Below are positions 1-64,000 of a stretch of 64,000 nucleotides of DNA, one piece after another. Source of the stretch: Corallococcus sp. EGB (lineage in GTDB: Bacteria; Myxococcota; Myxococcia; Myxococcales; Myxococcaceae); contig NZ_CP079946.1 in assembly GCF_019968905.1 (NCBI RefSeq), positions 5,146,001 through 5,210,000 of the forward strand, in the 5' to 3' direction. The notes under the pieces were generated by a model, which had not been told where the DNA came from, did not search any database, and was given only the letters and a program-made list of their open reading frames with translations. Each line of letters starts with the position of its first letter. Position 1 is the stretch's first letter. The translations under genes were made by a program, and so were the position numbers.

Positions 1-590
1 ACATCTACGGCGACATCCTGAAGTCGAAGAAGTCGTCGCTGTGGCGCACGTGCATGATCGTCCAGGAGATCGAAGACGAGATCACGTACACGGACGCGCG
101 GCGCGAGGAGATCACCACGCTGTCCGAGGTGGAGCTGACGCGCGCGCGGCTGGACGACGAGGTGAACCACCGAAAGACGGTGTTGAACGCCCTGGAGCGC
201 AGGCTGGAGCGTGAGCAACTGTCGGAGTCCGAGCGCCACGAGGTGGAGGAGCTGCGCAAGAAGACGAAGGCCGAGCTGGAGAAGCTGCGCCGCTCGTTGA
301 AGGAGACCAACGGCATCGCGGACACGCTGGAGCGCGACGTCGAGGAGGGCTTCAACCCGTACTGGGGCCTGCTGTTCAAGGAGGGCAACGAGAACAGCCG
401 CTTCGGCTACCAGGTGGAGCAGTACGCGTGTCTCTACACGAGCCGCGTGTCGAACTTCCTGCACCACTCGCCCATGCAGTACTACCGCTCGCCGCGCGAC
501 CTGATGGCGCACGAACAGGCGGGCGCGCTGTCGAGCAAGCTGTCACCGATGGGCAGCGAAGGTCCGCCGCGAGGGTCGGAGAAGGAGTAG
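1..590 (+). CDS. HAD-IG family 5'-nucleotidase, C-terminal part (5' end outside window)
   Basis: The reading frame is open from base 3, upstream of the first ATG at 54, so the gene began before the window. The visible residues start IYGDILKSKKSSLWRT and continue into a charged, coiled-coil-like region of about 70 residues rich in Glu, Arg and Leu. A C-terminal segment follows with NPYWGLLFKEG, SRFGYQVEQYACLYTSR and MQYYRSPRDLMAHE. These stretches match the C-terminal half of the cytosolic purine 5'-nucleotidase-like HAD family (Pfam 5_nucleotid), which removes phosphate from IMP or GMP. The catalytic DxDxT end lies outside the window, so activity cannot be judged. The gene converges on the next with a 1-base gap. 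Confidence 0.8.
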   Translation, partial: IYGDILKSKKSSLWRTCMIVQEIEDEITYTDARREEITTLSEVELTRARLDDEVNHRKTVLNALERRLEREQLSESERHEVEELRKKTKAELEKLRRSLKETNGIADTLERDVEEGFNPYWGLLFKEGNENSRFGYQVEQYACLYTSRVSNFLHHSPMQYYRSPRDLMAHEQAGALSSKLSPMGSEGPPRGSEKE

Positions 591-591
591 C

Positions 592-1374
592 TCAGGGCAG
601 CGCGTGCAGCCGGCCCCAGATGACGTCGCTGAAGCGCGAGGTGGGCTCCGGCTGGATGCCCAGCTTCTTCAGGTCGTCGGTGTGGCGGGCGCCCTTCACG
701 ACGACCCACCGGCGGGCGACGCGCCTCCCCTCCTCCACGGCTTCAGGAGTGAGGGGGGCGTGCTCCGCGAAGCGGCGCAGGACGTCGAAGGCGGGCTGGG
801 CCTTCTTCGGCCGGGCGAACATCGGGTCGAAGAAGACGACGTCAAAGGACTTCGCGGGCAGCGTCTTCAGGTACGCATGCGCATCCGCGTGGAGCACTTC
901 GATGGCGCACGAGTCCTCGCCCCTGTCGTAGCGCTGGAGCCCCTCTGCGGCGACGATGCACAGGGGCAGGCTCTTCTCCAGGCCGACGACCCGGCCCGTG
1001 GGGCCCACGGCGAGCGACGCGACCAGCGCGTCCTGGGCAAGCCCCAGGGTGCAGTCGAGCACGGCATCGCCCGGGACGATCTCCGCGACCTTGAGGAACG
1101 CGTCGTCGCGCTGTCCCTGGCGAAGGCGCATGCGGCGCAGGTGCGCCATGCCTGCGTGGAAGCCGAATGAACCCTGCGGCTCCCACAGCGTCACGCCATC
1201 GCCGCCCACGACCAGCAGCGCGTCGACCTTGGTGCCCAGCCAGGACGCGATGCCCTCACCGGAGCGGCGCGGAAGGAACGGCAGACTCCACCGCTGCGCC
1301 ACGGCCCGCGCCTCGCGCACCGTGGCCGCGTCCGTCTTCGTGCTGGTGGTGACGGCGAGGGGAACGGACGGCAT
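592..1374 (-). CDS. rsmJ: RsmJ-like class I SAM-dependent methyltransferase
   Basis: Predicted protein of 260 residues. The middle contains a class I methyltransferase core: a motif I region around GDAVLDCTLGLAQD and a post-motif acidic turn at VVGLEKS. A catalytic loop VVFFDPMFARPKKA resembles the DPMFP...K signature of RsmJ, which methylates G1516 of 16S rRNA on N2. The C-terminal strand RRVARRWVVVKGARH also fits RsmJ. The N-terminal 80 residues hold a separate small alpha/beta segment. I chose the ATG at 1374 because it lies 13 bases after the stop of the upstream diguanylate cyclase gene, with GGAG and GGGCGG just before it. The frame continues upstream to a GTG at 1419 inside that gene. 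It is the last gene of the minus-strand block; substrate specificity is inferred from family resemblance. Confidence 0.75.
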   Translation of the reverse strand: MPSVPLAVTTSTKTDAATVREARAVAQRWSLPFLPRRSGEGIASWLGTKVDALLVVGGDGVTLWEPQGSFGFHAGMAHLRRMRLRQGQRDDAFLKVAEIVPGDAVLDCTLGLAQDALVASLAVGPTGRVVGLEKSLPLCIVAAEGLQRYDRGEDSCAIEVLHADAHAYLKTLPAKSFDVVFFDPMFARPKKAQPAFDVLRRFAEHAPLTPEAVEEGRRVARRWVVVKGARHTDDLKKLGIQPEPTSRFSDVIWGRLHALP

Positions 1375-1387
1375 CGATACCGCCGCC

Positions 1388-3550
1388 CTACTCCGCGACC
1401 GCCGCCAGCTTCCGGCCACCCTGCATCTGCGCCACCGTCACGGACTGGTTCCGGCCGTTGCGCTTCGAGTGGTAGAGGCACTGGTCCGCCAGGTCGATGA
1501 GCTGCTGCTTCTCCATCGCGTTGTCCGGGAACGTCGCGATGCCCAGCGACATCGTGATGCGCAGCGGGCCCATCTCCGTCTGGAACACCTCCGCCATCAC
1601 CGCCTCGCGGATGCGCTCCGCGATGATCTTCGCGCCCTGCGCGTCCGTCTCCGGCATCACCATCACGAACTCCTCGCCGCCGTAGCGGGCGACGACGTCC
1701 GTGTCCCGCGCCAGCGTCTTGATGATGCGCGCTACGCCCTTGAGCACCTGGTCGCCCGTCGGGTGACCGTAGGTGTCGTTGACGCTCTTGAAGTGGTCCA
1801 CGTCCGTCAACATGATGGAGCACTTGCGGTTGTACCGCCGCGCCTGCGCCAGGATGTCGTCCGCGCGCGACTGGAATGTGCGGTGGTTGAGCAGGCCCGT
1901 GAGGCCGTCCGTCGTCGCCATCCGCTCCATCTGCTCGTAGAGCTGCGCGCGCAACACCGCCTGCGCCGCCTGGATCGCGATGACCTCGATCATCCGCAGC
2001 ACGTCCTGCTCGAACGCCGTCTTCTTGCGCGACCCCGCCACCAGCGTGCCCAGGATGCGGTCCCCCGCCACCAGCGGGAAGATCTTCAGCGCGCCCAGGC
2101 CGCGCACCTGCGTCTCCTCATCGAAGATGACCTGACGGTCCATCGCCTTGATGTCCCGCCCCGGCAACGGCGCCCCGTAGCGCACCACGTTCGCCACCAG
2201 GCCGTTGTTGTCCTGGAACGTGCGCCCCTCCAGCGCCTTGCCCTGCGCCGTGACGCCCGTCATCCGCGCCACGCGGTGCACCCGCTTGCCCTCCTGCTCC
2301 GACACCAGCGTCACCGCGCAGAAGTCCAGCCCCGCCAGCTGCCGCGTCGCCTCGAGCACCGCCACGAACACCTGATCCGGACTGCCCGCGCGGTTGAGCT
2401 CCTCGATGGCCCGGAAGAACCGGTCCTTCTCGTCGCGCGTCTTGCGGATGTAGCTCATCACCCGCTCCACCTCGATGGAGCGCAACACCTCTCCCGCGAT
2501 GGTGGTGAGCATCTTCTCGTCCTGGTCCGTGAACGGCTCGTTCTTCAGCTTGTCCGCCACCAGCACGCCGCGCACCAGACCGCTGCCCTCCAGGATGGGC
2601 ACCGCCAGCAGCGCCTGCACCGTGGGGCCGCCACCCTCGTAGTACGTGACGCCCTTGAGCCCCTGCGGCGAGTTCATCCGCACCGGCGCGCGGCGCTTCA
2701 GCACCCCGCCGATGATGCCCTCGCCCGCGTTGAACTTCTCGCGCTGCACCCGCTCCGACGCGGACCGGCAGTCGTACAGCTTCAGGCTCCGGTCATCCGA
2801 CGTGAGCAGGAACGCCGCGCAGGTGTCCGTGCGCAGGCCCGTCTCCGCGATCTCCAGCGCCGCGTGCACCGCGCCTTCAATCTCCTTCACCGACGCGACC
2901 AGCCACTTCTCGTCGGAGTTCATCCCGCTGAAGCTGTCCTGCGTGCCGGAGGACACCAGCCGGAAGGTGCGCGCGCGCTCCTCCACCTCGCGGATGCGCT
3001 TCTGCACCGCGTCCGACTCCGCCCGCTTCGCCACCGCCATCCGCGCGGACAGCACCAGGTGGTACAGCCCCGCGAACAGCGCCAGGAACAGCGTGTGCGT
3101 CAGGAACCCGGTGACGTTCACCACCGGCCCGCCCAGCGTCACCAGCCCGTCGTACACCAGCGCGATGCCCAGGAGCGTCATGCCCGCGTTGCGCGGCAGG
3201 AACGCCACCAGGAACGCCATCAACAGATAGACGATGGGGAACAGCTCCCCGCCGCCAATGGCCACCACGATGAAGGCCGCGGAGATGAGCCCGCCGCCCA
3301 GCTCCAGGTCGTCGCGCAGGTCGATGACCGCGCCCACCGACGAGCGCATGGCCCGGCGCCACGCCGCCATGCCAATGCCGACGAGCAGCCCCACCACCAG
3401 GGCCGCCTCCGTCCACCCCAGCGTGTGCAGGCCCCGGAAGCCGCCTTGCGCCAGGTGCACGAAGGTGGCCAGCGCCACCGCCGCGGGGATGGCGCGGAAG
3501 AACGCACGCACGAGCTTCGCCGGAGAGGGCACCGCGGGCAGCGAGGTCAT
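1388..3550 (-). CDS. membrane GAF-GAF-GGDEF diguanylate cyclase
   Basis: Protein of 720 residues. Residues about 20-175 are hydrophobic and should form several membrane helices. Two GAF-type sensor regions follow (about 225-365 and 385-540), then a GGDEF domain (about 550-715). The active-site motif is GGEEF at 624-628, intact for making cyclic di-GMP from two GTP. An RxxD inhibitory site (RDTD, 615-618) sits five residues before it, so product inhibition is expected. The start overlaps the stop of the FtsB-like gene by ATGA, which implies translational coupling. The input signal sensed by the GAF domains is unknown. A PilZ receptor protein is encoded at 37054 in the same window, but nothing links the two directly. 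Confidence 0.92.
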   Translation of the reverse strand: MTSLPAVPSPAKLVRAFFRAIPAAVALATFVHLAQGGFRGLHTLGWTEAALVVGLLVGIGMAAWRRAMRSSVGAVIDLRDDLELGGGLISAAFIVVAIGGGELFPIVYLLMAFLVAFLPRNAGMTLLGIALVYDGLVTLGGPVVNVTGFLTHTLFLALFAGLYHLVLSARMAVAKRAESDAVQKRIREVEERARTFRLVSSGTQDSFSGMNSDEKWLVASVKEIEGAVHAALEIAETGLRTDTCAAFLLTSDDRSLKLYDCRSASERVQREKFNAGEGIIGGVLKRRAPVRMNSPQGLKGVTYYEGGGPTVQALLAVPILEGSGLVRGVLVADKLKNEPFTDQDEKMLTTIAGEVLRSIEVERVMSYIRKTRDEKDRFFRAIEELNRAGSPDQVFVAVLEATRQLAGLDFCAVTLVSEQEGKRVHRVARMTGVTAQGKALEGRTFQDNNGLVANVVRYGAPLPGRDIKAMDRQVIFDEETQVRGLGALKIFPLVAGDRILGTLVAGSRKKTAFEQDVLRMIEVIAIQAAQAVLRAQLYEQMERMATTDGLTGLLNHRTFQSRADDILAQARRYNRKCSIMLTDVDHFKSVNDTYGHPTGDQVLKGVARIIKTLARDTDVVARYGGEEFVMVMPETDAQGAKIIAERIREAVMAEVFQTEMGPLRITMSLGIATFPDNAMEKQQLIDLADQCLYHSKRNGRNQSVTVAQMQGGRKLAAVAE

Positions 3551-3828
3551 GGCGACTCCAGGTGGAAGACGATCTCGCCCGGCTTCACGTAGCCGAGCTC
3601 CTCACGCACCGACTGCTCCAGCGCCGCCGGATCCTTGCGCAGCGCCGAGATCTCCTTGCGGAGCGCGTCGTTCTGCGCGGCCAGCGAGCGGTTGCGCTCA
3701 TTGAGCGCTTCCACGTCCTGCCGCAGGCGCAGGTAACGGCGGAAGCCCTTGGCGTCCGCCACCGAAGCGAGGCTCAGGGCCACCGCCACCACCGCCGCCA
3801 CCATCAGGAGCTTTCGCCGGGACGTCAT
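3547..3828 (-). CDS. FtsB/DivIC-like septum formation initiator protein
   Basis: Protein of 93 residues starting MTSRRKLLMVAA. One membrane helix (about 8-24) is followed by a periplasmic coiled coil (LRQDVEALNERNRSLAAQND, then ALRKEISALRKDP) and a short C-terminal region with EELGYVKPGEIVF. The last motif is typical of FtsB/DivIC proteins, which join FtsL and FtsQ in the divisome. The ATG at 3828 is preferred because longer versions add a Pro/Arg-rich tail with no family resemblance. Its stop overlaps the start of the diguanylate cyclase gene (ATGA), an unusual partner for a divisome gene. It lies 93 bases downstream of the TlpA-like gene. Confidence 0.85.
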   Translation of the reverse strand: MTSRRKLLMVAAVVAVALSLASVADAKGFRRYLRLRQDVEALNERNRSLAAQNDALRKEISALRKDPAALEQSVREELGYVKPGEIVFHLESP

Positions 3829-3921
3829 GAGCGCCGGCGAAGGTACCAGCGGCCCCCCTGCCCGCAAGAATTCCGCTCCAGCCCTGTAGCACCTCCGCGG
3901 CACGCCAGAGACGCGGCGGAA

Positions 3922-4458
3922 TCAGTCCTGCTTCAGCAGCTTTTCAATGGCCTTCGCCACGTCCGCCTGGCCTTCAATCCCCTGCCACGCGGCCACCGCG
4001 CGGCCGTGCTTGTCCAGGAGCACCGTGCTGGGCAGCGCGCGGATCCGGCCAAAGGCGCTCTGCCCCGCGCGCATGCGCTCGTCGGACAGCAGCACCGGGT
4101 AGGGAAAGGCGTAGTGATCCGCGAACGGCCCCAGCACCCGCCCCTCGTCGATGTCCATCCCCACCGCGATGACCTGGAAGCCCCGGGGGCCGTACGTCTC
4201 CTGGAGCTGCGTCAGCGTGGGCTGGTCCGCCAGGCACGGGAAGCACCAGGTGGCCGTGAAGGACACCAGCACCACCTTGCCCGGCAGCTGCCGGGGGTCG
4301 TAGCGCGTGGGCCCCACCGACGGCAGCCACAGCGCCCGGTAGAAGGCGGGCCCGGCGTCCACCGGCCCCCCGTGGCGGCAGCCGGACACCGCGCCCGTCA
4401 GGGCCAGCGCCCCCAGCAGCACCGCGCACGCCAGCGCGCGTCGTCGCACCGGCCTCAC
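3922..4458 (-). CDS. TlpA/ResA-like thioredoxin-fold lipoprotein
   Basis: Protein of 178 residues from a GTG at 4458. A signal peptide ends in a lipobox (VSGC, Cys27), so it should be tethered on the periplasmic face of a membrane. A thioredoxin fold follows with an active-site CxxC (ATWCFPC, Cys72 and Cys75) and an ALPSTVLLD segment carrying the cis-proline. TlpA/ResA proteins reduce disulfides, often during cytochrome c maturation or copper delivery; the partner here is not shown. The GTG start is four bases after the stop of the Fur-family gene, which fits coupling. Another GTG at 4488 lies inside that gene and would lengthen the signal peptide by ten residues. Confidence 0.85.
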   Translation of the reverse strand: MRPVRRRALACAVLLGALALTGAVSGCRHGGPVDAGPAFYRALWLPSVGPTRYDPRQLPGKVVLVSFTATWCFPCLADQPTLTQLQETYGPRGFQVIAVGMDIDEGRVLGPFADHYAFPYPVLLSDERMRAGQSAFGRIRALPSTVLLDKHGRAVAAWQGIEGQADVAKAIEKLLKQD

Positions 4459-4462
4459 GGGC

Positions 4463-4963
4463 TCAGGCCTCGGACTCCAGCGGGCCACCGCGGAGCTGAC
4501 ACTCGCGGCACAGGCCGTACAGCTCCATCTTGTGCGACGTCACCGTGAAGCCGTGCTTGCGCGCCACCGCGTCCTGGAGCGTCTCGATGCGGTCGTTCTC
4601 GAACTCCACGATGGTGCCGCAGCTGGTGCAGATGAGGTGGTCGTGGTGCTCGCGCCCCGCCGCCGCCTCGTAGCGCGTCTGCCCGTCGCCGAAGTTGCGC
4701 GCGTGGGCCAGGCCGCACTCGTTGAGCAGCTTCATGGTCCGGTACACGGTGGCCACGGACACCTTGGTGTCCTGCTCGCGCACCTTGTTCCACAGCTCCT
4801 CCACCGACAGGTGGCCGCCCACCTCGAAGAAGGTGTCGATGATGAGGCTGCGCTGGCGCGTGCTCTTCAGCCCGTGCTGGGCCATGTAGCGCGCCAGGAC
4901 CTCGTCCTTGTCCTTGTCCGAGGAGCCGTGAGCGTGGGAGTGGCTGTGGTGATGGGTCGTCAT
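4463..4963 (-). CDS. Fur-family transcriptional regulator with a His-rich N terminus
   Basis: Protein of 166 residues. After a His-rich leader (HHHSHSHAHG) comes the winged-helix half (LKSTRQRSLIIDTFFEVGGH, then VSVATVYRTMKLL). The metal-binding dimerisation half follows with HHDHLICTSCG and a C-terminal CREC. Both Cys pairs of the structural zinc site are present. The Fur family includes iron, zinc, manganese and peroxide sensors, and sequence alone does not settle which this is. The His-rich leader suggests zinc or nickel but is not proof. ATG 4963 is preferred over an in-frame start at 4981, which lies inside an inverted repeat (4979-4997) that may be its own operator. A thiol-disulfide lipoprotein gene follows. 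Confidence 0.9.
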   Translation of the reverse strand: MTTHHHSHSHAHGSSDKDKDEVLARYMAQHGLKSTRQRSLIIDTFFEVGGHLSVEELWNKVREQDTKVSVATVYRTMKLLNECGLAHARNFGDGQTRYEAAAGREHHDHLICTSCGTIVEFENDRIETLQDAVARKHGFTVTSHKMELYGLCRECQLRGGPLESEA

Positions 4964-4978
4964 CTGCAATCTCTGAAG

Positions 4979-4997
4979 CACCCCATGTGTTGGGGTG
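4979..4997. promoter_or_regulatory. inverted repeat upstream of the Fur-family gene
   Basis: CACCCCA and TGGGGTG form perfect 7-bp arms around a TGTGT centre, 16 bases before the regulator's start codon. The position suits an autoregulatory operator. The sequence is not a classical AT-rich Fur box, so the assignment is inference. Confidence 0.4.
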
Positions 4998-5132
4998 GGG
5001 ATGCCTGCTCCCGCAAGACATTTTCGCCAGCCGGCCTCACCGGGCGCCCGCTCCCCCGCTGACTACCACGGACTTCGGCATCTTCGGCTTGCGCCGCGCG
5101 TGGGCTGTTTACATTGAGGCCGGACTGGCTCA

Positions 5133-5160
5133 TTGACACCTGTCTGGCCGCGAAGATAGA
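5133..5160 (+). promoter_or_regulatory. possible sigma-70 promoter for the 5202 gene
   Basis: A perfect TTGACA (5133-5138) is followed after 16 bases by GATAGA (5155-5160), a weak -10. The start codon is about 40 bases downstream. The -35 match is good, the -10 match is only three of six. Confidence 0.35.
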
Positions 5161-5201
5161 GGCATCCGCCCTCGTAAACGAGCAATTTTCCGAACCTTTC
5201 C

Positions 5202-6443
5202 ATGATCAGTCCCTGGCAGAGAAGACGGCAGCCCGATGATGTGCCCACCCCGGTGGCGGTGGCGGTGTCGGACTTCTGCCGACGCGCGAAGGCTCCGGCC
5301 CCCGCACAGCAGGTCCGCGAGGCGCTCGCGCTCCTCACCGAGGAGGAGGACTTCCGGGTCCGGGCCCTCACGGATGGTGAACCGGAGACGTCCCCCCTGG
5401 GGCCCTTCGCGGTGGTGGACATCCTGCGCGGCGTGACGCCCGCACTCGCGGCCCAGCGCCAGGAGTGCGGCTACTACGACGTGGCGCAGGAGCTGGCCCA
5501 GGTGCGCGAGGAGAAGACGCCGCCCCCCGCGCCCGCTCCCACCACGCCCGTGTTCGGCCTCGCCGCGCCGCCCGCGGAGGAGACGGACCCCAAGACGGGC
5601 CGGCGCAAGAGCGCCAAGGCGGAGGCCGCCGCCATCCAGGAGCGCATCGCGCCCAGGAAGCGCACCACGGACGCGGAGGACGGGGTCACCGCCCTCCCGG
5701 CCCCGCCCGCCCAGGAGCCGCAGGAAGAGGAGGCCCCGCGCTTCCTCAAGCGCGAGCTGCCCCGCCCCCGCGGCCGCTTCACCCGCGTGGAGGCCCAGCG
5801 ACTGTCGTTCTTTGAACTGACCCGCTCGGAGGGCAAGGAGACGCTGGAGGCCGCCATCGCGGCCACGGAGCACCGCTACTCGCTCCTGCGCACACTGGAG
5901 CACCGCTACAACGGCCCGCGCGGCGAGCTGACCCAGGTGGACATGGAGAACGTGCTGCGCCAGCACGGCATCATGGAGACGCTGGAGACGCGCGAGCGCG
6001 AGAACCTCCGCACCGCCTTCGCGTCCCAGCGCGGCGCCACCGGCCGCGTGGCCTGGGCGCTGGGCCTGTCCCCCAGCGAGTTGCAGCGGCTCACGCACGC
6101 GCTCCACATGGAGGAAGAGGTGGAGGCGCTGCGCGAGCGCTTCCGCAACGAGGCGCTGGCCACCTCCCACCTCACCCACCGGCTGGACCTGCTCGGCCGG
6201 GAAAAGTACCTGGTGGACCTGGGCATCCAGAAGCGCTTCGCCGACGCGCTCCGCAAGGACCTGGAGCGGCTGGCGAAGGACGTCCTGCCGGACGCCACGG
6301 ACCTCCACTCGCTGGCCAATGTCGTGGGGCGCAAGCACGGCGCGCCCGCGGAGCTGATCACCCGCGCCTTCGAGCGCCTGAACCTGGCGGAGGGCCTGCG
6401 CAAGCAGCTGGCCGCCCAGGCCTCCTCCCCTTCTTCGCACTGA
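5202..6443 (+). CDS. conserved protein of unknown function with a disordered middle
   Basis: Protein of 413 residues that I do not recognise. Residues 1-100 are mixed helical (SDFCRRAKAPAP, VREALALLTEEEDF). Residues about 100-190 are rich in Pro, Ala, Glu and Lys and are probably disordered. The C-terminal 220 residues are strongly helical and charged, with a possible helix-turn-helix around GRVAWALGLSPSELQRLTHA. There is no signal peptide or membrane segment, so it should be cytoplasmic. It is followed 23 bases later by an FmdB zinc-ribbon gene, so the two are probably co-transcribed. A DNA-associated role is possible from the helix-turn-helix-like segment, but this is weak. Confidence 0.8.
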   Translation: MISPWQRRRQPDDVPTPVAVAVSDFCRRAKAPAPAQQVREALALLTEEEDFRVRALTDGEPETSPLGPFAVVDILRGVTPALAAQRQECGYYDVAQELAQVREEKTPPPAPAPTTPVFGLAAPPAEETDPKTGRRKSAKAEAAAIQERIAPRKRTTDAEDGVTALPAPPAQEPQEEEAPRFLKRELPRPRGRFTRVEAQRLSFFELTRSEGKETLEAAIAATEHRYSLLRTLEHRYNGPRGELTQVDMENVLRQHGIMETLETRERENLRTAFASQRGATGRVAWALGLSPSELQRLTHALHMEEEVEALRERFRNEALATSHLTHRLDLLGREKYLVDLGIQKRFADALRKDLERLAKDVLPDATDLHSLANVVGRKHGAPAELITRAFERLNLAEGLRKQLAAQASSPSSH

Positions 6444-6466
6444 CTCACCGACGAGGTACCCACCCC

Positions 6467-6775
6467 ATGCCCATCTACGAGTACGGCTGCTCGGCCTGTG
6501 GAAAGACCATCGACGTCCTGCAGAAGATGTCCGACCCGACGCCCCCCGCCTGCACCGCGTGCGGGGCCCAGGGCACGCTGAGCAAGCAGGTCAGCCGCTC
6601 CAGCTTCCACCTCAAGGGTGGGGGCTGGTACTCCGACCTGTACGGTTCCACGAAGAAGGACGGCGGCGGTTCGTCGTCTTCCTCCTCGTCGTCCTCATCA
6701 TCGACGTCGAGCAGCAGCGCGCCGGCCAGCGCAGCCGCGGCCGCGCCGAGCACCGCGTCCAGCGACAAGCCGTAG
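6467..6775 (+). CDS. FmdB-family zinc-ribbon protein with a poly-Ser tail
   Basis: Protein of 102 residues. It begins MPIYEYGCSACGKTIDVLQK, the usual FmdB start, with two CxxC knuckles (Cys8/Cys11 and Cys29/Cys32) that should bind one zinc. A conserved SRSSFHLKGGGWYSD segment follows. The C-terminal 40 residues are low complexity, mostly a run of serines and then alanines, encoded by repeated tcg/tcc/tca codons. FmdB proteins are small putative regulators first linked to amidase and formamidase genes; their real role is unclear. Confidence 0.9.
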   Translation: MPIYEYGCSACGKTIDVLQKMSDPTPPACTACGAQGTLSKQVSRSSFHLKGGGWYSDLYGSTKKDGGGSSSSSSSSSSSTSSSSAPASAAAAAPSTASSDKP

Positions 6776-6844
6776 CGCCGAGCGCGCCCCGTTGCCCCCG
6801 GCTGAAAATTCGCTGGGGGCGCGGGGAGGCTCCAGACTCGGGGC

Positions 6845-7048
6845 GTGCCCTTTCCTCCCTCGAAGCGTCCCCCCCGACACTGCGCGCTGTGCGGCCATCC
6901 GGAGCTGACGGATGCGCGGGGCCAGGGGCGGTTCCTCCTGGTCGCGGACCCGCATGGCCGCGGTCCCGTGTGTCCTCCGCAGCGCGGCTGCCGCAACGGC
7001 AAGCTCGCCGCGACGGACACGCCGGCGCTGACGCAGGCCATCCGCTAG
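6845..7048 (+). CDS. small Cys-rich hypothetical protein
   Basis: A 67-residue frame from a GTG start. It has CALCGHPEL near the start and PVCPPQRGC near the middle, a spacing of Cys pairs that could hold a zinc ion. No known family is recognised. It fills most of the gap between the FmdB gene and the next lipoprotein gene. Its reality rests on the sensible cysteine pattern and the lack of a better reading of this stretch, so confidence is moderate. Confidence 0.5.
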   Translation: MPFPPSKRPPRHCALCGHPELTDARGQGRFLLVADPHGRGPVCPPQRGCRNGKLAATDTPALTQAIR

Positions 7049-7104
7049 GTTAAGCAGGCACCTTGAAGGACGCGCGCGTCCCATCCCTCGCGCGTCCAGG
7101 TGCC

Positions 7105-7857
7105 ATGCCGCGTTCCTTCCGTTCGCTGTCGTCCCTCCTCTGGGTGCCGCTGCTGGCCGCCGTGTCCGCCGGCTGCGCCTCCGCCACCCGCATGTCCCCC
7201 GAGGACCGCGCCTCGCTGGACCGGACCCTCACCGGCCCGGACGCGGAGCAATACCTGCGCGTCTCCGCCTACCTGACGCCCTTCTTCGGGGACGGCTCCA
7301 AGCGGCTGCTCACGCCCTACCCGCCGGAGGACGTGCGCCTGGTGGACGACACCCAGGGCAAGCCCATCAACCCCGGCCCCATCCAGGCCACCGTCCCGGC
7401 CGGCACGCGCGTGCGGATCACCCGGGTGGAGTTCCCCACCGCGTGGGTCGTCACCGAGCGCGTCCTCTACTCCCCGCGCACCTGGCCGTGGGTGTACGTG
7501 ACGGTGGAGGGCGCGCCGCCGGGCAATCAGGTGGTGCTGGTGCTGCCGCCGAACCTCGACCGGCCGGACGCGTTCCGCGCGGAGCTGGAGAAGACGCTGT
7601 CGCCCCACCCGCTCACGGCCGAGCTCAACGGCTTCAGCGCGGCGGTGAAGGAGGCCGTGCGCACCAAGACGCTGGTCGCGGACATGCCCGCGGAGGCGGT
7701 GCGCATGGCGTGGGGCCCGCCGGAGTCGGTGCGCCGCACGCTGGAGGGCACCGCGAAGAACGAGGAGTGGCGCTACCCGGGCGAGCGCCGCAAGGCCTTC
7801 CTCACCGATGGCCGGCTGGTGCGCGCCGAGGAGGCGGGCAGGTCCGTCCTGCCGTAG
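7105..7857 (+). CDS. putative lipoprotein, unknown function
   Basis: Protein of 250 residues from ATG 7105, with AGG shortly upstream. A signal peptide (residues 1-23) ends in a lipobox-like VSAGCAS. The mature part has an alpha/beta appearance with TVPAGTRVRITRVEFPTAWV and WPWVYVTVEG. A C-terminal AEAVRMAWGPPESVRRTLEG and EEWRYPGERRKAFLTDG region resembles the small beta modules of BamE/SmpA-type outer-membrane lipoproteins. I infer an envelope location. The gene converges on the PHP-domain gene with a 6-base gap. Confidence 0.8.
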   Translation: MPRSFRSLSSLLWVPLLAAVSAGCASATRMSPEDRASLDRTLTGPDAEQYLRVSAYLTPFFGDGSKRLLTPYPPEDVRLVDDTQGKPINPGPIQATVPAGTRVRITRVEFPTAWVVTERVLYSPRTWPWVYVTVEGAPPGNQVVLVLPPNLDRPDAFRAELEKTLSPHPLTAELNGFSAAVKEAVRTKTLVADMPAEAVRMAWGPPESVRRTLEGTAKNEEWRYPGERRKAFLTDGRLVRAEEAGRSVLP

Positions 7858-7863
7858 CGGTGT

Positions 7864-8595
7864 CTAGCGCCGGCCGCCGCGGCGGTGCTGCTTCTTGCCA
7901 CCGCCGCCGCCCTTGCGCTGGGCCTGGGCCTCGCCCGGCCGGGTGAGGCGGGGCAGCTCGCCGGCCATCACCGGCCAGTAGTCGCCCTTGAGCAGCTCCT
8001 CCACCAGCTGCGCCTGGGTGAGCACGTCGCGCTTGAAGAAGGTGGCGCCGCGGCCCATTTCATCCAGGGAGCCGCGCGCGTCGCTGCCGCCCACGCAGGG
8101 CAGCTTGAGGGCGTCCGCGGCCTCCACGGCCAGGTCGTTCGCCGTCTGCTTCACCTTGGCGTTGTAGCCCTCCACGGCGCACAGCACGCCCGACAGCGAG
8201 CGCACGTAGTCCATGGCGGGGTTGGGCACGTCCCGGTCGAAGGGGCGGGCCGCGACGATGGCCGCGCCCAGCGCCTTCACCTTGGGCAGGCACTCGGCCG
8301 CGCTCCAGGGCTTCTCCCGGTTGCTGCCCCACATCTGCACGGGCTCCGGCGCCAGCTCCGGCTTCGGGAAGAAGCACAGGTACTGGCCCCGGTCCGTGAC
8401 GAGCTCCAGTCCCACGAACACCTTCACCTTGGACTTCGCGCCGATCTCGAAGAGCTCGTCGCAGCCGTCCTGGGTGTTGGTCTCCGTGAACGCCACCGCG
8501 TCCAGGCCGAACATCGCCGCCCGCTCCAGCACGGCGCGCGGCTCCAGTTCGCATCCCTTGGACAGATGGGAATGGGCGTGTAGGTCGATGAGCAT
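7864..8595 (-). CDS. PHP-domain metal-dependent phosphoesterase-like protein
   Basis: Protein of 243 residues. It opens MLIDLHAHSHLSKGCEL, the metal-binding HxH start of PHP domains, and continues with GLDAVAFTETNTQDG, VGLELVTDRG and LPCVGGSDARGSLDEMGRG. These are the usual acidic and histidine metal sites of the family. PHP proteins hydrolyse phosphoesters such as nucleoside bisphosphates, 5'-phosphorylated RNA or histidinol phosphate; the substrate here is unknown. The C terminus is a basic Gly/Lys/Arg tail (GGGGGKKQHRRGGRR) that could touch nucleic acid. The ATG at 8595 starts directly at the PHP motif; an upstream extension looks non-coding. Confidence 0.85.
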   Translation of the reverse strand: MLIDLHAHSHLSKGCELEPRAVLERAAMFGLDAVAFTETNTQDGCDELFEIGAKSKVKVFVGLELVTDRGQYLCFFPKPELAPEPVQMWGSNREKPWSAAECLPKVKALGAAIVAARPFDRDVPNPAMDYVRSLSGVLCAVEGYNAKVKQTANDLAVEAADALKLPCVGGSDARGSLDEMGRGATFFKRDVLTQAQLVEELLKGDYWPVMAGELPRLTRPGEAQAQRKGGGGGKKQHRRGGRR

Positions 8596-8652
8596 GGGCG
8601 ACGCGTGCCTAACAGGCCTCCCCGGGCCTGTCGAGCCCGCGTGCACGGCGCA

Positions 8653-8922
8653 TCAGGCGTACGCGTAGGACTGGAAGTTGCCCTGCCGGGCCTGGCTGTT
8701 CTTCTCCTCGTACGTGCGGATGAGGTAGCCCATCAGCATCAGCGAGGACGTGTTCTCCAGCACCCGGGACGGATCCTTGGAGATGAGGTTGGCGCTGTAG
8801 TTCAGGAAGAACTGCGCCAGCTCCTCGCCCGCTTCCTTGACGATGAGGGCGTTGAGCGCACTCGGCTCCATGGTGCGGATGGTGTTGATGAAATCGACCG
8901 CCAGGTCCTTCTTCGTCTTCAT
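8653..8922 (-). CDS. small conserved helical protein, unknown function
   Basis: Protein of 89 residues starting MKTKKDLAVDFINTIRTMEP. It is predominantly helical, with EELAQFFLNYSANLISKD and a hydrophobic SSLMLMGYLIRTYEEKN segment. There is no clear signal peptide or metal motif. Codon use is like its neighbours, and the frame makes a more natural protein than the alternatives. It is transcribed away from the 9182 gene, sharing a 259-bp intergenic region. Confidence 0.75.
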   Translation of the reverse strand: MKTKKDLAVDFINTIRTMEPSALNALIVKEAGEELAQFFLNYSANLISKDPSRVLENTSSLMLMGYLIRTYEEKNSQARQGNFQSYAYA

Positions 8923-9106
8923 GTCCACGGTCCTGCCCCCTCTTTCCGCCCTTGCCCCTGGAGCCGGAAATGGCCCCGGGCCTCCGCCCCAATCCACGAA
9001 CCGGGTGCGACCGGGTGAACCTATGCATGCCATGAGACCTGCAAACCCCCACCCCACCTCGTCCCCCCGCCCCCTCGCGGATCACAACTTTTGCGTCGCA
9101 GCATTT

Positions 9107-9136
9107 TTGACACCTTGAAAAGGCGTGTGCGATAAC
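9107..9136 (+). promoter_or_regulatory. sigma-70-type promoter for the 9182 gene
   Basis: A perfect TTGACA at 9107-9112, an 18-bp spacer and GATAAC at 9131-9136 give one of the best vegetative promoter matches in the window. Transcription would start near 9143, leaving a leader of about 40 bases with an AAGGAG ribosome site at 9167-9172. Confidence 0.6.
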
Positions 9137-9181
9137 TCCCGGTCAAGCCTTTTCTCACCACCGCACAAGGAGTGGCTGGCG

Positions 9182-9376
9182 ATGTTCACGGGCGTGAAGG
9201 TCTTCTCCGCGACGAAGGCCAAGGAGCGGGAAGAGTTGGGTGAGAACGTCACCCGTTGGATCAAGAGCAACTCGGACCTGGAGATCGTGGACCGGGTCGT
9301 CTGCCAGTCGTCCGACAACGAGTTCCACTGCTACACGTTGGTGCTCTTCTACCGCCAGGCGAAGCCGCCGGCCTGA
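9182..9376 (+). CDS. small conserved protein, unknown function
   Basis: Protein of 64 residues starting MFTGVKVFSATKAKEREELG. It forms a compact alpha/beta pattern: VTRWIKSNSDLEIVDRVVCQ, then SDNEFHCYTLVLFYR. AAGGAG nine bases before the ATG supports the start and a strong expression level. No family is recognised. A strong predicted promoter lies upstream, so this may be an abundant small cytoplasmic protein. Confidence 0.8.
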   Translation: MFTGVKVFSATKAKEREELGENVTRWIKSNSDLEIVDRVVCQSSDNEFHCYTLVLFYRQAKPPA

Positions 9377-9472
9377 CCGCCGCGTCGTCCCTGGCCTTCC
9401 AGGCCCGTCCTCTTCGGGTCACGCATCTTCCGGTGCGTGCGGGGAGGCCGGGCCTTTCCATTTCCGTATGTT

Positions 9473-10861
<1,389 letters not shown>

Positions 10862-10999
10862 CAGCGGTCCCCTGCCCCCACCCGGAGTCACGGAGGCCTT
10901 TGGCCGGGTGACACTGGGGGGGACCTCCCCGTGGGGGGTGGTTGTCGGACCGGGTTTCCGCCCCATCTTGGGAGCACCAACGCTCGCGAGGTGGGTGCC

Positions 11000-11470
11000 A
11001 TGGGCCAGGGGTGGAGGAGGTGGCTGTTCGTCGGGGGGCTCGTGCTGGGCGCGTGCAAGTCGCGGGACGGGGCGGCCGTCGCGGAGAACGGCCTGGTGCC
11101 GCGGCTCGCGGTGTTCCAGGCGCCCACGGGGGTGCCGACGGACGAAGGCACCGGCGGCAGCGGGAGCGCGGGCGAAGCGGTGGTCGAGAGCGCGCCGGAC
11201 TTCTACGGCACGGTGACGATCGCGGGCTCGCGGGGCTTCACGGTGCGCGACGACGACGGCGTGGAGCGCCCGTTCGTGGTGGCGCCGTCCACGCGCATCC
11301 TGCGCGACGGCAAGCGCGTGGCCCGCGACGACCTGAGACCGGGCGCGCTGGTGCACACGACCTACGGCGAGCGGCTGGGGACGTGGGTGGCCGCCGACGT
11401 GGAGATCTACTCCGGCACGCCGTCGCGAGATCCAACCGCGACGGCGACGGCGGCGCCGGTGAAGCGCTGA
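11000..11470 (+). CDS. putative lipoprotein with a DUF5666-like beta domain
   Basis: Protein of 156 residues. A basic start, hydrophobic core and lipobox LGAC (Cys19) mark a lipoprotein. After a Gly/Ser-rich linker there is one small beta domain: DFYGTVTIAGSRGFTVRDDD, ERPFVVAPSTRIL, LRPGALVHTTYG. This pattern of a short value table followed by a direct statement of tolerance resembles DUF5666-type OB-like modules. The C terminus is Thr/Ala-rich. Function is unknown. It converges on the next gene with a 16-base gap. Confidence 0.75.
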   Translation: MGQGWRRWLFVGGLVLGACKSRDGAAVAENGLVPRLAVFQAPTGVPTDEGTGGSGSAGEAVVESAPDFYGTVTIAGSRGFTVRDDDGVERPFVVAPSTRILRDGKRVARDDLRPGALVHTTYGERLGTWVAADVEIYSGTPSRDPTATATAAPVKR

Positions 11471-11486
11471 CGGGCGGAGCGGCCCG

Positions 11487-12452
11487 TCAGTAGACGGCGA
11501 GCGCCTGCGGCAGGTGATAGCTGACGATGGTGAGCACGGGGATCTTCGGCCCCTCGTCCTCGTCGTCGTTGGTCATCCCGGAGGTGACGCGCAGGCCGTC
11601 GAAGCGCGCGAGGATGACGTAGTCACGGCGGGTCTCCAGGAAGGGATCCGGCGCGGCCAGCCGGCCCAGGGCCTCGCGGCCCGTCTCATCGGAGAGGTTG
11701 TCGTAGTTGCGCTCGGAGGCGGACCGGGTGGTGCTCTCGCGGGTGTAGATGGAGCCGCCCACGCGGCCCTCGCCGGTGAGCGCCGTCTGTCCGCCCAGGT
11801 TGCCGGAGGTCTCCGTCACGGCGTCGGTGTTGTAGGCGATGCCGACCTCGCGGCGGGAGGCCACGGACTGCAGGCCCTGCTCCACCAGCCACAGCGTGGG
11901 GCGCTCGCCGTCCGAGCGCTGGTCGGCCACCTGCGCGCGCAGGAGCACGTAGCGGCCGCGGTAGGTGTCCGGCTGGGCGATGGCGGACGCGAGTGAGAAG
12001 ATGGGCACCTTGCGCGCGTGGAGCAGGCGCAGCTCGCCGTCCACGCTGCCACCGCGTTGGGCCACCACGCGGGCGATGAGGTCGGCGGCGTCCGGACGCA
12101 CGCGCAGGTCCTCCGTCCACGCGCTGCCCAGCACCGCGCCCAGCTGGGTGAAGCCAGGGGCCTCCGCGCACGTCTTCAGGGCCAGCCACGCGTCGTCGCG
12201 GGAGGTCGCCTGGAGCTTGCGGGCGGCGGCCTCGCAGGCGGCCGGCGTGGGATAGCGGGCGAGGAACGCGCGGGCGTCATGCGGCGACGGGGGCTGCTCC
12301 TCGGAGGCGGCGGCGCGACGGGGCGCGGGAGGCGGCGTCTGGGGAGGCGGCGCGTCCGTGAGGGCGCGGTCCTCCAGCGCGACGTGGGAGTGGGCGGCGC
12401 CGCAGCCGGTGGCGAGCGCCCCCAGGAAGGTCAGCAATGGAAGTCGGGTCAT
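11487..12452 (-). CDS. putative lipoprotein, unknown function
   Basis: Protein of 321 residues. The signal peptide MTRLPLLTFLGALATGC ends at Cys17. A Pro/Ala-rich linker leads to a domain with DARAFLARYPTPAACEAAARK and then LLHARKVPIFSLASAI. A larger beta-rich part follows, with GRYVLLRAQVADQRS and DYVILARFDGLR. The VLLRAQVADQ segment looks like an OB-fold of the kind that binds metal or oligosaccharide, but I cannot name a family. It starts 26 bases after the Cys-rich secreted protein gene and is probably co-transcribed with it. Confidence 0.78.
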   Translation of the reverse strand: MTRLPLLTFLGALATGCGAAHSHVALEDRALTDAPPPQTPPPAPRRAAASEEQPPSPHDARAFLARYPTPAACEAAARKLQATSRDDAWLALKTCAEAPGFTQLGAVLGSAWTEDLRVRPDAADLIARVVAQRGGSVDGELRLLHARKVPIFSLASAIAQPDTYRGRYVLLRAQVADQRSDGERPTLWLVEQGLQSVASRREVGIAYNTDAVTETSGNLGGQTALTGEGRVGGSIYTRESTTRSASERNYDNLSDETGREALGRLAAPDPFLETRRDYVILARFDGLRVTSGMTNDDEDEGPKIPVLTIVSYHLPQALAVY

Positions 12453-12478
12453 GGCGCGGGGCTCCTTGAAGGGGGCGG

Positions 12479-13168
12479 CTACAGCGCGGCGGAGTCGGCG
12501 TGCTGCTGGCTCGAGTGCGACGGCGCCTGGCGCGGAATGGACGCGGACGGGGGCAGCATCATGGAGCAGGCGTCGTGGCAGCGGTCGTCCATGCACGCGA
12601 GCGTGGTGGGCCCGGCCTGCTGCCGCGACACGGCGGAGTAGCAGCTGTCGCCGGTGCCGGGGCATTGGCTGCGCGCGGCGCACTCGCAGCAGGTGGAGGC
12701 CACGGAGGCCATCAGCTGCACGTCCTGGAGCACGGAGGACAGCGCGCGGTAGCAGGCGCGGGCCGCGGGAGAGAAGCGGCCCTTGGCGTCCACCACGGGC
12801 GCGTTACCGTCGATGCCGCAGCGGCCCACGACGTCCGAGTACTTGCGCTCGCAGACGGCGACGAGCTTGGGGTCCGGCGTGCCGTCCCGCGCGTTGCTGA
12901 CGGCCTCCGAGCAGAGGGCGCGAGACGCGTCCTTCAGCAGCTTGACGTTGGCGGACTCCTGCTCCGTGTTCGAGCCCTTGGACGGCGGCACCTCCGCCTC
13001 GAACACGCACTCCTTCCCCGCCCGCAGCGTGTCGATGGTGCACGACCACGCGGTGGGGGACGTATCCACGAGCGGGGGCGCCCCCATCGCTTCGGGGGGC
13101 AGGGACGACGGCGCGGGGCCGGACGGCGCGGCGCCGAGGAAGAGCAGGGAGAGGAGCATCGCCTTCAT
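12479..13168 (-). CDS. Cys-rich secreted protein, unknown function
   Basis: Protein of 229 residues with an N-terminal signal peptide (MKAMLLSLLFLGAAPSGPAP). The mature part contains about 14 cysteines, clustered near the C terminus (STCCECAARSQCPG, DSCYSAVS, LACMDDRCHDACSMM). They probably form disulfides outside the cytoplasm. No enzyme motif is visible. It heads a two-gene unit with the lipoprotein gene at 11487. Composition fits the neighbourhood, so there is no sign of recent transfer. Confidence 0.78.
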   Translation of the reverse strand: MKAMLLSLLFLGAAPSGPAPSSLPPEAMGAPPLVDTSPTAWSCTIDTLRAGKECVFEAEVPPSKGSNTEQESANVKLLKDASRALCSEAVSNARDGTPDPKLVAVCERKYSDVVGRCGIDGNAPVVDAKGRFSPAARACYRALSSVLQDVQLMASVASTCCECAARSQCPGTGDSCYSAVSRQQAGPTTLACMDDRCHDACSMMLPPSASIPRQAPSHSSQQHADSAAL

Positions 13169-13211
13169 ATGCGACGCAGCGTAGGACGTTGGCCCGCGCC
13201 ACTCAAACGGC

Positions 13212-15026
13212 TCAGCGAGGTGGGTGTTCGTCCACCATCACATCCGGGGGTCGGGCCGGACTGGTGCCATCATCCAGCATCGGAAGCGCCTTCGTCCGGC
13301 GGATGACGATGGGCGACTCGATGAGCCGCGGCGGCGTCGCTCGCGTGTCCGCGGGATCTGGCACCCACACCGGGTCCTCGGGAGATCGCCCCCGCTTCCA
13401 CCTCCGGGGGACCCGCCGGAAACCCACCGGGTACACCGTGAGCTGCCCCTCTGCATCGAAGTGGAGCCGGAGGAAGTTCTTCCAGTCCGGAATCGACAGC
13501 GAGGAGAACGCTTCGTTGGGGTGACAGGAGAACACGTTGAGCGACAGCAGCAGGTACACGCCCACCGCCAGGGGCCCCACCAGCGCTCCGCCGCAGACGA
13601 GCAGCACGCCGCTGAGGAGATCCCTCCGCAGGCTCCACTGAAGCTCCGTCGCCAGCGGCGACGCGATGGCGGACACAGCCCAGGTGAGCAGCAGCGCCAC
13701 GGCCAGGTGCGCCAGCCCATGCACGACGCCGGCGGCCTTCTTCCAGCCGGGCCCCCGCCGGCCGTCCGCGAACGCGACCGTGCCCATCAAAACCCCGGCC
13801 CCCAGCACCATCGACCCCGTGCTCTGCAACGCCGCGTTGATCAGCTCCCGGAACGAGGGCGCTCCCACCGTCCCCACGCTGAGATGCGTGGCCACGCCCC
13901 AGCCCAGCAGCGCGTAGACGCCTCCCATGAACACGCCGAACCACGGGTTGATCGCGGTGAACAGCAGGTTTCGCCAGGTGATCCACTGGGACGTCCGCTG
14001 GGACGGGTAGCTCGCCTTCTGCACGAAGCCGCCCGGACGCTGATCCACCTTGGGCAGGTGCGTGGGATGCAGGAACGCCCCTCCCCCACCCGCGATGATC
14101 TTCTGCCGCCCGTCCGCGTTCTCGTGCCGGCGGTAGTGGTGCAGGTCCCCCGCCAGGAAGACGCTCACCTTCTTGCCCAGCACCTTCTGCTCCAAAAAGT
14201 CGATGTTGTGGTCCAGGAAGCCGCGGCCCGCACGAGGCGTCACCTGCTGCTTCACCCACTCCGGCTCCGCGTTGCAGAGGATGATGCGATCCGCGGGATG
14301 CATCCGCGCCGCCACCTTCTGGAAGAACTCCACCTGCGGCGCGTCCAGGTCGGACTCCAGCTGCATGTCCGTGCCCAGGAGCCACCAGCCGTGGGGCAGC
14401 CGCAGCGCGAAGTAGCTGCGCTGCTGCTGCGTGCGCCAGGCGTTGGAGCGCCGCCCCTGGCAGAACAGGCGCGTGAAGGACACCAGCCCGTCGTACCAGT
14501 CATGGTTGCCCGCCACCGCGAACAGGTGCGGCCGGTGGCGCCGCTTGTTCAGCGCATCCTCGTAAGGCACCACCGTGCGAGCCTGGTACTCGCCCACGCT
14601 CGCGGTCGGGTACACCTCGTCTCCGCCGAACACGAGCACGTCCCCTCCCCGCGTGACGTGCGTCGCGCCGGCTGCATCCGCCAGCGTCAGCTCCGGCGCC
14701 ATCACCGCGGACGCCACCGCGTAGGTGGAGTCCCAGCCGTCGCCCAGGTCCGCCACGTAGTCCAGCCACAGCTCGTCGCGCGGATGGCCCTCGTCATCCA
14801 CCGAGTAATCGAACGCCAGCGGCTGGGGCCGGGCCACTGCGTCCAGGAGCCGCCGGTCCGCCTGCTGGCCGAACGTCCCCGACAGGAGCGCCTTCACTCC
14901 CGACTTCACGAGCACGGCGGGGTCGTACCAGGACACCATCTTCCGGCCCGGGGGCGTCTCCGGCCGCGGCGCGGGCTCGGCGCGGCGGCCGGGAAGGCGG
15001 CTCACATCGGAGGTGCGAACGGCCAT
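13212..15026 (-). CDS. membrane-bound calcineurin-like metallophosphatase
   Basis: Protein of 604 residues. The metallophosphatase core is shown by VLVFGGDEVYPTA, VAGNHDWYDG and FLAGDLHHYRRH, which supply the Asp, Asn and His ligands of the dinuclear metal site. The middle of the protein (about 360-510) carries several hydrophobic segments (FMGGVYALLGWGVATHL, LAHLAVALLLTWAVSAIA, LVGPLAVGVYLLLSLNVF), so it is anchored in a membrane. A C-terminal soluble tail follows. Substrate is unknown; phosphomonoesters or lipid phosphates fit its neighbours. It is the last gene of the five-gene lipid operon and overlaps the end of the GMC oxidoreductase gene by 25 bp. Confidence 0.88.
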   Translation of the reverse strand: MAVRTSDVSRLPGRRAEPAPRPETPPGRKMVSWYDPAVLVKSGVKALLSGTFGQQADRRLLDAVARPQPLAFDYSVDDEGHPRDELWLDYVADLGDGWDSTYAVASAVMAPELTLADAAGATHVTRGGDVLVFGGDEVYPTASVGEYQARTVVPYEDALNKRRHRPHLFAVAGNHDWYDGLVSFTRLFCQGRRSNAWRTQQQRSYFALRLPHGWWLLGTDMQLESDLDAPQVEFFQKVAARMHPADRIILCNAEPEWVKQQVTPRAGRGFLDHNIDFLEQKVLGKKVSVFLAGDLHHYRRHENADGRQKIIAGGGGAFLHPTHLPKVDQRPGGFVQKASYPSQRTSQWITWRNLLFTAINPWFGVFMGGVYALLGWGVATHLSVGTVGAPSFRELINAALQSTGSMVLGAGVLMGTVAFADGRRGPGWKKAAGVVHGLAHLAVALLLTWAVSAIASPLATELQWSLRRDLLSGVLLVCGGALVGPLAVGVYLLLSLNVFSCHPNEAFSSLSIPDWKNFLRLHFDAEGQLTVYPVGFRRVPRRWKRGRSPEDPVWVPDPADTRATPPRLIESPIVIRRTKALPMLDDGTSPARPPDVMVDEHPPR

Positions 15027-16777
15027 GTCCCCTCCTCTACCGCCCGCCACGCCTGCCCTGGCTGCGTCCGGCGGTTCGACGCAATGAGCGCGTCCGCGAA
15101 GCGGTCCGCGAGCGCCGCGATGGTGAGGCTCGGATTGGGCCCGGTGGGGCCGGGCATCATCGAGCCGTCGGCCACGTACAGCCCCGGGTGCCCGAAGGCC
15201 TCACCCGTCGAGTCCACCACGCCCTCGTCCGGCCCGCGCCCCATGGGACAGCCGCCCAGCGGGTGCACGGTGATGACCCGGCTCAAGTAGCTGAGCGGGT
15301 TCTGCATCAACCGCCCCTCCAGTGTCCGAGCGATGTCCGCCATCGACTGGCGCACCTCGTTGAAGTACTCGCGCGAACCGCGCATCCGCCAGTCGATGTC
15401 CAGCATCCCGTCGTCCGTCAGCCGCATGTGGCCATTGGGGAGGTCGCGCCCCATGCCCAGCAGCGGCAGCGACGTCGCGGAGCCCAGGCAGTCGCCAAAC
15501 AGCTCGGCGATCTCGTCGCTCACGTCGGAGTCGTGCGCGTGTCCCGTCCACCCGCGGATGAGGCGCCACGTCAGCTTGAGGCCGCGCTCCAGCAGCGGCA
15601 CCTGGCGCGCGCCCTCGTAGAGCCAGTTGACGAACTCCGGGTAGCCCGCGTCCTCGATGTAGTAGCCACGGCCCGTGCCGCCCTCCTCCTGACTCCGGAA
15701 GTGCAGCGCGCTGGTGATGACCGGCCCGTGCCCGCCGTCCAGCATGCGCGGCAGTTTCCGGCCGGTGCTCGAGTCGTGGCACTGGCGCATGAAGCCCAGC
15801 AGGTCCCCGTTGCCGCAGAAGCGCGTGCCCAGCTGCCGGCTCAGCCCGGGGAAGCTCCGCCGGTTCTTCAAGAGCAGGAACGGCGTTGCGAACGTGCCCG
15901 CCGCCAGCACCAGCCGGTCCCCGGTCACCGTGCTGCGAGGAAGCATCGACTTCGGCCCTTCGCGCGGCACGTCCTCCGGCGTCTGCGTGTGGTCCAGGTA
16001 ACGCATCACGTAGCCGCCACCCTCCGCGGGCCAGAACTCGGTCACCTCCGCGAGCGTGCGCAGCTCCGCTCCCGCGCGCTTCGCCGCGGACAGGTACGTG
16101 TAATCGAGCGTGTTCTTGCTGCCCGTGTTGCACCCGATGTCGCACTCCCCGCAGAGGTGACAGGTGGTGCGCGTGCGGCCGTGGAGGTTGGGATGCTCCT
16201 CGCGGATGGGCTCGCCCGGGACGGGCACGTCGCCGGGGTTGCCGAAGGTCACGGCCAGCGGCGGCAGCTGCCAGTCGTCCGCGCGGCCCAGGCGCTCCGC
16301 CGCGATCCGCATGGCCAGCGTCTTCGCGGTGGACGCATAGGGCGCGTGCTCCAGCGGGTAGCGCTGAGCGCCCATCATCCGCTCCACGGCGTCGTAGTGC
16401 ACCTCCAGGTCGGCGCGGGTGACGGGCCAGTCCTCGTAGCCTCCGTTGCACAGGTCCTCGTGGATGAAGGTCTTCTCGTCCTTGCGCAGGAGCACGTTGG
16501 CGTAGATGAGCGACCCTCCGCCCAGCCCCGCGGACACCACGCCGCCCAGCCCCTCGAACGACCAGACGTTGAACAGGCCGAGCATGCCCTGGCTCGGGTC
16601 CCAGAAGTTGTGGCGCATGGCGTACGGGCTGCGCGCGAAGGAGCCCGGCGGATACGCCTTGCCCCGCTCCAGTACGCACACCCGCAGGCCCGCGTCCGCC
16701 AGCCGCCACGCCATCACCGAACCGCCGAAGCCCGAGCCCACGATGACGACATCGAAGTGGTCAGCGGTCGTGCTCAT
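15002..16777 (-). CDS. GMC-family flavin oxidoreductase, ChoD/cholesterol-oxidase-like
   Basis: Protein of 591 residues. The FAD-binding GxGxxG is at 14-19 (VVIVGSGFGGS). The end carries the GMC active-site regions ITVHPLGGCPMGRG and GPTGPNPSLTIAALADR. A CxxCxxCxxxC cluster (Cys206, 209, 212 and 216) followed by NTGSKNTLDYTYL is shared, as I recall, with the Mycobacterium ChoD-like branch. GMC enzymes oxidise alcohols, including 3-beta-hydroxysterols, using FAD. The substrate here is inferred only from family and operon. The gene overlaps the patatin gene upstream by 17 bp. No signal peptide is seen, so it is probably cytoplasmic or peripheral. Confidence 0.9.
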   Translation of the reverse strand: MSTTADHFDVVIVGSGFGGSVMAWRLADAGLRVCVLERGKAYPPGSFARSPYAMRHNFWDPSQGMLGLFNVWSFEGLGGVVSAGLGGGSLIYANVLLRKDEKTFIHEDLCNGGYEDWPVTRADLEVHYDAVERMMGAQRYPLEHAPYASTAKTLAMRIAAERLGRADDWQLPPLAVTFGNPGDVPVPGEPIREEHPNLHGRTRTTCHLCGECDIGCNTGSKNTLDYTYLSAAKRAGAELRTLAEVTEFWPAEGGGYVMRYLDHTQTPEDVPREGPKSMLPRSTVTGDRLVLAAGTFATPFLLLKNRRSFPGLSRQLGTRFCGNGDLLGFMRQCHDSSTGRKLPRMLDGGHGPVITSALHFRSQEEGGTGRGYYIEDAGYPEFVNWLYEGARQVPLLERGLKLTWRLIRGWTGHAHDSDVSDEIAELFGDCLGSATSLPLLGMGRDLPNGHMRLTDDGMLDIDWRMRGSREYFNEVRQSMADIARTLEGRLMQNPLSYLSRVITVHPLGGCPMGRGPDEGVVDSTGEAFGHPGLYVADGSMMPGPTGPNPSLTIAALADRFADALIASNRRTQPGQAWRAVEEGTWPFAPPM

Positions 16778-18881
16778 GCGCGGCCTCCCCTCCTCGCTCG
16801 TGGATCGGCGCCTCGGCGGCGTAGAGGTCCCAGAGCGCGCCCAGGAACAGGTGGCCGAAGCGGGCCATCACCTCGGCGCCCTCCACGCCTCCGCGCGACG
16901 AGCGCATGCTGGAGACCAGGCGGATCAGCTCCCGCATGCCCAGCACCAGGACGCCCGCGCCCACGACGGGGCCTCGCGCGTCCACGCCCTGGTGCAGGTA
17001 GCTGTAGAGGCGCGTGGTGTCGCGCCACAGGTCCGGCCCCGGGTCGTCGCGCAGCGTCTTCGTGCCGTCCAGGTAGTAGTCCTGGCCGTGCGCCTGGAAG
17101 CGCAGGCCGTAGGTCATGATCTTCGTGCGCGGGTCATCCGTGGCACGGAAGAGGTTGAAGCTCCCCTCGCGCACGGGGATGTCGAAGCCCAGCGGCTTGT
17201 ACTGCACGTGCGCCACCAGCCGGGCCGCGTGGTTCGCGTCGCGGATGAACGCCTCCATGTCGTCGATGGTGATGGTGCAGTGCATGGTGAAGGGCGTGGA
17301 GCGCCCGTCGTGGGCGCCCGCCTCGGGGTCGGTGGCGCCCATCGCGAGCGGGCCGGCCATCGTCTCGCGGAAGCTCAGGTCGTTGGCGGGTTCGGTCATC
17401 TGCGTGATCTCCGGGGTGAGGGGCAGGCCCTGGGCGTCCGCCACCGCGAGGTAGCGGCAGGCGTCCGAGTAGCCCTGGTCGACGAGCGTCGCGGCCGTGA
17501 CGCGGCCCGCGTAGACCTCCGGGTCCAGGGGCAGCGGGTGCTCGGGCTTGATGAGGTGCACGGTGATGGGCCGCGCGTGTCCCGGCACCTGCTCGCCCGC
17601 GAGGATGCGCGCGTTGAGCTCGCGCACCTGCTCCAGTTGGGCGAAGAGCGCGCCGTTCGCGCTCAGCTCGATCATGTGGACGTACTGGCGGAAGAAGCCG
17701 TGGTGGTACCGGGGCGTGTTGCCAATGCACCAGGCCACCCAGATTTCGTCCGCGCCCCGGCGGACGGCCTCCATCACGTTGGCGTCCTGGATCCACACCG
17801 AGTCGAGGAACAGGTGCCCGTCCCTCGCCACCGGGGGCAGGATGAGCGGCGGGGAGAGGCCGGCCACCAGCAGGTCGCGGTCCACGTCCGTGTGCGGAAT
17901 GGCCTCGTTCGTCTTCCGGGTGAAGTCGCAGACGTTGAAGGTGCCTGAACGCTCGCGATTCGCGCGGATGGCCTCCACGTCCACGCCCAGGTGCGGGAAG
18001 ACGCGCTGGGTGACGCCGTCCGCGTCCCCCACCGCCGCGAGCCCCCAGGGCCGCGAGCATTCATCCAGCGGCATCAGCGACACGAAGTCCTTCACGTCCA
18101 GCGTCCGCCACCGCTCGCACATCTGCGCGGGGGACAGGCCGGACAGCCACATCGCCAGGGTGATGATGCCGCCGGACGTGCCGTCCACATGGGCGAAGGA
18201 CAGCCGCGCGTCCGTCAGCGCGCGCACCACCCCCGCCTGCCACGCGACGCGAATGCCGCCGCCCGACAGCACCAGTGAACGCCGTGGCGCCTCCACCGGA
18301 GACGTCTGCCCGGGCGCGCTCGCACTGACGGCGGGCGGCGGCCTCGGAGGGAGCACCTCGCCCCGGGCCGCCTCCGCCACGCGCAGCGCGTTGACGGAGG
18401 GGCCGGCCAACTCTGGAGGCGCCACCTCCGCCCGGGGCTTGAGCACGGTGATGATCTGCTCGCGCTGGCGCAGCGAAGCGTAGAAGCCCAGCGCCAGCAC
18501 GGCGGCCACCGCGTCGAACGCGGCCAGGCTCAGCCCCAGCGGCGACATCAGGCCGCGCGCCACGGCGATGAGCACCAGCACGCACGACCCCACCTTCTGG
18601 AGGCCGGACCACAGGAAGGCGGCCTGGTTCTCGCGGGGCTCGTGCAGGCCATGCAGGAGCATGCAGCCGAACAGCACCAGGAACATGCCCATGAAGCGGA
18701 AGAAGTGCACGGGCGCGGCGGACGCATTCGCGTGCAGCAGGCGCAGCTCCGGCCCCGGGATGAACAACTGCGCCACGCCGAGCAAGACGGTCACCCACCC
18801 GACGACCGCGAGCGACCAGCGCCAGGGCCGCCCCTTGAAGCGCGCCTGGTGCTCCAGCCATCGCGACGCGGCCGGGCTCAT
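16761..18881 (-). CDS. membrane patatin-like phospholipase with an added C-terminal domain
   Basis: Protein of 706 residues from ATG 18881 (an in-frame start at 18914 is also possible). Several hydrophobic helices occupy residues 22-135. A patatin domain follows, with an oxyanion GGGIRVAWQAG (207-217) and nucleophile elbow GTSGG (Ser236). The catalytic Asp is probably D360 in LFLDSVW, where family members usually have DGG or DGA. From about 520 to 690 there is an extra beta-rich domain beginning ETMAGPLAMG, similar to a small domain I associate with GMC-type sterol oxidases and their hydrolase partners. Patatins cleave acyl groups from membrane lipids. The gene sits between a decarboxylase-fold gene and the GMC oxidoreductase gene. 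Confidence 0.85.
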   Translation of the reverse strand: MSPAASRWLEHQARFKGRPWRWSLAVVGWVTVLLGVAQLFIPGPELRLLHANASAAPVHFFRFMGMFLVLFGCMLLHGLHEPRENQAAFLWSGLQKVGSCVLVLIAVARGLMSPLGLSLAAFDAVAAVLALGFYASLRQREQIITVLKPRAEVAPPELAGPSVNALRVAEAARGEVLPPRPPPAVSASAPGQTSPVEAPRRSLVLSGGGIRVAWQAGVVRALTDARLSFAHVDGTSGGIITLAMWLSGLSPAQMCERWRTLDVKDFVSLMPLDECSRPWGLAAVGDADGVTQRVFPHLGVDVEAIRANRERSGTFNVCDFTRKTNEAIPHTDVDRDLLVAGLSPPLILPPVARDGHLFLDSVWIQDANVMEAVRRGADEIWVAWCIGNTPRYHHGFFRQYVHMIELSANGALFAQLEQVRELNARILAGEQVPGHARPITVHLIKPEHPLPLDPEVYAGRVTAATLVDQGYSDACRYLAVADAQGLPLTPEITQMTEPANDLSFRETMAGPLAMGATDPEAGAHDGRSTPFTMHCTITIDDMEAFIRDANHAARLVAHVQYKPLGFDIPVREGSFNLFRATDDPRTKIMTYGLRFQAHGQDYYLDGTKTLRDDPGPDLWRDTTRLYSYLHQGVDARGPVVGAGVLVLGMRELIRLVSSMRSSRGGVEGAEVMARFGHLFLGALWDLYAAEAPIHERGGEAAHEHDR

Positions 18882-18945
18882 GCGTGGGCCTCGCGGCGCG
18901 GAAACAGCAGGCACGCCTTCGCCAGCCCCAGGAGGCCGCCGCGCG

Positions 18946-19887
18946 TCATGGCCGCGCGTCCCCGCTCGGATGCGCGTCCGGCAGCGGCCCCTCGGTCTGG
19001 AGCACCTTCAGCGGTGCCCCAACCGACTCCGGCGGCGGCATGGGCGTCGGGTCCTGCCCCAGGTCCACCACGCTCCGGAGTCCTTCCGGGTACGTGTCCA
19101 GAGGCGGTGAGGGCTGGGTGAGGAACCACGACTCGAAGTGGTCATCCAGCACGCCGCTGGACGCCGGGAAGAAGCCGGTGAAGAACGGGCGCGGGGAGAT
19201 GCCCAGGGCGCGCAGCGCCTGCACGCGAGGGTGGTCTCCCAGCTCCAGCGTTCCCCGCGCCCGCCGCCCCACGCGGAAGGCGAACCGGCCGCGGAAGTAG
19301 AGGGTGGACTTCATCAGCATGCCCCGGAAGGCGCAGTAGTTCACCGCCGCCATCCGCAGCGGCAGCCACGCGAATCGCGGGCGCTCGATGCGCAAGCGCA
19401 CCGCCAGTTGGCCGCCCTCTTCGTAGCGGCTGCTCACGGAGCCGTCCTCCATGCGGAAGTCCAGCCGGGCCAGGTGCTTGGGCATGCCCCAGATGCCTTT
19501 GCCGCCCTTCACGGAGACCTCCGTGTTCACCGGCAGGTCCACCACGTACTGCCCCGCGCCGTAGCGCTTCTGGAACAGCAGCGGCAACAGGGGTGGCGCC
19601 AGCCTTCGGCCGTGCGTGCACGCGAGCGCGATGCTGAACTCGATGTATGCGCCGATGTCCGTCCGCAGGTAGTCGATGACGGAGAGGAGCAGCACGCTCC
19701 GGTCGCGCGACACGCGCAGCGGGTGCAGCTCGTTGCCGGGTAGCAGGCTCGCCGCGCGGCGGGCGTCCACGGTGAAGGCGGCCCACATCGCCGGGGCCCC
19801 CTTCGAGTCCACCGGCAGCACGTAGGGGATGTCATCCACCCGCGAGTAGCGGCCGGACTGTTGCTGGATCCGTCGAGGGAGGAACAT
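18946..19887 (-). CDS. acetoacetate-decarboxylase-fold protein
   Basis: Protein of 313 residues. The fold is shown by GAYIEFSIALACTHG, VDLPVNTEVSVKGGKGIWGM and the PKHLARLDF segment. Lys137 in GMPKHLA corresponds to the Schiff-base lysine of acetoacetate decarboxylases, so the key residue is present. Many relatives outside clostridia act on other keto acids or as aldolase-dehydratases, and the true substrate is not known. No signal peptide is seen. It lies 13 bases downstream of the alpha/beta-hydrolase gene and 64 bases upstream of the patatin start, within one operon. An association of this fold with GMC oxidases and hydrolases also occurs in Actinobacteria, as far as I recall. Confidence 0.85.
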   Translation of the reverse strand: MFLPRRIQQQSGRYSRVDDIPYVLPVDSKGAPAMWAAFTVDARRAASLLPGNELHPLRVSRDRSVLLLSVIDYLRTDIGAYIEFSIALACTHGRRLAPPLLPLLFQKRYGAGQYVVDLPVNTEVSVKGGKGIWGMPKHLARLDFRMEDGSVSSRYEEGGQLAVRLRIERPRFAWLPLRMAAVNYCAFRGMLMKSTLYFRGRFAFRVGRRARGTLELGDHPRVQALRALGISPRPFFTGFFPASSGVLDDHFESWFLTQPSPPLDTYPEGLRSVVDLGQDPTPMPPPESVGAPLKVLQTEGPLPDAHPSGDARP

Positions 19888-19900
19888 GGCAGGCCTTTCG

Positions 19901-20962
19901 TCAGTGGGTTGCCCGGGGGCGATCCAGCTCTTCGAGGATGAGGGGGAACACGTCCTGCGACGCGCGCTTGCCCATGAAGACGTCCAGGTGGCCGTAGCCC
20001 GGCAGGACGTGCAGCGCGTGCCGGCCCGGGTGGAAGTGCTCCAGGTGTTCGAAGCTGCGGCGCTGGCTCTCCGCGAGGAAGCAGCGGTTCTCCTCGCCCG
20101 CGAACAAGACGAAGCGCGCGTCCGTCTGGGGCTCGCGCACGCCCAGGTCCTCCGGCAGCGCGCGCATGCCCTCCACCGGCACGAGGCGGCCGGCGCGCAC
20201 GCACGCGTCCATCTGGCGGAAGAAGCTGAAGGGCACCGGGCCGAACTCGTGCTGGAGCCAGTCGTGCGTCTGGGCGTTGAGGTTCTCGTGGCGCCACAGC
20301 ACCGGGAAGCCCGTGCCGTAGGTGAAGCTGGTCCAGCGGCAGACCAGGTTCTCGCACTCGTGATGCGTGGCCTGGACCACGCGCGTCAGCATCCGGGCCG
20401 TGCGCGTGGGGCCGCCGTAGGCCCACTGCGGATCCAGGTACGGCGTCAGGTGCGAGACCAGCGGCGCGGCATGGTGCAACTTCAGCTTCGCGGTCGCGGG
20501 CACCACCGGGTGCAGCGACACCGCGTTGCTGAGGATGAGGTCCACCTCCGGCAGCAGCCCCGCCACCGCGGCCATGGTGAAGCTGGTGGAGCCCTGGCAG
20601 TGGATGATGGCCTTGACCGTGTCCGCGCCCGTCCTCTCCCGCACGGTGCGGATGGCGGGCGGGTGATCCAGGACGGCGGCCTGGTCCAACGTCCACTCGG
20701 CCGGCTCCACGTCCATGCTGGCGCGCCAGTTCTCCAGCCACACGTCGTAGCCGTCATCTATCAGCGCATCCACCACGGTCTGGCGCACCGGCGCGCGGAA
20801 GATGTTCCCGCGCACGCCAGCCCCGTGCACCAGCACCACCGGCCCCTTGTCCGCCCTATCGAGGCCGCTCAGGTGCACCAGGTGCAGCGCACGCCCGTCC
20901 CCCGCGAGGAAGGGAACAATCTCCTCGGAGTAGCGAGTCGCATGGATGGTTTCCGCGGGCAT
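19901..20962 (-). CDS. alpha/beta hydrolase heading the lipid-modification operon
   Basis: Protein of 353 residues from ATG 20962. The fold is shown by GPVVLVHGAGVRGNIF (oxyanion region, HGAG at 46-49), GYDVWLENWRAS and the strand-elbow AIIHCQGSTSFTMAA (Ser125 the likely nucleophile). The late acid-histidine part is RFVLFAGEENRCF and HVLPGYGHLDVFMG. The elbow departs from the usual GxSxG, reading CxGSTS, as in some lipase- and PHA-depolymerase-like relatives. It is probably cytoplasmic. It opens the operon, whose divergent partner at 21120 shares a 157-bp promoter region. An ester- or lactone-cleaving role on a lipid or sterol side chain is inference. Confidence 0.85.
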   Translation of the reverse strand: MPAETIHATRYSEEIVPFLAGDGRALHLVHLSGLDRADKGPVVLVHGAGVRGNIFRAPVRQTVVDALIDDGYDVWLENWRASMDVEPAEWTLDQAAVLDHPPAIRTVRERTGADTVKAIIHCQGSTSFTMAAVAGLLPEVDLILSNAVSLHPVVPATAKLKLHHAAPLVSHLTPYLDPQWAYGGPTRTARMLTRVVQATHHECENLVCRWTSFTYGTGFPVLWRHENLNAQTHDWLQHEFGPVPFSFFRQMDACVRAGRLVPVEGMRALPEDLGVREPQTDARFVLFAGEENRCFLAESQRRSFEHLEHFHPGRHALHVLPGYGHLDVFMGKRASQDVFPLILEELDRPRATH

Positions 20963-21119
20963 GACGACGTCCCCCACACCGCAAACGTTGGGCGGTGCGA
21001 GGGAGGCGACAACCGGCGCGCAATCCCGCCCGAGGCACCGCTCGCCGCGGCTGACAGGGCTCACGGACGACGGCGCGGCGCTGCCCTGTCACTCCGCCCA
21101 CATCCGCCCGCGGAGTGCT

Positions 21120-21479
21120 ATGCGTGAAGGCATGGACGCGGACACGGGCTGGAGCGACTACGAGGGCGGCGTGACGCTTGGGGGCATGGGCGGTCAGGGT
21201 GGCACCATCGTGCGGGACGAGGGCCTCCACGGCCTCTTGCGACTGACCTATGAAGCAGATGACTCGCGCTCCTTCCACGTCGTCACCTGCGGCATCTCCG
21301 GGTGGCTGGTGCATCCGCGCTTCTTCGACAACGCGGCGGACGCGCTCCACGCCTTCGAGTCCATGAAGCCCGCGCTGGAAGAGCTGGGCGCGAAGCTTCC
21401 CGAGGGCGGACCAAGGTCCCCGGCGGACGGACGGGCCGCGGGTCCACTGCTCGCCGCCTTCCGCGTGCGCTATTCCTGA
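21120..21479 (+). CDS. small conserved protein, unknown function
   Basis: Protein of 119 residues from ATG 21120, supported by GGAG five bases upstream; a second ATG at 21132 is possible. It has a beta-rich middle (GLHGLLRLTYEADDSRSFHV, VTCGISGWLVHPRFF) and a helix NAADALHAFESMKPALEEL. There is no signal peptide or metal motif, and I do not recognise the family. It diverges from the lipid operon. Two hairpins separate it from the dioxygenase gene, so it may be its own transcription unit. Confidence 0.72.
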   Translation: MREGMDADTGWSDYEGGVTLGGMGGQGGTIVRDEGLHGLLRLTYEADDSRSFHVVTCGISGWLVHPRFFDNAADALHAFESMKPALEELGAKLPEGGPRSPADGRAAGPLLAAFRVRYS

Positions 21480-21534
21480 GTCGCGGTCCTGCCGCGCAAG
21501 GATTGCTTAAGGTTCTCCCGAGATAACCCGGTTC

Positions 21535-21558
21535 GCCGTCCGGTCAGCCCCGGACGGC
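21535..21558. repeat. 9-bp inverted repeat, first of two tandem hairpins
   Basis: GCCGTCCGG and CCGGACGGC pair perfectly around a 6-base loop. It lies 55 bases after the 21120 gene and 56 bases before the dioxygenase start. There is no T-run, so a classical terminator is not shown. Confidence 0.45.
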
Positions 21559-21563
21559 CCCGC

Positions 21564-21583
21564 GGGCGGCATCTCCGCCGCCC
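21564..21583. repeat. 7-bp inverted repeat, second of two tandem hairpins
   Basis: GGGCGGC and GCCGCCC pair perfectly around ATCTCC, five bases after the previous hairpin. If the transcript covers both, they would form consecutive leader hairpins about 30 bases before the dioxygenase start codon. Confidence 0.4.
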
Positions 21584-21613
21584 CTGGCTCCCGAGTTCCC
21601 GGAGGAACCCCGC

Positions 21614-22633
21614 ATGAAGTGCGAATCCCCTCATCAGGACCTCTCCCCCAAGATCATCACGCGCCGGAGCATCCTGCGCGGCATTGGCCTGTCGCTGGCC
21701 GCGGCCCCCATGGCGAAGCTGCTGGTCGCCTGCGGTGGCGACGACGACACGACGGGCGGCGACACGAACAGCAACACCGATGCGGGCACGGGCGCGGACT
21801 CCGGCGTGGCGGCCCCGGGCTTCTGGGCCACGGGCGGCACCGCGGCGATGACAGCCGCCGCCGCGTATCCGGATCCGTTCGCGTCCGGCCTGGGCACGGT
21901 GTGCAATCTCACCTGTGAGGCCACGCTGGGGCCCTGCTACGCGACCACGGTGGACCGCAAGGACATCAGTGAGGGTCATGACGGCCTGCCGGTGCGCCTG
22001 GCCTTCCTCGTCGTGGACGAGGCGTGCAAGCCCATCCCGGGCGCCACGGTGGACATCTGGCACGCGGGGCCGGAGGGCCTGTACTCCGGCGAGGACGCGA
22101 TCGACTTCTGCACGTCCGGTGACGCGACGGCCCGCGCGGCGCGGTGGTTCCGCGGCGTGCAGACCACGGACGCCAACGGGCGCGTGGACTTCGACACGTG
22201 CTTCCCCGGTTGGTACAGCAGCCGCACCATTCACATCCACTTCACGGTGCGGGTGAACGGCCAGGAGTTCGTCACGTCCCAGCTGTTCTTTGACGACTCG
22301 ACGAGCGACGACATCGTCAACAACCAGCCGCTCTACAACACCCGCGGCGCGCGCGACACGACCAACCAGAACGACACGGTGGTCTCCGGGGACGCAGTGG
22401 GCGACTACCTCTTCGCCACGCAGCGCATGTCGGACGGCGCGATGCTGGCGTCCAAGACGCTGGTCATCCGCTCCTCCCTGGGCAGCGCGAACTGCGCCAT
22501 GCCGGGCGGCAGCGGCGGTGGCGGTGGCCCTGGTGGTCCCCCGCCGGGCGGGGATGGTGGCATGGGTCCCCCACCTGGCTGGGATGGCGGCATGGGGCCT
22601 CCGCCGCCGGGCTTCGACAGCGGCATGCCCTGA
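21614..22633 (+). CDS. Tat-exported intradiol ring-cleavage dioxygenase-like lipoprotein
   Basis: Protein of 339 residues. The N terminus has a twin-arginine signal (ITRRSILRGIGLSLAAAP) ending in a lipobox LVAC (Cys40). The mature enzyme domain resembles protocatechuate 3,4-dioxygenase: GPCYA (Tyr109), TVDIWHAGPEGLYSG, GVQTTDANGRVDFDTCFPGW, then Tyr201, His207 and His209 in YSSRTIHIHF. All four predicted iron ligands are present. The C-terminal 45 residues are Gly/Pro/Met-rich, with GGMGPPPGW and GGMGPPPPGF repeats. Extracellular members of this family in other bacteria have unknown substrates. A two-component system follows 62 bases later and may share its regulation. Confidence 0.87.
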   Translation: MKCESPHQDLSPKIITRRSILRGIGLSLAAAPMAKLLVACGGDDDTTGGDTNSNTDAGTGADSGVAAPGFWATGGTAAMTAAAAYPDPFASGLGTVCNLTCEATLGPCYATTVDRKDISEGHDGLPVRLAFLVVDEACKPIPGATVDIWHAGPEGLYSGEDAIDFCTSGDATARAARWFRGVQTTDANGRVDFDTCFPGWYSSRTIHIHFTVRVNGQEFVTSQLFFDDSTSDDIVNNQPLYNTRGARDTTNQNDTVVSGDAVGDYLFATQRMSDGAMLASKTLVIRSSLGSANCAMPGGSGGGGGPGGPPPGGDGGMGPPPGWDGGMGPPPPGFDSGMP

Positions 22634-22695
22634 ACTAGGGTGAGACGGCCCTCCGGAGTCCTCCGGGGTGGAGTGCCCGAAGGGAGGCATGGCGC

Positions 22696-23370
22696 ATGGG
22701 CGACCGCATCCTGCTGGTGGAGGATGACGACCAGCTCGGGTCCCAGATTGTCGGGCACCTGCGCGGCGCGGGCTTCGAGCCCGTGTGGTGGCGCGAGGGC
22801 CGGATGCTCGTGTCCGGCGAACTGCCGGACGTGAGCCTCGTGGTGTTGGACCTGATGCTCCCGGGCACCTATGGCCTGGACATGCTCAAGGCGCTGAGGA
22901 CCTTCTCGGAGGTCCCGGTGCTCATCCTGAGCGCGCGCAATGACACGCTGGACAAGGTCCGGGCGCTGAAGCTGGGCGCGGACGACTACATGACCAAGCC
23001 CTTCTGGCCGGAGGAGCTGGTCGAGCGCGTGCGCGCGCGCCTGCGCCGCCCCACGCTGCAGAAGGAGCAGGCGGTGGTGGAGGTGGGGCCCCTGCGCATC
23101 GACCTGCAGGGGCACATGGTGCAGGTGCAGGGGCGGCCTGTGGAGCTCACGCGGGTGGAGTTCGAGCTGCTCGCGGCGCTGGCGCGCAGGCAGCAGGAGG
23201 CGGTGACGCGGCAGTGGCTGGTGGAGCACGTGTTGGATCCGGAGCGTGAGGGCACCGAGCGCACGCTGGACGTCCACGTGTCGCGGCTCCGGCGCAAGCT
23301 GGGGCCGGTGAAGTGCGTGGAGACGGTGTGGGGCGTGGGCTACCGGCTGGTGCCCGGGGAGGCTGCGTGA
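22696..23370 (+). CDS. OmpR-family response regulator
   Basis: Protein of 224 residues. The receiver domain has the acidic pocket (LLVEDDDQ), phospho-acceptor Asp52 in VVLDLMLPG, and Lys101 in MTKPFWPEE. The C-terminal winged helix ends with ERTLDVHVSRLRRKLGPVK and TVWGVGYRLV. It should bind DNA after phosphorylation by the kinase encoded next to it. Its stop codon overlaps the GTG start of that kinase gene (GTGA), so the two are translationally coupled. The target could include the adjacent dioxygenase gene, but no operator was identified. Confidence 0.95.
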   Translation: MGDRILLVEDDDQLGSQIVGHLRGAGFEPVWWREGRMLVSGELPDVSLVVLDLMLPGTYGLDMLKALRTFSEVPVLILSARNDTLDKVRALKLGADDYMTKPFWPEELVERVRARLRRPTLQKEQAVVEVGPLRIDLQGHMVQVQGRPVELTRVEFELLAALARRQQEAVTRQWLVEHVLDPEREGTERTLDVHVSRLRRKLGPVKCVETVWGVGYRLVPGEAA

Positions 23371-24914
23371 AGCTGCGGTTGCGGCTGGCACTCACGGCGG
23401 TAGCGGTGACGGTGCCCGCGGTGTTCGCGCTGGTGCAGGTGGAGCACTCGGTGCGCCGCCGCACCACGGACGAAGTCATCATCGCTTCCACGCTGTCGCA
23501 GATGCAGTCCGGAGGACGCGAGCGCTGCGAGGCCGCGCCCGAGACCTGGATGGTCCGCCCCCGCTCGCAGCGTCCTCCCTGGGAGCGCGAGGGCCCGCCC
23601 GAGGGCAACAGCGGCCCGCCTTCGGGAGCCGTCGCGCCAAACGAGCCGCCGGGAAACGGCCCCGGGAGGGGAGGACCGAGCCTCGGGGACGAGGGCCCCT
23701 TCCGGCTGGGAGCCCGGGGCCCGATGGGACGCCGCCTACCGCCGTTGAGCCTCTATCCCTTCGACGGGCAGTTCGTTTCGCGAAACCCGCAGGCCCCCAC
23801 GGTGGACGAAGAGCTGCGCAAGGGCGTGCAGGACGACGGCGTGGGGGTGCGCCGCTACTCGAAGACGGACGGCGCGCTGGTGCAGGACCTGCTGTTGCGC
23901 ATGCCCTGGGATGGAGGGCCGTGCGAGTACGTGCTCGCGCGTCGCGTGGAGCCTCCGGGGTCACCGGAGGTGGGGCTGCCGCCGCTGTACGTCTGGGGCG
24001 TGCCCACACTGCTCCTCCTGTCCGCGATGGTGGTGGCGCTGGGGCCGGTAGTGCAGCGCTTGCGCCGCCTGACGGAGGAGGTACGCGCGTCGTCAGGCAG
24101 CGGCTACGAGCAGCCGGTGACGGTGACTGGCAGCGACGAGATCGCGGAGCTGGCCAGGGCCTTCCAGCAGGCGCGAGCGGAGATTCAAGCACGGATGGCG
24201 CAGCAGCAGGCGCGCGAGCAGACGCTGCGCGACTTCCTGGCGAACACCACGCACGACGTGATGACCCCGCTCACAGTGTTGCAGGGGCACCTGGCCGCGA
24301 TGCAGCAGCGGATGAGCGCGGGTCAGCCGCTGGAGTCGGGCCTGATGCTGTCCGCGATGAGCGAAGCCCACTACATGGCCTCGCTGGTGCACAGCCTGGG
24401 AGCGGCGGCGAGGCTGGAGGCAGGATCCCCGCAGGTGCTGCACGCGCCGGTAGACCTGAACGCGTTGGTTTCGCGAGTGCTGGGCCGGCACCAGCCCATC
24501 GCGAGGCCGCAGCGCATCTCGTTGGAGAGCGGAGTGCCGGCGACGCCCACCTGGGTGATGGGTGACGAGACGCTGCTGGAGCAGGCGGTGAGCAACGTGG
24601 TGCTCAACGGCATCCGTTACGGGCGCGAGGACGGCCACGTGGCGGTGGTGCTGGCGACGACGCGCCAGCAGACGTTCCAGCTGAGGGTCATCGACGACGG
24701 GCCAGGCATCTCCGAGGAGGAGCGATCGAGGATCCTGGAGCGCCGCTTCCGAGGCAACTCGGCCCGCACGAGGGAGCCGCAAGGTCAGGGCCTGGGACTG
24801 CACATCGTGCACAACGTGGTGGAGCTGCACGGCTGGAAGATGAACCTGGCCCCGTCGGAATACGGAGGCCTGGAGGTTGCCTTCACGGGCCCGCTGATGT
24901 CCCCTCCCGAGTGA
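23367..24914 (+). CDS. membrane sensor histidine kinase
   Basis: Protein of 515 residues from a GTG that overlaps the regulator's stop. One N-terminal helix (LALTAVAVTVPAVFALVQ) and a second around LPPLYVWGVPTLLLLSAMV bracket a sensor region of about 180 residues rich in Pro, Gly and Arg. A HAMP-like linker leads to the dimerisation helix with NTTHDVMTPL (His296). The ATPase region has LNGIRYG (Asn414), DDGPGISEEE and QGLGLHIVHN. All catalytic boxes are intact. The low-complexity, proline-rich sensor part is unusual and gives no hint of ligand. Its partner is the upstream response regulator. Confidence 0.93.
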   Translation: MKLRLRLALTAVAVTVPAVFALVQVEHSVRRRTTDEVIIASTLSQMQSGGRERCEAAPETWMVRPRSQRPPWEREGPPEGNSGPPSGAVAPNEPPGNGPGRGGPSLGDEGPFRLGARGPMGRRLPPLSLYPFDGQFVSRNPQAPTVDEELRKGVQDDGVGVRRYSKTDGALVQDLLLRMPWDGGPCEYVLARRVEPPGSPEVGLPPLYVWGVPTLLLLSAMVVALGPVVQRLRRLTEEVRASSGSGYEQPVTVTGSDEIAELARAFQQARAEIQARMAQQQAREQTLRDFLANTTHDVMTPLTVLQGHLAAMQQRMSAGQPLESGLMLSAMSEAHYMASLVHSLGAAARLEAGSPQVLHAPVDLNALVSRVLGRHQPIARPQRISLESGVPATPTWVMGDETLLEQAVSNVVLNGIRYGREDGHVAVVLATTRQQTFQLRVIDDGPGISEEERSRILERRFRGNSARTREPQGQGLGLHIVHNVVELHGWKMNLAPSEYGGLEVAFTGPLMSPPE

Positions 24915-24994
24915 CAGGCGGCACCTGGGACCCTGGCCACGGGTTGGAAGAGGAGGCAGCGGTTCCGGAGGCTCGACGAACTCCCCCTGCATGT

Positions 24995-25267
24995 GTCGGC
25001 ACTGTTCGAGGAGGCCCAGTCCTGGGCCAGGACGAACTCGGGTCCACATGGCGCCCACAGCCACCATCTCCGCCCGAAGCCGGGAGGCAGGCCGTACGCC
25101 TTGTAATAGCCCTCCACGTCCTTCTCCTCGAAGTTCGGAGTGCCCAGAATGGCCAGGTCAGACAGCGCGAACCTGCGGTGCCCACCGCGCGAAGTAGGGC
25201 AAGGCTGAGAGTCAGGACCTGCGGAAAGGAAGGCGGCCCGCGCTCCAAGGTACGCATCGGCACGAGC
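24995..25267 (-). pseudogene. gene remnant, unknown family
   Basis: The minus-strand frame encodes protein-like sequence such as RRFALSDLAILGTPNFEEKD and VEGYYKAYGLPPGFG, then RRWWLWAPCGPEFVLAQDW. It has no ATG or GTG before residue 50 and is preceded by a stop at 25268-25270. Toward 24914 it runs into the end of the kinase gene on the other strand and loses protein character. It looks like the middle of a decayed gene. I do not recognise the family. Confidence 0.5.
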
Positions 25268-25360
25268 CTACCCGCTGGACGTGTCGGCTACCTCAGCGCG
25301 ACCAACTCACCACGAAGTCCACGACTCCAGGCTCAATAGCTCCAGCCTCGCCACGAGCCA

Positions 25361-25640
25361 CTACCCGAGCTGGAGCCGGTCAATGCCGATGTTGTGCATG
25401 GGAATGACCCGGACCTTCGCGTTCGGACGCGACGCCTCGAATCGTTCGACAGGGGCGGCAACCTGCTCTTCCGAAAGCAGTGAGCACCCCTATCCGTGAG
25501 CATCTGGCTCCGCTGGCAACACGACCAGCGTCTCCGCAGGGGAGTCGCTCCAAGCAGAGCACCAGAGGCCCGGTAGCAAATTCCGAGCCCCGGAGTTCTC
25601 CGCGAGGACGCGAACCTCTCGGATCTCGGCAGTGGCCCGC
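25361..25640 (-). pseudogene. decayed gene with an internal stop, unknown family
   Basis: One frame reads ATAEIREVRVLAENSG, then SDSPAETLVVLPAEPDAHG, a TAG at 25490-25492, then LLSEEQVAAPVERFEASRPN and VRVIPMHNIGIDRLQLG before a normal stop at 25361. The part after the TAG reads like a genuine protein C terminus in the same frame as the part before it. A nonsense change in a once-intact gene explains this best. The 5' portion is lost into the GntR upstream region. Confidence 0.5.
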
Positions 25641-25712
25641 CACGGCACGCTGGACTGGGACAGTGGCAAGGCAGAGTCGACGGCAGGGCCCGCCCGCCGG
25701 GCGCGTTGTTTC

Positions 25713-25741
25713 AAAACCTGTCCGACAGTCGGACAAGTTTT
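25713..25741. promoter_or_regulatory. 29-bp palindrome, likely operator
   Basis: AAAAC, one unpaired base, TGTCCGAC, a central A (25727), GTCGGACA, one unpaired base and GTTTT form a near-perfect palindrome. The inner 17 bases (25719-25735) are fully symmetric. It lies about 80 bases before the GntR start codon, a good place for autoregulation by a dimeric repressor. Confidence 0.6.
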
Positions 25742-25821
25742 CGCAACCCGGGCCCCGGGGCCACGCCCCAGCCATGTCAGCCCCCTGTGGTTGGATGGCG
25801 ATACTGGGACGAGGAAGGGAG

Positions 25822-27048
25822 ATGGGGATGGGACGGGGTGGACTCGTGGCGTACGTGGAAGCAGAGCTCGAGCGCCAAATCGCGCTGGGGCAAATCCACC
25901 CGTCCGGGCAGTTCGCGTCGGAGGTGGAGCTGGCGCGTCGCATGAAGGTGTGTCGGGGCACCATGCGCGAGGCGCTGCGGCGGCTGGCGGCGCGGGGCCT
26001 GGTGGTGCAGCGCCCCGGTCGCAAGACGCGCGCGGTGGCACTGGATGAGTCGCTGACGCTGGAGAACCTGGGGCTGGCGCTGCATGACGCGCGCTCGTCT
26101 GAGGCCCGCTGGCTCCTGGACGGCTACTTCAGCCTCCGGCGACAGGTGCTGATAGAGCTGCTGGTCGACTGCTGCGCGAAGGCCTCCGAGCGGGACCTGG
26201 ACGCGCTGGGCAGCCTCTGCTTCAGGCTTTGGGACATAGCGAAGTGGGAATTGGGAGAACGCTGCGCCCAGGTAGAGTTCGAGCTGCTTCGGCTGGCGGC
26301 CCGGGTGGCGGAGCGGCCCGGGCATGTGCTCCTCGTTCAATCCCTGCATCGGGCCTTCCTGGGAGGTGCGGCCCGACTGCTGCCCTTCATGGGAGGTGAG
26401 GCGCTGCGCGAGTGGGTCATTTGCGCGTCGGATGCCCTGAGGGAGCGCGACACGCAGGCACTCCAGCAGAACCTGCCAACGCTGATGAGGGCTTACGACG
26501 AGCGCTTGCTGAACGCCTTCGCCCCCAGCGTCCCGAAACCTTTCACCGCCGAGGCTCCACCTGTCCAAGAGCCCCCTCAGCGAAATCCCCCGACAGTCAT
26601 CGAGCCTTGCGGTTTGCAGGAGTCAGGCCCGGGCGCGGCGACGGAAGTCGCTGGCCAGCTTGGGCCCATTCCCAAGCCAGATGTGCCGACGGAGGCATGC
26701 CCCTGCGTGAATGAGCGTGGCCTCGGCCACCCTGTGCAAATCACCGGCCCCGATGAGGCGTTGGAGTCGCGCCCTGACACTGGGGAGGACGGCGGCCATG
26801 GCTGCCTCGTGCCCATCAAAGACGCGGCGCTGATGGTTCAGCCGATAGAGGGAAGCGAGCCTTCTGCGATGGAAGACCCGAAAGCCCCCTCGTCACCCGG
26901 CGGCCTCCTTGAACATTCCCGCGAAGGCGCTCAGATGGACGATGGGACGCGTCCCGGGCACCTGGAATCCCCTCGCCACCTCGGCGACGGGCTCACCGCG
27001 GCTGGCGCTTCCATGGCCTATTGCTCAGAGCCACCAGCGTCTTCGTGA
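25822..27048 (+). CDS. GntR-family transcriptional regulator with a long disordered tail
   Basis: Protein of 408 residues from ATG 25822, which follows GAGGAAGGGAG. Residues 8-72 form a GntR winged helix (YVEAELERQIALGQIHPSGQ, SEVELARRMKVCRGTMREAL, LVVQRPGRKTRAV). Residues about 80-235 are helical and probably form the effector or dimer domain; it resembles the FCD class only loosely. From about 240 to the end the protein is rich in Pro, Glu, Ser and Gly and probably disordered. Such a 165-residue tail is unusual for GntR proteins. The frame runs open upstream to 25480, but that extension overlaps remnants and the palindrome and has no gene-like character. Confidence 0.75.
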   Translation: MGMGRGGLVAYVEAELERQIALGQIHPSGQFASEVELARRMKVCRGTMREALRRLAARGLVVQRPGRKTRAVALDESLTLENLGLALHDARSSEARWLLDGYFSLRRQVLIELLVDCCAKASERDLDALGSLCFRLWDIAKWELGERCAQVEFELLRLAARVAERPGHVLLVQSLHRAFLGGAARLLPFMGGEALREWVICASDALRERDTQALQQNLPTLMRAYDERLLNAFAPSVPKPFTAEAPPVQEPPQRNPPTVIEPCGLQESGPGAATEVAGQLGPIPKPDVPTEACPCVNERGLGHPVQITGPDEALESRPDTGEDGGHGCLVPIKDAALMVQPIEGSEPSAMEDPKAPSSPGGLLEHSREGAQMDDGTRPGHLESPRHLGDGLTAAGASMAYCSEPPASS

Positions 27049-27205
27049 CCGGCGAGGGCCCTCCGAGCCTGATTTCCTGAAGGCTCGCGCACCGCGCCGT
27101 GCTCGAGTGCCTGCGCCAATTGCCTTCCGCGACGCTTCTGTCCGTACGGTGCTTTCGCTTTCAACGGCCAGCGGCCTTCACGCGGTGGACTCAGCTCGGA
27201 GCCCC

Positions 27206-27238
27206 ACCGTGTCCGCCCCGAAGTGGGGCGGACACGGT
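27206..27238. terminator. 14-bp perfect inverted repeat between convergent genes
   Basis: Arms at 27206-27219 and 27225-27238 pair without mismatch around GAAGT. The stem is very GC-rich. It sits between the ends of the GntR gene (27048) and the histone-like gene (27304), so it could stop transcription from both sides. It lacks a T-run on either side, so an intrinsic terminator is not certain. Confidence 0.5.
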
Positions 27239-27303
27239 CCAGCTCCCCTCCCTTCACCGAGCCACGAGCTGGACGCGACCCGGCTCCCCTCTCCTGAGGC
27301 TCG

Positions 27304-27861
27304 CTACCGCGTCGCGGCCCGGCGGCGCGCCGGCGTGCGCCCCTTGGAGGCCCGGTGCGCCTGCGCCTTCATCGCCGGAATGCGCCGCGCCTTGTGCGCT
27401 CGCGCCTTCACTGATCCCCGGCGCGCATAGCCCGCGGGCCGTATTGCCTTCTTCGCCGACACCGTCTTCTTGCGGGGAGCCGTCGCGCGGGCGGCGGGCC
27501 GCATCGCTTTCTTCGCCACGGGGCGCTTGCGCATCGCGGGCCTCGCCTTGCGCGCCGGTGCCTTCTCCATCCTGCGCAGCTGTGCCTCGAAGCGCGACAG
27601 GGCCGTGCGGAACAGCGCGGCCTTGCGCCGCGTGTCCATGCGCCCGCCCATCACGCGGTTCCCCATGGGGACGCGCCGGGCCTCACGGCGCAGTTTGTGC
27701 GTCAGCTTCTCGTACCGGGTCACCAGGCCTCGCGCGCCCCTCACCATCCCGATCAGCTCTCGCCGGGACAGCTCCATCAGGTTGCGCGGTGCACTCGCCA
27801 GCACCAACCGCATCTCCCGCGCGTTCATCAACGCCGTCCCCGTTTGCCGCATCTTGCGCAT
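27304..27861 (-). CDS. protein with a histone H1-like Lys/Arg/Ala tail
   Basis: Protein of 185 residues from ATG 27861. Residues 1-97 form a basic helical domain (AREMRLVLASAPRNLMEL, RRELIGMVRGARGLVTRYEK, ALFRTALSRFEAQLRRMEK). Residues 98-185 are a low-complexity tail of Lys, Arg, Ala and Pro (RKARPAMRKRPVAKKAMRPA and similar), much like eukaryotic linker histone tails and the tails of M. xanthus KapB. The whole protein is strongly basic, so binding to DNA or RNA is likely. It lies downstream of the ECF sigma gene on the same strand, with a 128-bp gap containing a hairpin. Confidence 0.78.
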   Translation of the reverse strand: MRKMRQTGTALMNAREMRLVLASAPRNLMELSRRELIGMVRGARGLVTRYEKLTHKLRREARRVPMGNRVMGGRMDTRRKAALFRTALSRFEAQLRRMEKAPARKARPAMRKRPVAKKAMRPAARATAPRKKTVSAKKAIRPAGYARRGSVKARAHKARRIPAMKAQAHRASKGRTPARRRAATR

Positions 27862-27933
27862 GTCCACCCCCTGCCTCGGGTTCACCAAACAGTCGCAAGG
27901 TGTGGGGCCGCTCCCAGTGACGGCAAGGAGGAC

Positions 27934-27960
27934 ACGGGCGGGGCCTGCCCCACCGCCCGT
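27934..27960 (-). terminator. GC-rich stem-loop after the ECF sigma gene
   Basis: ACGGGCGG pairs with CCGCCCGT, and an inner GGC pairs with GCC beside a 3-base bulge. It begins 30 bases beyond the sigma factor stop codon in the direction of transcription. A weak T-rich stretch follows. It may end or attenuate the sigma transcript before the histone-like gene. Confidence 0.35.
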
Positions 27961-27989
27961 CCCCGCGGACCAGGGCCGCTGTCCGGCAC

Positions 27990-28595
27990 TCAGCCGGAAG
28001 CGCTCTCCGCCCGTGCCTCCAACAGCACCGCCAGCTTCTCCAACGCCAGCCGCGCGCGCGTCTTCACCGTGCCCAGCGGCTGGCCCGTCTTCCGCGCAAT
28101 CTCACTCTGGGACAGCCCGTCGAAGTACGCGAGCAGCACCACCTCGCGCTGCTCCGGCGGCAGCCGCGCCAGCGCCACGCGCACCCGCGACTGTTCCTGC
28201 GCCGCAGCCGCGGAGTCGTCCGGCGACAGTGGCGTCGCACTCACCGGCGGCGGCTGCTGGGCCACCCCATCCACCATCCGCGACACCGTGCCCAACGAAC
28301 GCAGCCGATCAATCGCCCGCGTCCGCGCGATGGTCGTCACCCACGTCTCCAACCCGCCCCGCAGCGGGTCGAACTCGCGCGCCCGGCGCCAGACCTCCAG
28401 GAAGGCCTCCTGCAGGACCTCCTCCGCGTCCGCCCGCGTGGGCAACAGCCGCACCGCGATGGCGAACACCCTCGCGGAGCAGCGCGCGTAGACGTCCCTC
28501 ATGGCCGCCGCGCTGCCGAGCGCCACCTGCCTCAGCAGGTCGCGGTCGGCCGACAGGTCACTCGCTTGCTGAGCAGCGGAGTCGTTGGGCGCCAT
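27990..28595 (-). CDS. ECF sigma factor without an adjacent anti-sigma gene
   Basis: Protein of 201 residues from ATG 28595. Region 2 is seen in DRDLLRQVALGSAAAMRDVY, LPTRADAEEVLQEAFLEVWR and GLETWVTTIARTRAIDRLR. Region 4 is seen in LARLPPEQREVVLLAYFDGL and SQSEIARKTGQPLGTVKTR. The linker is Pro/Ser/Ala-rich. It should direct RNA polymerase core to its own promoter set. No zinc-finger anti-sigma gene is next to it; the following gene encodes a histone-tail protein and the divergent side is the GlgE operon. Control therefore probably acts through a distant partner or through expression. Confidence 0.92.
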   Translation of the reverse strand: MAPNDSAAQQASDLSADRDLLRQVALGSAAAMRDVYARCSARVFAIAVRLLPTRADAEEVLQEAFLEVWRRAREFDPLRGGLETWVTTIARTRAIDRLRSLGTVSRMVDGVAQQPPPVSATPLSPDDSAAAAQEQSRVRVALARLPPEQREVVLLAYFDGLSQSEIARKTGQPLGTVKTRARLALEKLAVLLEARAESASG

Positions 28596-28806
28596 GTTCG
28601 TCCCGGATACCGCAACCGGAGGGGCGGATCCCAGCTTCAACTATCGGAGCCCGTCCACCCAGCCCCTCGGGGTGGGCGACCGCTCCCTCCGTTCCTAACG
28701 TTGACAGGCCAACGCGCTCAGGTGGTCGCCCTCTCCAATCAACAACACCCGCACATTGCCGCCTGGAGCCACTGACTCACAGTCCTATAAGGGGCCGCCA
28801 GCCGAT

Positions 28807-30801
28807 ATGACCGAACGACTCGGAAGCGTGTTCATCGAGAACGTCCAGCCGGAGCTGGACGCGGGCCGCTACGCCATCAAACGCGTCGCCGGTGAGAGCC
28901 TCACCGTCCGGGCGGATATCTTCAAGGAGGGCCATGACGTGCTCGTGGCCGTCGCCCGCTGGCGCCAGGTCACCCCCGCCTCCCAGAAGACGGACTGGGC
29001 GGAGGTCCCCCTCACCTTCAAGAACAACGACGCGTGGGAAGGCTCCATCCCGCTCGCGCGCAACGGCCGCTACGAATACACGATTGAAGCCTGGCCGGAC
29101 CTCTTCCGCACCTGGGCCCATGAGCTCAAGCGCAAGGTGGACGCCGGCCGCGACGTGAAGAGCGAGCTGTTGGAAGGCGCCGCGCTGTTGGAGGGCGCCG
29201 CCGCGCGCGCCAGGGGCAGGTCCGCGGAGGACCACCGGATGCTCGCCGAGGCCGGAGCCCGCCTGCGCACGCCGCCCACGCCGGACCACCTGCTGGTCGC
29301 GCTGTCCCCCGAGCTGGCGGACGCCGCGTCACGGCACCCGGACCGCTCGCTCGCTCGCGCGTACGACAAGGTGCTGGAGGTGTTCGTGGACCGGGAGAAG
29401 GCGCGCAACGCCGCCTGGTACGAATTCTTCCCGCGCTCCGCCAGGCGGGATGGCAAGACGCATGGCACCTTCAAGGACGCGCAAGCCTGGCTGCCGTACA
29501 TCCAGAGGCTCGGCTTCGACACCGTCTACCTCCCGCCCATCCACCCCATTGGCCGCACCGCTCGCAAGGGCAAGAACAACAGCCTTCGCGCGGAAGCAGG
29601 GGACGTGGGCAGCCCGTGGGCCATTGGCGCCGCGGAGGGCGGACACAAGGCCGTGCACCCGGAGCTGGGCACGCTGCAGGACTTCCGCGCGTTCGTGGAC
29701 GCGGCGAAGGCCCACGGCATTGAAGTGGCGCTCGACCTGGCCTTCCAGTGCTCGCCGGACCACCCGTACGTGAAGGAGCATCCGGAGTGGTTCCAGCACC
29801 GTCCGGACGGCACCATCAAGACGGCGGAGAACCCGCCCAAGCGCTACGAGGACATCGTCAACTTCGACTGGATGGGGCCCGCGCGCGACTCGCTCTGGAA
29901 GGAGCTCAAGTCCGTCGTCCTGCACTGGGTGGACAACGGCGTGCGGACCTTCCGCGTGGACAACCCGCACACCAAGCCCATCCAGTTCTGGCACTGGCTC
30001 ATCCGCGAGGTGCAGGACCAGCACCCGGACGTCCTCTTCCTGTCGGAGGCCTTCACGCGCCCGAAGGTGATGAAAGCCCTGGCCAAGGTCGGCTTCACCC
30101 AGTCGTACACGTACTTCACGTGGCGCCTCTTCAAGCAGGAGTTGCAGGACTACCTGGAGGAGATCACCTCCCCGCCCGTGGCGGACTACTTCCGCGGCAA
30201 CCTCTGGCCCAACACGCCGGACATCCTCCCGGAGAACCTCCAGAACGCGGGCCCCGGCGCCTTCCGCCTGCGCGTGGCGCTGGCCGCGACGCTGTCGTCC
30301 GTGTGGGGCATGTACTCGGGCTACGAGCTGTGCGAGGGCCGGCCGGTGCCGGGCAAGGAGGAGTACCTGGACTCGGAGAAGTACCAGCTCGTGGCCTGGG
30401 ACTGGGACCGGCCGGGCAACATCTCCGAGTGGATCGCGAAGCTCAACGCCGTCCGCAAGGCGCACCCCGCGCTCCAGCAGTATCAGGGCCTGCGCTTCTT
30501 CGACTCCGACAACGACCGCGTCCTCTTCTACGGCAAGCGCTCGCCGGATGGCCTCAGCACGGTGCTGGTGGCGGTGAGCCTGGATCCGTACACGCCGCAG
30601 GAGGCGCTGCTGCGCGTGCCCATGGAGTGGCTGGGCGTCAACGCGGAGGAGACCTATCAGGTGCACGAGCTGATGGCTGATCAGCGCTCGCTCTGGCAGG
30701 GCCCGGACGTGCAGGTGCGCCTGACGCCCGAACAGCCCGCGGCCATCTGGGCCGTGTACCGCTACCGCCGCACCGAACACGCGTTCGACTACTTCGAGTG
30801 A
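28807..30801 (+). CDS. glgE: alpha-1,4-glucan:maltose-1-phosphate maltosyltransferase
   Basis: Protein of 664 residues. GlgE transfers maltose from maltose-1-phosphate to the non-reducing end of an alpha-1,4-glucan. The N-terminal domain (about 1-110) is beta-rich, and residues 110-200 form the helical insert of the family. The GH13 barrel has WYEFFPRS, the nucleophile Asp385 in [10 protein letters not shown] and the acid/base Glu414 in FLSEAFTRP. Length is normal for GlgE. It is the first of four coupled genes; its stop codon touches the beginning of the treS frame. The leader is short, and no promoter was assigned with confidence. Confidence 0.95.
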
Positions 30802-30818
30802 CTCCCTCCGAGAGGCGT

Positions 30819-32468
<1,650 letters not shown>

Positions 32469-32474
32469 CCCCGC

Positions 32475-33809
32475 GTGACGCCCCTGGACCTGACCAAGCT
32501 GCCCGACTTCCTCAAGACCCAGCGCTGGTTCGCTGGCAAGGCCTGGCCCATCAAGAGCGTCAGCGTGGTGGACCACGTGACCCTGGAGCTGGGCGTGTGC
32601 GCCTTCACCCTGGCCATCATCGAGGTCGTCTACGAGCTGGGAAATCCGGAGCGCTACCAGATCATGGCCCGGCAGACGCCGGAGGGACTGGTCAGCGCGC
32701 TGGAAGACGATGACTGCGTGCGCGCCCTCTTCAACCTCGCGCGCGAGGGGAAGCAGGTGGCCTCCGGCTCCGGCCGCGTGGTGGGGGAGTGGATCGCCTC
32801 CACGGACAGCGGCGTGGCCCTGCCGGATCCGCTCACCGTGCGCCGGCTCAACGTGGAGCAGAGCAACACCTCGCTGGTGCTGGGCGAGCGGGTCATCGTC
32901 AAGGTCATCCGCAAGCTGGAGGCCGGGGTGAACCCCGAATACGAGGTGGGCCGCTTCCTCGCCACGAAGACGAACTTCCGCGCGACGCCGCAGCTGGTGG
33001 GCGCGCTGAACCTGGAGGGCCCTGCGGGCGCGACGCTCGCGCTGGCGCACCGCTTCGTGCCGGCCGCCGTGGACGGCTGGAAGTACGCGCTGGAGCGGCT
33101 GCGCCAGGAGAAGGCGCTGGGCGATGGCTTCCTCGCGGACATGCGAGAGCTGGGCACGCGCCTGGGAGACCTGCACAAGGCCTTCGCCTCCGCGGGGCCG
33201 GACGACCTGGCGTTCTCCCCGGAGCCGCTGCTCCAGGAGGACCTGCAGCGCTGGAGCGCGTCCATCGTGGGCGAGCTGGGCGTGACGCTCGCGGACGCCG
33301 GGCGGGTGCACGCGGACCTGGACGTCCGCCGCGACAGCCTCATCGCGTACGCGAAGCGGCTGGCGCAGGTGGCCCCGTCCGGGCAGAAGATCCGCATCCA
33401 CGGCGACCTGCACCTGGGCCAGGTGCTTCGCTCGGACGGCCAGTGGCTGTTCTTCGACTTCGAGGGCGAGCCGTCCCGTTCCTTCACCGCGCGCCGGGAG
33501 AAGTACAGCGCGCTCCGCGACGTGGCGGGGATGATCCGCTCGTTCGACTACGCGGAGGCCACCGTGGCGCTGGAGGGCGGCCAGCCGCGCGGGCGCGTGG
33601 GCCCCACCCGCGACGCGTTCCTGGAGGGCTACCGCCAGGCGACGCGGGGCGCGCCCTTCCTGCCCGACAGCGATGAAGCCTTTGACGTGATGTTGCGCGC
33701 CTTCGAACTGGAGAAGCTGTTGTACGAAGTGCGCTACGAACTCGCCAACCGGCCGGACTGGGTGCGCATCCCCGTCGAGGCCCTGTTGCGCATGGAGGAT
33801 GCCCAGTGA
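32475..33809 (+). CDS. mak: maltokinase
   Basis: Protein of 444 residues from a GTG, with AGGAG nine bases upstream. Maltokinase (Mak, also called Pep2) phosphorylates maltose to maltose-1-phosphate using ATP. The protein begins [20 protein letters not shown], the N-terminal cap typical of maltokinases. A kinase-like fold follows, with catalytic [10 protein letters not shown] (Asp311) and metal-binding FDFEGEP. The C-terminal helices contain [14 protein letters not shown]. Its stop overlaps the glgB start by GTGA. The gene order glgE-treS-mak-glgB supports the assignment strongly. Confidence 0.94.
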
Positions 33810-36010
33810 GGAAGCCGGTGGACAGAGCACAGGTGGACGCGGAGCTGCAGCGCGTGGTCGAGCTTCGCCATCCGGAGCCCCACTCCGTGCTGGGCGTCCA
33901 CCCGGACGGCGACGCGGTGGTGGTGCGCGCGTACCGTCCGGACGCCGTGGCCATCCACGTGCTGCCGGAGTTCGGGGGCAAGGTGCCCATGCAGCACCGC
34001 ACCGGCGGCGTCTTCGAGGCGCGCATCAACGGCCGCACGGAGCCCTTCAGCTACCTGCTGGAGGTGGAGTACCCGGGCAAGAAGGTCTTCACGCTGCGCG
34101 ACCCGTACAGCTTCCTGCCCACCATCGGGGAGATGGACCTGTACTTCGCCGGCGAGGGCCGCCACGAGCGGCTCTGGGAGCGCATGGGCGCGCACCTCAT
34201 CCACCACAACGGCGTGAAGGGCACGTCCTTCGCGGTGTGGGCGCCCACCGCCCGGGGCGTGTCCGTGGTGGGCGACTTCAACGGCTGGGACGGGCGCCTG
34301 CACGCCATGCGGCGCATGGGCTCCTCCGGCATCTGGGAGCTGTTCATCCCCGAGGTCGGCGAGGGCACCCGCTACAAGTTCGAGATCCGTCCCGGCCACG
34401 GCGGTGGCCCGCTGCTCAAGTCGGATCCCTTCGCCTTCCGCACGGAGACCCCGCCCGCCACCGCGTCGGTGGTGCATGACCTGCGCCGCTACAACTGGGG
34501 CGACGACGCGTGGCTGGAGGGGCGCGACCGCCGCGGAGAGGCGGCCCAGCAGCCGTGGAGCGTCTACGAGGTGCACCTGGGCAGCTGGCGCCGCGTGGTG
34601 GAGGACGGCGACCGGCCCATGACGTACCGCGAGCTGGCGCCGGAGCTGTCCCGGTACGTGAAGGAGCTGGGCTTCACGCACGTGGAGTTCCTGCCCGTGG
34701 CGGAGCACCCCTACGGCGGCTCCTGGGGCTACCAGGTGGGCGGCTACTACGCGCCCACGTCGCGCTTCGGCCACCCGGACGACTTCCGCTACCTGGTGGA
34801 CTACCTCCACCAGGAGGGCATTGGCGTCATCGTGGACTGGGTGCCGGGCCACTTCCCGCGCGACAGCCATGCGCTGGGCCAGTTCGACGGCACGGCGCTC
34901 TATGAGCACGCGGATCCACGCCAGGGTTCGCAGCCGGACTGGGGCACGCTCGTCTTCAACTTCGGCCGCAACGAGGTGCGCAACTTCCTCATCGCCAACG
35001 CGCTGTTCTGGCTGGAGGAGTACCACATCGACGGGCTGCGCGTGGACGCCGTGGCCTCCATGCTCTACCTGGACTACAGCCGCAAGCAGGGCGAGTGGAT
35101 CCCCAACCGCTGGGGCGGCCGCGAGAACGAAGAGGCCATCCAGTTCCTGCGTGAGCTCAACGAGACCATCCGCCGCAAGCACCCGGGCGTGGTGGTCATC
35201 GCGGAGGAGTCCACCGCGTGGCCCAAGGTGTCCCAGCCCGTCAGCGAGGGCGGCCTGGGCTTCACGTTCAAGTGGAACATGGGGTGGATGCACGACACGC
35301 TGTCGTACTTCTCCAAGGACGCGGTCTACCGGCAGTACCACCACAACCAGCTCACCTTCGGCCTGCTGTACGCGTTCAGCGAGAACTTCATGTTGCCCTT
35401 GAGCCACGACGAGGTGGTGCACGGCAAGGGCAGCCTCTACGGGCGCATGCCGGGAGACGCGTGGCAGAAGCGCGCCAACCTGCGCGCGCTGTTCGCGTGG
35501 ATGTGGGCCCACCCGGGAAAGAAGCTGCTCTTCATGGGGGGTGAGTTCGGCCAGCCCGCCGAGTGGAACCACGACAAGAGCCTGGACTGGCACCTGCTCC
35601 ACGATCCGGGCCACAAGGGCATCCAGAAGCTGGTGGGTGACCTGAACCGCGTGTACCGCGACCTGCCCGCGCTCTACGACTGCGACAGCGAGCCCCGGGG
35701 CTTCCAGTGGCTGCAGCCGGACGCATCCGCGGCGAACGTGCTGGCCTTCGTGCGCCGCTCGCGCACGCCCGGCCGCCACGTGGTGTGCGTGGCCAACCTG
35801 TCGCCGGTGCCGCGCGAGGATTATCGCGTGGGCTTCCCGCTCCACGGCCGTTACGTGGAGCTCGTCAACACCGACGCGGGGGAGTACGGCGGCAGCGGCC
35901 TGGGCAACCGGGGACAGGTGCACACGGAGCCCACGGGCTGGGACGGACAGCCCGCTTCCGCGGTGCTCACCCTGCCTCCGCTGTCGGTGGTGTGGTTCAC
36001 GCCGGGGTAG
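33806..36010 (+). CDS. glgB: 1,4-alpha-glucan branching enzyme
   Basis: Protein of 734 residues from a GTG overlapping the maltokinase stop. GlgB makes alpha-1,6 branches on the glucan that GlgE extends. Two N-terminal carbohydrate-binding-type beta modules are visible ([40 protein letters not shown]). The GH13 barrel follows, with nucleophile Asp414 in [11 protein letters not shown], acid/base Glu467 in [10 protein letters not shown], and [14 protein letters not shown]. The length and the double N-terminal module fit the long bacterial type. It completes the trehalose-to-glucan pathway. No glgA or glgC is in the window. Confidence 0.96.
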
Positions 36011-36043
36011 GAGTCCCCCAGCCTCACCGAAAGGAACCGGGAC

Positions 36044-37000
36044 ATGACGGCAGCGAAGCGGAAGCTGGGAACGACGGGCCTGGAGGTGTTCCCCCTGTGT
36101 CTGGGCGGGAACGTCTTCGGCTGGACGGCGGACGAGGCCACCTCGTTCGCCGTGCTCGACGCCTTCGTGGAGGGCGGCGGCAACTTCGTGGACACCGCGG
36201 ACGTGTACTCGCGGTGGATCCCCGGCCACGTGGGCGGCGAGTCGGAGACGGTGCTGGGCAGGTGGCTGGCCTCGCGCAAGGCGAAGGACCGCCTGGTGGT
36301 GGCCACGAAGGTCGGCGCGGAGACGGCGCTGGGCAAGGGCCTCACGCGCGAGCACATCGAGAAGAGCGTGGATGCGTCCCTGCGGCGCCTGGGCGTGGAG
36401 CGCATCGACCTGTACTACGCGCACTACGACGACCCCAACACGCCCTTCGAGGAGACGCTCCGCGCCTTCGACGCGCTGGTGAAGGCGGGCAAGGTGAAGG
36501 CCCTGGGCCTGAGCAACCACACGGCGGAGCGCGCGCGGGAGGCCCTGGACACGCAGAAGAAGCTGGGGCTCGCGCGGTACCAGGTGCTCCAGCCGGAGTA
36601 CAACCTGGTGGAGCGCGCGAAGTTCGAGGGCGCGCTGCAGCAGGTGGCGGAGCAGGAGCAGTTGGCGGTGGCGCCCTACTTCGGGCTCGCCGCGGGCTTC
36701 CTCACCGGCAAGTACCAGGAGGGGAAGCCGGCGCCGGCGTCACCGCGCGCGGGCAACGTGCTCAAGAAGCACGGCAACGCGCGGGGCTGGGGCGTCGTCG
36801 CCGCGTTGAAGAAGGTGGCGGAGCGCCGCGGGGCCACGCCCTCGCAGGTGGCGCTCGCGTGGCTCACGACGCGGCCCACGGTGGTGGCGCCCATCGCCAG
36901 CGCCACGTCCGTGCCGCAGCTGAAGGAGCTGCTCGGGGCCTTCACCCTGAAGCTGGAGGCGGACGACCTGCGCGAGTTGGACCGCGCGTCGGCGGCTTGA
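36044..37000 (+). CDS. aldo/keto reductase
   Basis: Protein of 318 residues. The NADPH-dependent family tetrad is Asp50 and Tyr55 (FVDTADVY), Lys89 (VVATKVGAE) and His127 (LYYAHYDD). The C-terminal cofactor-binding part has PIASATSVPQLKELL. These enzymes reduce aldehydes and ketones. AAAGGA precedes the ATG. The gene starts 33 bases after glgB on the same strand, so read-through from the GlgE operon is possible, but no functional link is evident. A 12-bp palindrome CTCAACGTTGAG lies just after its stop (37004-37015). Confidence 0.93.
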   Translation: MTAAKRKLGTTGLEVFPLCLGGNVFGWTADEATSFAVLDAFVEGGGNFVDTADVYSRWIPGHVGGESETVLGRWLASRKAKDRLVVATKVGAETALGKGLTREHIEKSVDASLRRLGVERIDLYYAHYDDPNTPFEETLRAFDALVKAGKVKALGLSNHTAERAREALDTQKKLGLARYQVLQPEYNLVERAKFEGALQQVAEQEQLAVAPYFGLAAGFLTGKYQEGKPAPASPRAGNVLKKHGNARGWGVVAALKKVAERRGATPSQVALAWLTTRPTVVAPIASATSVPQLKELLGAFTLKLEADDLRELDRASAA

Positions 37001-37053
37001 GCCCTCAACGTTGAGCAGCGCGTGTTCTTGCCTGGAGTCCCAGACCTTCTGGT

Positions 37054-37392
37054 TCAGTTCTCATCCGCGACGAGCACGGTCTTCAGCCGCTCCAGCACGG
37101 CTTCCGGCATGTCGATGAAGGACAGGCCCACCTCGTAGCGGGCCACGCCCCCCTTGGGCAACGTGACGACCCAGACGATGCGCGCGGTGCACTCCAGCGA
37201 GCTGCCGTCCGGGAGGAACAGCTCCAGGTCCAGGCGCGAGCCCACGTCCTGCAAGTCGTCGGAGTAGATGCGCGCGCCCCCAAGGCTGACGTCGAGCACC
37301 TGCTTCTTGTCGCCTAGCTTCATCCGCGCGGGGCGCGAGTAGAGGGGCGCGTGGATGCGCGGGAACGCGCGGCGATCAATGGGAGAGGTCAT
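37054..37392 (-). CDS. PilZ-domain protein
   Basis: Protein of 112 residues. Single PilZ domain with the cyclic di-GMP-binding RRAFPRI arm (RxxxR) and DVSLGGARI (D/NxSxxG), followed by VGSRLDLELFLPDGSSLE and a C-terminal helix PEAVLERLKTVLVADE. Both binding motifs are intact, so it is expected to bind c-di-GMP. ATG 37392 is chosen because it begins close to the arm; a GTG at 37404 adds four residues. It is transcribed alone between the aldo/keto reductase gene and the heme-oxygenase-like gene. Confidence 0.9.
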   Translation of the reverse strand: MTSPIDRRAFPRIHAPLYSRPARMKLGDKKQVLDVSLGGARIYSDDLQDVGSRLDLELFLPDGSSLECTARIVWVVTLPKGGVARYEVGLSFIDMPEAVLERLKTVLVADEN

Positions 37393-37508
37393 CTGAAGTG
37401 TCACGTTCCGCCATCCTAGCGTGGCTGTCACGAAACGGCACATTGCCCCCCAAGCCGAGGAGGTGCGCCATGGGGTCGGACCACCTCCTCCGTGGGTTGC
37501 CGTCCACC

Positions 37509-38297
37509 CTACCTGGCATGACCGCCCCGGCCGTCGAGCTCCGGCGCATCCCGCGCCAGCTCGTCGCAGATGAGCGCCTGGATGCGGAAGGCCAGCCGCG
37601 CCTCCTGGACCAGCTCCTGCGCTTCGCCTTCCGTCAGCGGCACCTCGTCCAGGCGAGAGACCAGGCGGCCCTTGAAGGCGAGCAGCTCTCGCGCGGACAC
37701 CGCGTTGTAGAAGGCCGTGCCCCGGCCGTTCTCCAGCTCGAACGCGCGCGCGACCTGTTCCGAGCGCTGCGGCGCCGTGTACAGGTCCTGCACGCAGCGC
37801 GCGTACGCATGGGCGATGAGCAGGTGCGGAGCCTCCGCCGCCACCTCGCGGATGCGCTCGGCGTGCAGCCGCGTCTCCGCGCAGGCGAAGGGCTTCGTGC
37901 GCGTGTCGCCGCAGAACCAGTCCAGGTCCGCCAGCAGCGCGGCGGCACGCCGCAGCTCCGGCAGTCGCAGCACGCGCGTGACCGGGCTGTCCTCCAGTCC
38001 CGGCAGCACGGACTCCAGCGCCTCGTAGACGGTGTGCAGCTGGCGCAGGTGGTTCACATAGTGGCGCGCCCGCACGAACTGTCCATAGACACCGCCGTTC
38101 CACGAGCCGTGGAAGAGCGCCTCCAGGAAGGTGGTCTGCTCCGACTGGCGCCGCGCCATCCCCGTCCCCTCCTCCAGCCGCAGCGACAGCCGCTGCGCGG
38201 ACGGAAGGCCCACGAGCGCCGTGGAGGCCGAGGGAAGGCGGCGGTCCCTCGCGGAGCGCTCGAAGCCGCCCCAGCGGATCGTCCCCCGGACGCTCAC
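37509..38297 (-). CDS. heme-oxygenase-fold protein lacking the usual heme ligand
   Basis: Protein of 262 residues from a GTG overlapping the stop of the small Cys-rich gene (GTGA). The all-helical heme oxygenase pattern is seen in SLRLEEGTGMARRQSEQTTF, ARHYVNHLRQLHTVYEALE, APHLLIAHAYARCVQDLY and GRGTAFYNAV. In true heme oxygenases the proximal His falls in EAHxxxE; here the equivalent residue is Arg49 in MARRQSE. The distal glycine-rich GDLSGG segment reads QDLYTAPQ. It may therefore bind heme differently, bind another tetrapyrrole, or be a scaffold. A Fur-box-like site lies upstream of the operon. Confidence 0.7.
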   Translation of the reverse strand: MSVRGTIRWGGFERSARDRRLPSASTALVGLPSAQRLSLRLEEGTGMARRQSEQTTFLEALFHGSWNGGVYGQFVRARHYVNHLRQLHTVYEALESVLPGLEDSPVTRVLRLPELRRAAALLADLDWFCGDTRTKPFACAETRLHAERIREVAAEAPHLLIAHAYARCVQDLYTAPQRSEQVARAFELENGRGTAFYNAVSARELLAFKGRLVSRLDEVPLTEGEAQELVQEARLAFRIQALICDELARDAPELDGRGGHAR

Positions 38298-38545
38298 TGC
38301 TTCCACCCGCCGGTGGGCGCCGCGTGGGCGACGATGGGGGCCGGCTCCTGCGCCTCGGCTTCGTGCGACGCCTGCAACTGGTGGATGGCCTCCATCAAGG
38401 TGTGGCCCAACGCGCGCAGCACGTCCTCCTCCAGGCGGAGCGTCACCGGCCCCACCGCCAGGTGGATATGCCCACAGCTGCACCGGGTCACCTCCGCGCA
38501 CGGACCCCGCGCCAGCACCGCCCTGCAGCATCCCTGACCGAGCAT
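38294..38545 (-). CDS. small Cys/His-rich protein coupled to the heme-oxygenase-like gene
   Basis: Protein of 83 residues from ATG 38545, with GGAG six bases upstream. The first 30 residues carry Cys6, Cys7, Cys16, Cys22, Cys24, His26 and His28 (TRCSCGHIHLAVGPVTLRLE), a likely metal- or heme-binding cluster. A helix VLRALGHTLMEAIHQLQASH follows, then a Pro/Ala-rich tail. I do not recognise the family. An upstream ATG at 38596 would place the Fur-box-like palindrome inside the gene and is not supported by a ribosome site. It is the first gene of the two-gene unit. Confidence 0.72.
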   Translation of the reverse strand: MLGQGCCRAVLARGPCAEVTRCSCGHIHLAVGPVTLRLEEDVLRALGHTLMEAIHQLQASHEAEAQEPAPIVAHAAPTGGWKQ

Positions 38546-38562
38546 CGCGATCTCCAGATGAT

Positions 38563-38581
38563 TTTGATTATCGAAATCAAA
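38563..38581. promoter_or_regulatory. Fur-box-like palindrome
   Basis: TTTGATT and AATCAAA form perfect 7-bp arms around ATCGA. The centre TGATTATCGAAATCA resembles the 7-1-7 form of Fur boxes. It lies 17 bases before the start of the Cys/His-rich gene, overlapping where its promoter or leader should be. Iron control would fit a heme-handling operon. Confidence 0.5.
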
Positions 38582-38664
38582 TTCATGAGGCCACAAGACC
38601 CTTCCGCCGTCAAGCCCGGTCCGTGCAGTTCAGCGCCGAGCCAGTGGACGACCCCCAATCACAG

Positions 38665-38731
38665 ACATGAAACATCAGAACAGAGACATACAAAAAAACA
38701 ATCTCAATGGTTGATATTGTTTGTTTCATGT
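38665..38731. repeat. nested inverted repeats in the AT-rich island
   Basis: Outer arms ACATGAAACA (38665-38674) and TGTTTCATGT (38722-38731) are perfect complements. Inside them, 38696-38722 is a second palindrome: AAACAAT, one mismatch, TCAA, a TGG loop, TTGA, one mismatch, ATTGTTT. The two could act as operators or form a large hairpin. Confidence 0.5.
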
Positions 38732-38796
38732 TTCACACAACAGCAGGTATCTGGCTTTTTGTTCATGTAGGCATGGCGGTTCGCGGCCATGCGGGC

Positions 38797-38871
38797 ACTG
38801 GCTGAATGTTTGTTCAGGCCCATTCGGGCGTGTTCGAGACGTCCTGAAAACTGGCTGAATGTTTGTCCAGG
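38797..38871 (+). repeat. 22-bp direct repeat, two copies at a 53-bp spacing
   Basis: Copies at 38797-38818 and 38850-38871 differ at one base and share ACTGGCTGAATGTTTGT. Each contains a CTGAA...TTCAG-type half palindrome. They precede the dehydrogenase-like gene by about 95 bases. They may be regulator sites or copies of a dispersed myxobacterial repeat. Confidence 0.6.
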
Positions 38872-38964
38872 TGACGTTCAGTGGATTCAGGTCCGGGCAT
38901 CCCGGAAAGGACGGGGGAAATCCGGTCGCCAGCCGTCCGGAACTCCGGTTAGGAAAAGTGGACC

Positions 38965-40350
38965 ATGCGGCGAACACTCGTGCTGACGACCTTCCTCGGG
39001 CTCGCGTGCCTGCAGCCAGGCTGCAAGTCCAACCCTCCCGGCCCCTCCCCCGCTGATCACGACGCAGGCATCGCGGACGCGGGCACCGCCGACGCGGGCG
39101 ACCCGCAGCCCGCCCCCTGGAACCTCCAACAGGCCCAGGTCCAGGTCCCCGAGAGCATGCGGAGCGAACCGTTCAACGTTCCGCGCTCCCTGAACATCCC
39201 ACCAGGCATGTCCGTGTCCGTCTGGGCTCGCGTGCCGGGCGCACGGTTCGTCGCGTTCTCACCGGAGGGCACCCTGCTCGTCTCCGTCCCCGGGGAGGGC
39301 AAGGTGATGCAGGTGCGCCCGCGTTCCGGCCAGGACCCGGAGGTGACGCTGTGGGCGGGCGGCCTGGGCCGGCCCCACGACATCGTCTTCCACGAGCGCG
39401 ACGGACAGACGTGGGTCTTCGTGTCGGAGAAGGACCGCGTCACGCGCTCGCGCTGGACGCCCGGGGAGACGACGCGCGGCCAGGTGGAGACCGTCATCTC
39501 CGGGCTGCCGGACGCCTCCCTGCCGGAGCTGCACGGGGCCTACGGCCACGAGCTCAAGAACCTGGCCGTGGACTCACAGCACCGCGTGTACGTGGCCATC
39601 GCGTCCACCTGCAACGTGTGCCTGAGCGACACCACCAGCGACCCGCTGCGCGGCGCCATCTACCGGTGGGACTGGAGCGGCGGCTCGCGCGAGCTGTTCG
39701 CCCGGGGCCTGCGCAACGCGGAGGGCCTGGCGTGGGAGCCGGGCACGGACACGCTGTGGGTGACGGTCAACAACCGCGACAACACGCCCTACCCGTTCGA
39801 CGACGGCACCGGGAAGTACGGCAAGGTGATTCCCGAGTACGTGGACGACCACCCGCCGGATGCCCTCACCTCCGTGCGCGAGGGCGGCGACTACGGCTGG
39901 CCGTTCTGCAACGCCAACCCGGACTCGCCCAGCGGCCTGAAGCACATGCCCCTGGACCGCGACTACGACACGAACCGGGACGGCGCCAGGGCGGACTGCG
40001 CGGCGATGGACAGGATGGATCAGGGCATCGAGGCGCACTCGGCGCCCCTGGGCATGACGTTCTTCGACAACGGGGAGCTGAACCCGGCCTGGAAGCGCGG
40101 CGCGCTCGTCGCCTACCACGGCTCGTGGAACCGCACGAAGCGCAGCGGCTACAAGGTCACCGTCTTCCCTTGGGACCTGGACACCCACCAGCCCACGGGC
40201 GAGGTGGACGCCGTCACCGGCTTCGAGAGCCCGGGCCAGAGCGTGTGGGGCCGGCCGGTGGACGTGGCCATGGCCCCGGGCGGCGGCTTCATCGTCAGTG
40301 ACGACTTCGCCGGCGCGCTCTACCGCATCGCGCCCACCACCCTGCCCTGA
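38965..40350 (+). CDS. sorbosone/glucose-dehydrogenase-like beta-propeller lipoprotein
   Basis: Protein of 461 residues. An N-terminal signal peptide ends near GLACLQPGCKS, so it is exported and probably lipid-anchored. An Ala/Asp/Gly-rich linker follows. The mature part is a six-bladed propeller of the PQQ-dependent soluble glucose/L-sorbosone dehydrogenase type: GARFVAFSPEGTLLVSVPGE, GLGRPHDIVFHERDGQTWVF, GLRNAEGLAWEPGTDTLWVT, VREGGDYGWPFCNAN, LVAYHGSWNRTKRSGYKV. Enzymes of this fold oxidise sugars in the periplasm, often with PQQ. The exact substrate and PQQ dependence are not shown. It sits alone, with the AT-rich island upstream. Confidence 0.87.
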   Translation: MRRTLVLTTFLGLACLQPGCKSNPPGPSPADHDAGIADAGTADAGDPQPAPWNLQQAQVQVPESMRSEPFNVPRSLNIPPGMSVSVWARVPGARFVAFSPEGTLLVSVPGEGKVMQVRPRSGQDPEVTLWAGGLGRPHDIVFHERDGQTWVFVSEKDRVTRSRWTPGETTRGQVETVISGLPDASLPELHGAYGHELKNLAVDSQHRVYVAIASTCNVCLSDTTSDPLRGAIYRWDWSGGSRELFARGLRNAEGLAWEPGTDTLWVTVNNRDNTPYPFDDGTGKYGKVIPEYVDDHPPDALTSVREGGDYGWPFCNANPDSPSGLKHMPLDRDYDTNRDGARADCAAMDRMDQGIEAHSAPLGMTFFDNGELNPAWKRGALVAYHGSWNRTKRSGYKVTVFPWDLDTHQPTGEVDAVTGFESPGQSVWGRPVDVAMAPGGGFIVSDDFAGALYRIAPTTLP

Positions 40351-40384
40351 GCCGGACGGCGGACCCAAGCGCGGCGAGCATGTG

Positions 40385-40912
40385 TCAGCGCGACTCGCCG
40401 CGCGCCAGCTTCTCCACGTAGTCCGCGGGCAGCCCGGCGCTCCTCGCGCCGCGCACCAGCGCCTCCACGAAGCGCGGGCTCACCGGTCCGTCCGACGACG
40501 CGCGGCGCGGGTTCGTCACGAACGCGGTGGCCTCCACTTCCTGGCCACCCACGCGCACGCGCACCGTGCGCTCCACGCACATGTGGGTCACGAAGCCCTC
40601 CTTGTGCTGGACGATGGGCCAGTCCTTGCCGGGAATCTCGAAGAGCCGGCCGTACACGCGCGCGCCCGGCGCGTCCGTCAGGCCCGCCACCCGGCCGCCC
40701 CACCAGCGCGAGGGGAAGTCATAGACGAGGTCCACGTCCAGCGCCTCGGCGAGCTGCCCCTCCGGCAGCTCGAAGAAGCCGTAGCTGTGCTGCTGCTTCC
40801 ACTCGTCGAAGGCGGCCCGGTCCAGGATGGTCGAGTACGCGAAGTAGCGCCGGGGCGCGTTCGCGTCCGCCTGCTCGCGCGCCTTCATCACCTGGTCGTA
40901 GTGCGAATCCAT
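40385..40912 (-). CDS. gamma-glutamylcyclotransferase-like protein
   Basis: Protein of 175 residues. It has the AIG2/GGCT beginning RRYFAYSTILDRAAFDEWK, a variant of the YGTL motif, then VYDFPSRWWGGRVAGLTDAP, GARVYGRLFEIPGKDWPIVQ and HKEG. The Glu in HKEG corresponds to the catalytic acid of the family. These enzymes release 5-oxoproline from gamma-glutamyl peptides. A C-terminal helical extension has RFVEALVRGARSAGLPADYV. It is the last gene of a three-gene minus-strand unit. Confidence 0.85.
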   Translation of the reverse strand: MDSHYDQVMKAREQADANAPRRYFAYSTILDRAAFDEWKQQHSYGFFELPEGQLAEALDVDLVYDFPSRWWGGRVAGLTDAPGARVYGRLFEIPGKDWPIVQHKEGFVTHMCVERTVRVRVGGQEVEATAFVTNPRRASSDGPVSPRFVEALVRGARSAGLPADYVEKLARGESR

Positions 40913-40933
40913 TTGCGTGTGCCCTCGTCGTAC

Positions 40934-41530
40934 CTACCGCTCGCCCTTGCGTGACAGGGCGCCGTCGCGGAACGCGCCGAGCACCCCTCCCACGTCCAGG
41001 CGGGACGTCTTGATGAACAGCTTGAGCGCGCGCTCCACGTGGTCGGCCAGCACGGCCATGCGCTCCAGCCGCCGCAGCTTCTCCGCCTGCACGCCGCCGG
41101 CGCCCTCCGCCAGACGGCGCGCCTCCGACAGGTCCGCGCGGATGCGGGTGACGAAGGCCGCCTCGCGCTCCGCCACCACGTGCGTCACCATCCGCACCAG
41201 ATCCGTCTCCGCCGCGTAGCGCCACACCGTGTCCTGCGGCACGCGCACCCGCTGGATGACGCCCCAGTGCTCCAGGTCTCGCAGCAGCATGGACACGCCG
41301 CCCTTCGACAGGTCGAGCTCGCGCTCGATCTCGCCTGCGGTCAGCGGCTCGCCGCGCAGGTAGAGCAGGCCCCACACGCGGCCCTGGTTGCGCTTGAAGC
41401 CCCAGAACTCGATGACGTTGCCCACCGCCTCCACGGCGATGGATTCCCACGGCGCCAGCCGTCCATGCACTGGCGGCGCAAGGGTCTTCTGGCTCCCGGG
41501 ATCCCCCCCCGTCCACAGGTAACCCTTCAT
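40934..41530 (-). CDS. GbsR/MarR-family transcriptional regulator
   Basis: Protein of 198 residues. The winged helix is typical of the GbsR branch: VGNVIEFWGFKRNQGRVWGL, YLRGEPLTAGEIERELDLSK, GGVSMLLRDLEHWGVIQRV. A long helical C terminus serves for dimerisation. GbsR proteins control choline and other stress genes in Bacillus; the role here is not known. The start overlaps the polyprenyl synthetase stop (ATGA), so this regulator is made together with an isoprenoid enzyme, which suggests control of isoprenoid genes. Confidence 0.9.
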   Translation of the reverse strand: MKGYLWTGGDPGSQKTLAPPVHGRLAPWESIAVEAVGNVIEFWGFKRNQGRVWGLLYLRGEPLTAGEIERELDLSKGGVSMLLRDLEHWGVIQRVRVPQDTVWRYAAETDLVRMVTHVVAEREAAFVTRIRADLSEARRLAEGAGGVQAEKLRRLERMAVLADHVERALKLFIKTSRLDVGGVLGAFRDGALSRKGER

Positions 41531-42552
41531 GCAGCGCGACCTTTCACCTGCTCCGCGATGCCCTCCGACAGCCGGTGCGCCCAGCTCATCAGCTCCGCGC
41601 CCGCGGCGTCATTGGCGAAGGGCCCCAGCTTGTCGAGCGCCGCGTTGATCTCCTGGTTCATCTTCTCCATGGAGGCCTCCACCGCGCCGGTGGCCTCGAT
41701 GGCGGCGCCAATCTCCCGGGTGCGCTCCGGGGTGACGACGGAGAACGCCCACGCGTCCTTGAGCTTGCGGCGCAGGGACTCGTCGCGGGACACCGCCAGC
41801 AGGATGGGCATGGACGGCGTGCGCGAGTGCACGTCCGCGTACCGCGGCTTGCCCACGTCCGTGCCCAGGATGTCGCGGATGTCGTCGGCGATCTGGAACG
41901 CCACGCCCAGGTGCCGGCCGAAGGCGTCGAAGCGCGCCACGGCCTCCGGCTGCTCCGCCAGCGTCGCCGCCGCCTTGCCGCACCAGCCGAACAGCGAGCC
42001 CGTCTTGCCCTCGGCGATATAGCGCAGCCGGGTGAGCGGCAGGTTCAGGTCGCCGCGCGCCTCCACCTCCGCGATGGCCGCGCGCGTCATCTCCGTGACG
42101 ATGGCCAGGCCGCTCTGCACCAGGCGCGCGTCCAGCAGGGACAGCCGCGACAGCGCGGTGGACAGGATGAGGTCGCCGCTCATCACCGCCACGATGTTGC
42201 CCCAGCGCGCGTTCACCGTCGGGCGGCCCCGGCGGAACATGCCCGCGTCCACCACGTCGTCGTGCAGCAGGCTGGCCGAGTGGATCATCTCCGCCGCCAC
42301 ACCCACATCCACCAACCGCGCGGCCGGCACTCCCACCACGGCACCGAACAGGCGGACGAGCATGGGCCGTGCCCGCTTGCCCCCGGCGCCCAGGCACAGG
42401 TGGCGCGCCGCGTCCATCAGCGTGTCGCCCTTCACGTCCGGCCCGACGTCGCCATCCGCGAGCAATTCGGTCAGACGCTGCTCCACCTGTCCCAGAAACT
42501 CCGTCAGCTCGTGTGCGACATCCATGTGCACGGTCTCCTTCGGCGCGTTCAT
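41527..42552 (-). CDS. trans-prenyl diphosphate synthase (polyprenyl synthetase)
   Basis: Protein of 341 residues from ATG 42552; another ATG at 42525 is possible. Both aspartate-rich motifs are intact: DDVVD (98-102) in LLHDDVVDAGMFRRG and DDIRD (223-227) in FQIADDIRDILG. GGKRARPML marks the N-terminal substrate site. The enzyme condenses isopentenyl diphosphate onto an allylic primer. Product length cannot be read with confidence; quinone side chains or carotenoid precursors are possible. The C-terminal 80 residues are more helical than usual. It opens the minus-strand unit and diverges from the MFS gene. Confidence 0.92.
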   Translation of the reverse strand: MNAPKETVHMDVAHELTEFLGQVEQRLTELLADGDVGPDVKGDTLMDAARHLCLGAGGKRARPMLVRLFGAVVGVPAARLVDVGVAAEMIHSASLLHDDVVDAGMFRRGRPTVNARWGNIVAVMSGDLILSTALSRLSLLDARLVQSGLAIVTEMTRAAIAEVEARGDLNLPLTRLRYIAEGKTGSLFGWCGKAAATLAEQPEAVARFDAFGRHLGVAFQIADDIRDILGTDVGKPRYADVHSRTPSMPILLAVSRDESLRRKLKDAWAFSVVTPERTREIGAAIEATGAVEASMEKMNQEINAALDKLGPFANDAAGAELMSWAHRLSEGIAEQVKGRAA

Positions 42553-42690
42553 ATAGTTCAAGACCACGTGAACTGCACCAGATTCCCTCCTGCCCACCAA
42601 GCGGTCGGACAGTGCGCTGAAAGCAACGAATAAGGCTGGTTGGTGTCCGGCCGTGCGCAGGGGGGTCCTTGGGGGTCCGATTGAGAGGGA

Positions 42691-44223
42691 ATGCGACGCC
42701 GTGGGAAACTAATCCCAGTGTCCGCCGCCTTCCGTCGCCGCCTCGTCCAGAGCTTCGCTTCCCTCGCCACCGGCGTCCCCCTCTTCCGCCCTGGCGCCTC
42801 GCTGCCCGGCTCGTCCGCGCCCCTGCTGGGGGCCCCTCCGCCGCCGGACGGCAAAGGCGGCCCGCCGCTGCACCGGCGCCTGCGCGCGTCCCTGAAGATC
42901 TCCGTGGTGGAGGGGATGTTCGCGGAGGTGTTCACCGCGTGCGCAGGGCCGACGGTGCTCACGGCGTGGGCCATCGCGCTGAAGCTGGGGCCCTTCCTGG
43001 TGGGCGTGATGACGGCGCTGCCGTTCTTCGCGCAGTTCGTGCAGTTCCCCGCCGCGTGGCTCACGCTCGGCTTCGGTCACCGGCGGGTGGCGCTGACGGC
43101 GGTGTGCCTTTCGCGGCTCGCGCTGCTGCCCATGGCGCTCCTGCCGTGGCTGGGGCTGTCGCTCAAGGGCCAGCAGCACCTGCTGCTCGCCGTGGCGGGG
43201 GCGTCCGCGGTGCTGGCGGTGGTGGGCAACAACGCGTGGGTGGCGTGGATGGGAGAGCTCGTCCCCAGCGCCGTGCGCGGGCGCTTCTTCGGCAAGCGCA
43301 CCGCGCTCACCACGCTCATGGGCACCGCCGCGTCGCTCACCGCGGGCCTGGTGATGGACCGGCTGAAGGGGTTTGAAGGGGTGGGCCTGGCGCTCCCCAC
43401 GCTGGCGCTCGCCGCGTGCGTCATGGGCGTCGTCACCACGCTGATGATGGCGGCGCAGCATGATCCGGCGCCTCCGGGCAGCGCGCCGAAGCTGGAGCTC
43501 AAGGCGGCGCTCCTGCCCTGGAAGGACGACGGCGCCCCGCGGGTGCTGCTGTACCAGGTGGCGTGGAACGCGGCGGTGGGCGTGTCCGCGCCCTTCTTCG
43601 CGCTGCACAGCATCCAGAACCTCAAGATGACCTTCGTCATCATGGCCCTGCACGCGGCGGCGGTGGCGGGCGTGCGCGTCCTGACGGCGCCCCTGTGGGG
43701 CCGCGCCATCGACCGGCTGGGCGCGCAGCCCGTGCTGATGCTGTGCTCGCTGGGCATCAGCACCATCCCCATGCTGTGGCTGCTGCCCTCGGCGGGGACG
43801 CTCTGGCCGCTCCTGTTCGACGTGTTGCTGGCGGGCTCGCTGTGGAGCGGCCACGGCCTGGCCATCTTCGCGCTGCCCCTCACGGTGGCGCCGCGCAAGG
43901 GGCGGCCCTTCTACCTGGCGGCCTTCGCCACCGCGGGCGGGCTGGCCTACTCCGCGGCGGCGGCCCTGGGCGGGGCGCTGGCGGCGGCGGTCCCCCAGCA
44001 GTTCATGCTGGGCGGCCACCTCTGGGTGAACCTGCACGTGCTCTTCGTCGTGTCGTCGGTGGCCCGGCTGGGGGCCGCCTTCCTCGCGGCCCGGGTGAAC
44101 GAACCCGGAGCCGCCACCACGCGCACCGTGGCCCAGGTGGTGGAGCGCTTCCTGCTCCGCCCCCGCCCGGCTACAGCCGGTAGTCGCGCACCATCTCCGC
44201 CACGCGCTCCGACAGGAGCTTGA
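42691..44223 (+). CDS. major facilitator superfamily transporter
   Basis: Protein of 510 residues with about 10-12 predicted membrane helices, such as VLTAWAIALKLGPFLVGVMT, LLAVAGASAVLAVVGNN and VMLCSLGIS-like segments. The cytoplasmic loop VRGRFFGKRTALTTLMGTAA resembles the conserved MFS loop motif. The first 70 residues are a Pro/Gly/Arg-rich cytoplasmic leader. Substrate is unknown. AGAGGG lies just before ATG 42691. The 3' end overlaps the convergent chemoreceptor gene by 53 bp. Confidence 0.87.
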   Translation: MRRRGKLIPVSAAFRRRLVQSFASLATGVPLFRPGASLPGSSAPLLGAPPPPDGKGGPPLHRRLRASLKISVVEGMFAEVFTACAGPTVLTAWAIALKLGPFLVGVMTALPFFAQFVQFPAAWLTLGFGHRRVALTAVCLSRLALLPMALLPWLGLSLKGQQHLLLAVAGASAVLAVVGNNAWVAWMGELVPSAVRGRFFGKRTALTTLMGTAASLTAGLVMDRLKGFEGVGLALPTLALAACVMGVVTTLMMAAQHDPAPPGSAPKLELKAALLPWKDDGAPRVLLYQVAWNAAVGVSAPFFALHSIQNLKMTFVIMALHAAAVAGVRVLTAPLWGRAIDRLGAQPVLMLCSLGISTIPMLWLLPSAGTLWPLLFDVLLAGSLWSGHGLAIFALPLTVAPRKGRPFYLAAFATAGGLAYSAAAALGGALAAAVPQQFMLGGHLWVNLHVLFVVSSVARLGAAFLAARVNEPGAATTRTVAQVVERFLLRPRPATAGSRAPSPPRAPTGA

Positions 44224-45703
44224 GCGACACGGCGGACTCGCTGGTGGTGGAGATGCGCTTCACCGTGTCGCCCATCACCGTGTTGAGCTCGTTCACGGCG
44301 GTGAAGATCTGCTCGATGCCGGTGGCCTGCTGGTTCACCGTCTGCGAAATCTGACGCGCGGACACCACGCTGTCGCGCACGATGGCGGACAGCTGGCGCA
44401 GCGTGTCCCCGGACGTGCGCACCTGGGCCAGGCCCGCCTCCATGCGCTGCGTGCCCGCGGCCGTGATCTCCACCGTGGCGAAGATGGCGGTGCTGATGTC
44501 CGCCAGGATGCTGCGCACCTGGTTCGTCGCGCGGATGGACTGGTCCGCCAGGCCGCGGATCTCCCGGGCCACCACCGCGAAGCCCTTGCCGTGCTCGCCG
44601 GAGCGCGCCGCCTCGATGGCCGCGTTCACCGCCAGGAGGTGGGACTGGTCCGCCAGGTCCTTCACCGTCTCCGTGATGCCGGAGATCTGCTCGGTGCGCT
44701 CGCCCAGGGCCATGATGCGCTCGGCGATCTGCTCCACCTGGGCGCGCAGCGCCACCATGCCCTCGATGCTGTCGGTGATGGCGATCTCGCCCGTCTTGCC
44801 CAGCACCTCCGCGCGCTCCGCCACGTCGATGACCGTCTCCGCCGCGCGCGACGCCACCACGGACGTCTGGCGGATCTCCTGCGCCGTCACCTGCGTCTCC
44901 TGGAGCGCGGCCGCGTGGCGGGACACCATCTCGTTCTGCCGGCCCGCGGAGTCGTTCAGGTGGTCCACCGACCCGCGCAGCAGGTCCGACGACTCCTGCA
45001 GCTGCTGCAGCAGGTCCTTCACCTTGGACACCATCATGGAGAAGGCCTTCGCCAGCTGGCCCACCTCGTCCGTGCCCCCCACGCGCACCGTCTCGCGCAG
45101 GTCGCCGTGCTCCGCGATGCGCTGGGCCACCTCCGTCAGCTGCACCAGGGGCGCCGCGACCCGGCGCGCCAGCAGGATGCCCACCACCACGAACAGCGCG
45201 AGCGCCAGCACGAGGACCACGCTCACCCCGGTGGTGATGGCCGTCACCTGCGCGCGCGCCGCCGTGCGGTTGAAGCCCACGTGCACGCTGCCCGCCCCGC
45301 TCGCGAAGCGCGCGCTCACGTCCAGCAGCTCCGCGTCCCGCACGTAGAACGTCGCCTCCCCCTGCGCGCGGCCCAGCCGGTCCCTCAGCTCACGCATCTC
45401 GGTGGCGTAGTCGCCCGCCACCGCGCGCAGCTGCCCGGTCCCGTCGAAGACGGCGATATACGCCACCTGGTGGTGGCGCACCGCCTGATCCAAGACGTTC
45501 TGGAGCGCCTCCGTCTGGCCGCCCGGCATCGCCGCGGGCAGCGTGGCCGCCAGCGCCGCGGGCAGCGCGCCTCCCACGTCCCGGCCCTGCGCCTCGAAGG
45601 CGGAGCTGACCCGGGGGATGAGGTAGCCGAAGAAGAGGACGATGAAGAACAGCGCCACCAGCAGCGGCGCGAGCGTGAGCTTCTGGGACAGGGAGAGTCG
45701 CAT
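44171..45703 (-). CDS. methyl-accepting chemotaxis protein
   Basis: Protein of 510 residues from ATG 45703. A helix (LTLAPLLVALFFIVLFFGYL) and a second (TGVSVVLVLALALFVVVGILLARR) bracket a periplasmic sensor of about 130 residues. A HAMP domain follows (LVQLTEVAQRIAEHGDLRET). The long coiled-coil signalling domain has the hairpin tip DQSHLLAVNAAIEAARSGEH, GKGFAVVAREIRGLADQS, which binds CheA and CheW. The receptor should control motility or another Che-like pathway. The frame is open upstream to 45859 with a CPQCG pair, but the start at the first membrane helix is more natural. No che genes are adjacent. Confidence 0.93.
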   Translation of the reverse strand: MRLSLSQKLTLAPLLVALFFIVLFFGYLIPRVSSAFEAQGRDVGGALPAALAATLPAAMPGGQTEALQNVLDQAVRHHQVAYIAVFDGTGQLRAVAGDYATEMRELRDRLGRAQGEATFYVRDAELLDVSARFASGAGSVHVGFNRTAARAQVTAITTGVSVVLVLALALFVVVGILLARRVAAPLVQLTEVAQRIAEHGDLRETVRVGGTDEVGQLAKAFSMMVSKVKDLLQQLQESSDLLRGSVDHLNDSAGRQNEMVSRHAAALQETQVTAQEIRQTSVVASRAAETVIDVAERAEVLGKTGEIAITDSIEGMVALRAQVEQIAERIMALGERTEQISGITETVKDLADQSHLLAVNAAIEAARSGEHGKGFAVVAREIRGLADQSIRATNQVRSILADISTAIFATVEITAAGTQRMEAGLAQVRTSGDTLRQLSAIVRDSVVSARQISQTVNQQATGIEQIFTAVNELNTVMGDTVKRISTTSESAVSLKLLSERVAEMVRDYRL

Positions 45704-45888
45704 CCGGGAGCGGCGCCAAATCCAGAGGAAGTCTGGGAAACGAAGCCCCCCTGGACCATCCAGCGAGGTGCCGCATTGTGGACATTCCAGAGGAGCCTGC
45801 GCAATGGCTCCGCGCATCCTTCCCGCTCGAAAGTCAGACACCGCGCCCTGGGTAGCCACGACCCCGGGGCGCGGACGTCATCCCGGCC

Positions 45889-47073
45889 TCAGCCGGCCTT
45901 GCGGTTGGAGGGCGCGCTCTCGTCCCACTTCTCCATCAGGGTGTTGGACGGGAGCGTCTCGTCCAGCAGCTTGCGCGCGGCCTCGGCGCCGGTGACGGGC
46001 AGGCCCTTGCGGTCGATGAGGCCCAGCTGCACCAGCACGGAGGCCTGATCCCAATAGATGTGCTCGTGGTAGAGCTTGTCACCGCGGAAGTTCACCACCG
46101 CCACGAAGGCCGCCTCCACGTACTTCCCGGTGGGCGGGATGCCCGGGAGCATCCAGTCCATCTCGATGTCGTGGGTGAAGCTGAAGATGAACTCGTCCAC
46201 CACGCGGTCGGCGCCCACGGTGCGCGACAGCAGGGTCATCTTCGTGTCCTTGGGGTTCGCGTGGACGAAGTGGTTCGCGTAGAAGCGGTGCAGGTACTCC
46301 GCGCCCACGCCGCCCGTCATCACCGGCACGCTGTTGACGTACGGGTGCGACACCATGGTCTTCATGGTCGCGTCCGCGTCCCGCGCGGCGAACTCCAGCT
46401 CCGTGTGCTTGTCCCACAGCGCGGCCAGGTCGTAGCGAGGCCCCATCACCCGCTTGAGCAGCGCGAGCGTGCGCGTGTGCGCCGTCATCTGCGACGGCCG
46501 GTGCCAGGCCGGTGAGCCCTCGCGGAAGAAGCCGTGGCGCACGCCCTGGTACAAGTACAGCTCCACGTCCGCGTTGACGTGCTGCCTCACCCGCGCCACC
46601 GCGGACGGGGGCACGAAGCCGTCCCACTCCGCGTAGTGCAGCACCATGGGGGACGCGCCCTCACCCGCCTGCGCGAGCACGTCCTCCATGCCCGGCGCGC
46701 AGTAGGTCACCGCGCAGTCCACGTGCGCGTGCGCCGCCAGCTGCGCGGCCAGCGTCCCGCCCAGCCCGTAGCCCAGCGCGCCCACCTGCTTCCTGCCCCG
46801 GAGCCCCATCACCTCTGGAAGCGCGCGCATCCACGCGACCACCGGCTTCAGGTCCACCTCCTCCGGATCTCCCCTGGAGGCGAGGTCCGGCACCACGACC
46901 ACGTAGCCCTCTTCACTGAAGCGCTCGGCCATCAGCTTCAGGTGGGCGTTTCCCTCGAACGCCTCCACCATCAAAAGCAGCAGGCCGGGACCCGTCCCGG
47001 AGGCGGGGCGTCGCACCCACGCACGCATCGGGTCGCTTCCATCCACGGGAATCCACGTCGAGTTGTCGTTCAT
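45889..47073 (-). CDS. dienelactone-hydrolase-like domain fused to a SnoaL-like domain
   Basis: Protein of 394 residues. Residues 1-235 have the dienelactone hydrolase fold (GLLLLMVEAFEGNAHLKLMA, GYVVVVPDLASRGDPEEVD, HYAEWDGFVPPSAV, YLYQGVRHGFF). At the nucleophile elbow, where the family has GxCxGG, the sequence is GYGLGG (Gly103), so the Cys is missing while the Asp and His are kept. Residues about 250-380 form a SnoaL-like domain (ALWDKHTELEFAARDADATM, YANHFVHANPKDTKMT, WDQASVLVQLGLID). The fusion may be a binding protein, or an enzyme whose active site is in the SnoaL half. It is transcribed alone. Confidence 0.8.
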   Translation of the reverse strand: MNDNSTWIPVDGSDPMRAWVRRPASGTGPGLLLLMVEAFEGNAHLKLMAERFSEEGYVVVVPDLASRGDPEEVDLKPVVAWMRALPEVMGLRGRKQVGALGYGLGGTLAAQLAAHAHVDCAVTYCAPGMEDVLAQAGEGASPMVLHYAEWDGFVPPSAVARVRQHVNADVELYLYQGVRHGFFREGSPAWHRPSQMTAHTRTLALLKRVMGPRYDLAALWDKHTELEFAARDADATMKTMVSHPYVNSVPVMTGGVGAEYLHRFYANHFVHANPKDTKMTLLSRTVGADRVVDEFIFSFTHDIEMDWMLPGIPPTGKYVEAAFVAVVNFRGDKLYHEHIYWDQASVLVQLGLIDRKGLPVTGAEAARKLLDETLPSNTLMEKWDESAPSNRKAG

Positions 47074-47154
47074 TTGTCGCGCACCCTCCCCAAAGCGGAC
47101 ACTATTTGCGTCCGGACGGATCGCCTCCCGGACGTCTGGCATTGTAGCAAACCC

Positions 47155-47194
47155 TCCACATCTCCGCCTCATGTATTGAGAGGTTTGATGTGGA
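47155..47194. repeat. 8-bp inverted repeat upstream of the hydrolase-SnoaL gene
   Basis: TCCACATC (47155-47162) and GATGTGGA (47187-47194) are perfect complements 24 bases apart, within an AT-rich spot. It lies about 80 bases before the start of the 45889-47073 gene. It may be an operator. Confidence 0.35.
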
Positions 47195-47273
47195 TGGATT
47201 GTTGTATGGCTTTTATCTGGACTTATCAGCCAGCACTGCAATGCCTCGCCCGTGACGCGACGTTCACTCTGTT

Positions 47274-48557
47274 TCAGGCCGTCAGGGGCGCGGCGACGCC
47301 CGCACACGAGGAGTCCGCGCGCGTATCGGCCAAAGCCTGACGCGGAAGGCAGATGGAGAAGATCGTACCAACGTCCGGGGTCGATTCCACCCGGAGGGTC
47401 CCGCCGTGCGCCTCCACGATGCTGCGCGCGATGTAGAGCCCCAGGCCCAGGCTCTCGCGCTGGCCCGGGCCATTGCCGCGTCGGAAGGGCTCGAAGAGCG
47501 TGGGCAACAGGTGCGCGGGGATGGGGGCCCCGGCGTTCTGGACCTCCAGGTGGACGGTGTCCGCGCCCTGCTCATAGGTGCGCAGGCGCACGGGGGCATC
47601 GAGCGGGCTGTACTTGAGCGCGTTGTCCAGGAGGTTGGCCACCACCTGCGCCAGCCGGTCCAGGTCCCACACTCCCGGCAGGGTGTCCCGGGCGAAGTCG
47701 CAGAGGATGGAGCGCTCCGGGCGCGCCGCGCGCAGCTCGTCCACCAGCTTGCGGCACAGCTCATTGAGGTCGCCCGCGCCCGGCACCACCGGGATGCCTC
47801 CGCCCACGCGCGCGCGGGTGAAGTCCAGCAGCTGGTCCACGATGCGCTGGATGCGCTCGCCGCCCCGGGCCACGCGCTCGAAGGCCTTGCGCTGGCCCTC
47901 CGGAAGCGCCTCGCGCGACAGCTGGGCGTTGGCGGTGGTGAGGATGGCCGCGAGCGGCGTGCGGATGTCGTGCCCCACGATTCCCACCAGCTGCTGCTCG
48001 AGCTCCGTCGCGCGCTGCAGCTCCTCCTCCACGCGCCGGCGCTCCGCCAGCTCCAGCGCCTGCTCCCGCAGCTTCTCTCCGCGCAGGTACAGCTCCACGA
48101 ACACCGACACCTTGGCGCGCAGGATGTCCGGGTCCACCGGCTTGAGCAGGTAGTCCACCGCGCCGTATTCGTAGCCCCGCGTGACGTAGGCCGCCTCGCG
48201 GCTGAGCGCGGTGATGAAGAGGATGGGCAGGTGCTTCGTGCGCTCGCGGGTGCGCACCAGGCGCGCCGTCTCCAGCCCGTCCAGCCCCGGCATCTGCACG
48301 TCCATCAGCACGCACGCGTACTCGTCCAGCAGCAGCGCCTTCAGCGCCTCGTCACCCGAGCGCACCGACACCAGCTGCTGGCCGAGCGGCTCCAGGATGG
48401 CCTCCAGCGCGAGCAGGTTCGACGGCGTGTCATCCACCAGCAGGATGCGCGCGCGGAGTGCGCCTGGTGAATCCACACCGGGGCGGCGGCGAGACAGCTC
48501 GGAGACGGTGGTCAGTGCGGGCGTCCTGGGAACGGAGGGCTTCAAGGGTGCGTTCAC
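47274..48557 (-). CDS. response regulator-histidine kinase hybrid
   Basis: Protein of 427 residues from a GTG at 48557; a GTG at 48476 is also possible and no ribosome site decides. An N-terminal receiver (ILLVDDTPSNLLALEAIL, Asp86 in CVLMDVQMPG, Lys139 in DYLLKPVDP) precedes a short coiled coil. A histidine kinase follows, with His196 in VGHDIRTPLAAI, NLLDNALKYS, VQNAGAPIP, and GLGLYIARSIVEAHGG. The receiver-first layout, with no membrane part, suggests that another kinase feeds it and that it then passes a phosphate on. It stands alone, divergent from the ornithine-cyclodeaminase-like gene. Confidence 0.88.
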   Translation of the reverse strand: MNAPLKPSVPRTPALTTVSELSRRRPGVDSPGALRARILLVDDTPSNLLALEAILEPLGQQLVSVRSGDEALKALLLDEYACVLMDVQMPGLDGLETARLVRTRERTKHLPILFITALSREAAYVTRGYEYGAVDYLLKPVDPDILRAKVSVFVELYLRGEKLREQALELAERRRVEEELQRATELEQQLVGIVGHDIRTPLAAILTTANAQLSREALPEGQRKAFERVARGGERIQRIVDQLLDFTRARVGGGIPVVPGAGDLNELCRKLVDELRAARPERSILCDFARDTLPGVWDLDRLAQVVANLLDNALKYSPLDAPVRLRTYEQGADTVHLEVQNAGAPIPAHLLPTLFEPFRRGNGPGQRESLGLGLYIARSIVEAHGGTLRVESTPDVGTIFSICLPRQALADTRADSSCAGVAAPLTA

Positions 48558-48695
48558 TCGGGCGTTGAGGTGGAGCGGCTCGGCGGGCGGACAGGAGGCC
48601 GGGACCACCTGAATCCGCCGGAGTCGAGCGCCCGGTTCCAACACGGTCCTCTTGCCACCTTGTTCCCTGCACCTGCATTCAAAAGCCACAGCGAG

Positions 48696-48738
48696 ACAGG
48701 AATTCGTAATCAAAACTGACCCGTTGCAATTCCTGTCA
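48696..48738. promoter_or_regulatory. 10-bp inverted repeat in a divergent promoter region
   Basis: GACAGGAATT (48696-48705) and AATTCCTGTC (48729-48738) are exact complements separated by 23 bp. They lie between the divergent starts at 48557 and 48759, ending 20 bases before the latter. Two half-sites on nearly the same DNA face would suit a dimeric regulator. Confidence 0.45.
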
Positions 48739-48758
48739 GGGGCGTAGACTCCGCGTGC

Positions 48759-49862
48759 ATGACGCACTCGCATTCCAGCACCCTCCTGCTTGGTCCCTCT
48801 GACTTGCGCGCGCTCGTGGAGGGCGTGGGTCTGCACGTGCTGATGGACGAGCTCATCCACGCACTCACCGTGGCGCTGCGGGAGCTCGACGAATCCGTCC
48901 TCCAGGTGCCCAAGCGGGAGGGCTTCCAGGTGGTGGGCCAGCCCCGGCCCTCCGGGACCCTCGGCTGGATGCCGGCCCTGCGGCGCGGGGACAGCCTGAC
49001 CATGCGGGTGTCCGCCTCCCTGCCCACCAACCGTGGGGAGGCGGGGCTGCCCACGCTGGTCGCGTCCCACAGCGTTCATGACGTGAAGACGGGGCACCTG
49101 GTGGCGGTGATGGATGGCGTGTTCGCCACGGCGCTGCGCACCGGCGCGGCGTCCGCGGTGGCCAGCCGCTACCTCGCGTCTCCCAACAGCCGGGTGCTGG
49201 GGCTGGTGGGCTGCGGCGCGCAGGCCGTCTCGCAGCTGCATGCGCTCAGCCGCGTGTTCCGGCTGGAGCAAGTGCTGGTGCACGACGTCGATCCGGACGC
49301 GGCGCGCTCCTTCGTGCGGCGCGTGGCGTTCCTGGGGCTGGACGTGCGCCCCACGCTGCTGCCGGACCTGGAGGCTCGCGCGGACATCCTCTGCACCGCG
49401 ACCACCGTGTCTCCGGGCGCCGGGCCCGTCATCTCCGGCCACGCGCTCCAGCCGCACGCGCACGTCAACGCGGTGGGCTCGGATCAGCCGGGCAAGGCGG
49501 AGCTGCCGCTGGCGCTCCTGCGGCGCAGCCTCGTCGTGCCGGACTTCCCCGCCCAGGCGCGCCTGGAGGGCGAGTGCCAGCAGCTCCATCCGGATCAGAT
49601 TGGCCCGGACCTGGCCACCGTGGTGCAGCAGCCGGAGGAGTTCGCGGGCTGGCGCGAGCGCAACACGGTGTTCGACTCCACCGGCCACGCGCTGGAGGAC
49701 CACGTGGTGACGCGCCTGCTCCTGGACCACGCGCGGAGCCTGGGCCTGGGCATGCGGGTGGAGCTGGAGTCGCTGGGGGGCGACCCGTTGGATCCGTACT
49801 CCCAGGTGCACGGCGAAGGGCCTGCACGCACCACGTCGCCGCGCCGCGCCGCGGGCACCTGA
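48759..49862 (+). CDS. ornithine cyclodeaminase / mu-crystallin family protein
   Basis: Protein of 367 residues. The family fold is shown by LGWMPALRRGDSLTMRVSAS, HSVHDVKTGHLVAVMDGVFA, TALRTGAASAVASRYLA and the Rossmann motif GLVGCGAQAVSQLHAL. HVNAVGSDQPGKAELPLALL follows. Members include ornithine cyclodeaminase, alanine dehydrogenase, ketimine reductase and opine-type synthases, all using NAD(P). The substrate cannot be decided by eye. The C-terminal tail is Pro/Arg-rich. It is transcribed alone. Confidence 0.88.
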   Translation: MTHSHSSTLLLGPSDLRALVEGVGLHVLMDELIHALTVALRELDESVLQVPKREGFQVVGQPRPSGTLGWMPALRRGDSLTMRVSASLPTNRGEAGLPTLVASHSVHDVKTGHLVAVMDGVFATALRTGAASAVASRYLASPNSRVLGLVGCGAQAVSQLHALSRVFRLEQVLVHDVDPDAARSFVRRVAFLGLDVRPTLLPDLEARADILCTATTVSPGAGPVISGHALQPHAHVNAVGSDQPGKAELPLALLRRSLVVPDFPAQARLEGECQQLHPDQIGPDLATVVQQPEEFAGWRERNTVFDSTGHALEDHVVTRLLLDHARSLGLGMRVELESLGGDPLDPYSQVHGEGPARTTSPRRAAGT

Positions 49863-50018
49863 CCGACCCGCCGCCGAACGCAGTGACGCCGCCCTGAGGC
49901 CCGGTCCTCATCCCGGCCATCAGGGCGCTTTCGTTGCAGTCGCGGCACACAACTTCCAGGACGCCCGGTCGATAATCGCGAAAGAGACATCTATCTACTA
50001 TTCCGGGAATTCTACACC

Positions 50019-50894
50019 ATGACCGTCCGCGCCCAGCCCTCCCGCGCCACCGCCACCGCCACTGCGAACATCGCCGCCACGGCTCCCCGCACCGCCGCAG
50101 CTTCCAAGCGCACGGCGGCCGCGTCCACGGCCCTCACGGCGCCGCCGGCGGGCCTGGGCAAGGGGGACTCCGGGGCGAAGGTGAAGCAGCTGCAGCAGGG
50201 GCTGGTGAAGCTCGGCTACATGACGCAGGCGCAGATGAACACGGGCGCCGGCAGCTTCGGGCCTCAGACCGAGACGGCGGTGAAGAAGTTCCAGACCGAC
50301 CACCAGGTGCCCGCCACCGGCTACTACGGGGATCAGACGGCGGCGGCGCTGAAGAAGGCGCTGACGAAGGTCTCCACGCCGACGACGCCCACGCAGCCGG
50401 GGAAGTTCACCAAGCCGGCGGTCATCAGCGCGCCTTCGCCCAACAGCGACTCGCGCGATGGCGCGGACATCGACACCATCGTGCTGCACCACACCGGCTC
50501 CAACAACGGCGCCGGGGACCTGGCGTGGATGCGCAACCCGGACAGCAAGGTGTCCGCGCACTACATGCTGGACCGCGACGGGAAGATCTACCAGCTCGTG
50601 GGTGACACCAAGCGCGCGTGGCACGCGGGCAAGTCGGAGCTGCACGGCGTGCCCACGGACGTGAACGCGCGCTCCATCGGCATCGAGATGGTCAACGACG
50701 GCAGCGGCAAGACGGCCTTCACGGAGGCGCAGTACAAGTCGCTGACGAAGCTCGTGGGCTACCTGAAGCAGGAGTACGACGTGCCCATGAAGAACATCCT
50801 CGGGCACAAGGACGTGGCCGTGCCCAAGGGCCGCAAGGACGACCCGGCGTCCAACTTCGACTGGGCCCGCCTGCGCAAGGGCATTGGCGGCTGA
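50019..50894 (+). CDS. N-acetylmuramoyl-L-alanine amidase with a peptidoglycan-binding domain
   Basis: Protein of 291 residues. After about 45 residues of Ala/Thr-rich low complexity, a PG_binding_1 domain (about 48-118; GDSGAKVKQLQQGLVKLGYM, FGPQTETAVKKFQ) is followed by an Amidase_2 domain (about 145-285). Predicted zinc ligands are His157 or His158 (IVLHHTGS), His263 (ILGHKDVA) and Asp275 (RKDDPASNFDW). It should cleave the bond between muramic acid and L-alanine. No signal peptide is present, which is notable for a wall enzyme. Phage endolysins look like this, but no phage genes surround it. Confidence 0.9.
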   Translation: MTVRAQPSRATATATANIAATAPRTAAASKRTAAASTALTAPPAGLGKGDSGAKVKQLQQGLVKLGYMTQAQMNTGAGSFGPQTETAVKKFQTDHQVPATGYYGDQTAAALKKALTKVSTPTTPTQPGKFTKPAVISAPSPNSDSRDGADIDTIVLHHTGSNNGAGDLAWMRNPDSKVSAHYMLDRDGKIYQLVGDTKRAWHAGKSELHGVPTDVNARSIGIEMVNDGSGKTAFTEAQYKSLTKLVGYLKQEYDVPMKNILGHKDVAVPKGRKDDPASNFDWARLRKGIGG

Positions 50895-50972
50895 GCAGCG
50901 CTCCCTGCGCCGCTCGCCCTCACTCCACACCGCGTGCAACCTTCATCCGGGGCGTGCTAGAAGACCGCCCCG

Positions 50973-51287
50973 GTGCTCCGACTCTGGCTCATCATCTGCC
51001 TGATGCTGCTCGCTCCCGTGGGGGGCGGCCTCGCGCACGCGTTCGCGCCGGCGCAGGCGGAGACGTGCCTCACGGGCTGCGCGGATGACGACGCGCAGGG
51101 CAAGTGCGCTCCCACCTGTGTGGACTGCGCGTGCTGCACCCATGTGAGGCCGCTGGCCGTCGCCACGCCGCTGCCGGGGCTCGGGGACTCCCCGTTCCGG
51201 GAGCCCCCCATCACACTCGAAGCCGCCGAGCCGTCGTCCGCCGAAGCGGATGACATCCTGCACGTCCCCAGATTCCCTCTCGCGTAA
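50973..51287 (+). CDS. small exported Cys-rich protein heading the metal-resistance island
   Basis: Protein of 104 residues from a GTG. A signal peptide (LIICLMLLAPVGGGLAHAFA) is followed by a cluster of eight Cys-class ligands: Cys32, 36, 45, 49, 52, 54, 55 and His57 (APTCVDCACCTH). The C-terminal half is Pro/Glu-rich. Its place directly before the outer-membrane factor of an RND metal exporter suggests a periplasmic metal chaperone or sensor, which is inference. Similar small genes are often found before czc genes in myxobacteria, as far as I recall. Confidence 0.75.
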   Translation: MLRLWLIICLMLLAPVGGGLAHAFAPAQAETCLTGCADDDAQGKCAPTCVDCACCTHVRPLAVATPLPGLGDSPFREPPITLEAAEPSSAEADDILHVPRFPLA

Positions 51288-51392
51288 GGCCCGCGTCGTC
51301 CGTCGTCCGCACGCGCCCCGCCACCGGTGTGCCCGGCTCTTGCCCGGGTGCGCTGGCGCGCGTGGCCCGCCTTTCCGAAGAGGTCTTCCACC

Positions 51393-52622
51393 GTGTCCAT
51401 CCGTTCCGCGACGGCCGCCCTCGGGCTGGCCGCCGCCCTGCTATGGCCGCGCCCGGGTGGCGCGGCTCCTTCCCGTCTTACGCTCCAGGACGCTTTTGCC
51501 CTGGCGCGCGAGCATGCCCCGGCGCTCATAGAGGCCCGGGCCCGCGTGCGCGCCGCGCAGGGCCCGCTGGCGAGCGCCGCGCCGCTGCTGCGCGAGAACC
51601 CGCAGTTGGACTTCCAGATGGGCCCGCGACGGCTCACCAACGGCGACCGTGGAGTCGATGTCGCGGTGGGCCTGGCGCAGCCCATCGAACTGGGCGGCAA
51701 GCAGGGCCTGCGACGGGAGGCCGCGCGCGCCGGCCTGTCCATGGAAGAGGCCCGCCTGCGCGACGCGGAACGTCGGGTGCTGGGCGACGTGGCCGCCGCG
51801 TACCTGCGCCTGCTGCTGGCCCGGGAGCGGCAGAAGCTGGTGAACGCCGCGGAGGAGGCGGCGGCGCGCACCGTCCAGGCCACGGAGAAACGCTACGCGG
51901 CCGGGGACGTGCCCGCGGTGGACCTCAACGTGGCGAAGGTGGCGCAAGCCCGAGCCCGCGCGGAGGTCCAGGTCGCGTCGGGCGAGGTCCACGCGCTGCG
52001 GGAGGAGCTGGAGGCATGCGTGGGCTACCGCGCGAGCCCCCAGGTCCCCTACGAGGATGACCTGCGCACCCTCGCGCTGGCACCTGTCCGCACTTCGCCG
52101 GACGGCGCGGAGAAGCGCGCGGACCTGGTGGCGCTGGAGCAGGAGCAGGTCCAGGCGAAGGCCATCGCGACGCTGGGCCGGCGGCTCGTGCTGCCGGACG
52201 TGGCGGTGGGCTTGCGCTACCAGAAGGAGGCGGACGAGACGGTGTTCCTGGGGACGCTCAGCGTGCCCCTGCCCCTCTTCGCCCGAGGCCAGGAGGCGCG
52301 CCTCGTGGGGGAAGCGGACGCAAGCCGCGCCGAAGCGGAGCTCCGCGCCGCGCGCACCGTCGTGCCCGCCCAGGTCCAGGCCGCGGAGTACCGCTACCGC
52401 GCGAGTCGCGATGCGCTCGGAGCCCTGGAGCAGGTGCTGCCGCTGTTGGACGACAACGAGGCGCTGGCGCAGCGCTCGTACGACGCCGGGGAGATGGACC
52501 TCGCGGCCTTCCTCCTCGTGCGCCGCGACACGCTGGAGGCGCGGGCCGCGTGGCTCGAAGGCCTGCTGCGATTGGCCCTCACCCGGGTACAGCTCGAAGT
52601 GGAAAACGGAGTCCTGCCATGA
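51393..52622 (+). CDS. czcC: CzcC-like outer-membrane factor of an RND metal exporter
   Basis: Protein of 409 residues from a GTG at 51393, behind AGAGG. A signal peptide (ATAALGLAAALLWPRPGGAA) precedes two TolC-family helical repeats (LTLQDAFALAREHAPALIEA, RLLLARERQKLVNAAEEAAA, LVALEQEQVQAKAIATLGRR, LPLFARGQEARLVGEADA). It should form the outer-membrane duct. The stop overlaps the start of the adaptor gene (ATGA). Codon use and spacing fit one transcript through the island. Confidence 0.88.
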   Translation: MSIRSATAALGLAAALLWPRPGGAAPSRLTLQDAFALAREHAPALIEARARVRAAQGPLASAAPLLRENPQLDFQMGPRRLTNGDRGVDVAVGLAQPIELGGKQGLRREAARAGLSMEEARLRDAERRVLGDVAAAYLRLLLARERQKLVNAAEEAAARTVQATEKRYAAGDVPAVDLNVAKVAQARARAEVQVASGEVHALREELEACVGYRASPQVPYEDDLRTLALAPVRTSPDGAEKRADLVALEQEQVQAKAIATLGRRLVLPDVAVGLRYQKEADETVFLGTLSVPLPLFARGQEARLVGEADASRAEAELRAARTVVPAQVQAAEYRYRASRDALGALEQVLPLLDDNEALAQRSYDAGEMDLAAFLLVRRDTLEARAAWLEGLLRLALTRVQLEVENGVLP

Positions 52623-53806
52623 AGCCCACCCTGCTGCTGATGGCGGCCCTCGTGGGCCTCACCGCCTGCAAGTCCTCCAAGGCGGAGCACGACGACGCTC
52701 ACGGACACGGCCGCGACGAAGGGGCCGAGGAGAAGCTCCACATCGAGTCCGGGGACGTCATCCACGTGCACGTCCCGAAGGAGATGCTCCGCGACCTGCG
52801 AGTCACCACCGCCAGGGTGGAGGCCCGCCCGGGCGGAGAGAGCGTCACCGCGCTGGGGGAGCTGACCTTCAGCGAGGATGCATACGCGGAGGTCTCCACG
52901 CCGGTGTCCGCGAGGGTCGCCGCCGTCGCCGTGACGACGGGCCAGGCGGTGAAGCAGGGACAGCGGCTGGCGGAGCTCCAGAGTCCGGAGCTGGGCCGCG
53001 CCCGAGCGAACCTCCAGGCCGCCCAGGCCCGCGCCACCGCCGCGCGGCAGGCCGCGGACCGCAAGCGCGCGCTGGCCGAGGAGCGCATCGTCGCGCGCAA
53101 GGACGCGCAGGCGGCGGAAGCGGACGCCGCCGCCGCGGAGGCGGACGTCGCCGCCGCGAAGGCCGCGCTCACGGCGTTGGGCGCGGGCAGCGGAGGAGAC
53201 GGAGCCTCGGGCTTCGTGCTCAAGGCGCCCATCGACGGCGCCATCGTGGAGCGCACCGCGCGGCTGGGGCAGATGGCGGATCCAGCGCAGCCGCTCTTCC
53301 GCATCGGAGACCTGTCATCGCTGTGGCTCGTCGTGCACGCATTCGAACGGGACGCCGTGCGCCTGAAGCCCGGAGCGGAGGCGCGCGTCACGCTCGCCGC
53401 GTTCCCCGGCCAGGAGTTCGCCGCGAAGGTGGGCCACGTGGGGCAGCAGGTGGATCCGCGCAGCCGCACCATCCCCGTGCGCCTGGAGCTGGACAACAGC
53501 AAGGGGCTCTTGCGGCCGGGCATGTCCGCGTCCGCGTCCATCCCCTTGGGAGAGCCGGGCGCCACGCTCACGGCCGTGCCCGCGGCAGCACTCCAGCGGC
53601 TGGAGAACGGCTGGGTGGTGTTCCTGCCCACCCCCGAGGCTGGCGTCTTCGAACAGCGCGAGGTGGGCCGGGGCCGCAGCCTGGGCACACAGGTGGAGGT
53701 CCTGTCGGGGCTCGCGGTGGGTGACGAGGTGGTGGTCGAGGGCGCGTTCCTGCTCAAGGCCGAGGTGGAGAAGTCCCGGGGCGGAGGCGACGAACATGGA
53801 CACTGA
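52619..53806 (+). CDS. czcB: CzcB-like periplasmic adaptor lipoprotein
   Basis: Protein of 395 residues. The lipobox is LTAC (Cys17). A His/Asp-rich stretch (AEHDDAHGHGRDEG) and a His-ended C terminus (GGGDEHGH) could bind metal ions. The membrane-fusion-protein fold is seen in VSARVAAVAVTTGQAVKQGQ, the helical hairpin RARANLQAAQARATAARQAA, the lipoyl part FVLKAPIDGAIVERTARLG and the beta barrel LWLVVHAFERDAVRLKPGAE. It links the pump to the outer-membrane factor. It overlaps the pump gene by 11 bp. Confidence 0.92.
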   Translation: MKPTLLLMAALVGLTACKSSKAEHDDAHGHGRDEGAEEKLHIESGDVIHVHVPKEMLRDLRVTTARVEARPGGESVTALGELTFSEDAYAEVSTPVSARVAAVAVTTGQAVKQGQRLAELQSPELGRARANLQAAQARATAARQAADRKRALAEERIVARKDAQAAEADAAAAEADVAAAKAALTALGAGSGGDGASGFVLKAPIDGAIVERTARLGQMADPAQPLFRIGDLSSLWLVVHAFERDAVRLKPGAEARVTLAAFPGQEFAAKVGHVGQQVDPRSRTIPVRLELDNSKGLLRPGMSASASIPLGEPGATLTAVPAAALQRLENGWVVFLPTPEAGVFEQREVGRGRSLGTQVEVLSGLAVGDEVVVEGAFLLKAEVEKSRGGGDEHGH

Positions 53807-56800
53807 TCCGCGCGACACCCTGCCGGGGCGCATCCTCCGCGCATCGTTCACCCGGCCCGGCCTCACGGTGCTCGTCGTCCTCGCGCTGGCGGCCTTCGGC
53901 GCGGTGTCGCTGCGCAACCTGCGCCAGGACGTGTTCCCGGACCTGTCCGCGCCCATCTTCAACGTCATCGTGCAGAACCCGGCCATGGGCGCCGAGGAGT
54001 TGGAGACGGCGGTGGCCATCCCCATGGAGGTGGCGCTGGCGGGCCTGCCGGAGGTGCGCCGCATCCGCTCCACCTCGCAGCTGGGCGTCACGCAGGTGAC
54101 GGTGGAGTTCGAACCGGACGCGGACTACTTCCGCAGCCGCCAGTACGTCGCGGAGCGCGTGGCGCAGGCGGAGGGCGAGCTGCCGCCCGGCACCGACGCG
54201 CCGCTCGTGTCCAGCCTCACCGGCCGGCTCAACGAGGTCTTCGAATTCACGCTGGAAGCGGAGCCCGGAAGCGCGGACCTGATGGCGCTGCGCGACCTGG
54301 CGGACTTCGACATCAAGAACCGGCTGCTCGCGGTGCCCGGCGTCTCGGGCGTGGAGCGGCTGGGCGGCTACCTGCGCCAGTTCCAGGTGCTGTTGGATCC
54401 GGATCAACTGGTGGCGCGAGGCATCACCCTGGACGAAGTGCAACACGGCCTGGAGGGCGCCAGCGTCAACGCGTCCGGAGGCTTCGTCACGCAGGGCCCC
54501 ATGGAGTGGACCGTGCGCGCGGTAGGGCGCGCGGAGACGGTGGAGGACCTGAACAACACCGTGGTCGCGCTGCGGGACGGAACGCCGGTGCTGCTGGGAG
54601 ACGTGGCGGACGTGCGAGAAGCCCCCGCGGTGCGCCGGGGGCTGGCGCACCGGCTCCAGGGCGAGGTGGTGAGCTGCCGCGTGAGCAAGCAGTTCGGCGC
54701 GGACACCGTGCGCGTGGCCGCAGGCGTGCGCGCGGCCATCGACGAGCTGCGCCGCTCGCTGCCGCCGGGCGTGCAGCTGCGCGTCGTCTATGATCAATCG
54801 GAGCTGGTGGGCTCCGCGCTGGGAGGCGTGGGCCGCGCCATCCTGCTGGGCGCGGTGCTGGTGGTGGGGGTGCTCTTCCTGCTGCTCGGGGACTGGCGCG
54901 CCGCGCTCATCGTCACGCTCACCCTGCCCTTGTCGCTGGCGCTCGCGGGCCTGCTGCTCAAGGCGGCGGGCATCGGGCTCAACACGATGACGCTGGGAGG
55001 CCTGGCCATCGCGGTGGGCCTGCTCGTGGACGCGGCCATCATCGTCGTGGAGAACGTCATCCACGACCTGCGCGAGGGCAAGGGCCGCCGCCCGGTGCGC
55101 GACGAGGCGCTGGCGGCGGCGCTGGAGGTGGGCCGCCCCATCGCCTTCGCCACGCTCATCGTGGTCTCGGTGTTCATCCCGCTGTTCGCGATGACGGGCA
55201 TCGAGGGCCGCATGTACCAGCCGCTCGCGGCGGCGGTGGTGGCGTGCCTGGCGGCGTCACTGGCCCTGGCGCTCACGCTGGTGCCGGTGGTGTCGGGGCT
55301 CCTGCTGCGCGCGCCGCGCGAGGATGCGCCGGAGGACGTGTGGCTCATCCGCAAGGTGAAGGCCGCGTACGCGCCGGTTTTGGAGAAGTGCATGCGCCAT
55401 GCGGGCCTCGTGCGCGTGGTGGCGCTGGCCATCACCGTGCCCGCGTTGGGGCTGGCCTTCATGGTGGGCAGCGACTTCATGCCCAAGCTGGACGAAGGCG
55501 CGTTCCTGCTCCAGACGGTGCTGCCCCCGGAGGCGTCACTCGACGAGGTGGACCGCCTCAACCACCGCGTGGAGGACGTGCTGCGCGAGTTCCCGGAGGT
55601 GGAGGACGTGGTGCGCCGCACCGGCCGCGCCGAACGCACCGAGGACCCGATGCCCCACACCCTGTCCGACGTGCTGGTGGTCCTCAAGAAGGACGCGGCC
55701 GCCGGCCGGGAGTCGCTGGAGTCGCGGATGCGCGAGGCGGTGGAGAAGGTCCCTGGCGTGTCGGTGCTCTTCACCACGCCGCTGGGGATGCGCATCGACG
55801 AAGGGCTGGGAGGCAGCCCCGCGGACCTCTCCGTGCGCATCTTCGGGCCGGACCTGAACACGCTGGCGGAGCTCGCGGAGCGCACGCGCGCGTTGATGGC
55901 GAAGGTGGACGGCGTGGAGGACCTGCGGGTGGAGCGGCTGAGCGGGCTGCCGCAGCTGCGCGTCGCGGTGAACCGCGCGGCGGTGGCGCGCGTGGGACTC
56001 ACGCCGGGAGACGTCATCCGGGCCATCCGCGTGGGGCTCGTGGGCGAGGAGTTCGCGCAGATCTGGCGGGGCCAGCGCCGCTACGACCTGGTGCTCCGGC
56101 TGGCGGATCACCGCCGGGGCGACGTGAACGCCCTCCGAAACCTGCTGGTGGACGGGCACGACGGCACGCGCATCCCGCTCAGCCAGCTGGCCACCATCGA
56201 GGAGACGTCCGGCGCGGGAAGCGTGCGCCGGGAAGCAGGCAGCCGGCGCATCGCCGTGGAAGCGGGCGTGTCCGGCCGAGACCTGGGCAGCACGGCGAAG
56301 GAGGTGCGCGAGGTGCTGGCCACGCAGCTGAAGCTGCCCACGGGATACTTCGTGGACGTGGGTGGCAAGGTGGAGAGCCAGGAGCGCGCGGCGCAGGCGT
56401 TGACGGGGGCCATCACCCTGGCGCTGCTGGCGGTGTTCGTCCTGCTGTATCTCGCGCTGGACTCCGTGGCGGAGGCGCTGGTCATCCTGGCCACCCTGCC
56501 GGACGCGTTCGTGGGCGGCATCCTCGCGCTGCTCATCGCGGGAGAGACCTGGAACGTGTCCAGCCTGGTGGGGCTCATCGGCCTGTTCGGCATCGCGGTG
56601 CAGAACGGCCTGGTGCTCGTGGCGCAGACCAAGGATCTGATGCGCCGGGGCAAGCCCTTCCCGGAAGCCGTGCGAGAGGCCAGCCTCGGCCGCGTGCGGC
56701 CCAAGCTGATGACCGCGGGCACGGCGATCCTCGGGTTGCTGCCGCTGCTGGTGCTGCCGCTGCATGGGACGGAGATCGAGCGCCCGCTCGCGGTGGTGAT

Positions 56801-56924
56801 GGTGGGAGGGCTCGTCACATCCACCCTCTTCACGCTGCTGGCCCTGCCCACGTTCTACGCGCTGGTGCACGGGTTCCAGGAGCGACTCAGGGCGCGCCGA
56901 GCCATCCGAAAGGCCGCCTCATGA
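53796..56924 (+). CDS. czcA: CzcA/CusA-like heavy-metal efflux RND pump
   Basis: Protein of 1042 residues, with twelve expected membrane helices and two large periplasmic loops. The N-terminal segment LRNLRQDVFPDLSAPIFNVI and the repeated FGIAVQNGLVLVAQTKDL and VMVGGLVTSTLFTLLALPTF are HME-RND hallmarks. The fourth helix reads AIAVGLLVDAAIIVVENV, with Asp412 and Glu419 kept as proton-relay candidates. The first Asp of the DFG form seen in zinc/cobalt pumps is replaced, so the pump is nearer the AxG...DAA class that includes CusA. The substrate is therefore uncertain. Its stop overlaps the sigma factor start (ATGA). Confidence 0.93.
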   Translation: MDTDPRDTLPGRILRASFTRPGLTVLVVLALAAFGAVSLRNLRQDVFPDLSAPIFNVIVQNPAMGAEELETAVAIPMEVALAGLPEVRRIRSTSQLGVTQVTVEFEPDADYFRSRQYVAERVAQAEGELPPGTDAPLVSSLTGRLNEVFEFTLEAEPGSADLMALRDLADFDIKNRLLAVPGVSGVERLGGYLRQFQVLLDPDQLVARGITLDEVQHGLEGASVNASGGFVTQGPMEWTVRAVGRAETVEDLNNTVVALRDGTPVLLGDVADVREAPAVRRGLAHRLQGEVVSCRVSKQFGADTVRVAAGVRAAIDELRRSLPPGVQLRVVYDQSELVGSALGGVGRAILLGAVLVVGVLFLLLGDWRAALIVTLTLPLSLALAGLLLKAAGIGLNTMTLGGLAIAVGLLVDAAIIVVENVIHDLREGKGRRPVRDEALAAALEVGRPIAFATLIVVSVFIPLFAMTGIEGRMYQPLAAAVVACLAASLALALTLVPVVSGLLLRAPREDAPEDVWLIRKVKAAYAPVLEKCMRHAGLVRVVALAITVPALGLAFMVGSDFMPKLDEGAFLLQTVLPPEASLDEVDRLNHRVEDVLREFPEVEDVVRRTGRAERTEDPMPHTLSDVLVVLKKDAAAGRESLESRMREAVEKVPGVSVLFTTPLGMRIDEGLGGSPADLSVRIFGPDLNTLAELAERTRALMAKVDGVEDLRVERLSGLPQLRVAVNRAAVARVGLTPGDVIRAIRVGLVGEEFAQIWRGQRRYDLVLRLADHRRGDVNALRNLLVDGHDGTRIPLSQLATIEETSGAGSVRREAGSRRIAVEAGVSGRDLGSTAKEVREVLATQLKLPTGYFVDVGGKVESQERAAQALTGAITLALLAVFVLLYLALDSVAEALVILATLPDAFVGGILALLIAGETWNVSSLVGLIGLFGIAVQNGLVLVAQTKDLMRRGKPFPEAVREASLGRVRPKLMTAGTAILGLLPLLVLPLHGTEIERPLAVVMVGGLVTSTLFTLLALPTFYALVHGFQERLRARRAIRKAAS

Positions 56925-57481
56925 GCCTTTCACCGGAGGCGCTGGACGCACTGCTGCGCCATCGCCATGCGTTCCTCGCGTTCCTCACGCCGCGCGTGGG
57001 CAGCCCGGAAGCGGCGAGCGAGGTGCTGCAGGCCGCGTTCGTGAAGGGCATGGAGCAGGGAGGTTCCCTGCGCGAGGACCAGAGCGCGGTGGCCTGGTTC
57101 TACCGCCTCCTGCGCAACGCGCTGGTGGACCGATACCGCCGGGGCCGGCGTGAAGCCACGGCGCTCGAGTCCCTGGCCCACGAGCAGCCGCTGTCCACCG
57201 AGGACGCCTCCGGCCTGGAGGCCACGGTGTGCGGCTGCGTGGCGGGGCTCGCGGGGACGCTCAAGCCCGAGTACGCGGAGGCCGTCCGCAGGGTGGACCT
57301 GGAAGGCCTCTCCGTGGCCGCGTATGCACAGGAGGCAGGCCTCTCCGCCAGCAACGCGGGCGTGCGCCTGCACCGCGCCCGGAAGGCGCTGGGCCAGCGG
57401 CTGGTGGAGCTGTGTGGTCACTGCTGCGCCCAGGGCTGCACGGACTGTGATTGCGCGCCCGCACGAAGAGATCAGGTGTAA
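56921..57481 (+). CDS. CorE-type metal-sensing ECF sigma factor
   Basis: Protein of 186 residues. Sigma region 2 (FLTPRVGSPEAASEVLQAAF, AWFYRLLRNALVDRYRRGRR) and region 4 (LEGLSVAAYAQEAGLSASNA, GVRLHRARKAL) are clear. A CxC (Cys104, Cys106) lies in the linker, and the C terminus has six cysteines (165, 168, 169, 173, 176 and 178; CGHCCAQGCTDCDC). This matches the ECF44 CorE and CorE2 proteins of M. xanthus, which sense copper or cadmium/zinc without an anti-sigma factor. It is coupled to the pump gene by ATGA, so it probably activates this island. Which metal it senses is not decided by sequence. Confidence 0.9.
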   Translation: MSLSPEALDALLRHRHAFLAFLTPRVGSPEAASEVLQAAFVKGMEQGGSLREDQSAVAWFYRLLRNALVDRYRRGRREATALESLAHEQPLSTEDASGLEATVCGCVAGLAGTLKPEYAEAVRRVDLEGLSVAAYAQEAGLSASNAGVRLHRARKALGQRLVELCGHCCAQGCTDCDCAPARRDQV

Positions 57482-57530
57482 GAGCGGGCGGGGCCGAGCG
57501 TCAGCGTGGGAGAACGCAACAGGAGTCCTC

Positions 57531-58184
57531 ATGGACGTCGCCACCTTCACCCGGCCGGCCCTGCCCGCCGCCACCCTCGCCTTCCTCCTCTTCGCCATGG
57601 TGTTGCCTTCGGTGCGCCTGCGTCGTCGCACAGGCCGCCCGGCGCTGGTGCTGCACCGCTCCGGGCCGCCGCTCCAACGGGTCATCGGCGTGGGCATGGC
57701 GCTGTTCATGGGAGCCATCGTGCTCTGGAGCGCGGCGTACCTCGCCTCCGACGAGCAACCGCTGGGCGTGTGGAACGTGCCGGAGGCGCTCCGGTGGAGC
57801 GGCTGGGCCCTGGTCGCCGTGGGGTTCATCGTCACCGTGACGGCCCAGGTGCAGATGGGCGCGTCGTGGCGCATCGGCATCGACTCGGATCGGACGGAGC
57901 TGGTGACGGGCGGGCTCTTCGGCGTCGTGCGCAATCCCATCTTCAGCGGGATGCTCGTCGTGGTGACAGGCATCGCGCTCGCCACTCCAAGCGCCTGGAC
58001 GGCGATGGGCTGGCTCGATTACGTGCTGTTGGTCTCGCTCCAGGTACGGCTGGAGGAGGACCACCTGCTCCGCCTGCACGGCGGCGCCTATCAGCACTAC
58101 GCGGCGCGTGTAGGCCGCTTCGTTCCTGGGGTGGGTCGGCTCGCGTCGCCTGGCATGGGCGCCGCGCATCACGGCGTGTTGTAG
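57531..58184 (+). CDS. CzcN-like membrane protein, isoprenylcysteine methyltransferase family
   Basis: Protein of 217 residues from ATG 57531, behind AGGAG. Four to five membrane helices are likely (LPAATLAFLLFAMVLPSV, VIGVGMALFMGAIVLWSAAY, WSGWALVAVGFIVTVTAQ). The conserved ICMT/PEMT core follows: GGLFGVVRNPIFSGMLVVV and RLEEDHLLRLHGGAYQHYAA. CzcN and NccN of Cupriavidus metal-resistance clusters belong to this family, and the place after the pump and sigma genes matches. The methyl acceptor is unknown. Confidence 0.88.
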   Translation: MDVATFTRPALPAATLAFLLFAMVLPSVRLRRRTGRPALVLHRSGPPLQRVIGVGMALFMGAIVLWSAAYLASDEQPLGVWNVPEALRWSGWALVAVGFIVTVTAQVQMGASWRIGIDSDRTELVTGGLFGVVRNPIFSGMLVVVTGIALATPSAWTAMGWLDYVLLVSLQVRLEEDHLLRLHGGAYQHYAARVGRFVPGVGRLASPGMGAAHHGVL

Positions 58185-58239
58185 GCGAAGCATTGGTGTC
58201 TTGGCTGTCGTACGGACGCGCCCTTTTTCGAGGTCTCGT

Positions 58240-59667
58240 GTGTATTGGAAATCCCCCTGGCTCCTCTCGGTTCTGCTGCTTGGTGGCTGCGCGTCCGTCC
58301 AGAAGGAGCGCGGCCACCAGGAAGTGGCGGCGCTCGTCGAGGAGCGGACAGGTTTGAAGACGCGTTGGAATCAGGGGACCCCCGAGGATGCGCAGGTGCA
58401 ACAGCACCTGGACGCCCTGCTGGCCGGCGACCTCACGTCGGATCGCGCGGTGGAGGTGGCCCTGCTGAACAACCCCGCGCTCCAGGGGACGTACGAGGAG
58501 CTGGGCGTGTCCCAGGCGGACATGGTGCAGGCCGGGTTGCTCACCAACCCGTCCTTCGACGGGAGCATCGGCTTCCCGCTGTCCTCGGATGGCGTCACCG
58601 AACATGAGTTCTCCATCGTCCAGAGCTTCGTGGACCTCTTCACGCTGCCCCTGCGCAAGCGCGTGGCGAAGGAGCAGTTCCAGGCGGACACGCTGCGCGT
58701 CGCGCACGAGGCGTTGGCCACCACGGCGGAGGTCCGTCAGACGTTCACGGAGGTGCAGGCCCGGCAACAGCTGGTCGCGCTGCGCCGCGAGGTGTTCCAG
58801 GCCGCGGACGCGGCGGCGGACCTGTCCAACCGGCTGCGCGCCGCGGGCAACATCACGGTGCTGGCCCTGGCCACCGAGCAGGCCGCGTTGGAGCAGGCTC
58901 GGTTGGAGCTGGCGCAGGATGAGCTGGCGCTGGTCGAAGCGAGGGAGCACCTCAACCGCCTGATGGGCCTGTACGGCGCGAGGGTGCAGTGGACGCTGAC
59001 GCAGAAGCTGCCGGAGGTCCCCGCGTCCGAAGCATCGCTGGAGCACCTGGAGACGCTCGCCATGCGGCAGCGCCTGGACATCGACGCGGCCCGCACGCAG
59101 GTCTCGCTCCTGTGGAACGCGTTGGAGCTGGCGCGCAGCACGCGGTTCTTCGGCCGCGTGGACGTGGGCGTGCACACGCACCGCGACGCGAACGGGCCGC
59201 GCCTGTTCGGTCCCACGCTGTCGCTGGAGCTGCCCGTCTTTGATCAGCGCCAGGCGCTCATCGCGAAGCTGGAGGCGCAGCACCGGCAGGGCGAGGACCG
59301 GCTGACGGAGCTTGCCGTCAACGCCCGCTCGGAGGTGCGATCCACGAGGGCGAAGCTGGTGACGCTGCGGAACATGGCGGAGCGCTACCAGAAGGTCGTG
59401 CTGCCGCTGCGCACCACCATCGTCGAGGAGTCGCAACGCCAGTACAACGCCATGCAGATCGGCCTTCCCGCGCTCCTCCTCGCGCGACGCGAGCAGGTGG
59501 AGGCCTGGAGGGCCTACCTGGAGACGGTCCGCGACTACTGGATGGCGCGGGCCGACCTGGAGCGCCTCGTGGGAGGACGTCTGCCCTCCACCGCCGCCGC
59601 GCCCGCCCCATCCCCCGCCCCTACTCCTGCTCCCGAGCCCACCCATGAGCACCACGATGCCCACTGA
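58240..59667 (+). CDS. second TolC-family outer-membrane lipoprotein
   Basis: Protein of 475 residues from a GTG at 58240 behind GAGG; a TTG at 58201 is a weaker alternative. The lipobox is LLGGC. TolC-type repeats are seen in DRAVEVALLNNPALQGTYEE, EVRQTFTEVQARQQLVALRR, LALATEQAALEQARLELAQD and LSLELPVFDQRQALIAKLEA. The C terminus is Pro/Ala-rich and ends THEHHDAH, a likely metal-binding tail. It differs from the CzcC-like protein and pairs with the multicopper oxidase gene, which it overlaps by 23 bp. TolC-oxidase pairs are common in copper-resistance clusters. Confidence 0.9.
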   Translation: MYWKSPWLLSVLLLGGCASVQKERGHQEVAALVEERTGLKTRWNQGTPEDAQVQQHLDALLAGDLTSDRAVEVALLNNPALQGTYEELGVSQADMVQAGLLTNPSFDGSIGFPLSSDGVTEHEFSIVQSFVDLFTLPLRKRVAKEQFQADTLRVAHEALATTAEVRQTFTEVQARQQLVALRREVFQAADAAADLSNRLRAAGNITVLALATEQAALEQARLELAQDELALVEAREHLNRLMGLYGARVQWTLTQKLPEVPASEASLEHLETLAMRQRLDIDAARTQVSLLWNALELARSTRFFGRVDVGVHTHRDANGPRLFGPTLSLELPVFDQRQALIAKLEAQHRQGEDRLTELAVNARSEVRSTRAKLVTLRNMAERYQKVVLPLRTTIVEESQRQYNAMQIGLPALLLARREQVEAWRAYLETVRDYWMARADLERLVGGRLPSTAAAPAPSPAPTPAPEPTHEHHDAH

Positions 59668-61042
59668 CGAAAACCAGGGCCCCTCCGAGGACACGCAGTC
59701 TGCTTCATCCCCCGCGCTCACGCGCCGGAGCCTGCTCGCGCGCACGGGCGCCACGCTGGCGACGGGCGCCCTGCTGATGCAGAGCCGCGTTGCCCAGGCG
59801 CAGTCCAGCGTGCCCGGAGCGAAGGCGGCGCCCGTGCCGGCCGGTCGCGGCTACCGTCCCGTCGTCGTACCCAATGGCGCGAAGCTGCCGTGGAAGCTCG
59901 TGGGCGGCGTGAAGGTGTTCCACCTGGTGGCCGAGGAGGTGGAGCACGAGTTCGCGCCCGGCCTCAAGGCGACGTGCTGGGGCTACAACGGCCACGTGCA
60001 CGGGCCCACCATCGAGGTGGTGGAAGGCGACCGCGTGCGCTTCTATGTGACGAACCGGCTGCCCGCGGCCACCACGGTGCACTGGCACGGCGTCCTCACG
60101 CCGAGCGGCATGGACGGCGTGGGTGGGTTGAACCAGAAGGCCATCGCGCCGGGAGAGACGTACCGGTACGAGTTCACGGTACGCCAGTCGGGGACGTGCA
60201 TGTATCACTCGCACCACGACGAGATGACGCAGATGGCGCTGGGCATGGTGGGGATGTTCATCATCCACCCGCGCAAGCCGGTGGGCCCGCGCGTGGACCG
60301 GGACTTCGCCATCATGCTGCACGAGTGGCGCATCGATCCGGGCACACAGCGTCCGGACCCCAACGAGATGACGGACTTCAACATCCTGACGATGAACGCC
60401 AAGGCGTTCCCCGGCACGGAGCCGCTGGTGGTGCGCAAGGGCGAGCGGGTGCGGATCCGGTTCGGCAACCTGAGCGCGATGGACCACCACCCCATCCACC
60501 TGCACGGCTTCCAGTTCCGCATCACGGAGACGGACGGAGGCCGCATCCCGGAGAGCGCTCAGTGGCCGGAGACGACGGTGCTGGTGCCCACGGGCAGCAC
60601 GCGCACCATCGAGTTCGTGGCGGACGAGCCCGGAGACTGGGCGATGCACTGCCACATGACCCACCACGTGATGAACCAGATGGGCCACGACCTGCCGAAC
60701 ATGCTGGGAGTGAAGCCCGGAGGCCTGGACGCGAAGGTGCGGCCGCTGCTGCCCGGCTACATGACCATGGGGCAGACAGGCATGGGGGACATGGGAGGCA
60801 TGCACCACATGCCCATGCCCGCGAACTCCATTGCCATGGTGGGAGGCAAGGGCCCCCACGACGAGATCACCATGGGAGGCATGTTCACGATCCTCAAGGT
60901 GCGCGACCACCTGGACGGAGACGGCGATCCCGGATGGTACACGTCGCCGCCAGGAACGCAGGCACAGCTCGCCCACGCGGACGAGCTGCGCCGGGACGGC
61001 ATCGACGTGGACGCGCCATCCCCCGTACGACAGGACCCATGA
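59645..61042 (+). CDS. Tat-exported multicopper oxidase
   Basis: Protein of 465 residues. A twin-arginine signal (LTRRSLLARTGATLATGALL) is followed by cupredoxin domains. All four copper-binding regions are present: HWHGVLTP, MYHSHHDEM, HHPIHLHGFQF and AMHCHMTHHVMNQM. The last carries the type 1 site with its axial Met. After residue 365 there is a Met/His-rich segment (MTMGQTGMGDMGGMHHMPMP), typical of cuprous oxidases such as CueO and the Cuo proteins of M. xanthus. It probably oxidises Cu(I) in the periplasm. Its stop overlaps the start of the next frame (ATGA). Confidence 0.93.
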   Translation: MSTTMPTDENQGPSEDTQSASSPALTRRSLLARTGATLATGALLMQSRVAQAQSSVPGAKAAPVPAGRGYRPVVVPNGAKLPWKLVGGVKVFHLVAEEVEHEFAPGLKATCWGYNGHVHGPTIEVVEGDRVRFYVTNRLPAATTVHWHGVLTPSGMDGVGGLNQKAIAPGETYRYEFTVRQSGTCMYHSHHDEMTQMALGMVGMFIIHPRKPVGPRVDRDFAIMLHEWRIDPGTQRPDPNEMTDFNILTMNAKAFPGTEPLVVRKGERVRIRFGNLSAMDHHPIHLHGFQFRITETDGGRIPESAQWPETTVLVPTGSTRTIEFVADEPGDWAMHCHMTHHVMNQMGHDLPNMLGVKPGGLDAKVRPLLPGYMTMGQTGMGDMGGMHHMPMPANSIAMVGGKGPHDEITMGGMFTILKVRDHLDGDGDPGWYTSPPGTQAQLAHADELRRDGIDVDAPSPVRQDP

Positions 61043-61396
61043 CGAACGGCTTCTCCTGGTACGAGCTGCGGTCCCCCAAGCCCGAGGAGGCACGGCGTTT
61101 CTACGCGAAGGTCCTGGGGACGGACGTGACGCAGGAGCTCTCTGACCTGCCCGAAGCCGCCGCCGCGCGCGGCGCCCCGAGTCACTGGCTGGGCCACATC
61201 GACGTCGCGCCGCCCACACATCCATCAGCACTGGCTCTTCTACTTCGCCGTCGACGACCTCGACCGCTCCCTCGCGGCGGTCACCGAAGGAGGAGGGCTC
61301 GTGGCCAACGGCACGCACGTCATGCCGGACGGGGCCCGCGTCGCCGTGTGCGAGGACCCGCACCGTGCCGCATTCGGCCTGCGTCAAACGCGTTAG
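61039..61396 (+). pseudogene. frameshifted glyoxalase/bleomycin-resistance-fold (VOC) gene
   Basis: The frame from ATG 61039 reads MTNGFSWYELRSPKPEEARR, FYAKVLGTDV and HWLGHIDVAP, a clear VOC start. From about 61222 the continuation is found in the next frame: HQHWLFYFAVDDLDRSLAAV, GGGLVANGTHVMPDGARV and ending FGLRQTR at 61396. Loss of two bases in an AC run at 61216-61220 would explain the shift. It is translationally coupled to the oxidase gene. A sequencing error cannot be excluded; if so, the intact protein would have about 119 residues. Confidence 0.75.
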
Positions 61397-61489
61397 CAGC
61401 CCGGAAACATGAAGCCCGGTTCATTTTCGAGCCCCGGATCCAGCGAAAGGGATGGGATGGAGTAGATTCGGGCCTTCCCCGGAGGCTTC

Positions 61490-61975
61490 ATGACTGCCCC
61501 TCTGCCGACGCTGGAACGTCTTCCTCGCGGAGCGCTCACGCTGTTCCGCATCCGGGCGATCCTCCGAATGGGCATCTACGGCGGGCTCGCGTTTGTTGTG
61601 GCCCTAGGGTTGAGCCTCGCGGGCAACGAGCGCTGGCCGTACCTGCTGCCATGCGCGGTGGTGTTGGTGCTGAGCGTGTTGACGGCGTGGTATCCGCAGC
61701 GAGCGCATGAGCGCTGGGGCTGGGCGCTGCGTGAGCACGACCTGATCATCTCGCACGGCGTCCTTCTGCGGGAGGTCGTGTCCATCCCAGCGGGGCGCAT
61801 CCAGCACGTGGACGTTCATCAGGGGCCCATCGAACGGTCCCTGGGACTGGCACGCCTGCAGATCTACACGGCCGCGGGCAGTGGCGCGGACGGAGAGATT
61901 CCCGGCCTGACGCGCGAAACCGCGGATGCCCTGCGCGAGCGGTTGGTGCGGCGCGAGATCGACGATGTCGTCTGA
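61490..61975 (+). CDS. YdbS-like PH-domain membrane protein
   Basis: Protein of 161 residues. Two membrane helices (GIYGGLAFVVALGLSLAG, LLPCAVVLVLSVLTAWY) are followed by a bacterial PH (bPH2, DUF304) domain: ALREHDLIISHGVLLREVVS, IPAGRIQHVDVHQGPIERSL, GLARLQIYTAAGSG. YdbS/YdbT pairs in Bacillus are linked to envelope stress and bacteriocin tolerance. It overlaps its partner gene by 11 bp. Confidence 0.9.
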   Translation: MTAPLPTLERLPRGALTLFRIRAILRMGIYGGLAFVVALGLSLAGNERWPYLLPCAVVLVLSVLTAWYPQRAHERWGWALREHDLIISHGVLLREVVSIPAGRIQHVDVHQGPIERSLGLARLQIYTAAGSGADGEIPGLTRETADALRERLVRREIDDVV

Positions 61976-63494
61976 GCCGGTGGCGATGGCCACTCCGGAA
62001 GAAGTGCCCTGGAGGCGGCTGAACGCGAAGGCGCCGCTCGCGGCATTGGTGCCCCTGTCAGGGATGATCGCCCGAGTGTTCCTGGGCGCGCTCCTGCCCA
62101 CGTACTTCGCGGGTGAGCACGGCCTGCCATGGGGCGCCTGGATCATCGTTGGAGGGATGGCCCTGTCATTGCTCGCGGCCGGGCTCTACGAGGTCGCCAC
62201 GACGAGCTACCGCGTGGTGGATGCCCAGCTGGAGATCCGCTCCGGCGTCTTCACGCGGACATCACGCTTCATCGAAGCCGCGCGGGTGCAGAACACAGAG
62301 GTGTTGCAGCCTTTCGTGTCGAAGCTGCTCGGGTTGGTGGAGGTCAAGGTGGAGACGGCGTCCGGGGGCAAGGCGGACGGCCATCTGCGCGGCCTGACAC
62401 CGGAGGATGCGCAGGCGTTGATCCAGGCGCTCCAAGCGCTACGAGGCGAAGGCCCGGCGGCCCTGCCCGGCGCAGTGGTCCCGGAGGAACGCGTCCTCTC
62501 CGAAGCAAGTCTGGGAGGCCTGCTGCTCTACGGCGCGACCGCGCTGGGCGTGGGTGTGATCGCGGTCGTGATGGGCGCGATGCACGAAATCATCGAGACC
62601 TTCCACAAGCTGTTGCTGCCGTGGATGGAGGCACACTGGGACGCGGTGGCGGCGCCAGGCATGGGCTGGCTGGCCGCGACGGTGGCGGCGCTCGCGGGGC
62701 TGTTCGGCCTGTGGCTGGTGAGCGGAGCGCGAGCGGTGTTGCAGTTCCACGGCTTCCGGCTGGTGGACACGGGCACGCACCTGCGATCGGCGGGAGGGCT
62801 CATCACACGCCGACAGGTGACGGTGCGGAGGGCGCGCATCCAACAGGTGGTGCTGGATGAACCGCTCCTGCGCCGCACGCTGGGTTTTGGTTCGGTGGAG
62901 GTGGAGACAGCGGGAGTGCGCACGGGCAAGGAGGCATCGGACCGGGCAGAGCTCCTGGTGCCGGTGGTGCCCACGGCGCGCATGCCGGAGCTGCTACGGG
63001 AGTTCGTGCCGGAGCTGCCCGACGCCCACTCCACCCTGCCCTTCCAGCGGGCACATCCCAAGGCGCTCCTGCGAGCACGGATCCGCGCGGTGGGCCTGAG
63101 CGTCCTGATGGCGGCGCCCACGACCTGGTTCTTGGGAGCCTGGGGCGCGGTGGCGTGGCTCCTGCTGCCCGCGCAGTTGCTGGGAGCATGGTTCGACTGG
63201 CGCTTCCAGGGATGGACCGTCACGGACACGCTGGTGGTCGTGCGCCAGGGGTTCTGGCGCAGGCGCACGACGGTGGTGCAGCGCTCGCGCATCCAGTCCG
63301 TGCGCGCGAGACAGGGCCCGCTGGAGCGGGGCTACGGTATCGGGCACGTGCGCATCGACGTGGCGGGTTCGCACGTCCTCCTACCCAGTGTGGGCTGGGA
63401 GGAAGCGCAATCCCTCATCGACGTTCTTCCGGCCCGCCGGCCCACCCGTCGGGCAGTCCCTGCACCGCAACCGGACGCCCGGCTTCCCGCGTAG
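61965..63494 (+). CDS. YdbT-like protein with repeated PH domains
   Basis: Protein of 509 residues. Three bPH2-type units alternate with membrane helices: YRVVDAQLEIRSGVFTRTSR with IEAARVQNTEVLQPF; FHGFRLVDTGTHLRSAGGLI with RRARIQQVVLDEPLLRR; WTVTDTLVVVRQGFWRRRTT with RSRIQSVRARQGPLERGYGI. The repeats show the R-I-Q pattern of the family. It is expected to work with the YdbS-like protein in the membrane. Function beyond envelope maintenance is not known. Confidence 0.9.
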   Translation: MSSEPVAMATPEEVPWRRLNAKAPLAALVPLSGMIARVFLGALLPTYFAGEHGLPWGAWIIVGGMALSLLAAGLYEVATTSYRVVDAQLEIRSGVFTRTSRFIEAARVQNTEVLQPFVSKLLGLVEVKVETASGGKADGHLRGLTPEDAQALIQALQALRGEGPAALPGAVVPEERVLSEASLGGLLLYGATALGVGVIAVVMGAMHEIIETFHKLLLPWMEAHWDAVAAPGMGWLAATVAALAGLFGLWLVSGARAVLQFHGFRLVDTGTHLRSAGGLITRRQVTVRRARIQQVVLDEPLLRRTLGFGSVEVETAGVRTGKEASDRAELLVPVVPTARMPELLREFVPELPDAHSTLPFQRAHPKALLRARIRAVGLSVLMAAPTTWFLGAWGAVAWLLLPAQLLGAWFDWRFQGWTVTDTLVVVRQGFWRRRTTVVQRSRIQSVRARQGPLERGYGIGHVRIDVAGSHVLLPSVGWEEAQSLIDVLPARRPTRRAVPAPQPDARLPA

Positions 63495-63563
63495 GCTGGG
63501 AGGGAGACCATGCATCATCCAGCAGGAATGCCCCTCCTGCCAGACGACGAGGCCTGATCCGCG

Positions 63564-64000
63564 TCAACTCCCGCGCCCAGCCAGCGCCTTCATCCAGATG
63601 ACCACCGCCACTGCGCCCGCGTCGGGAACACCCTTCGCGCGGTCGCCCAGGTAGCTGGCCCGGCCCAGTCGCGGGGACATACTGGCGGTCGCCTCCGCCC
63701 CCTGCTCCGCGGCACGCGTCGCCTCTGCCCACGCCTCCCCCAGCGTCCTTCCCTCACGCACGACTCGCACGAGCACCGTCGCCGCCGGGTGCAGCGCATC
63801 CACCATCGTCCGGTCCCCAGGCTTCGCCCCGCCCAGCTCAGACACTGCCTCCACGCCCGCCTCGAACGCCTTCGCCCAGGCCAGCGCGTCCGCCGGTTTG
63901 TGCGCCAGGAATCGCGCTGCCCGCAGCAGCGCCGTCGCGTAGAACGGACCGGAGCTGCCACCAATACTCCGGCGCATCGCCTGCCCCAGCTCCGTCAACG
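63564..64000 (-). CDS. DhaL-type dihydroxyacetone kinase domain, partial (5' end outside window)
   Basis: About 145 residues are visible, and the frame leaves the window at the right edge. It contains RRSIGGSSGPFYATALLRAA (the phosphate- and nucleotide-binding Gly/Ser loop), GDRTMVDALHPAATVLV and SPRLGRASYLGDRAKGVPDA with GA. These are the signature parts of the DhaL domain, which binds ADP or ATP. It may be the separate DhaL subunit of the PTS system or the end of a DhaK-DhaL fusion; the missing part would decide. It converges on the YdbT-like gene with a 69-bp gap. Confidence 0.88.
   Translation of the reverse strand, partial: LTELGQAMRRSIGGSSGPFYATALLRAARFLAHKPADALAWAKAFEAGVEAVSELGGAKPGDRTMVDALHPAATVLVRVVREGRTLGEAWAEATRAAEQGAEATASMSPRLGRASYLGDRAKGVPDAGAVAVVIWMKALAGRGS

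Follow-up and report, generated by a model that had tools for sequence, protein, structure and literature searches.

Plants and malaria parasites are known to have pseudo-heme-oxygenases, whose roles are poorly understood, according to the available part of a report on PfHO of Plasmodium falciparum (PMC11634067). The same part describes PfHO as having lost the proximal His and the distal Gly-Gly of heme oxygenase (HO) while keeping the fold and serving another role (PMC11634067). For human HO-2, the available passages state that the H45A variant is inactive, retains weak heme binding and reduces labile heme in cells, and that the variant with Trp for both His45 and Gly159 (H45W/G159W) cannot bind heme (PMC8808069). 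Excerpts of PMC8131568 describe Pden_1323, an oxygenase of another fold that has no coordinating His, unlike its relatives, and that degrades c-type hemopeptides in which the substrate contributes the His. The H25R variant of human HO-1 is represented by two structures (4wd4 and 5btq), the title of 5btq giving biliverdin as bound, and a literature search found no paper on H25R. A His-less bacterial HO of this fold was not found in the literature either, which is a weak negative as subscription journals were mostly beyond reach.

Here, we describe a two-gene locus of Corallococcus sp. EGB that encodes a protein of this kind. The window, i.e., the whole stretch of 64,000 nucleotides analysed, carries the pair on its minus strand with the following features:
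37509-38297, minus strand: HO-fold protein without the proximal His (the HO-like protein), 262 aa, GTG start, stop included; from the PF01126 match and the AlphaFold2 model
37767-37790, minus strand: QDLYTAPQ, residues 170-177, replacing the distal GDLSGGQ; Asp171, equivalent to HO-1 Asp140, is kept
38151-38153, minus strand: codon of Arg49, the position of the proximal His (HO-1 His25); from pairwise alignments and column counts
38294-38297, minus strand: GTGA stop-start overlap; NTGA in 56 of 56 linked loci
38294-38545, minus strand: small Cys/His protein, 83 aa, stop included; from the translation, with a predicted beta4-alpha fold
38300-38308, minus strand: Shine-Dalgarno-like GGGTGGAAG within the 3' end of the small gene; strongly conserved across linked genera
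38462-38482, minus strand: C22-S-C24-G-H-I-H28 motif of the small protein; from the alignment of 21 members
38560-38578, minus strand: Fur-box-like site GATTTCGATAATCAAAATC; 14 of 19 positions match a Fur consensus

We read the HO-like protein, from its sequence and predicted structure, as a bacterial pseudo-heme-oxygenase that probably lacks HO activity. It resembles PfHO in its HO fold, lost His ligand, replaced distal Gly-Gly and less positive charge around the pocket (PMC11634067, available part), but it is bacterial, lies behind a Fur-like site and is paired with a small Cys/His protein, and the likeness drawn here is one of features. Human HO-1 H25R has the identical substitution at the identical place as Arg49, but it is engineered and its remaining active site is that of HO-1. 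Arabidopsis HO2, for which we know of no small partner, is a plant plastid protein, unlike the bacterial HO-like protein, and here too the comparison concerns features. The Pfam family and the fold are shared with canonical HOs, namely Leptospira 5kzl, HmuO and a second HO encoded in the same genome; these retain the catalytic signature, which the HO-like protein has lost.

Both sequence and fold support the family assignment. The protein matches PF01126 with 96.8 bits over residues 36-239 (cut-off 23), and its AlphaFold2 model (pLDDT 82.9 and pTM 0.79 with 23 sequences as input; residues 1-31 and 252-262 of very low confidence) shows the all-helical HO fold. Structural comparison of the model gave Z scores of 26-27 over ~210 residues with HO-1 and HO-2, 26.7 with 2qpp (210 aligned, rmsd 2.0), and 25.9 and 25.8 with the H25R structures 4wd4 and 5btq, respectively; identity to the 5kzl and HmuO chains was 22-30%. 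The helical heme-oxygenase pattern recognized by the first-pass annotation is therefore borne out by PF01126 and by Z ~26 to HO-1/HO-2. The N-terminal extension (residues 1-31) keeps G5, R8, S15, A16, R17 and R20 in 44-45 of 45 linked-clade rows and is missing in the two Archangium rows of alignment A3. Four Cys residues (Cys129, Cys139, Cys168 and Cys244) are likewise shared by 44-45 of the 45 linked-clade rows (Corallococcus/Myxococcus/Citreicoccus) and not in g7, Archangium-like or canonical rows; from the alignment, a metal or disulfide site is possible.

The pair is conserved among relatives of Myxococcus. Among 195 genomes, 67 have an HO-like match and 69 a small-protein match. The HO-like type described here is found in 63 of the 67, while the HOs of G017, G146, G148 and G153 (two copies) are canonical, with His and GD..GG. 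The two genes are adjacent in 56 of the 63 genomes; they are present but apart in six g7 genomes, and G147 has the HO-like gene with no small-protein match. The coordinates, frames and GTGA overlap reported by the first-pass annotation were correct, and the two-gene unit, whose conservation it had left in question, is linked with overlap in 56 of 63 genomes. In the window, the GTG start of the HO-like gene overlaps the TGA stop of the small gene, and the overlap is in frame at all 56 linked loci (GTGA in 49, ATGA in 7). Linked genera share a strongly conserved small-gene end, GGGTGGAAGCAGTGA, which unlinked loci lack; this fits a Shine-Dalgarno sequence and overlap that would serve the HO gene. 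Our search for His-less HOs covered Myxococcota genomes and plasmid records; the latter gave four matches to HO (three annotated as heme oxygenase, one unannotated) and none to the small protein. A record titled 'Comamonas sp. KCTC 72670' (L118, BNCN01000001.1) has a Myxococcus-type pair, and its organism label looks wrong. The available passages of two iron studies of M. xanthus (PMC9738627, PMC3986340) do not name the pair.

The proximal position of the HO-like protein has drifted. Residues 47-53 read MARRQSE, and phmmer alignment to PDB chains places Arg49, in place of the proximal His, under that of Leptospira HO (5kzl) and Synechocystis HO-1 (1we1) and opposite Arg25 of the H25R mutant 5btq. 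These alignments agree with the earlier reading of MARRQSE at the EAHxxxE position, and they place no other His at the proximal position, an outcome that the annotation had also considered. The structurally aligned ranges (34..253 of the model and 10..223 of the HO-1 chains) likewise appear to agree with 49 opposite 25, if no gap precedes. Over the 63 HO-like proteins, the position holds Arg (30), Ala (11), His (10), Leu (6), Val (4), Thr (1) and Trp (1), with Arg in all genomes of the same genus (16/16), g7 (6/6) and Citreicoccus (2/2). On a quick tree built without this column (22 of 65 inner branches open, no eukaryotic rows), the residue changes at least 14 times, including three switches between His and not-His with the canonical-HO split counted; the branch parting the canonical HOs has a support of only 62, and G017, G147 and G146 have long end branches. 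The earlier emphasis on Arg49 as a specific feature does not hold, as the column varies with at least 14 changes and Arg in 30 of 63. A role of Arg49 as a dedicated new ligand was rejected for the same drift, seen in the column counts and the tree. The ten His-bearing sequences nest within a clade having Arg, Ala, Leu and Val, and from this tree their proximal His appears derived; retention of an ancestral His in Myxococcus was rejected on the same nesting. Pseudo-HOs of the AtHO2/PfHO kind have an HO fold without the proximal His, and the window protein shows both features.

Losses extend to the distal face and to the propionate contacts. Residues are given in HO-1 numbering through phmmer pairwise alignment to PDB chains, and five canonical myxobacterial HOs (L069, L070, L071, L075 and L080), excluded from the 63 rows, served as positive control; the second HO of the same genome (L002) was not matched by the profile and stands outside the alignment. 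His25 is present in 10 of 63 HO-like proteins vs 5/5 canonical ones. The distal GxxxG is absent from the window protein, with Gly139 (to which we take HO-2 Gly159 to correspond) found in 0/63 vs 5/5 and replaced by Gln170, and Gly143 in 12/63 vs 5/5 and replaced by Thr174. QDLYTAPQ occupies residues 170-177 of this turn, as had been noted before. The propionate-binding residues Lys18 and Arg183 are also gone: a basic residue at Lys18 occurs in 9/63 vs 5/5 (Glu42 in the window protein), and Arg183 in 0/62 proteins having a residue there vs 5/5 (Val213 in the window protein). The Lys179 column does not discriminate (basic in 43/63 and in 3/5 canonical HOs; Lys209 in the window protein). Judged by this alignment, the HO-like protein appears to be without the heme grip on both faces and without two of three propionate places.

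Other residues are kept. Thr21 (63/63), Asp140 (56/63; Asp171 in the window protein) and Arg136 (52/63) persist among the HO-like proteins. In a clade of 51 rows (the same genus, Myxococcus/Pyxidicoccus, Citreicoccus and g7), Tyr58, Asp140 and Arg136 are each kept in 51/51 and His takes the place of Tyr114 in 51/51, positions which we take to form the distal network of HO-1. Outside the classic site, Trp66, His79, Arg148, Arg234 and Arg238 are all 51/51, and His79, His145, His158 and His163 are invariant in the clade. Canonical HOs also have His163 (5/5) and His158 (four of five), so neither is a replacement ligand. The His79 column of the Archangium-like rows is invariant in the A3 alignment and variable in the 63-row alignment, and because of this disagreement its invariance is claimed for the 51-row clade only. 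The 11 genomes of the Archangium-like branch have all lost Glu29 and Arg136, and six of them have also lost Asp140; owing to these losses the pocket may matter less there.

Iron regulation of the pair is suggested by conserved upstream sites. Scores are matches to a Fur consensus of 19 positions, GATAATGATAATCATTATC. The site at 38560-38578 scores 14/19, the top of 127,964 window positions on both strands. In the 110 bases that precede the small gene, the top-scoring site reaches 12-17/19 at all 56 linked loci, the window included; for comparison, 519 of 20,000 random 110-base stretches of the same loci, true sites being among the draws, reach 12. In the six unlinked g7 genomes, the HO gene has its own Fur-like site (14-15/19), and the small gene, read in all of them but G097, has one of 15-16/19. 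Distant members of the small-protein family score lower (7-9/19 for L086, L087, L089 and L090; 8-10/19 for L126 and L128-L130). The Fur-box-like site proposed earlier is thus the best in the window, and such sites upstream of the pair are conserved across genera, as would be expected of members of a Fur regulon. We infer that the pair is iron-regulated through these sites and that Fur binds them.

The small protein belongs to a separate and wider family, mostly with a Fur-like site. It contains 11 Cys/His residues (5 Cys and 6 His), 7 of them within residues 6-28; the count of seven given previously is right for that segment and not for the whole protein. C22, C24, G25 and H28 are present in 21/21 aligned members and C6 in 19/21, while the most distant matches do not strictly keep C22/C24 (an extra residue, or loss of C24). 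The predicted structure is beta-beta-beta-beta-alpha (mean pLDDT 82.0, and 94-98 in residues 11-60), and C6 would face C22/C24 in an antiparallel hairpin, making a C-C-C-H metal site of C6, C22, C24 and H28 plausible. The protein was earlier called unfamiliar, and it has no family match in Pfam (best BssS, E 0.1, below the BssS cut-off), no NCBIfam match at E up to 1 and no solved relative by sequence search. Its fold matches are weak (best Foldseek E 0.65, best Z 4.8); Pur-alpha, COMMD, PC4-like and DUF155 were set aside as too weak for use (Z ≤4.8, E ≥0.65), and such weak matches are no evidence for a new fold.

Some relatives of the small protein lie in iron-uptake clusters. Clusters of imelysin and EfeB-like di-heme peroxidase genes have been tied to iron uptake, and in some bacteria Fur controls them, as described in part of PMC3143127. 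Some family members sit in such clusters or beside HmuY heme-uptake genes, with the gene orders imelysin-DHOR-small-HO-like (L081), small-DHOR-imelysin (L091) and TonB receptor-HmuY-small (L090). At L083 (5097-6130), an HmuY gene and the small gene share an ATGA overlap of the kind seen in the pair, and at L089 (4558-5368), a weak distant member (E 5e-4) is followed by a same-strand FUR-family gene (127.5 bits). The window's pair is unlike those clusters, as neither imelysin/EfeB-like nor HmuY genes adjoin it, and inspection by eye found no adjoining iron-uptake gene. No iron-uptake gene was seen among the Pfam-scanned neighbours of L084, L085, L088, L092, L126, L128 and L130, or by eye among those of L129. 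The scan covered chosen genes at chosen loci (30 entries, 29 distinct), with genes called by a crude GC3 method. The earlier proposal of an iron-regulated pair handling heme, bilin or a metal is supported in its iron-related part by the Fur-like site across genera and by the iron/heme context of some small-protein relatives.

The rest of the genome leaves room for another role of the HO-like protein. A second, His-bearing HO (SHHERTE) is encoded at C1:1098335 (L002 1309-2106, plus strand) with no Fur-like site (best 9/19), and a second PF01126 match is present in 53 of the 63 genomes; ordinary HO work thus need not fall to the HO-like protein. The second HO is likely BphO, since BphO adjoins phytochromes in two myxobacteria and Corallococcus coralloides is named in the legend of a gene-organisation figure, as far as the available part of PMC6126659 goes. 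HmuY has two matches in the genome, suggesting that heme uptake is likely present.

Our preferred explanation, to which we give about half of our confidence, is an iron-starvation pair of a non-catalytic tetrapyrrole handler and an iron-regulated partner with a metal site. The two-gene unit would be translationally coupled, repressed by Fur and made under iron starvation. The pseudo-HO would keep the HO fold and some distal polar residues and, because the proximal His, Gly139 and the propionate residue 183 are lost, should not cleave heme the usual way. Most likely it would bind heme, porphyrin or biliverdin without catalysis, as a buffer, a carrier or a sensor that serves heme-iron acquisition. 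The small protein, with its likely C6/C22/C24/H28 site, would serve this iron/heme programme as well, perhaps bound to the pseudo-HO. HO-2 H45A, the biliverdin of 5btq and PfHO are the precedents for which we favour this explanation. Against it, the distal residues still present could point to remaining oxygen chemistry; a heme binder should retain some propionate contacts, which appear largely lost; ten of the 63 members have the proximal His and dN/dS reaches 0.54-0.66 against other genera; and several small-family loci, like the pair itself, have no iron-uptake neighbour. The possibility of a repurposed scaffold or regulator, in which the HO fold no longer binds tetrapyrroles and makes protein or nucleic-acid contacts in iron homeostasis, is real but doubtful. 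Proximal, distal and propionate sites are all degraded, as in PfHO, which works in the malaria apicoplast outside heme degradation (PMC11634067, available part), and the clade has new residues outside the classic site (Trp66, His79, Arg148, Arg234, Arg238), four Cys and conserved N-terminal residues. However, a pure scaffold would not need Tyr58, Arg136 and Asp140, kept in 51/51, and some small-family neighbours point to heme and iron uptake.

Catalysis by other means was weighed as well. An active non-canonical HO whose iron ligand comes from outside, either from the small protein or from a substrate such as c-type hemopeptides with their own His, seems unlikely to us, although Asp140, Arg136 and Tyr58 are kept and the gene is tightly coupled to that of a Cys/His protein in 56 of 63 genomes. 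These bacteria digest prey cells, a source of cytochrome c, which also speaks for such a substrate, and Pden_1323 offers a precedent in another fold (PMC8131568, excerpts). However, Gly139 is replaced in 63/63, HO-2 with Trp at His45 and Gly159 cannot bind heme (PMC8808069, available passages), the genes are unlinked in six genomes and G147 has no small-protein match. The bolder form, a two-part heme-opening enzyme in which the small CxCGxxH protein or a prey-derived c-type hemopeptide ligates the heme iron in trans, we regard as very unlikely. The first-pass annotation had suggested that the small protein supplies the missing ligand, which we do not favour: six genomes carry both genes unlinked, and supplying a ligand would not by itself rebuild a normal site because Gly139 is gone in 63/63 and the basic residue 183 in 62/62. 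An ordinary HO using an alternative His as proximal ligand is highly improbable; the PF01126 score is far above the cut-off and His79, His145, His158 and His163 are invariant in the 51-row clade, but sequence alignment puts Arg49 at the proximal site in agreement with the structural-alignment ranges, and Gly139 and Arg183 are lost. A decaying gene without function is hardly credible. The proximal position drifts and dN/dS of the window HO-like gene is 0.54-0.66 against six Myxococcus, Pyxidicoccus or Citreicoccus relatives, yet it is 0.27-0.43 against nine Corallococcus relatives (15 of the 22 HO relatives of A3 were taken in), and linkage, in-frame overlap and the Fur-like site are kept in 56 genomes; decay was rejected on these grounds.

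The non-catalytic tetrapyrrole handler and its alternatives concern a free-living bacterial clade with a putative pseudo-HO, in which the role of the His-less HO fold would become testable by simple gene deletion. If the ligand were indeed external, the HO fold would catalyse with a ligand that it does not itself provide, and iron starvation would turn this activity on. The analysis also draws attention to an unnamed family of small, iron-associated proteins that probably carry a metal site. Minor features surround the pair in the window. Upstream, three degenerate 15-base direct repeats with a spacing of 51-53 bases lie at 38751-38871, among them two copies of a 22-base core that are 95% alike, and a 10-base inverted repeat has its arms at 38665 and 38722. 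Downstream, a PilZ-domain-like reading frame (RRAFPR...) was recognized by eye at 37054 to ~37395 on the minus strand.
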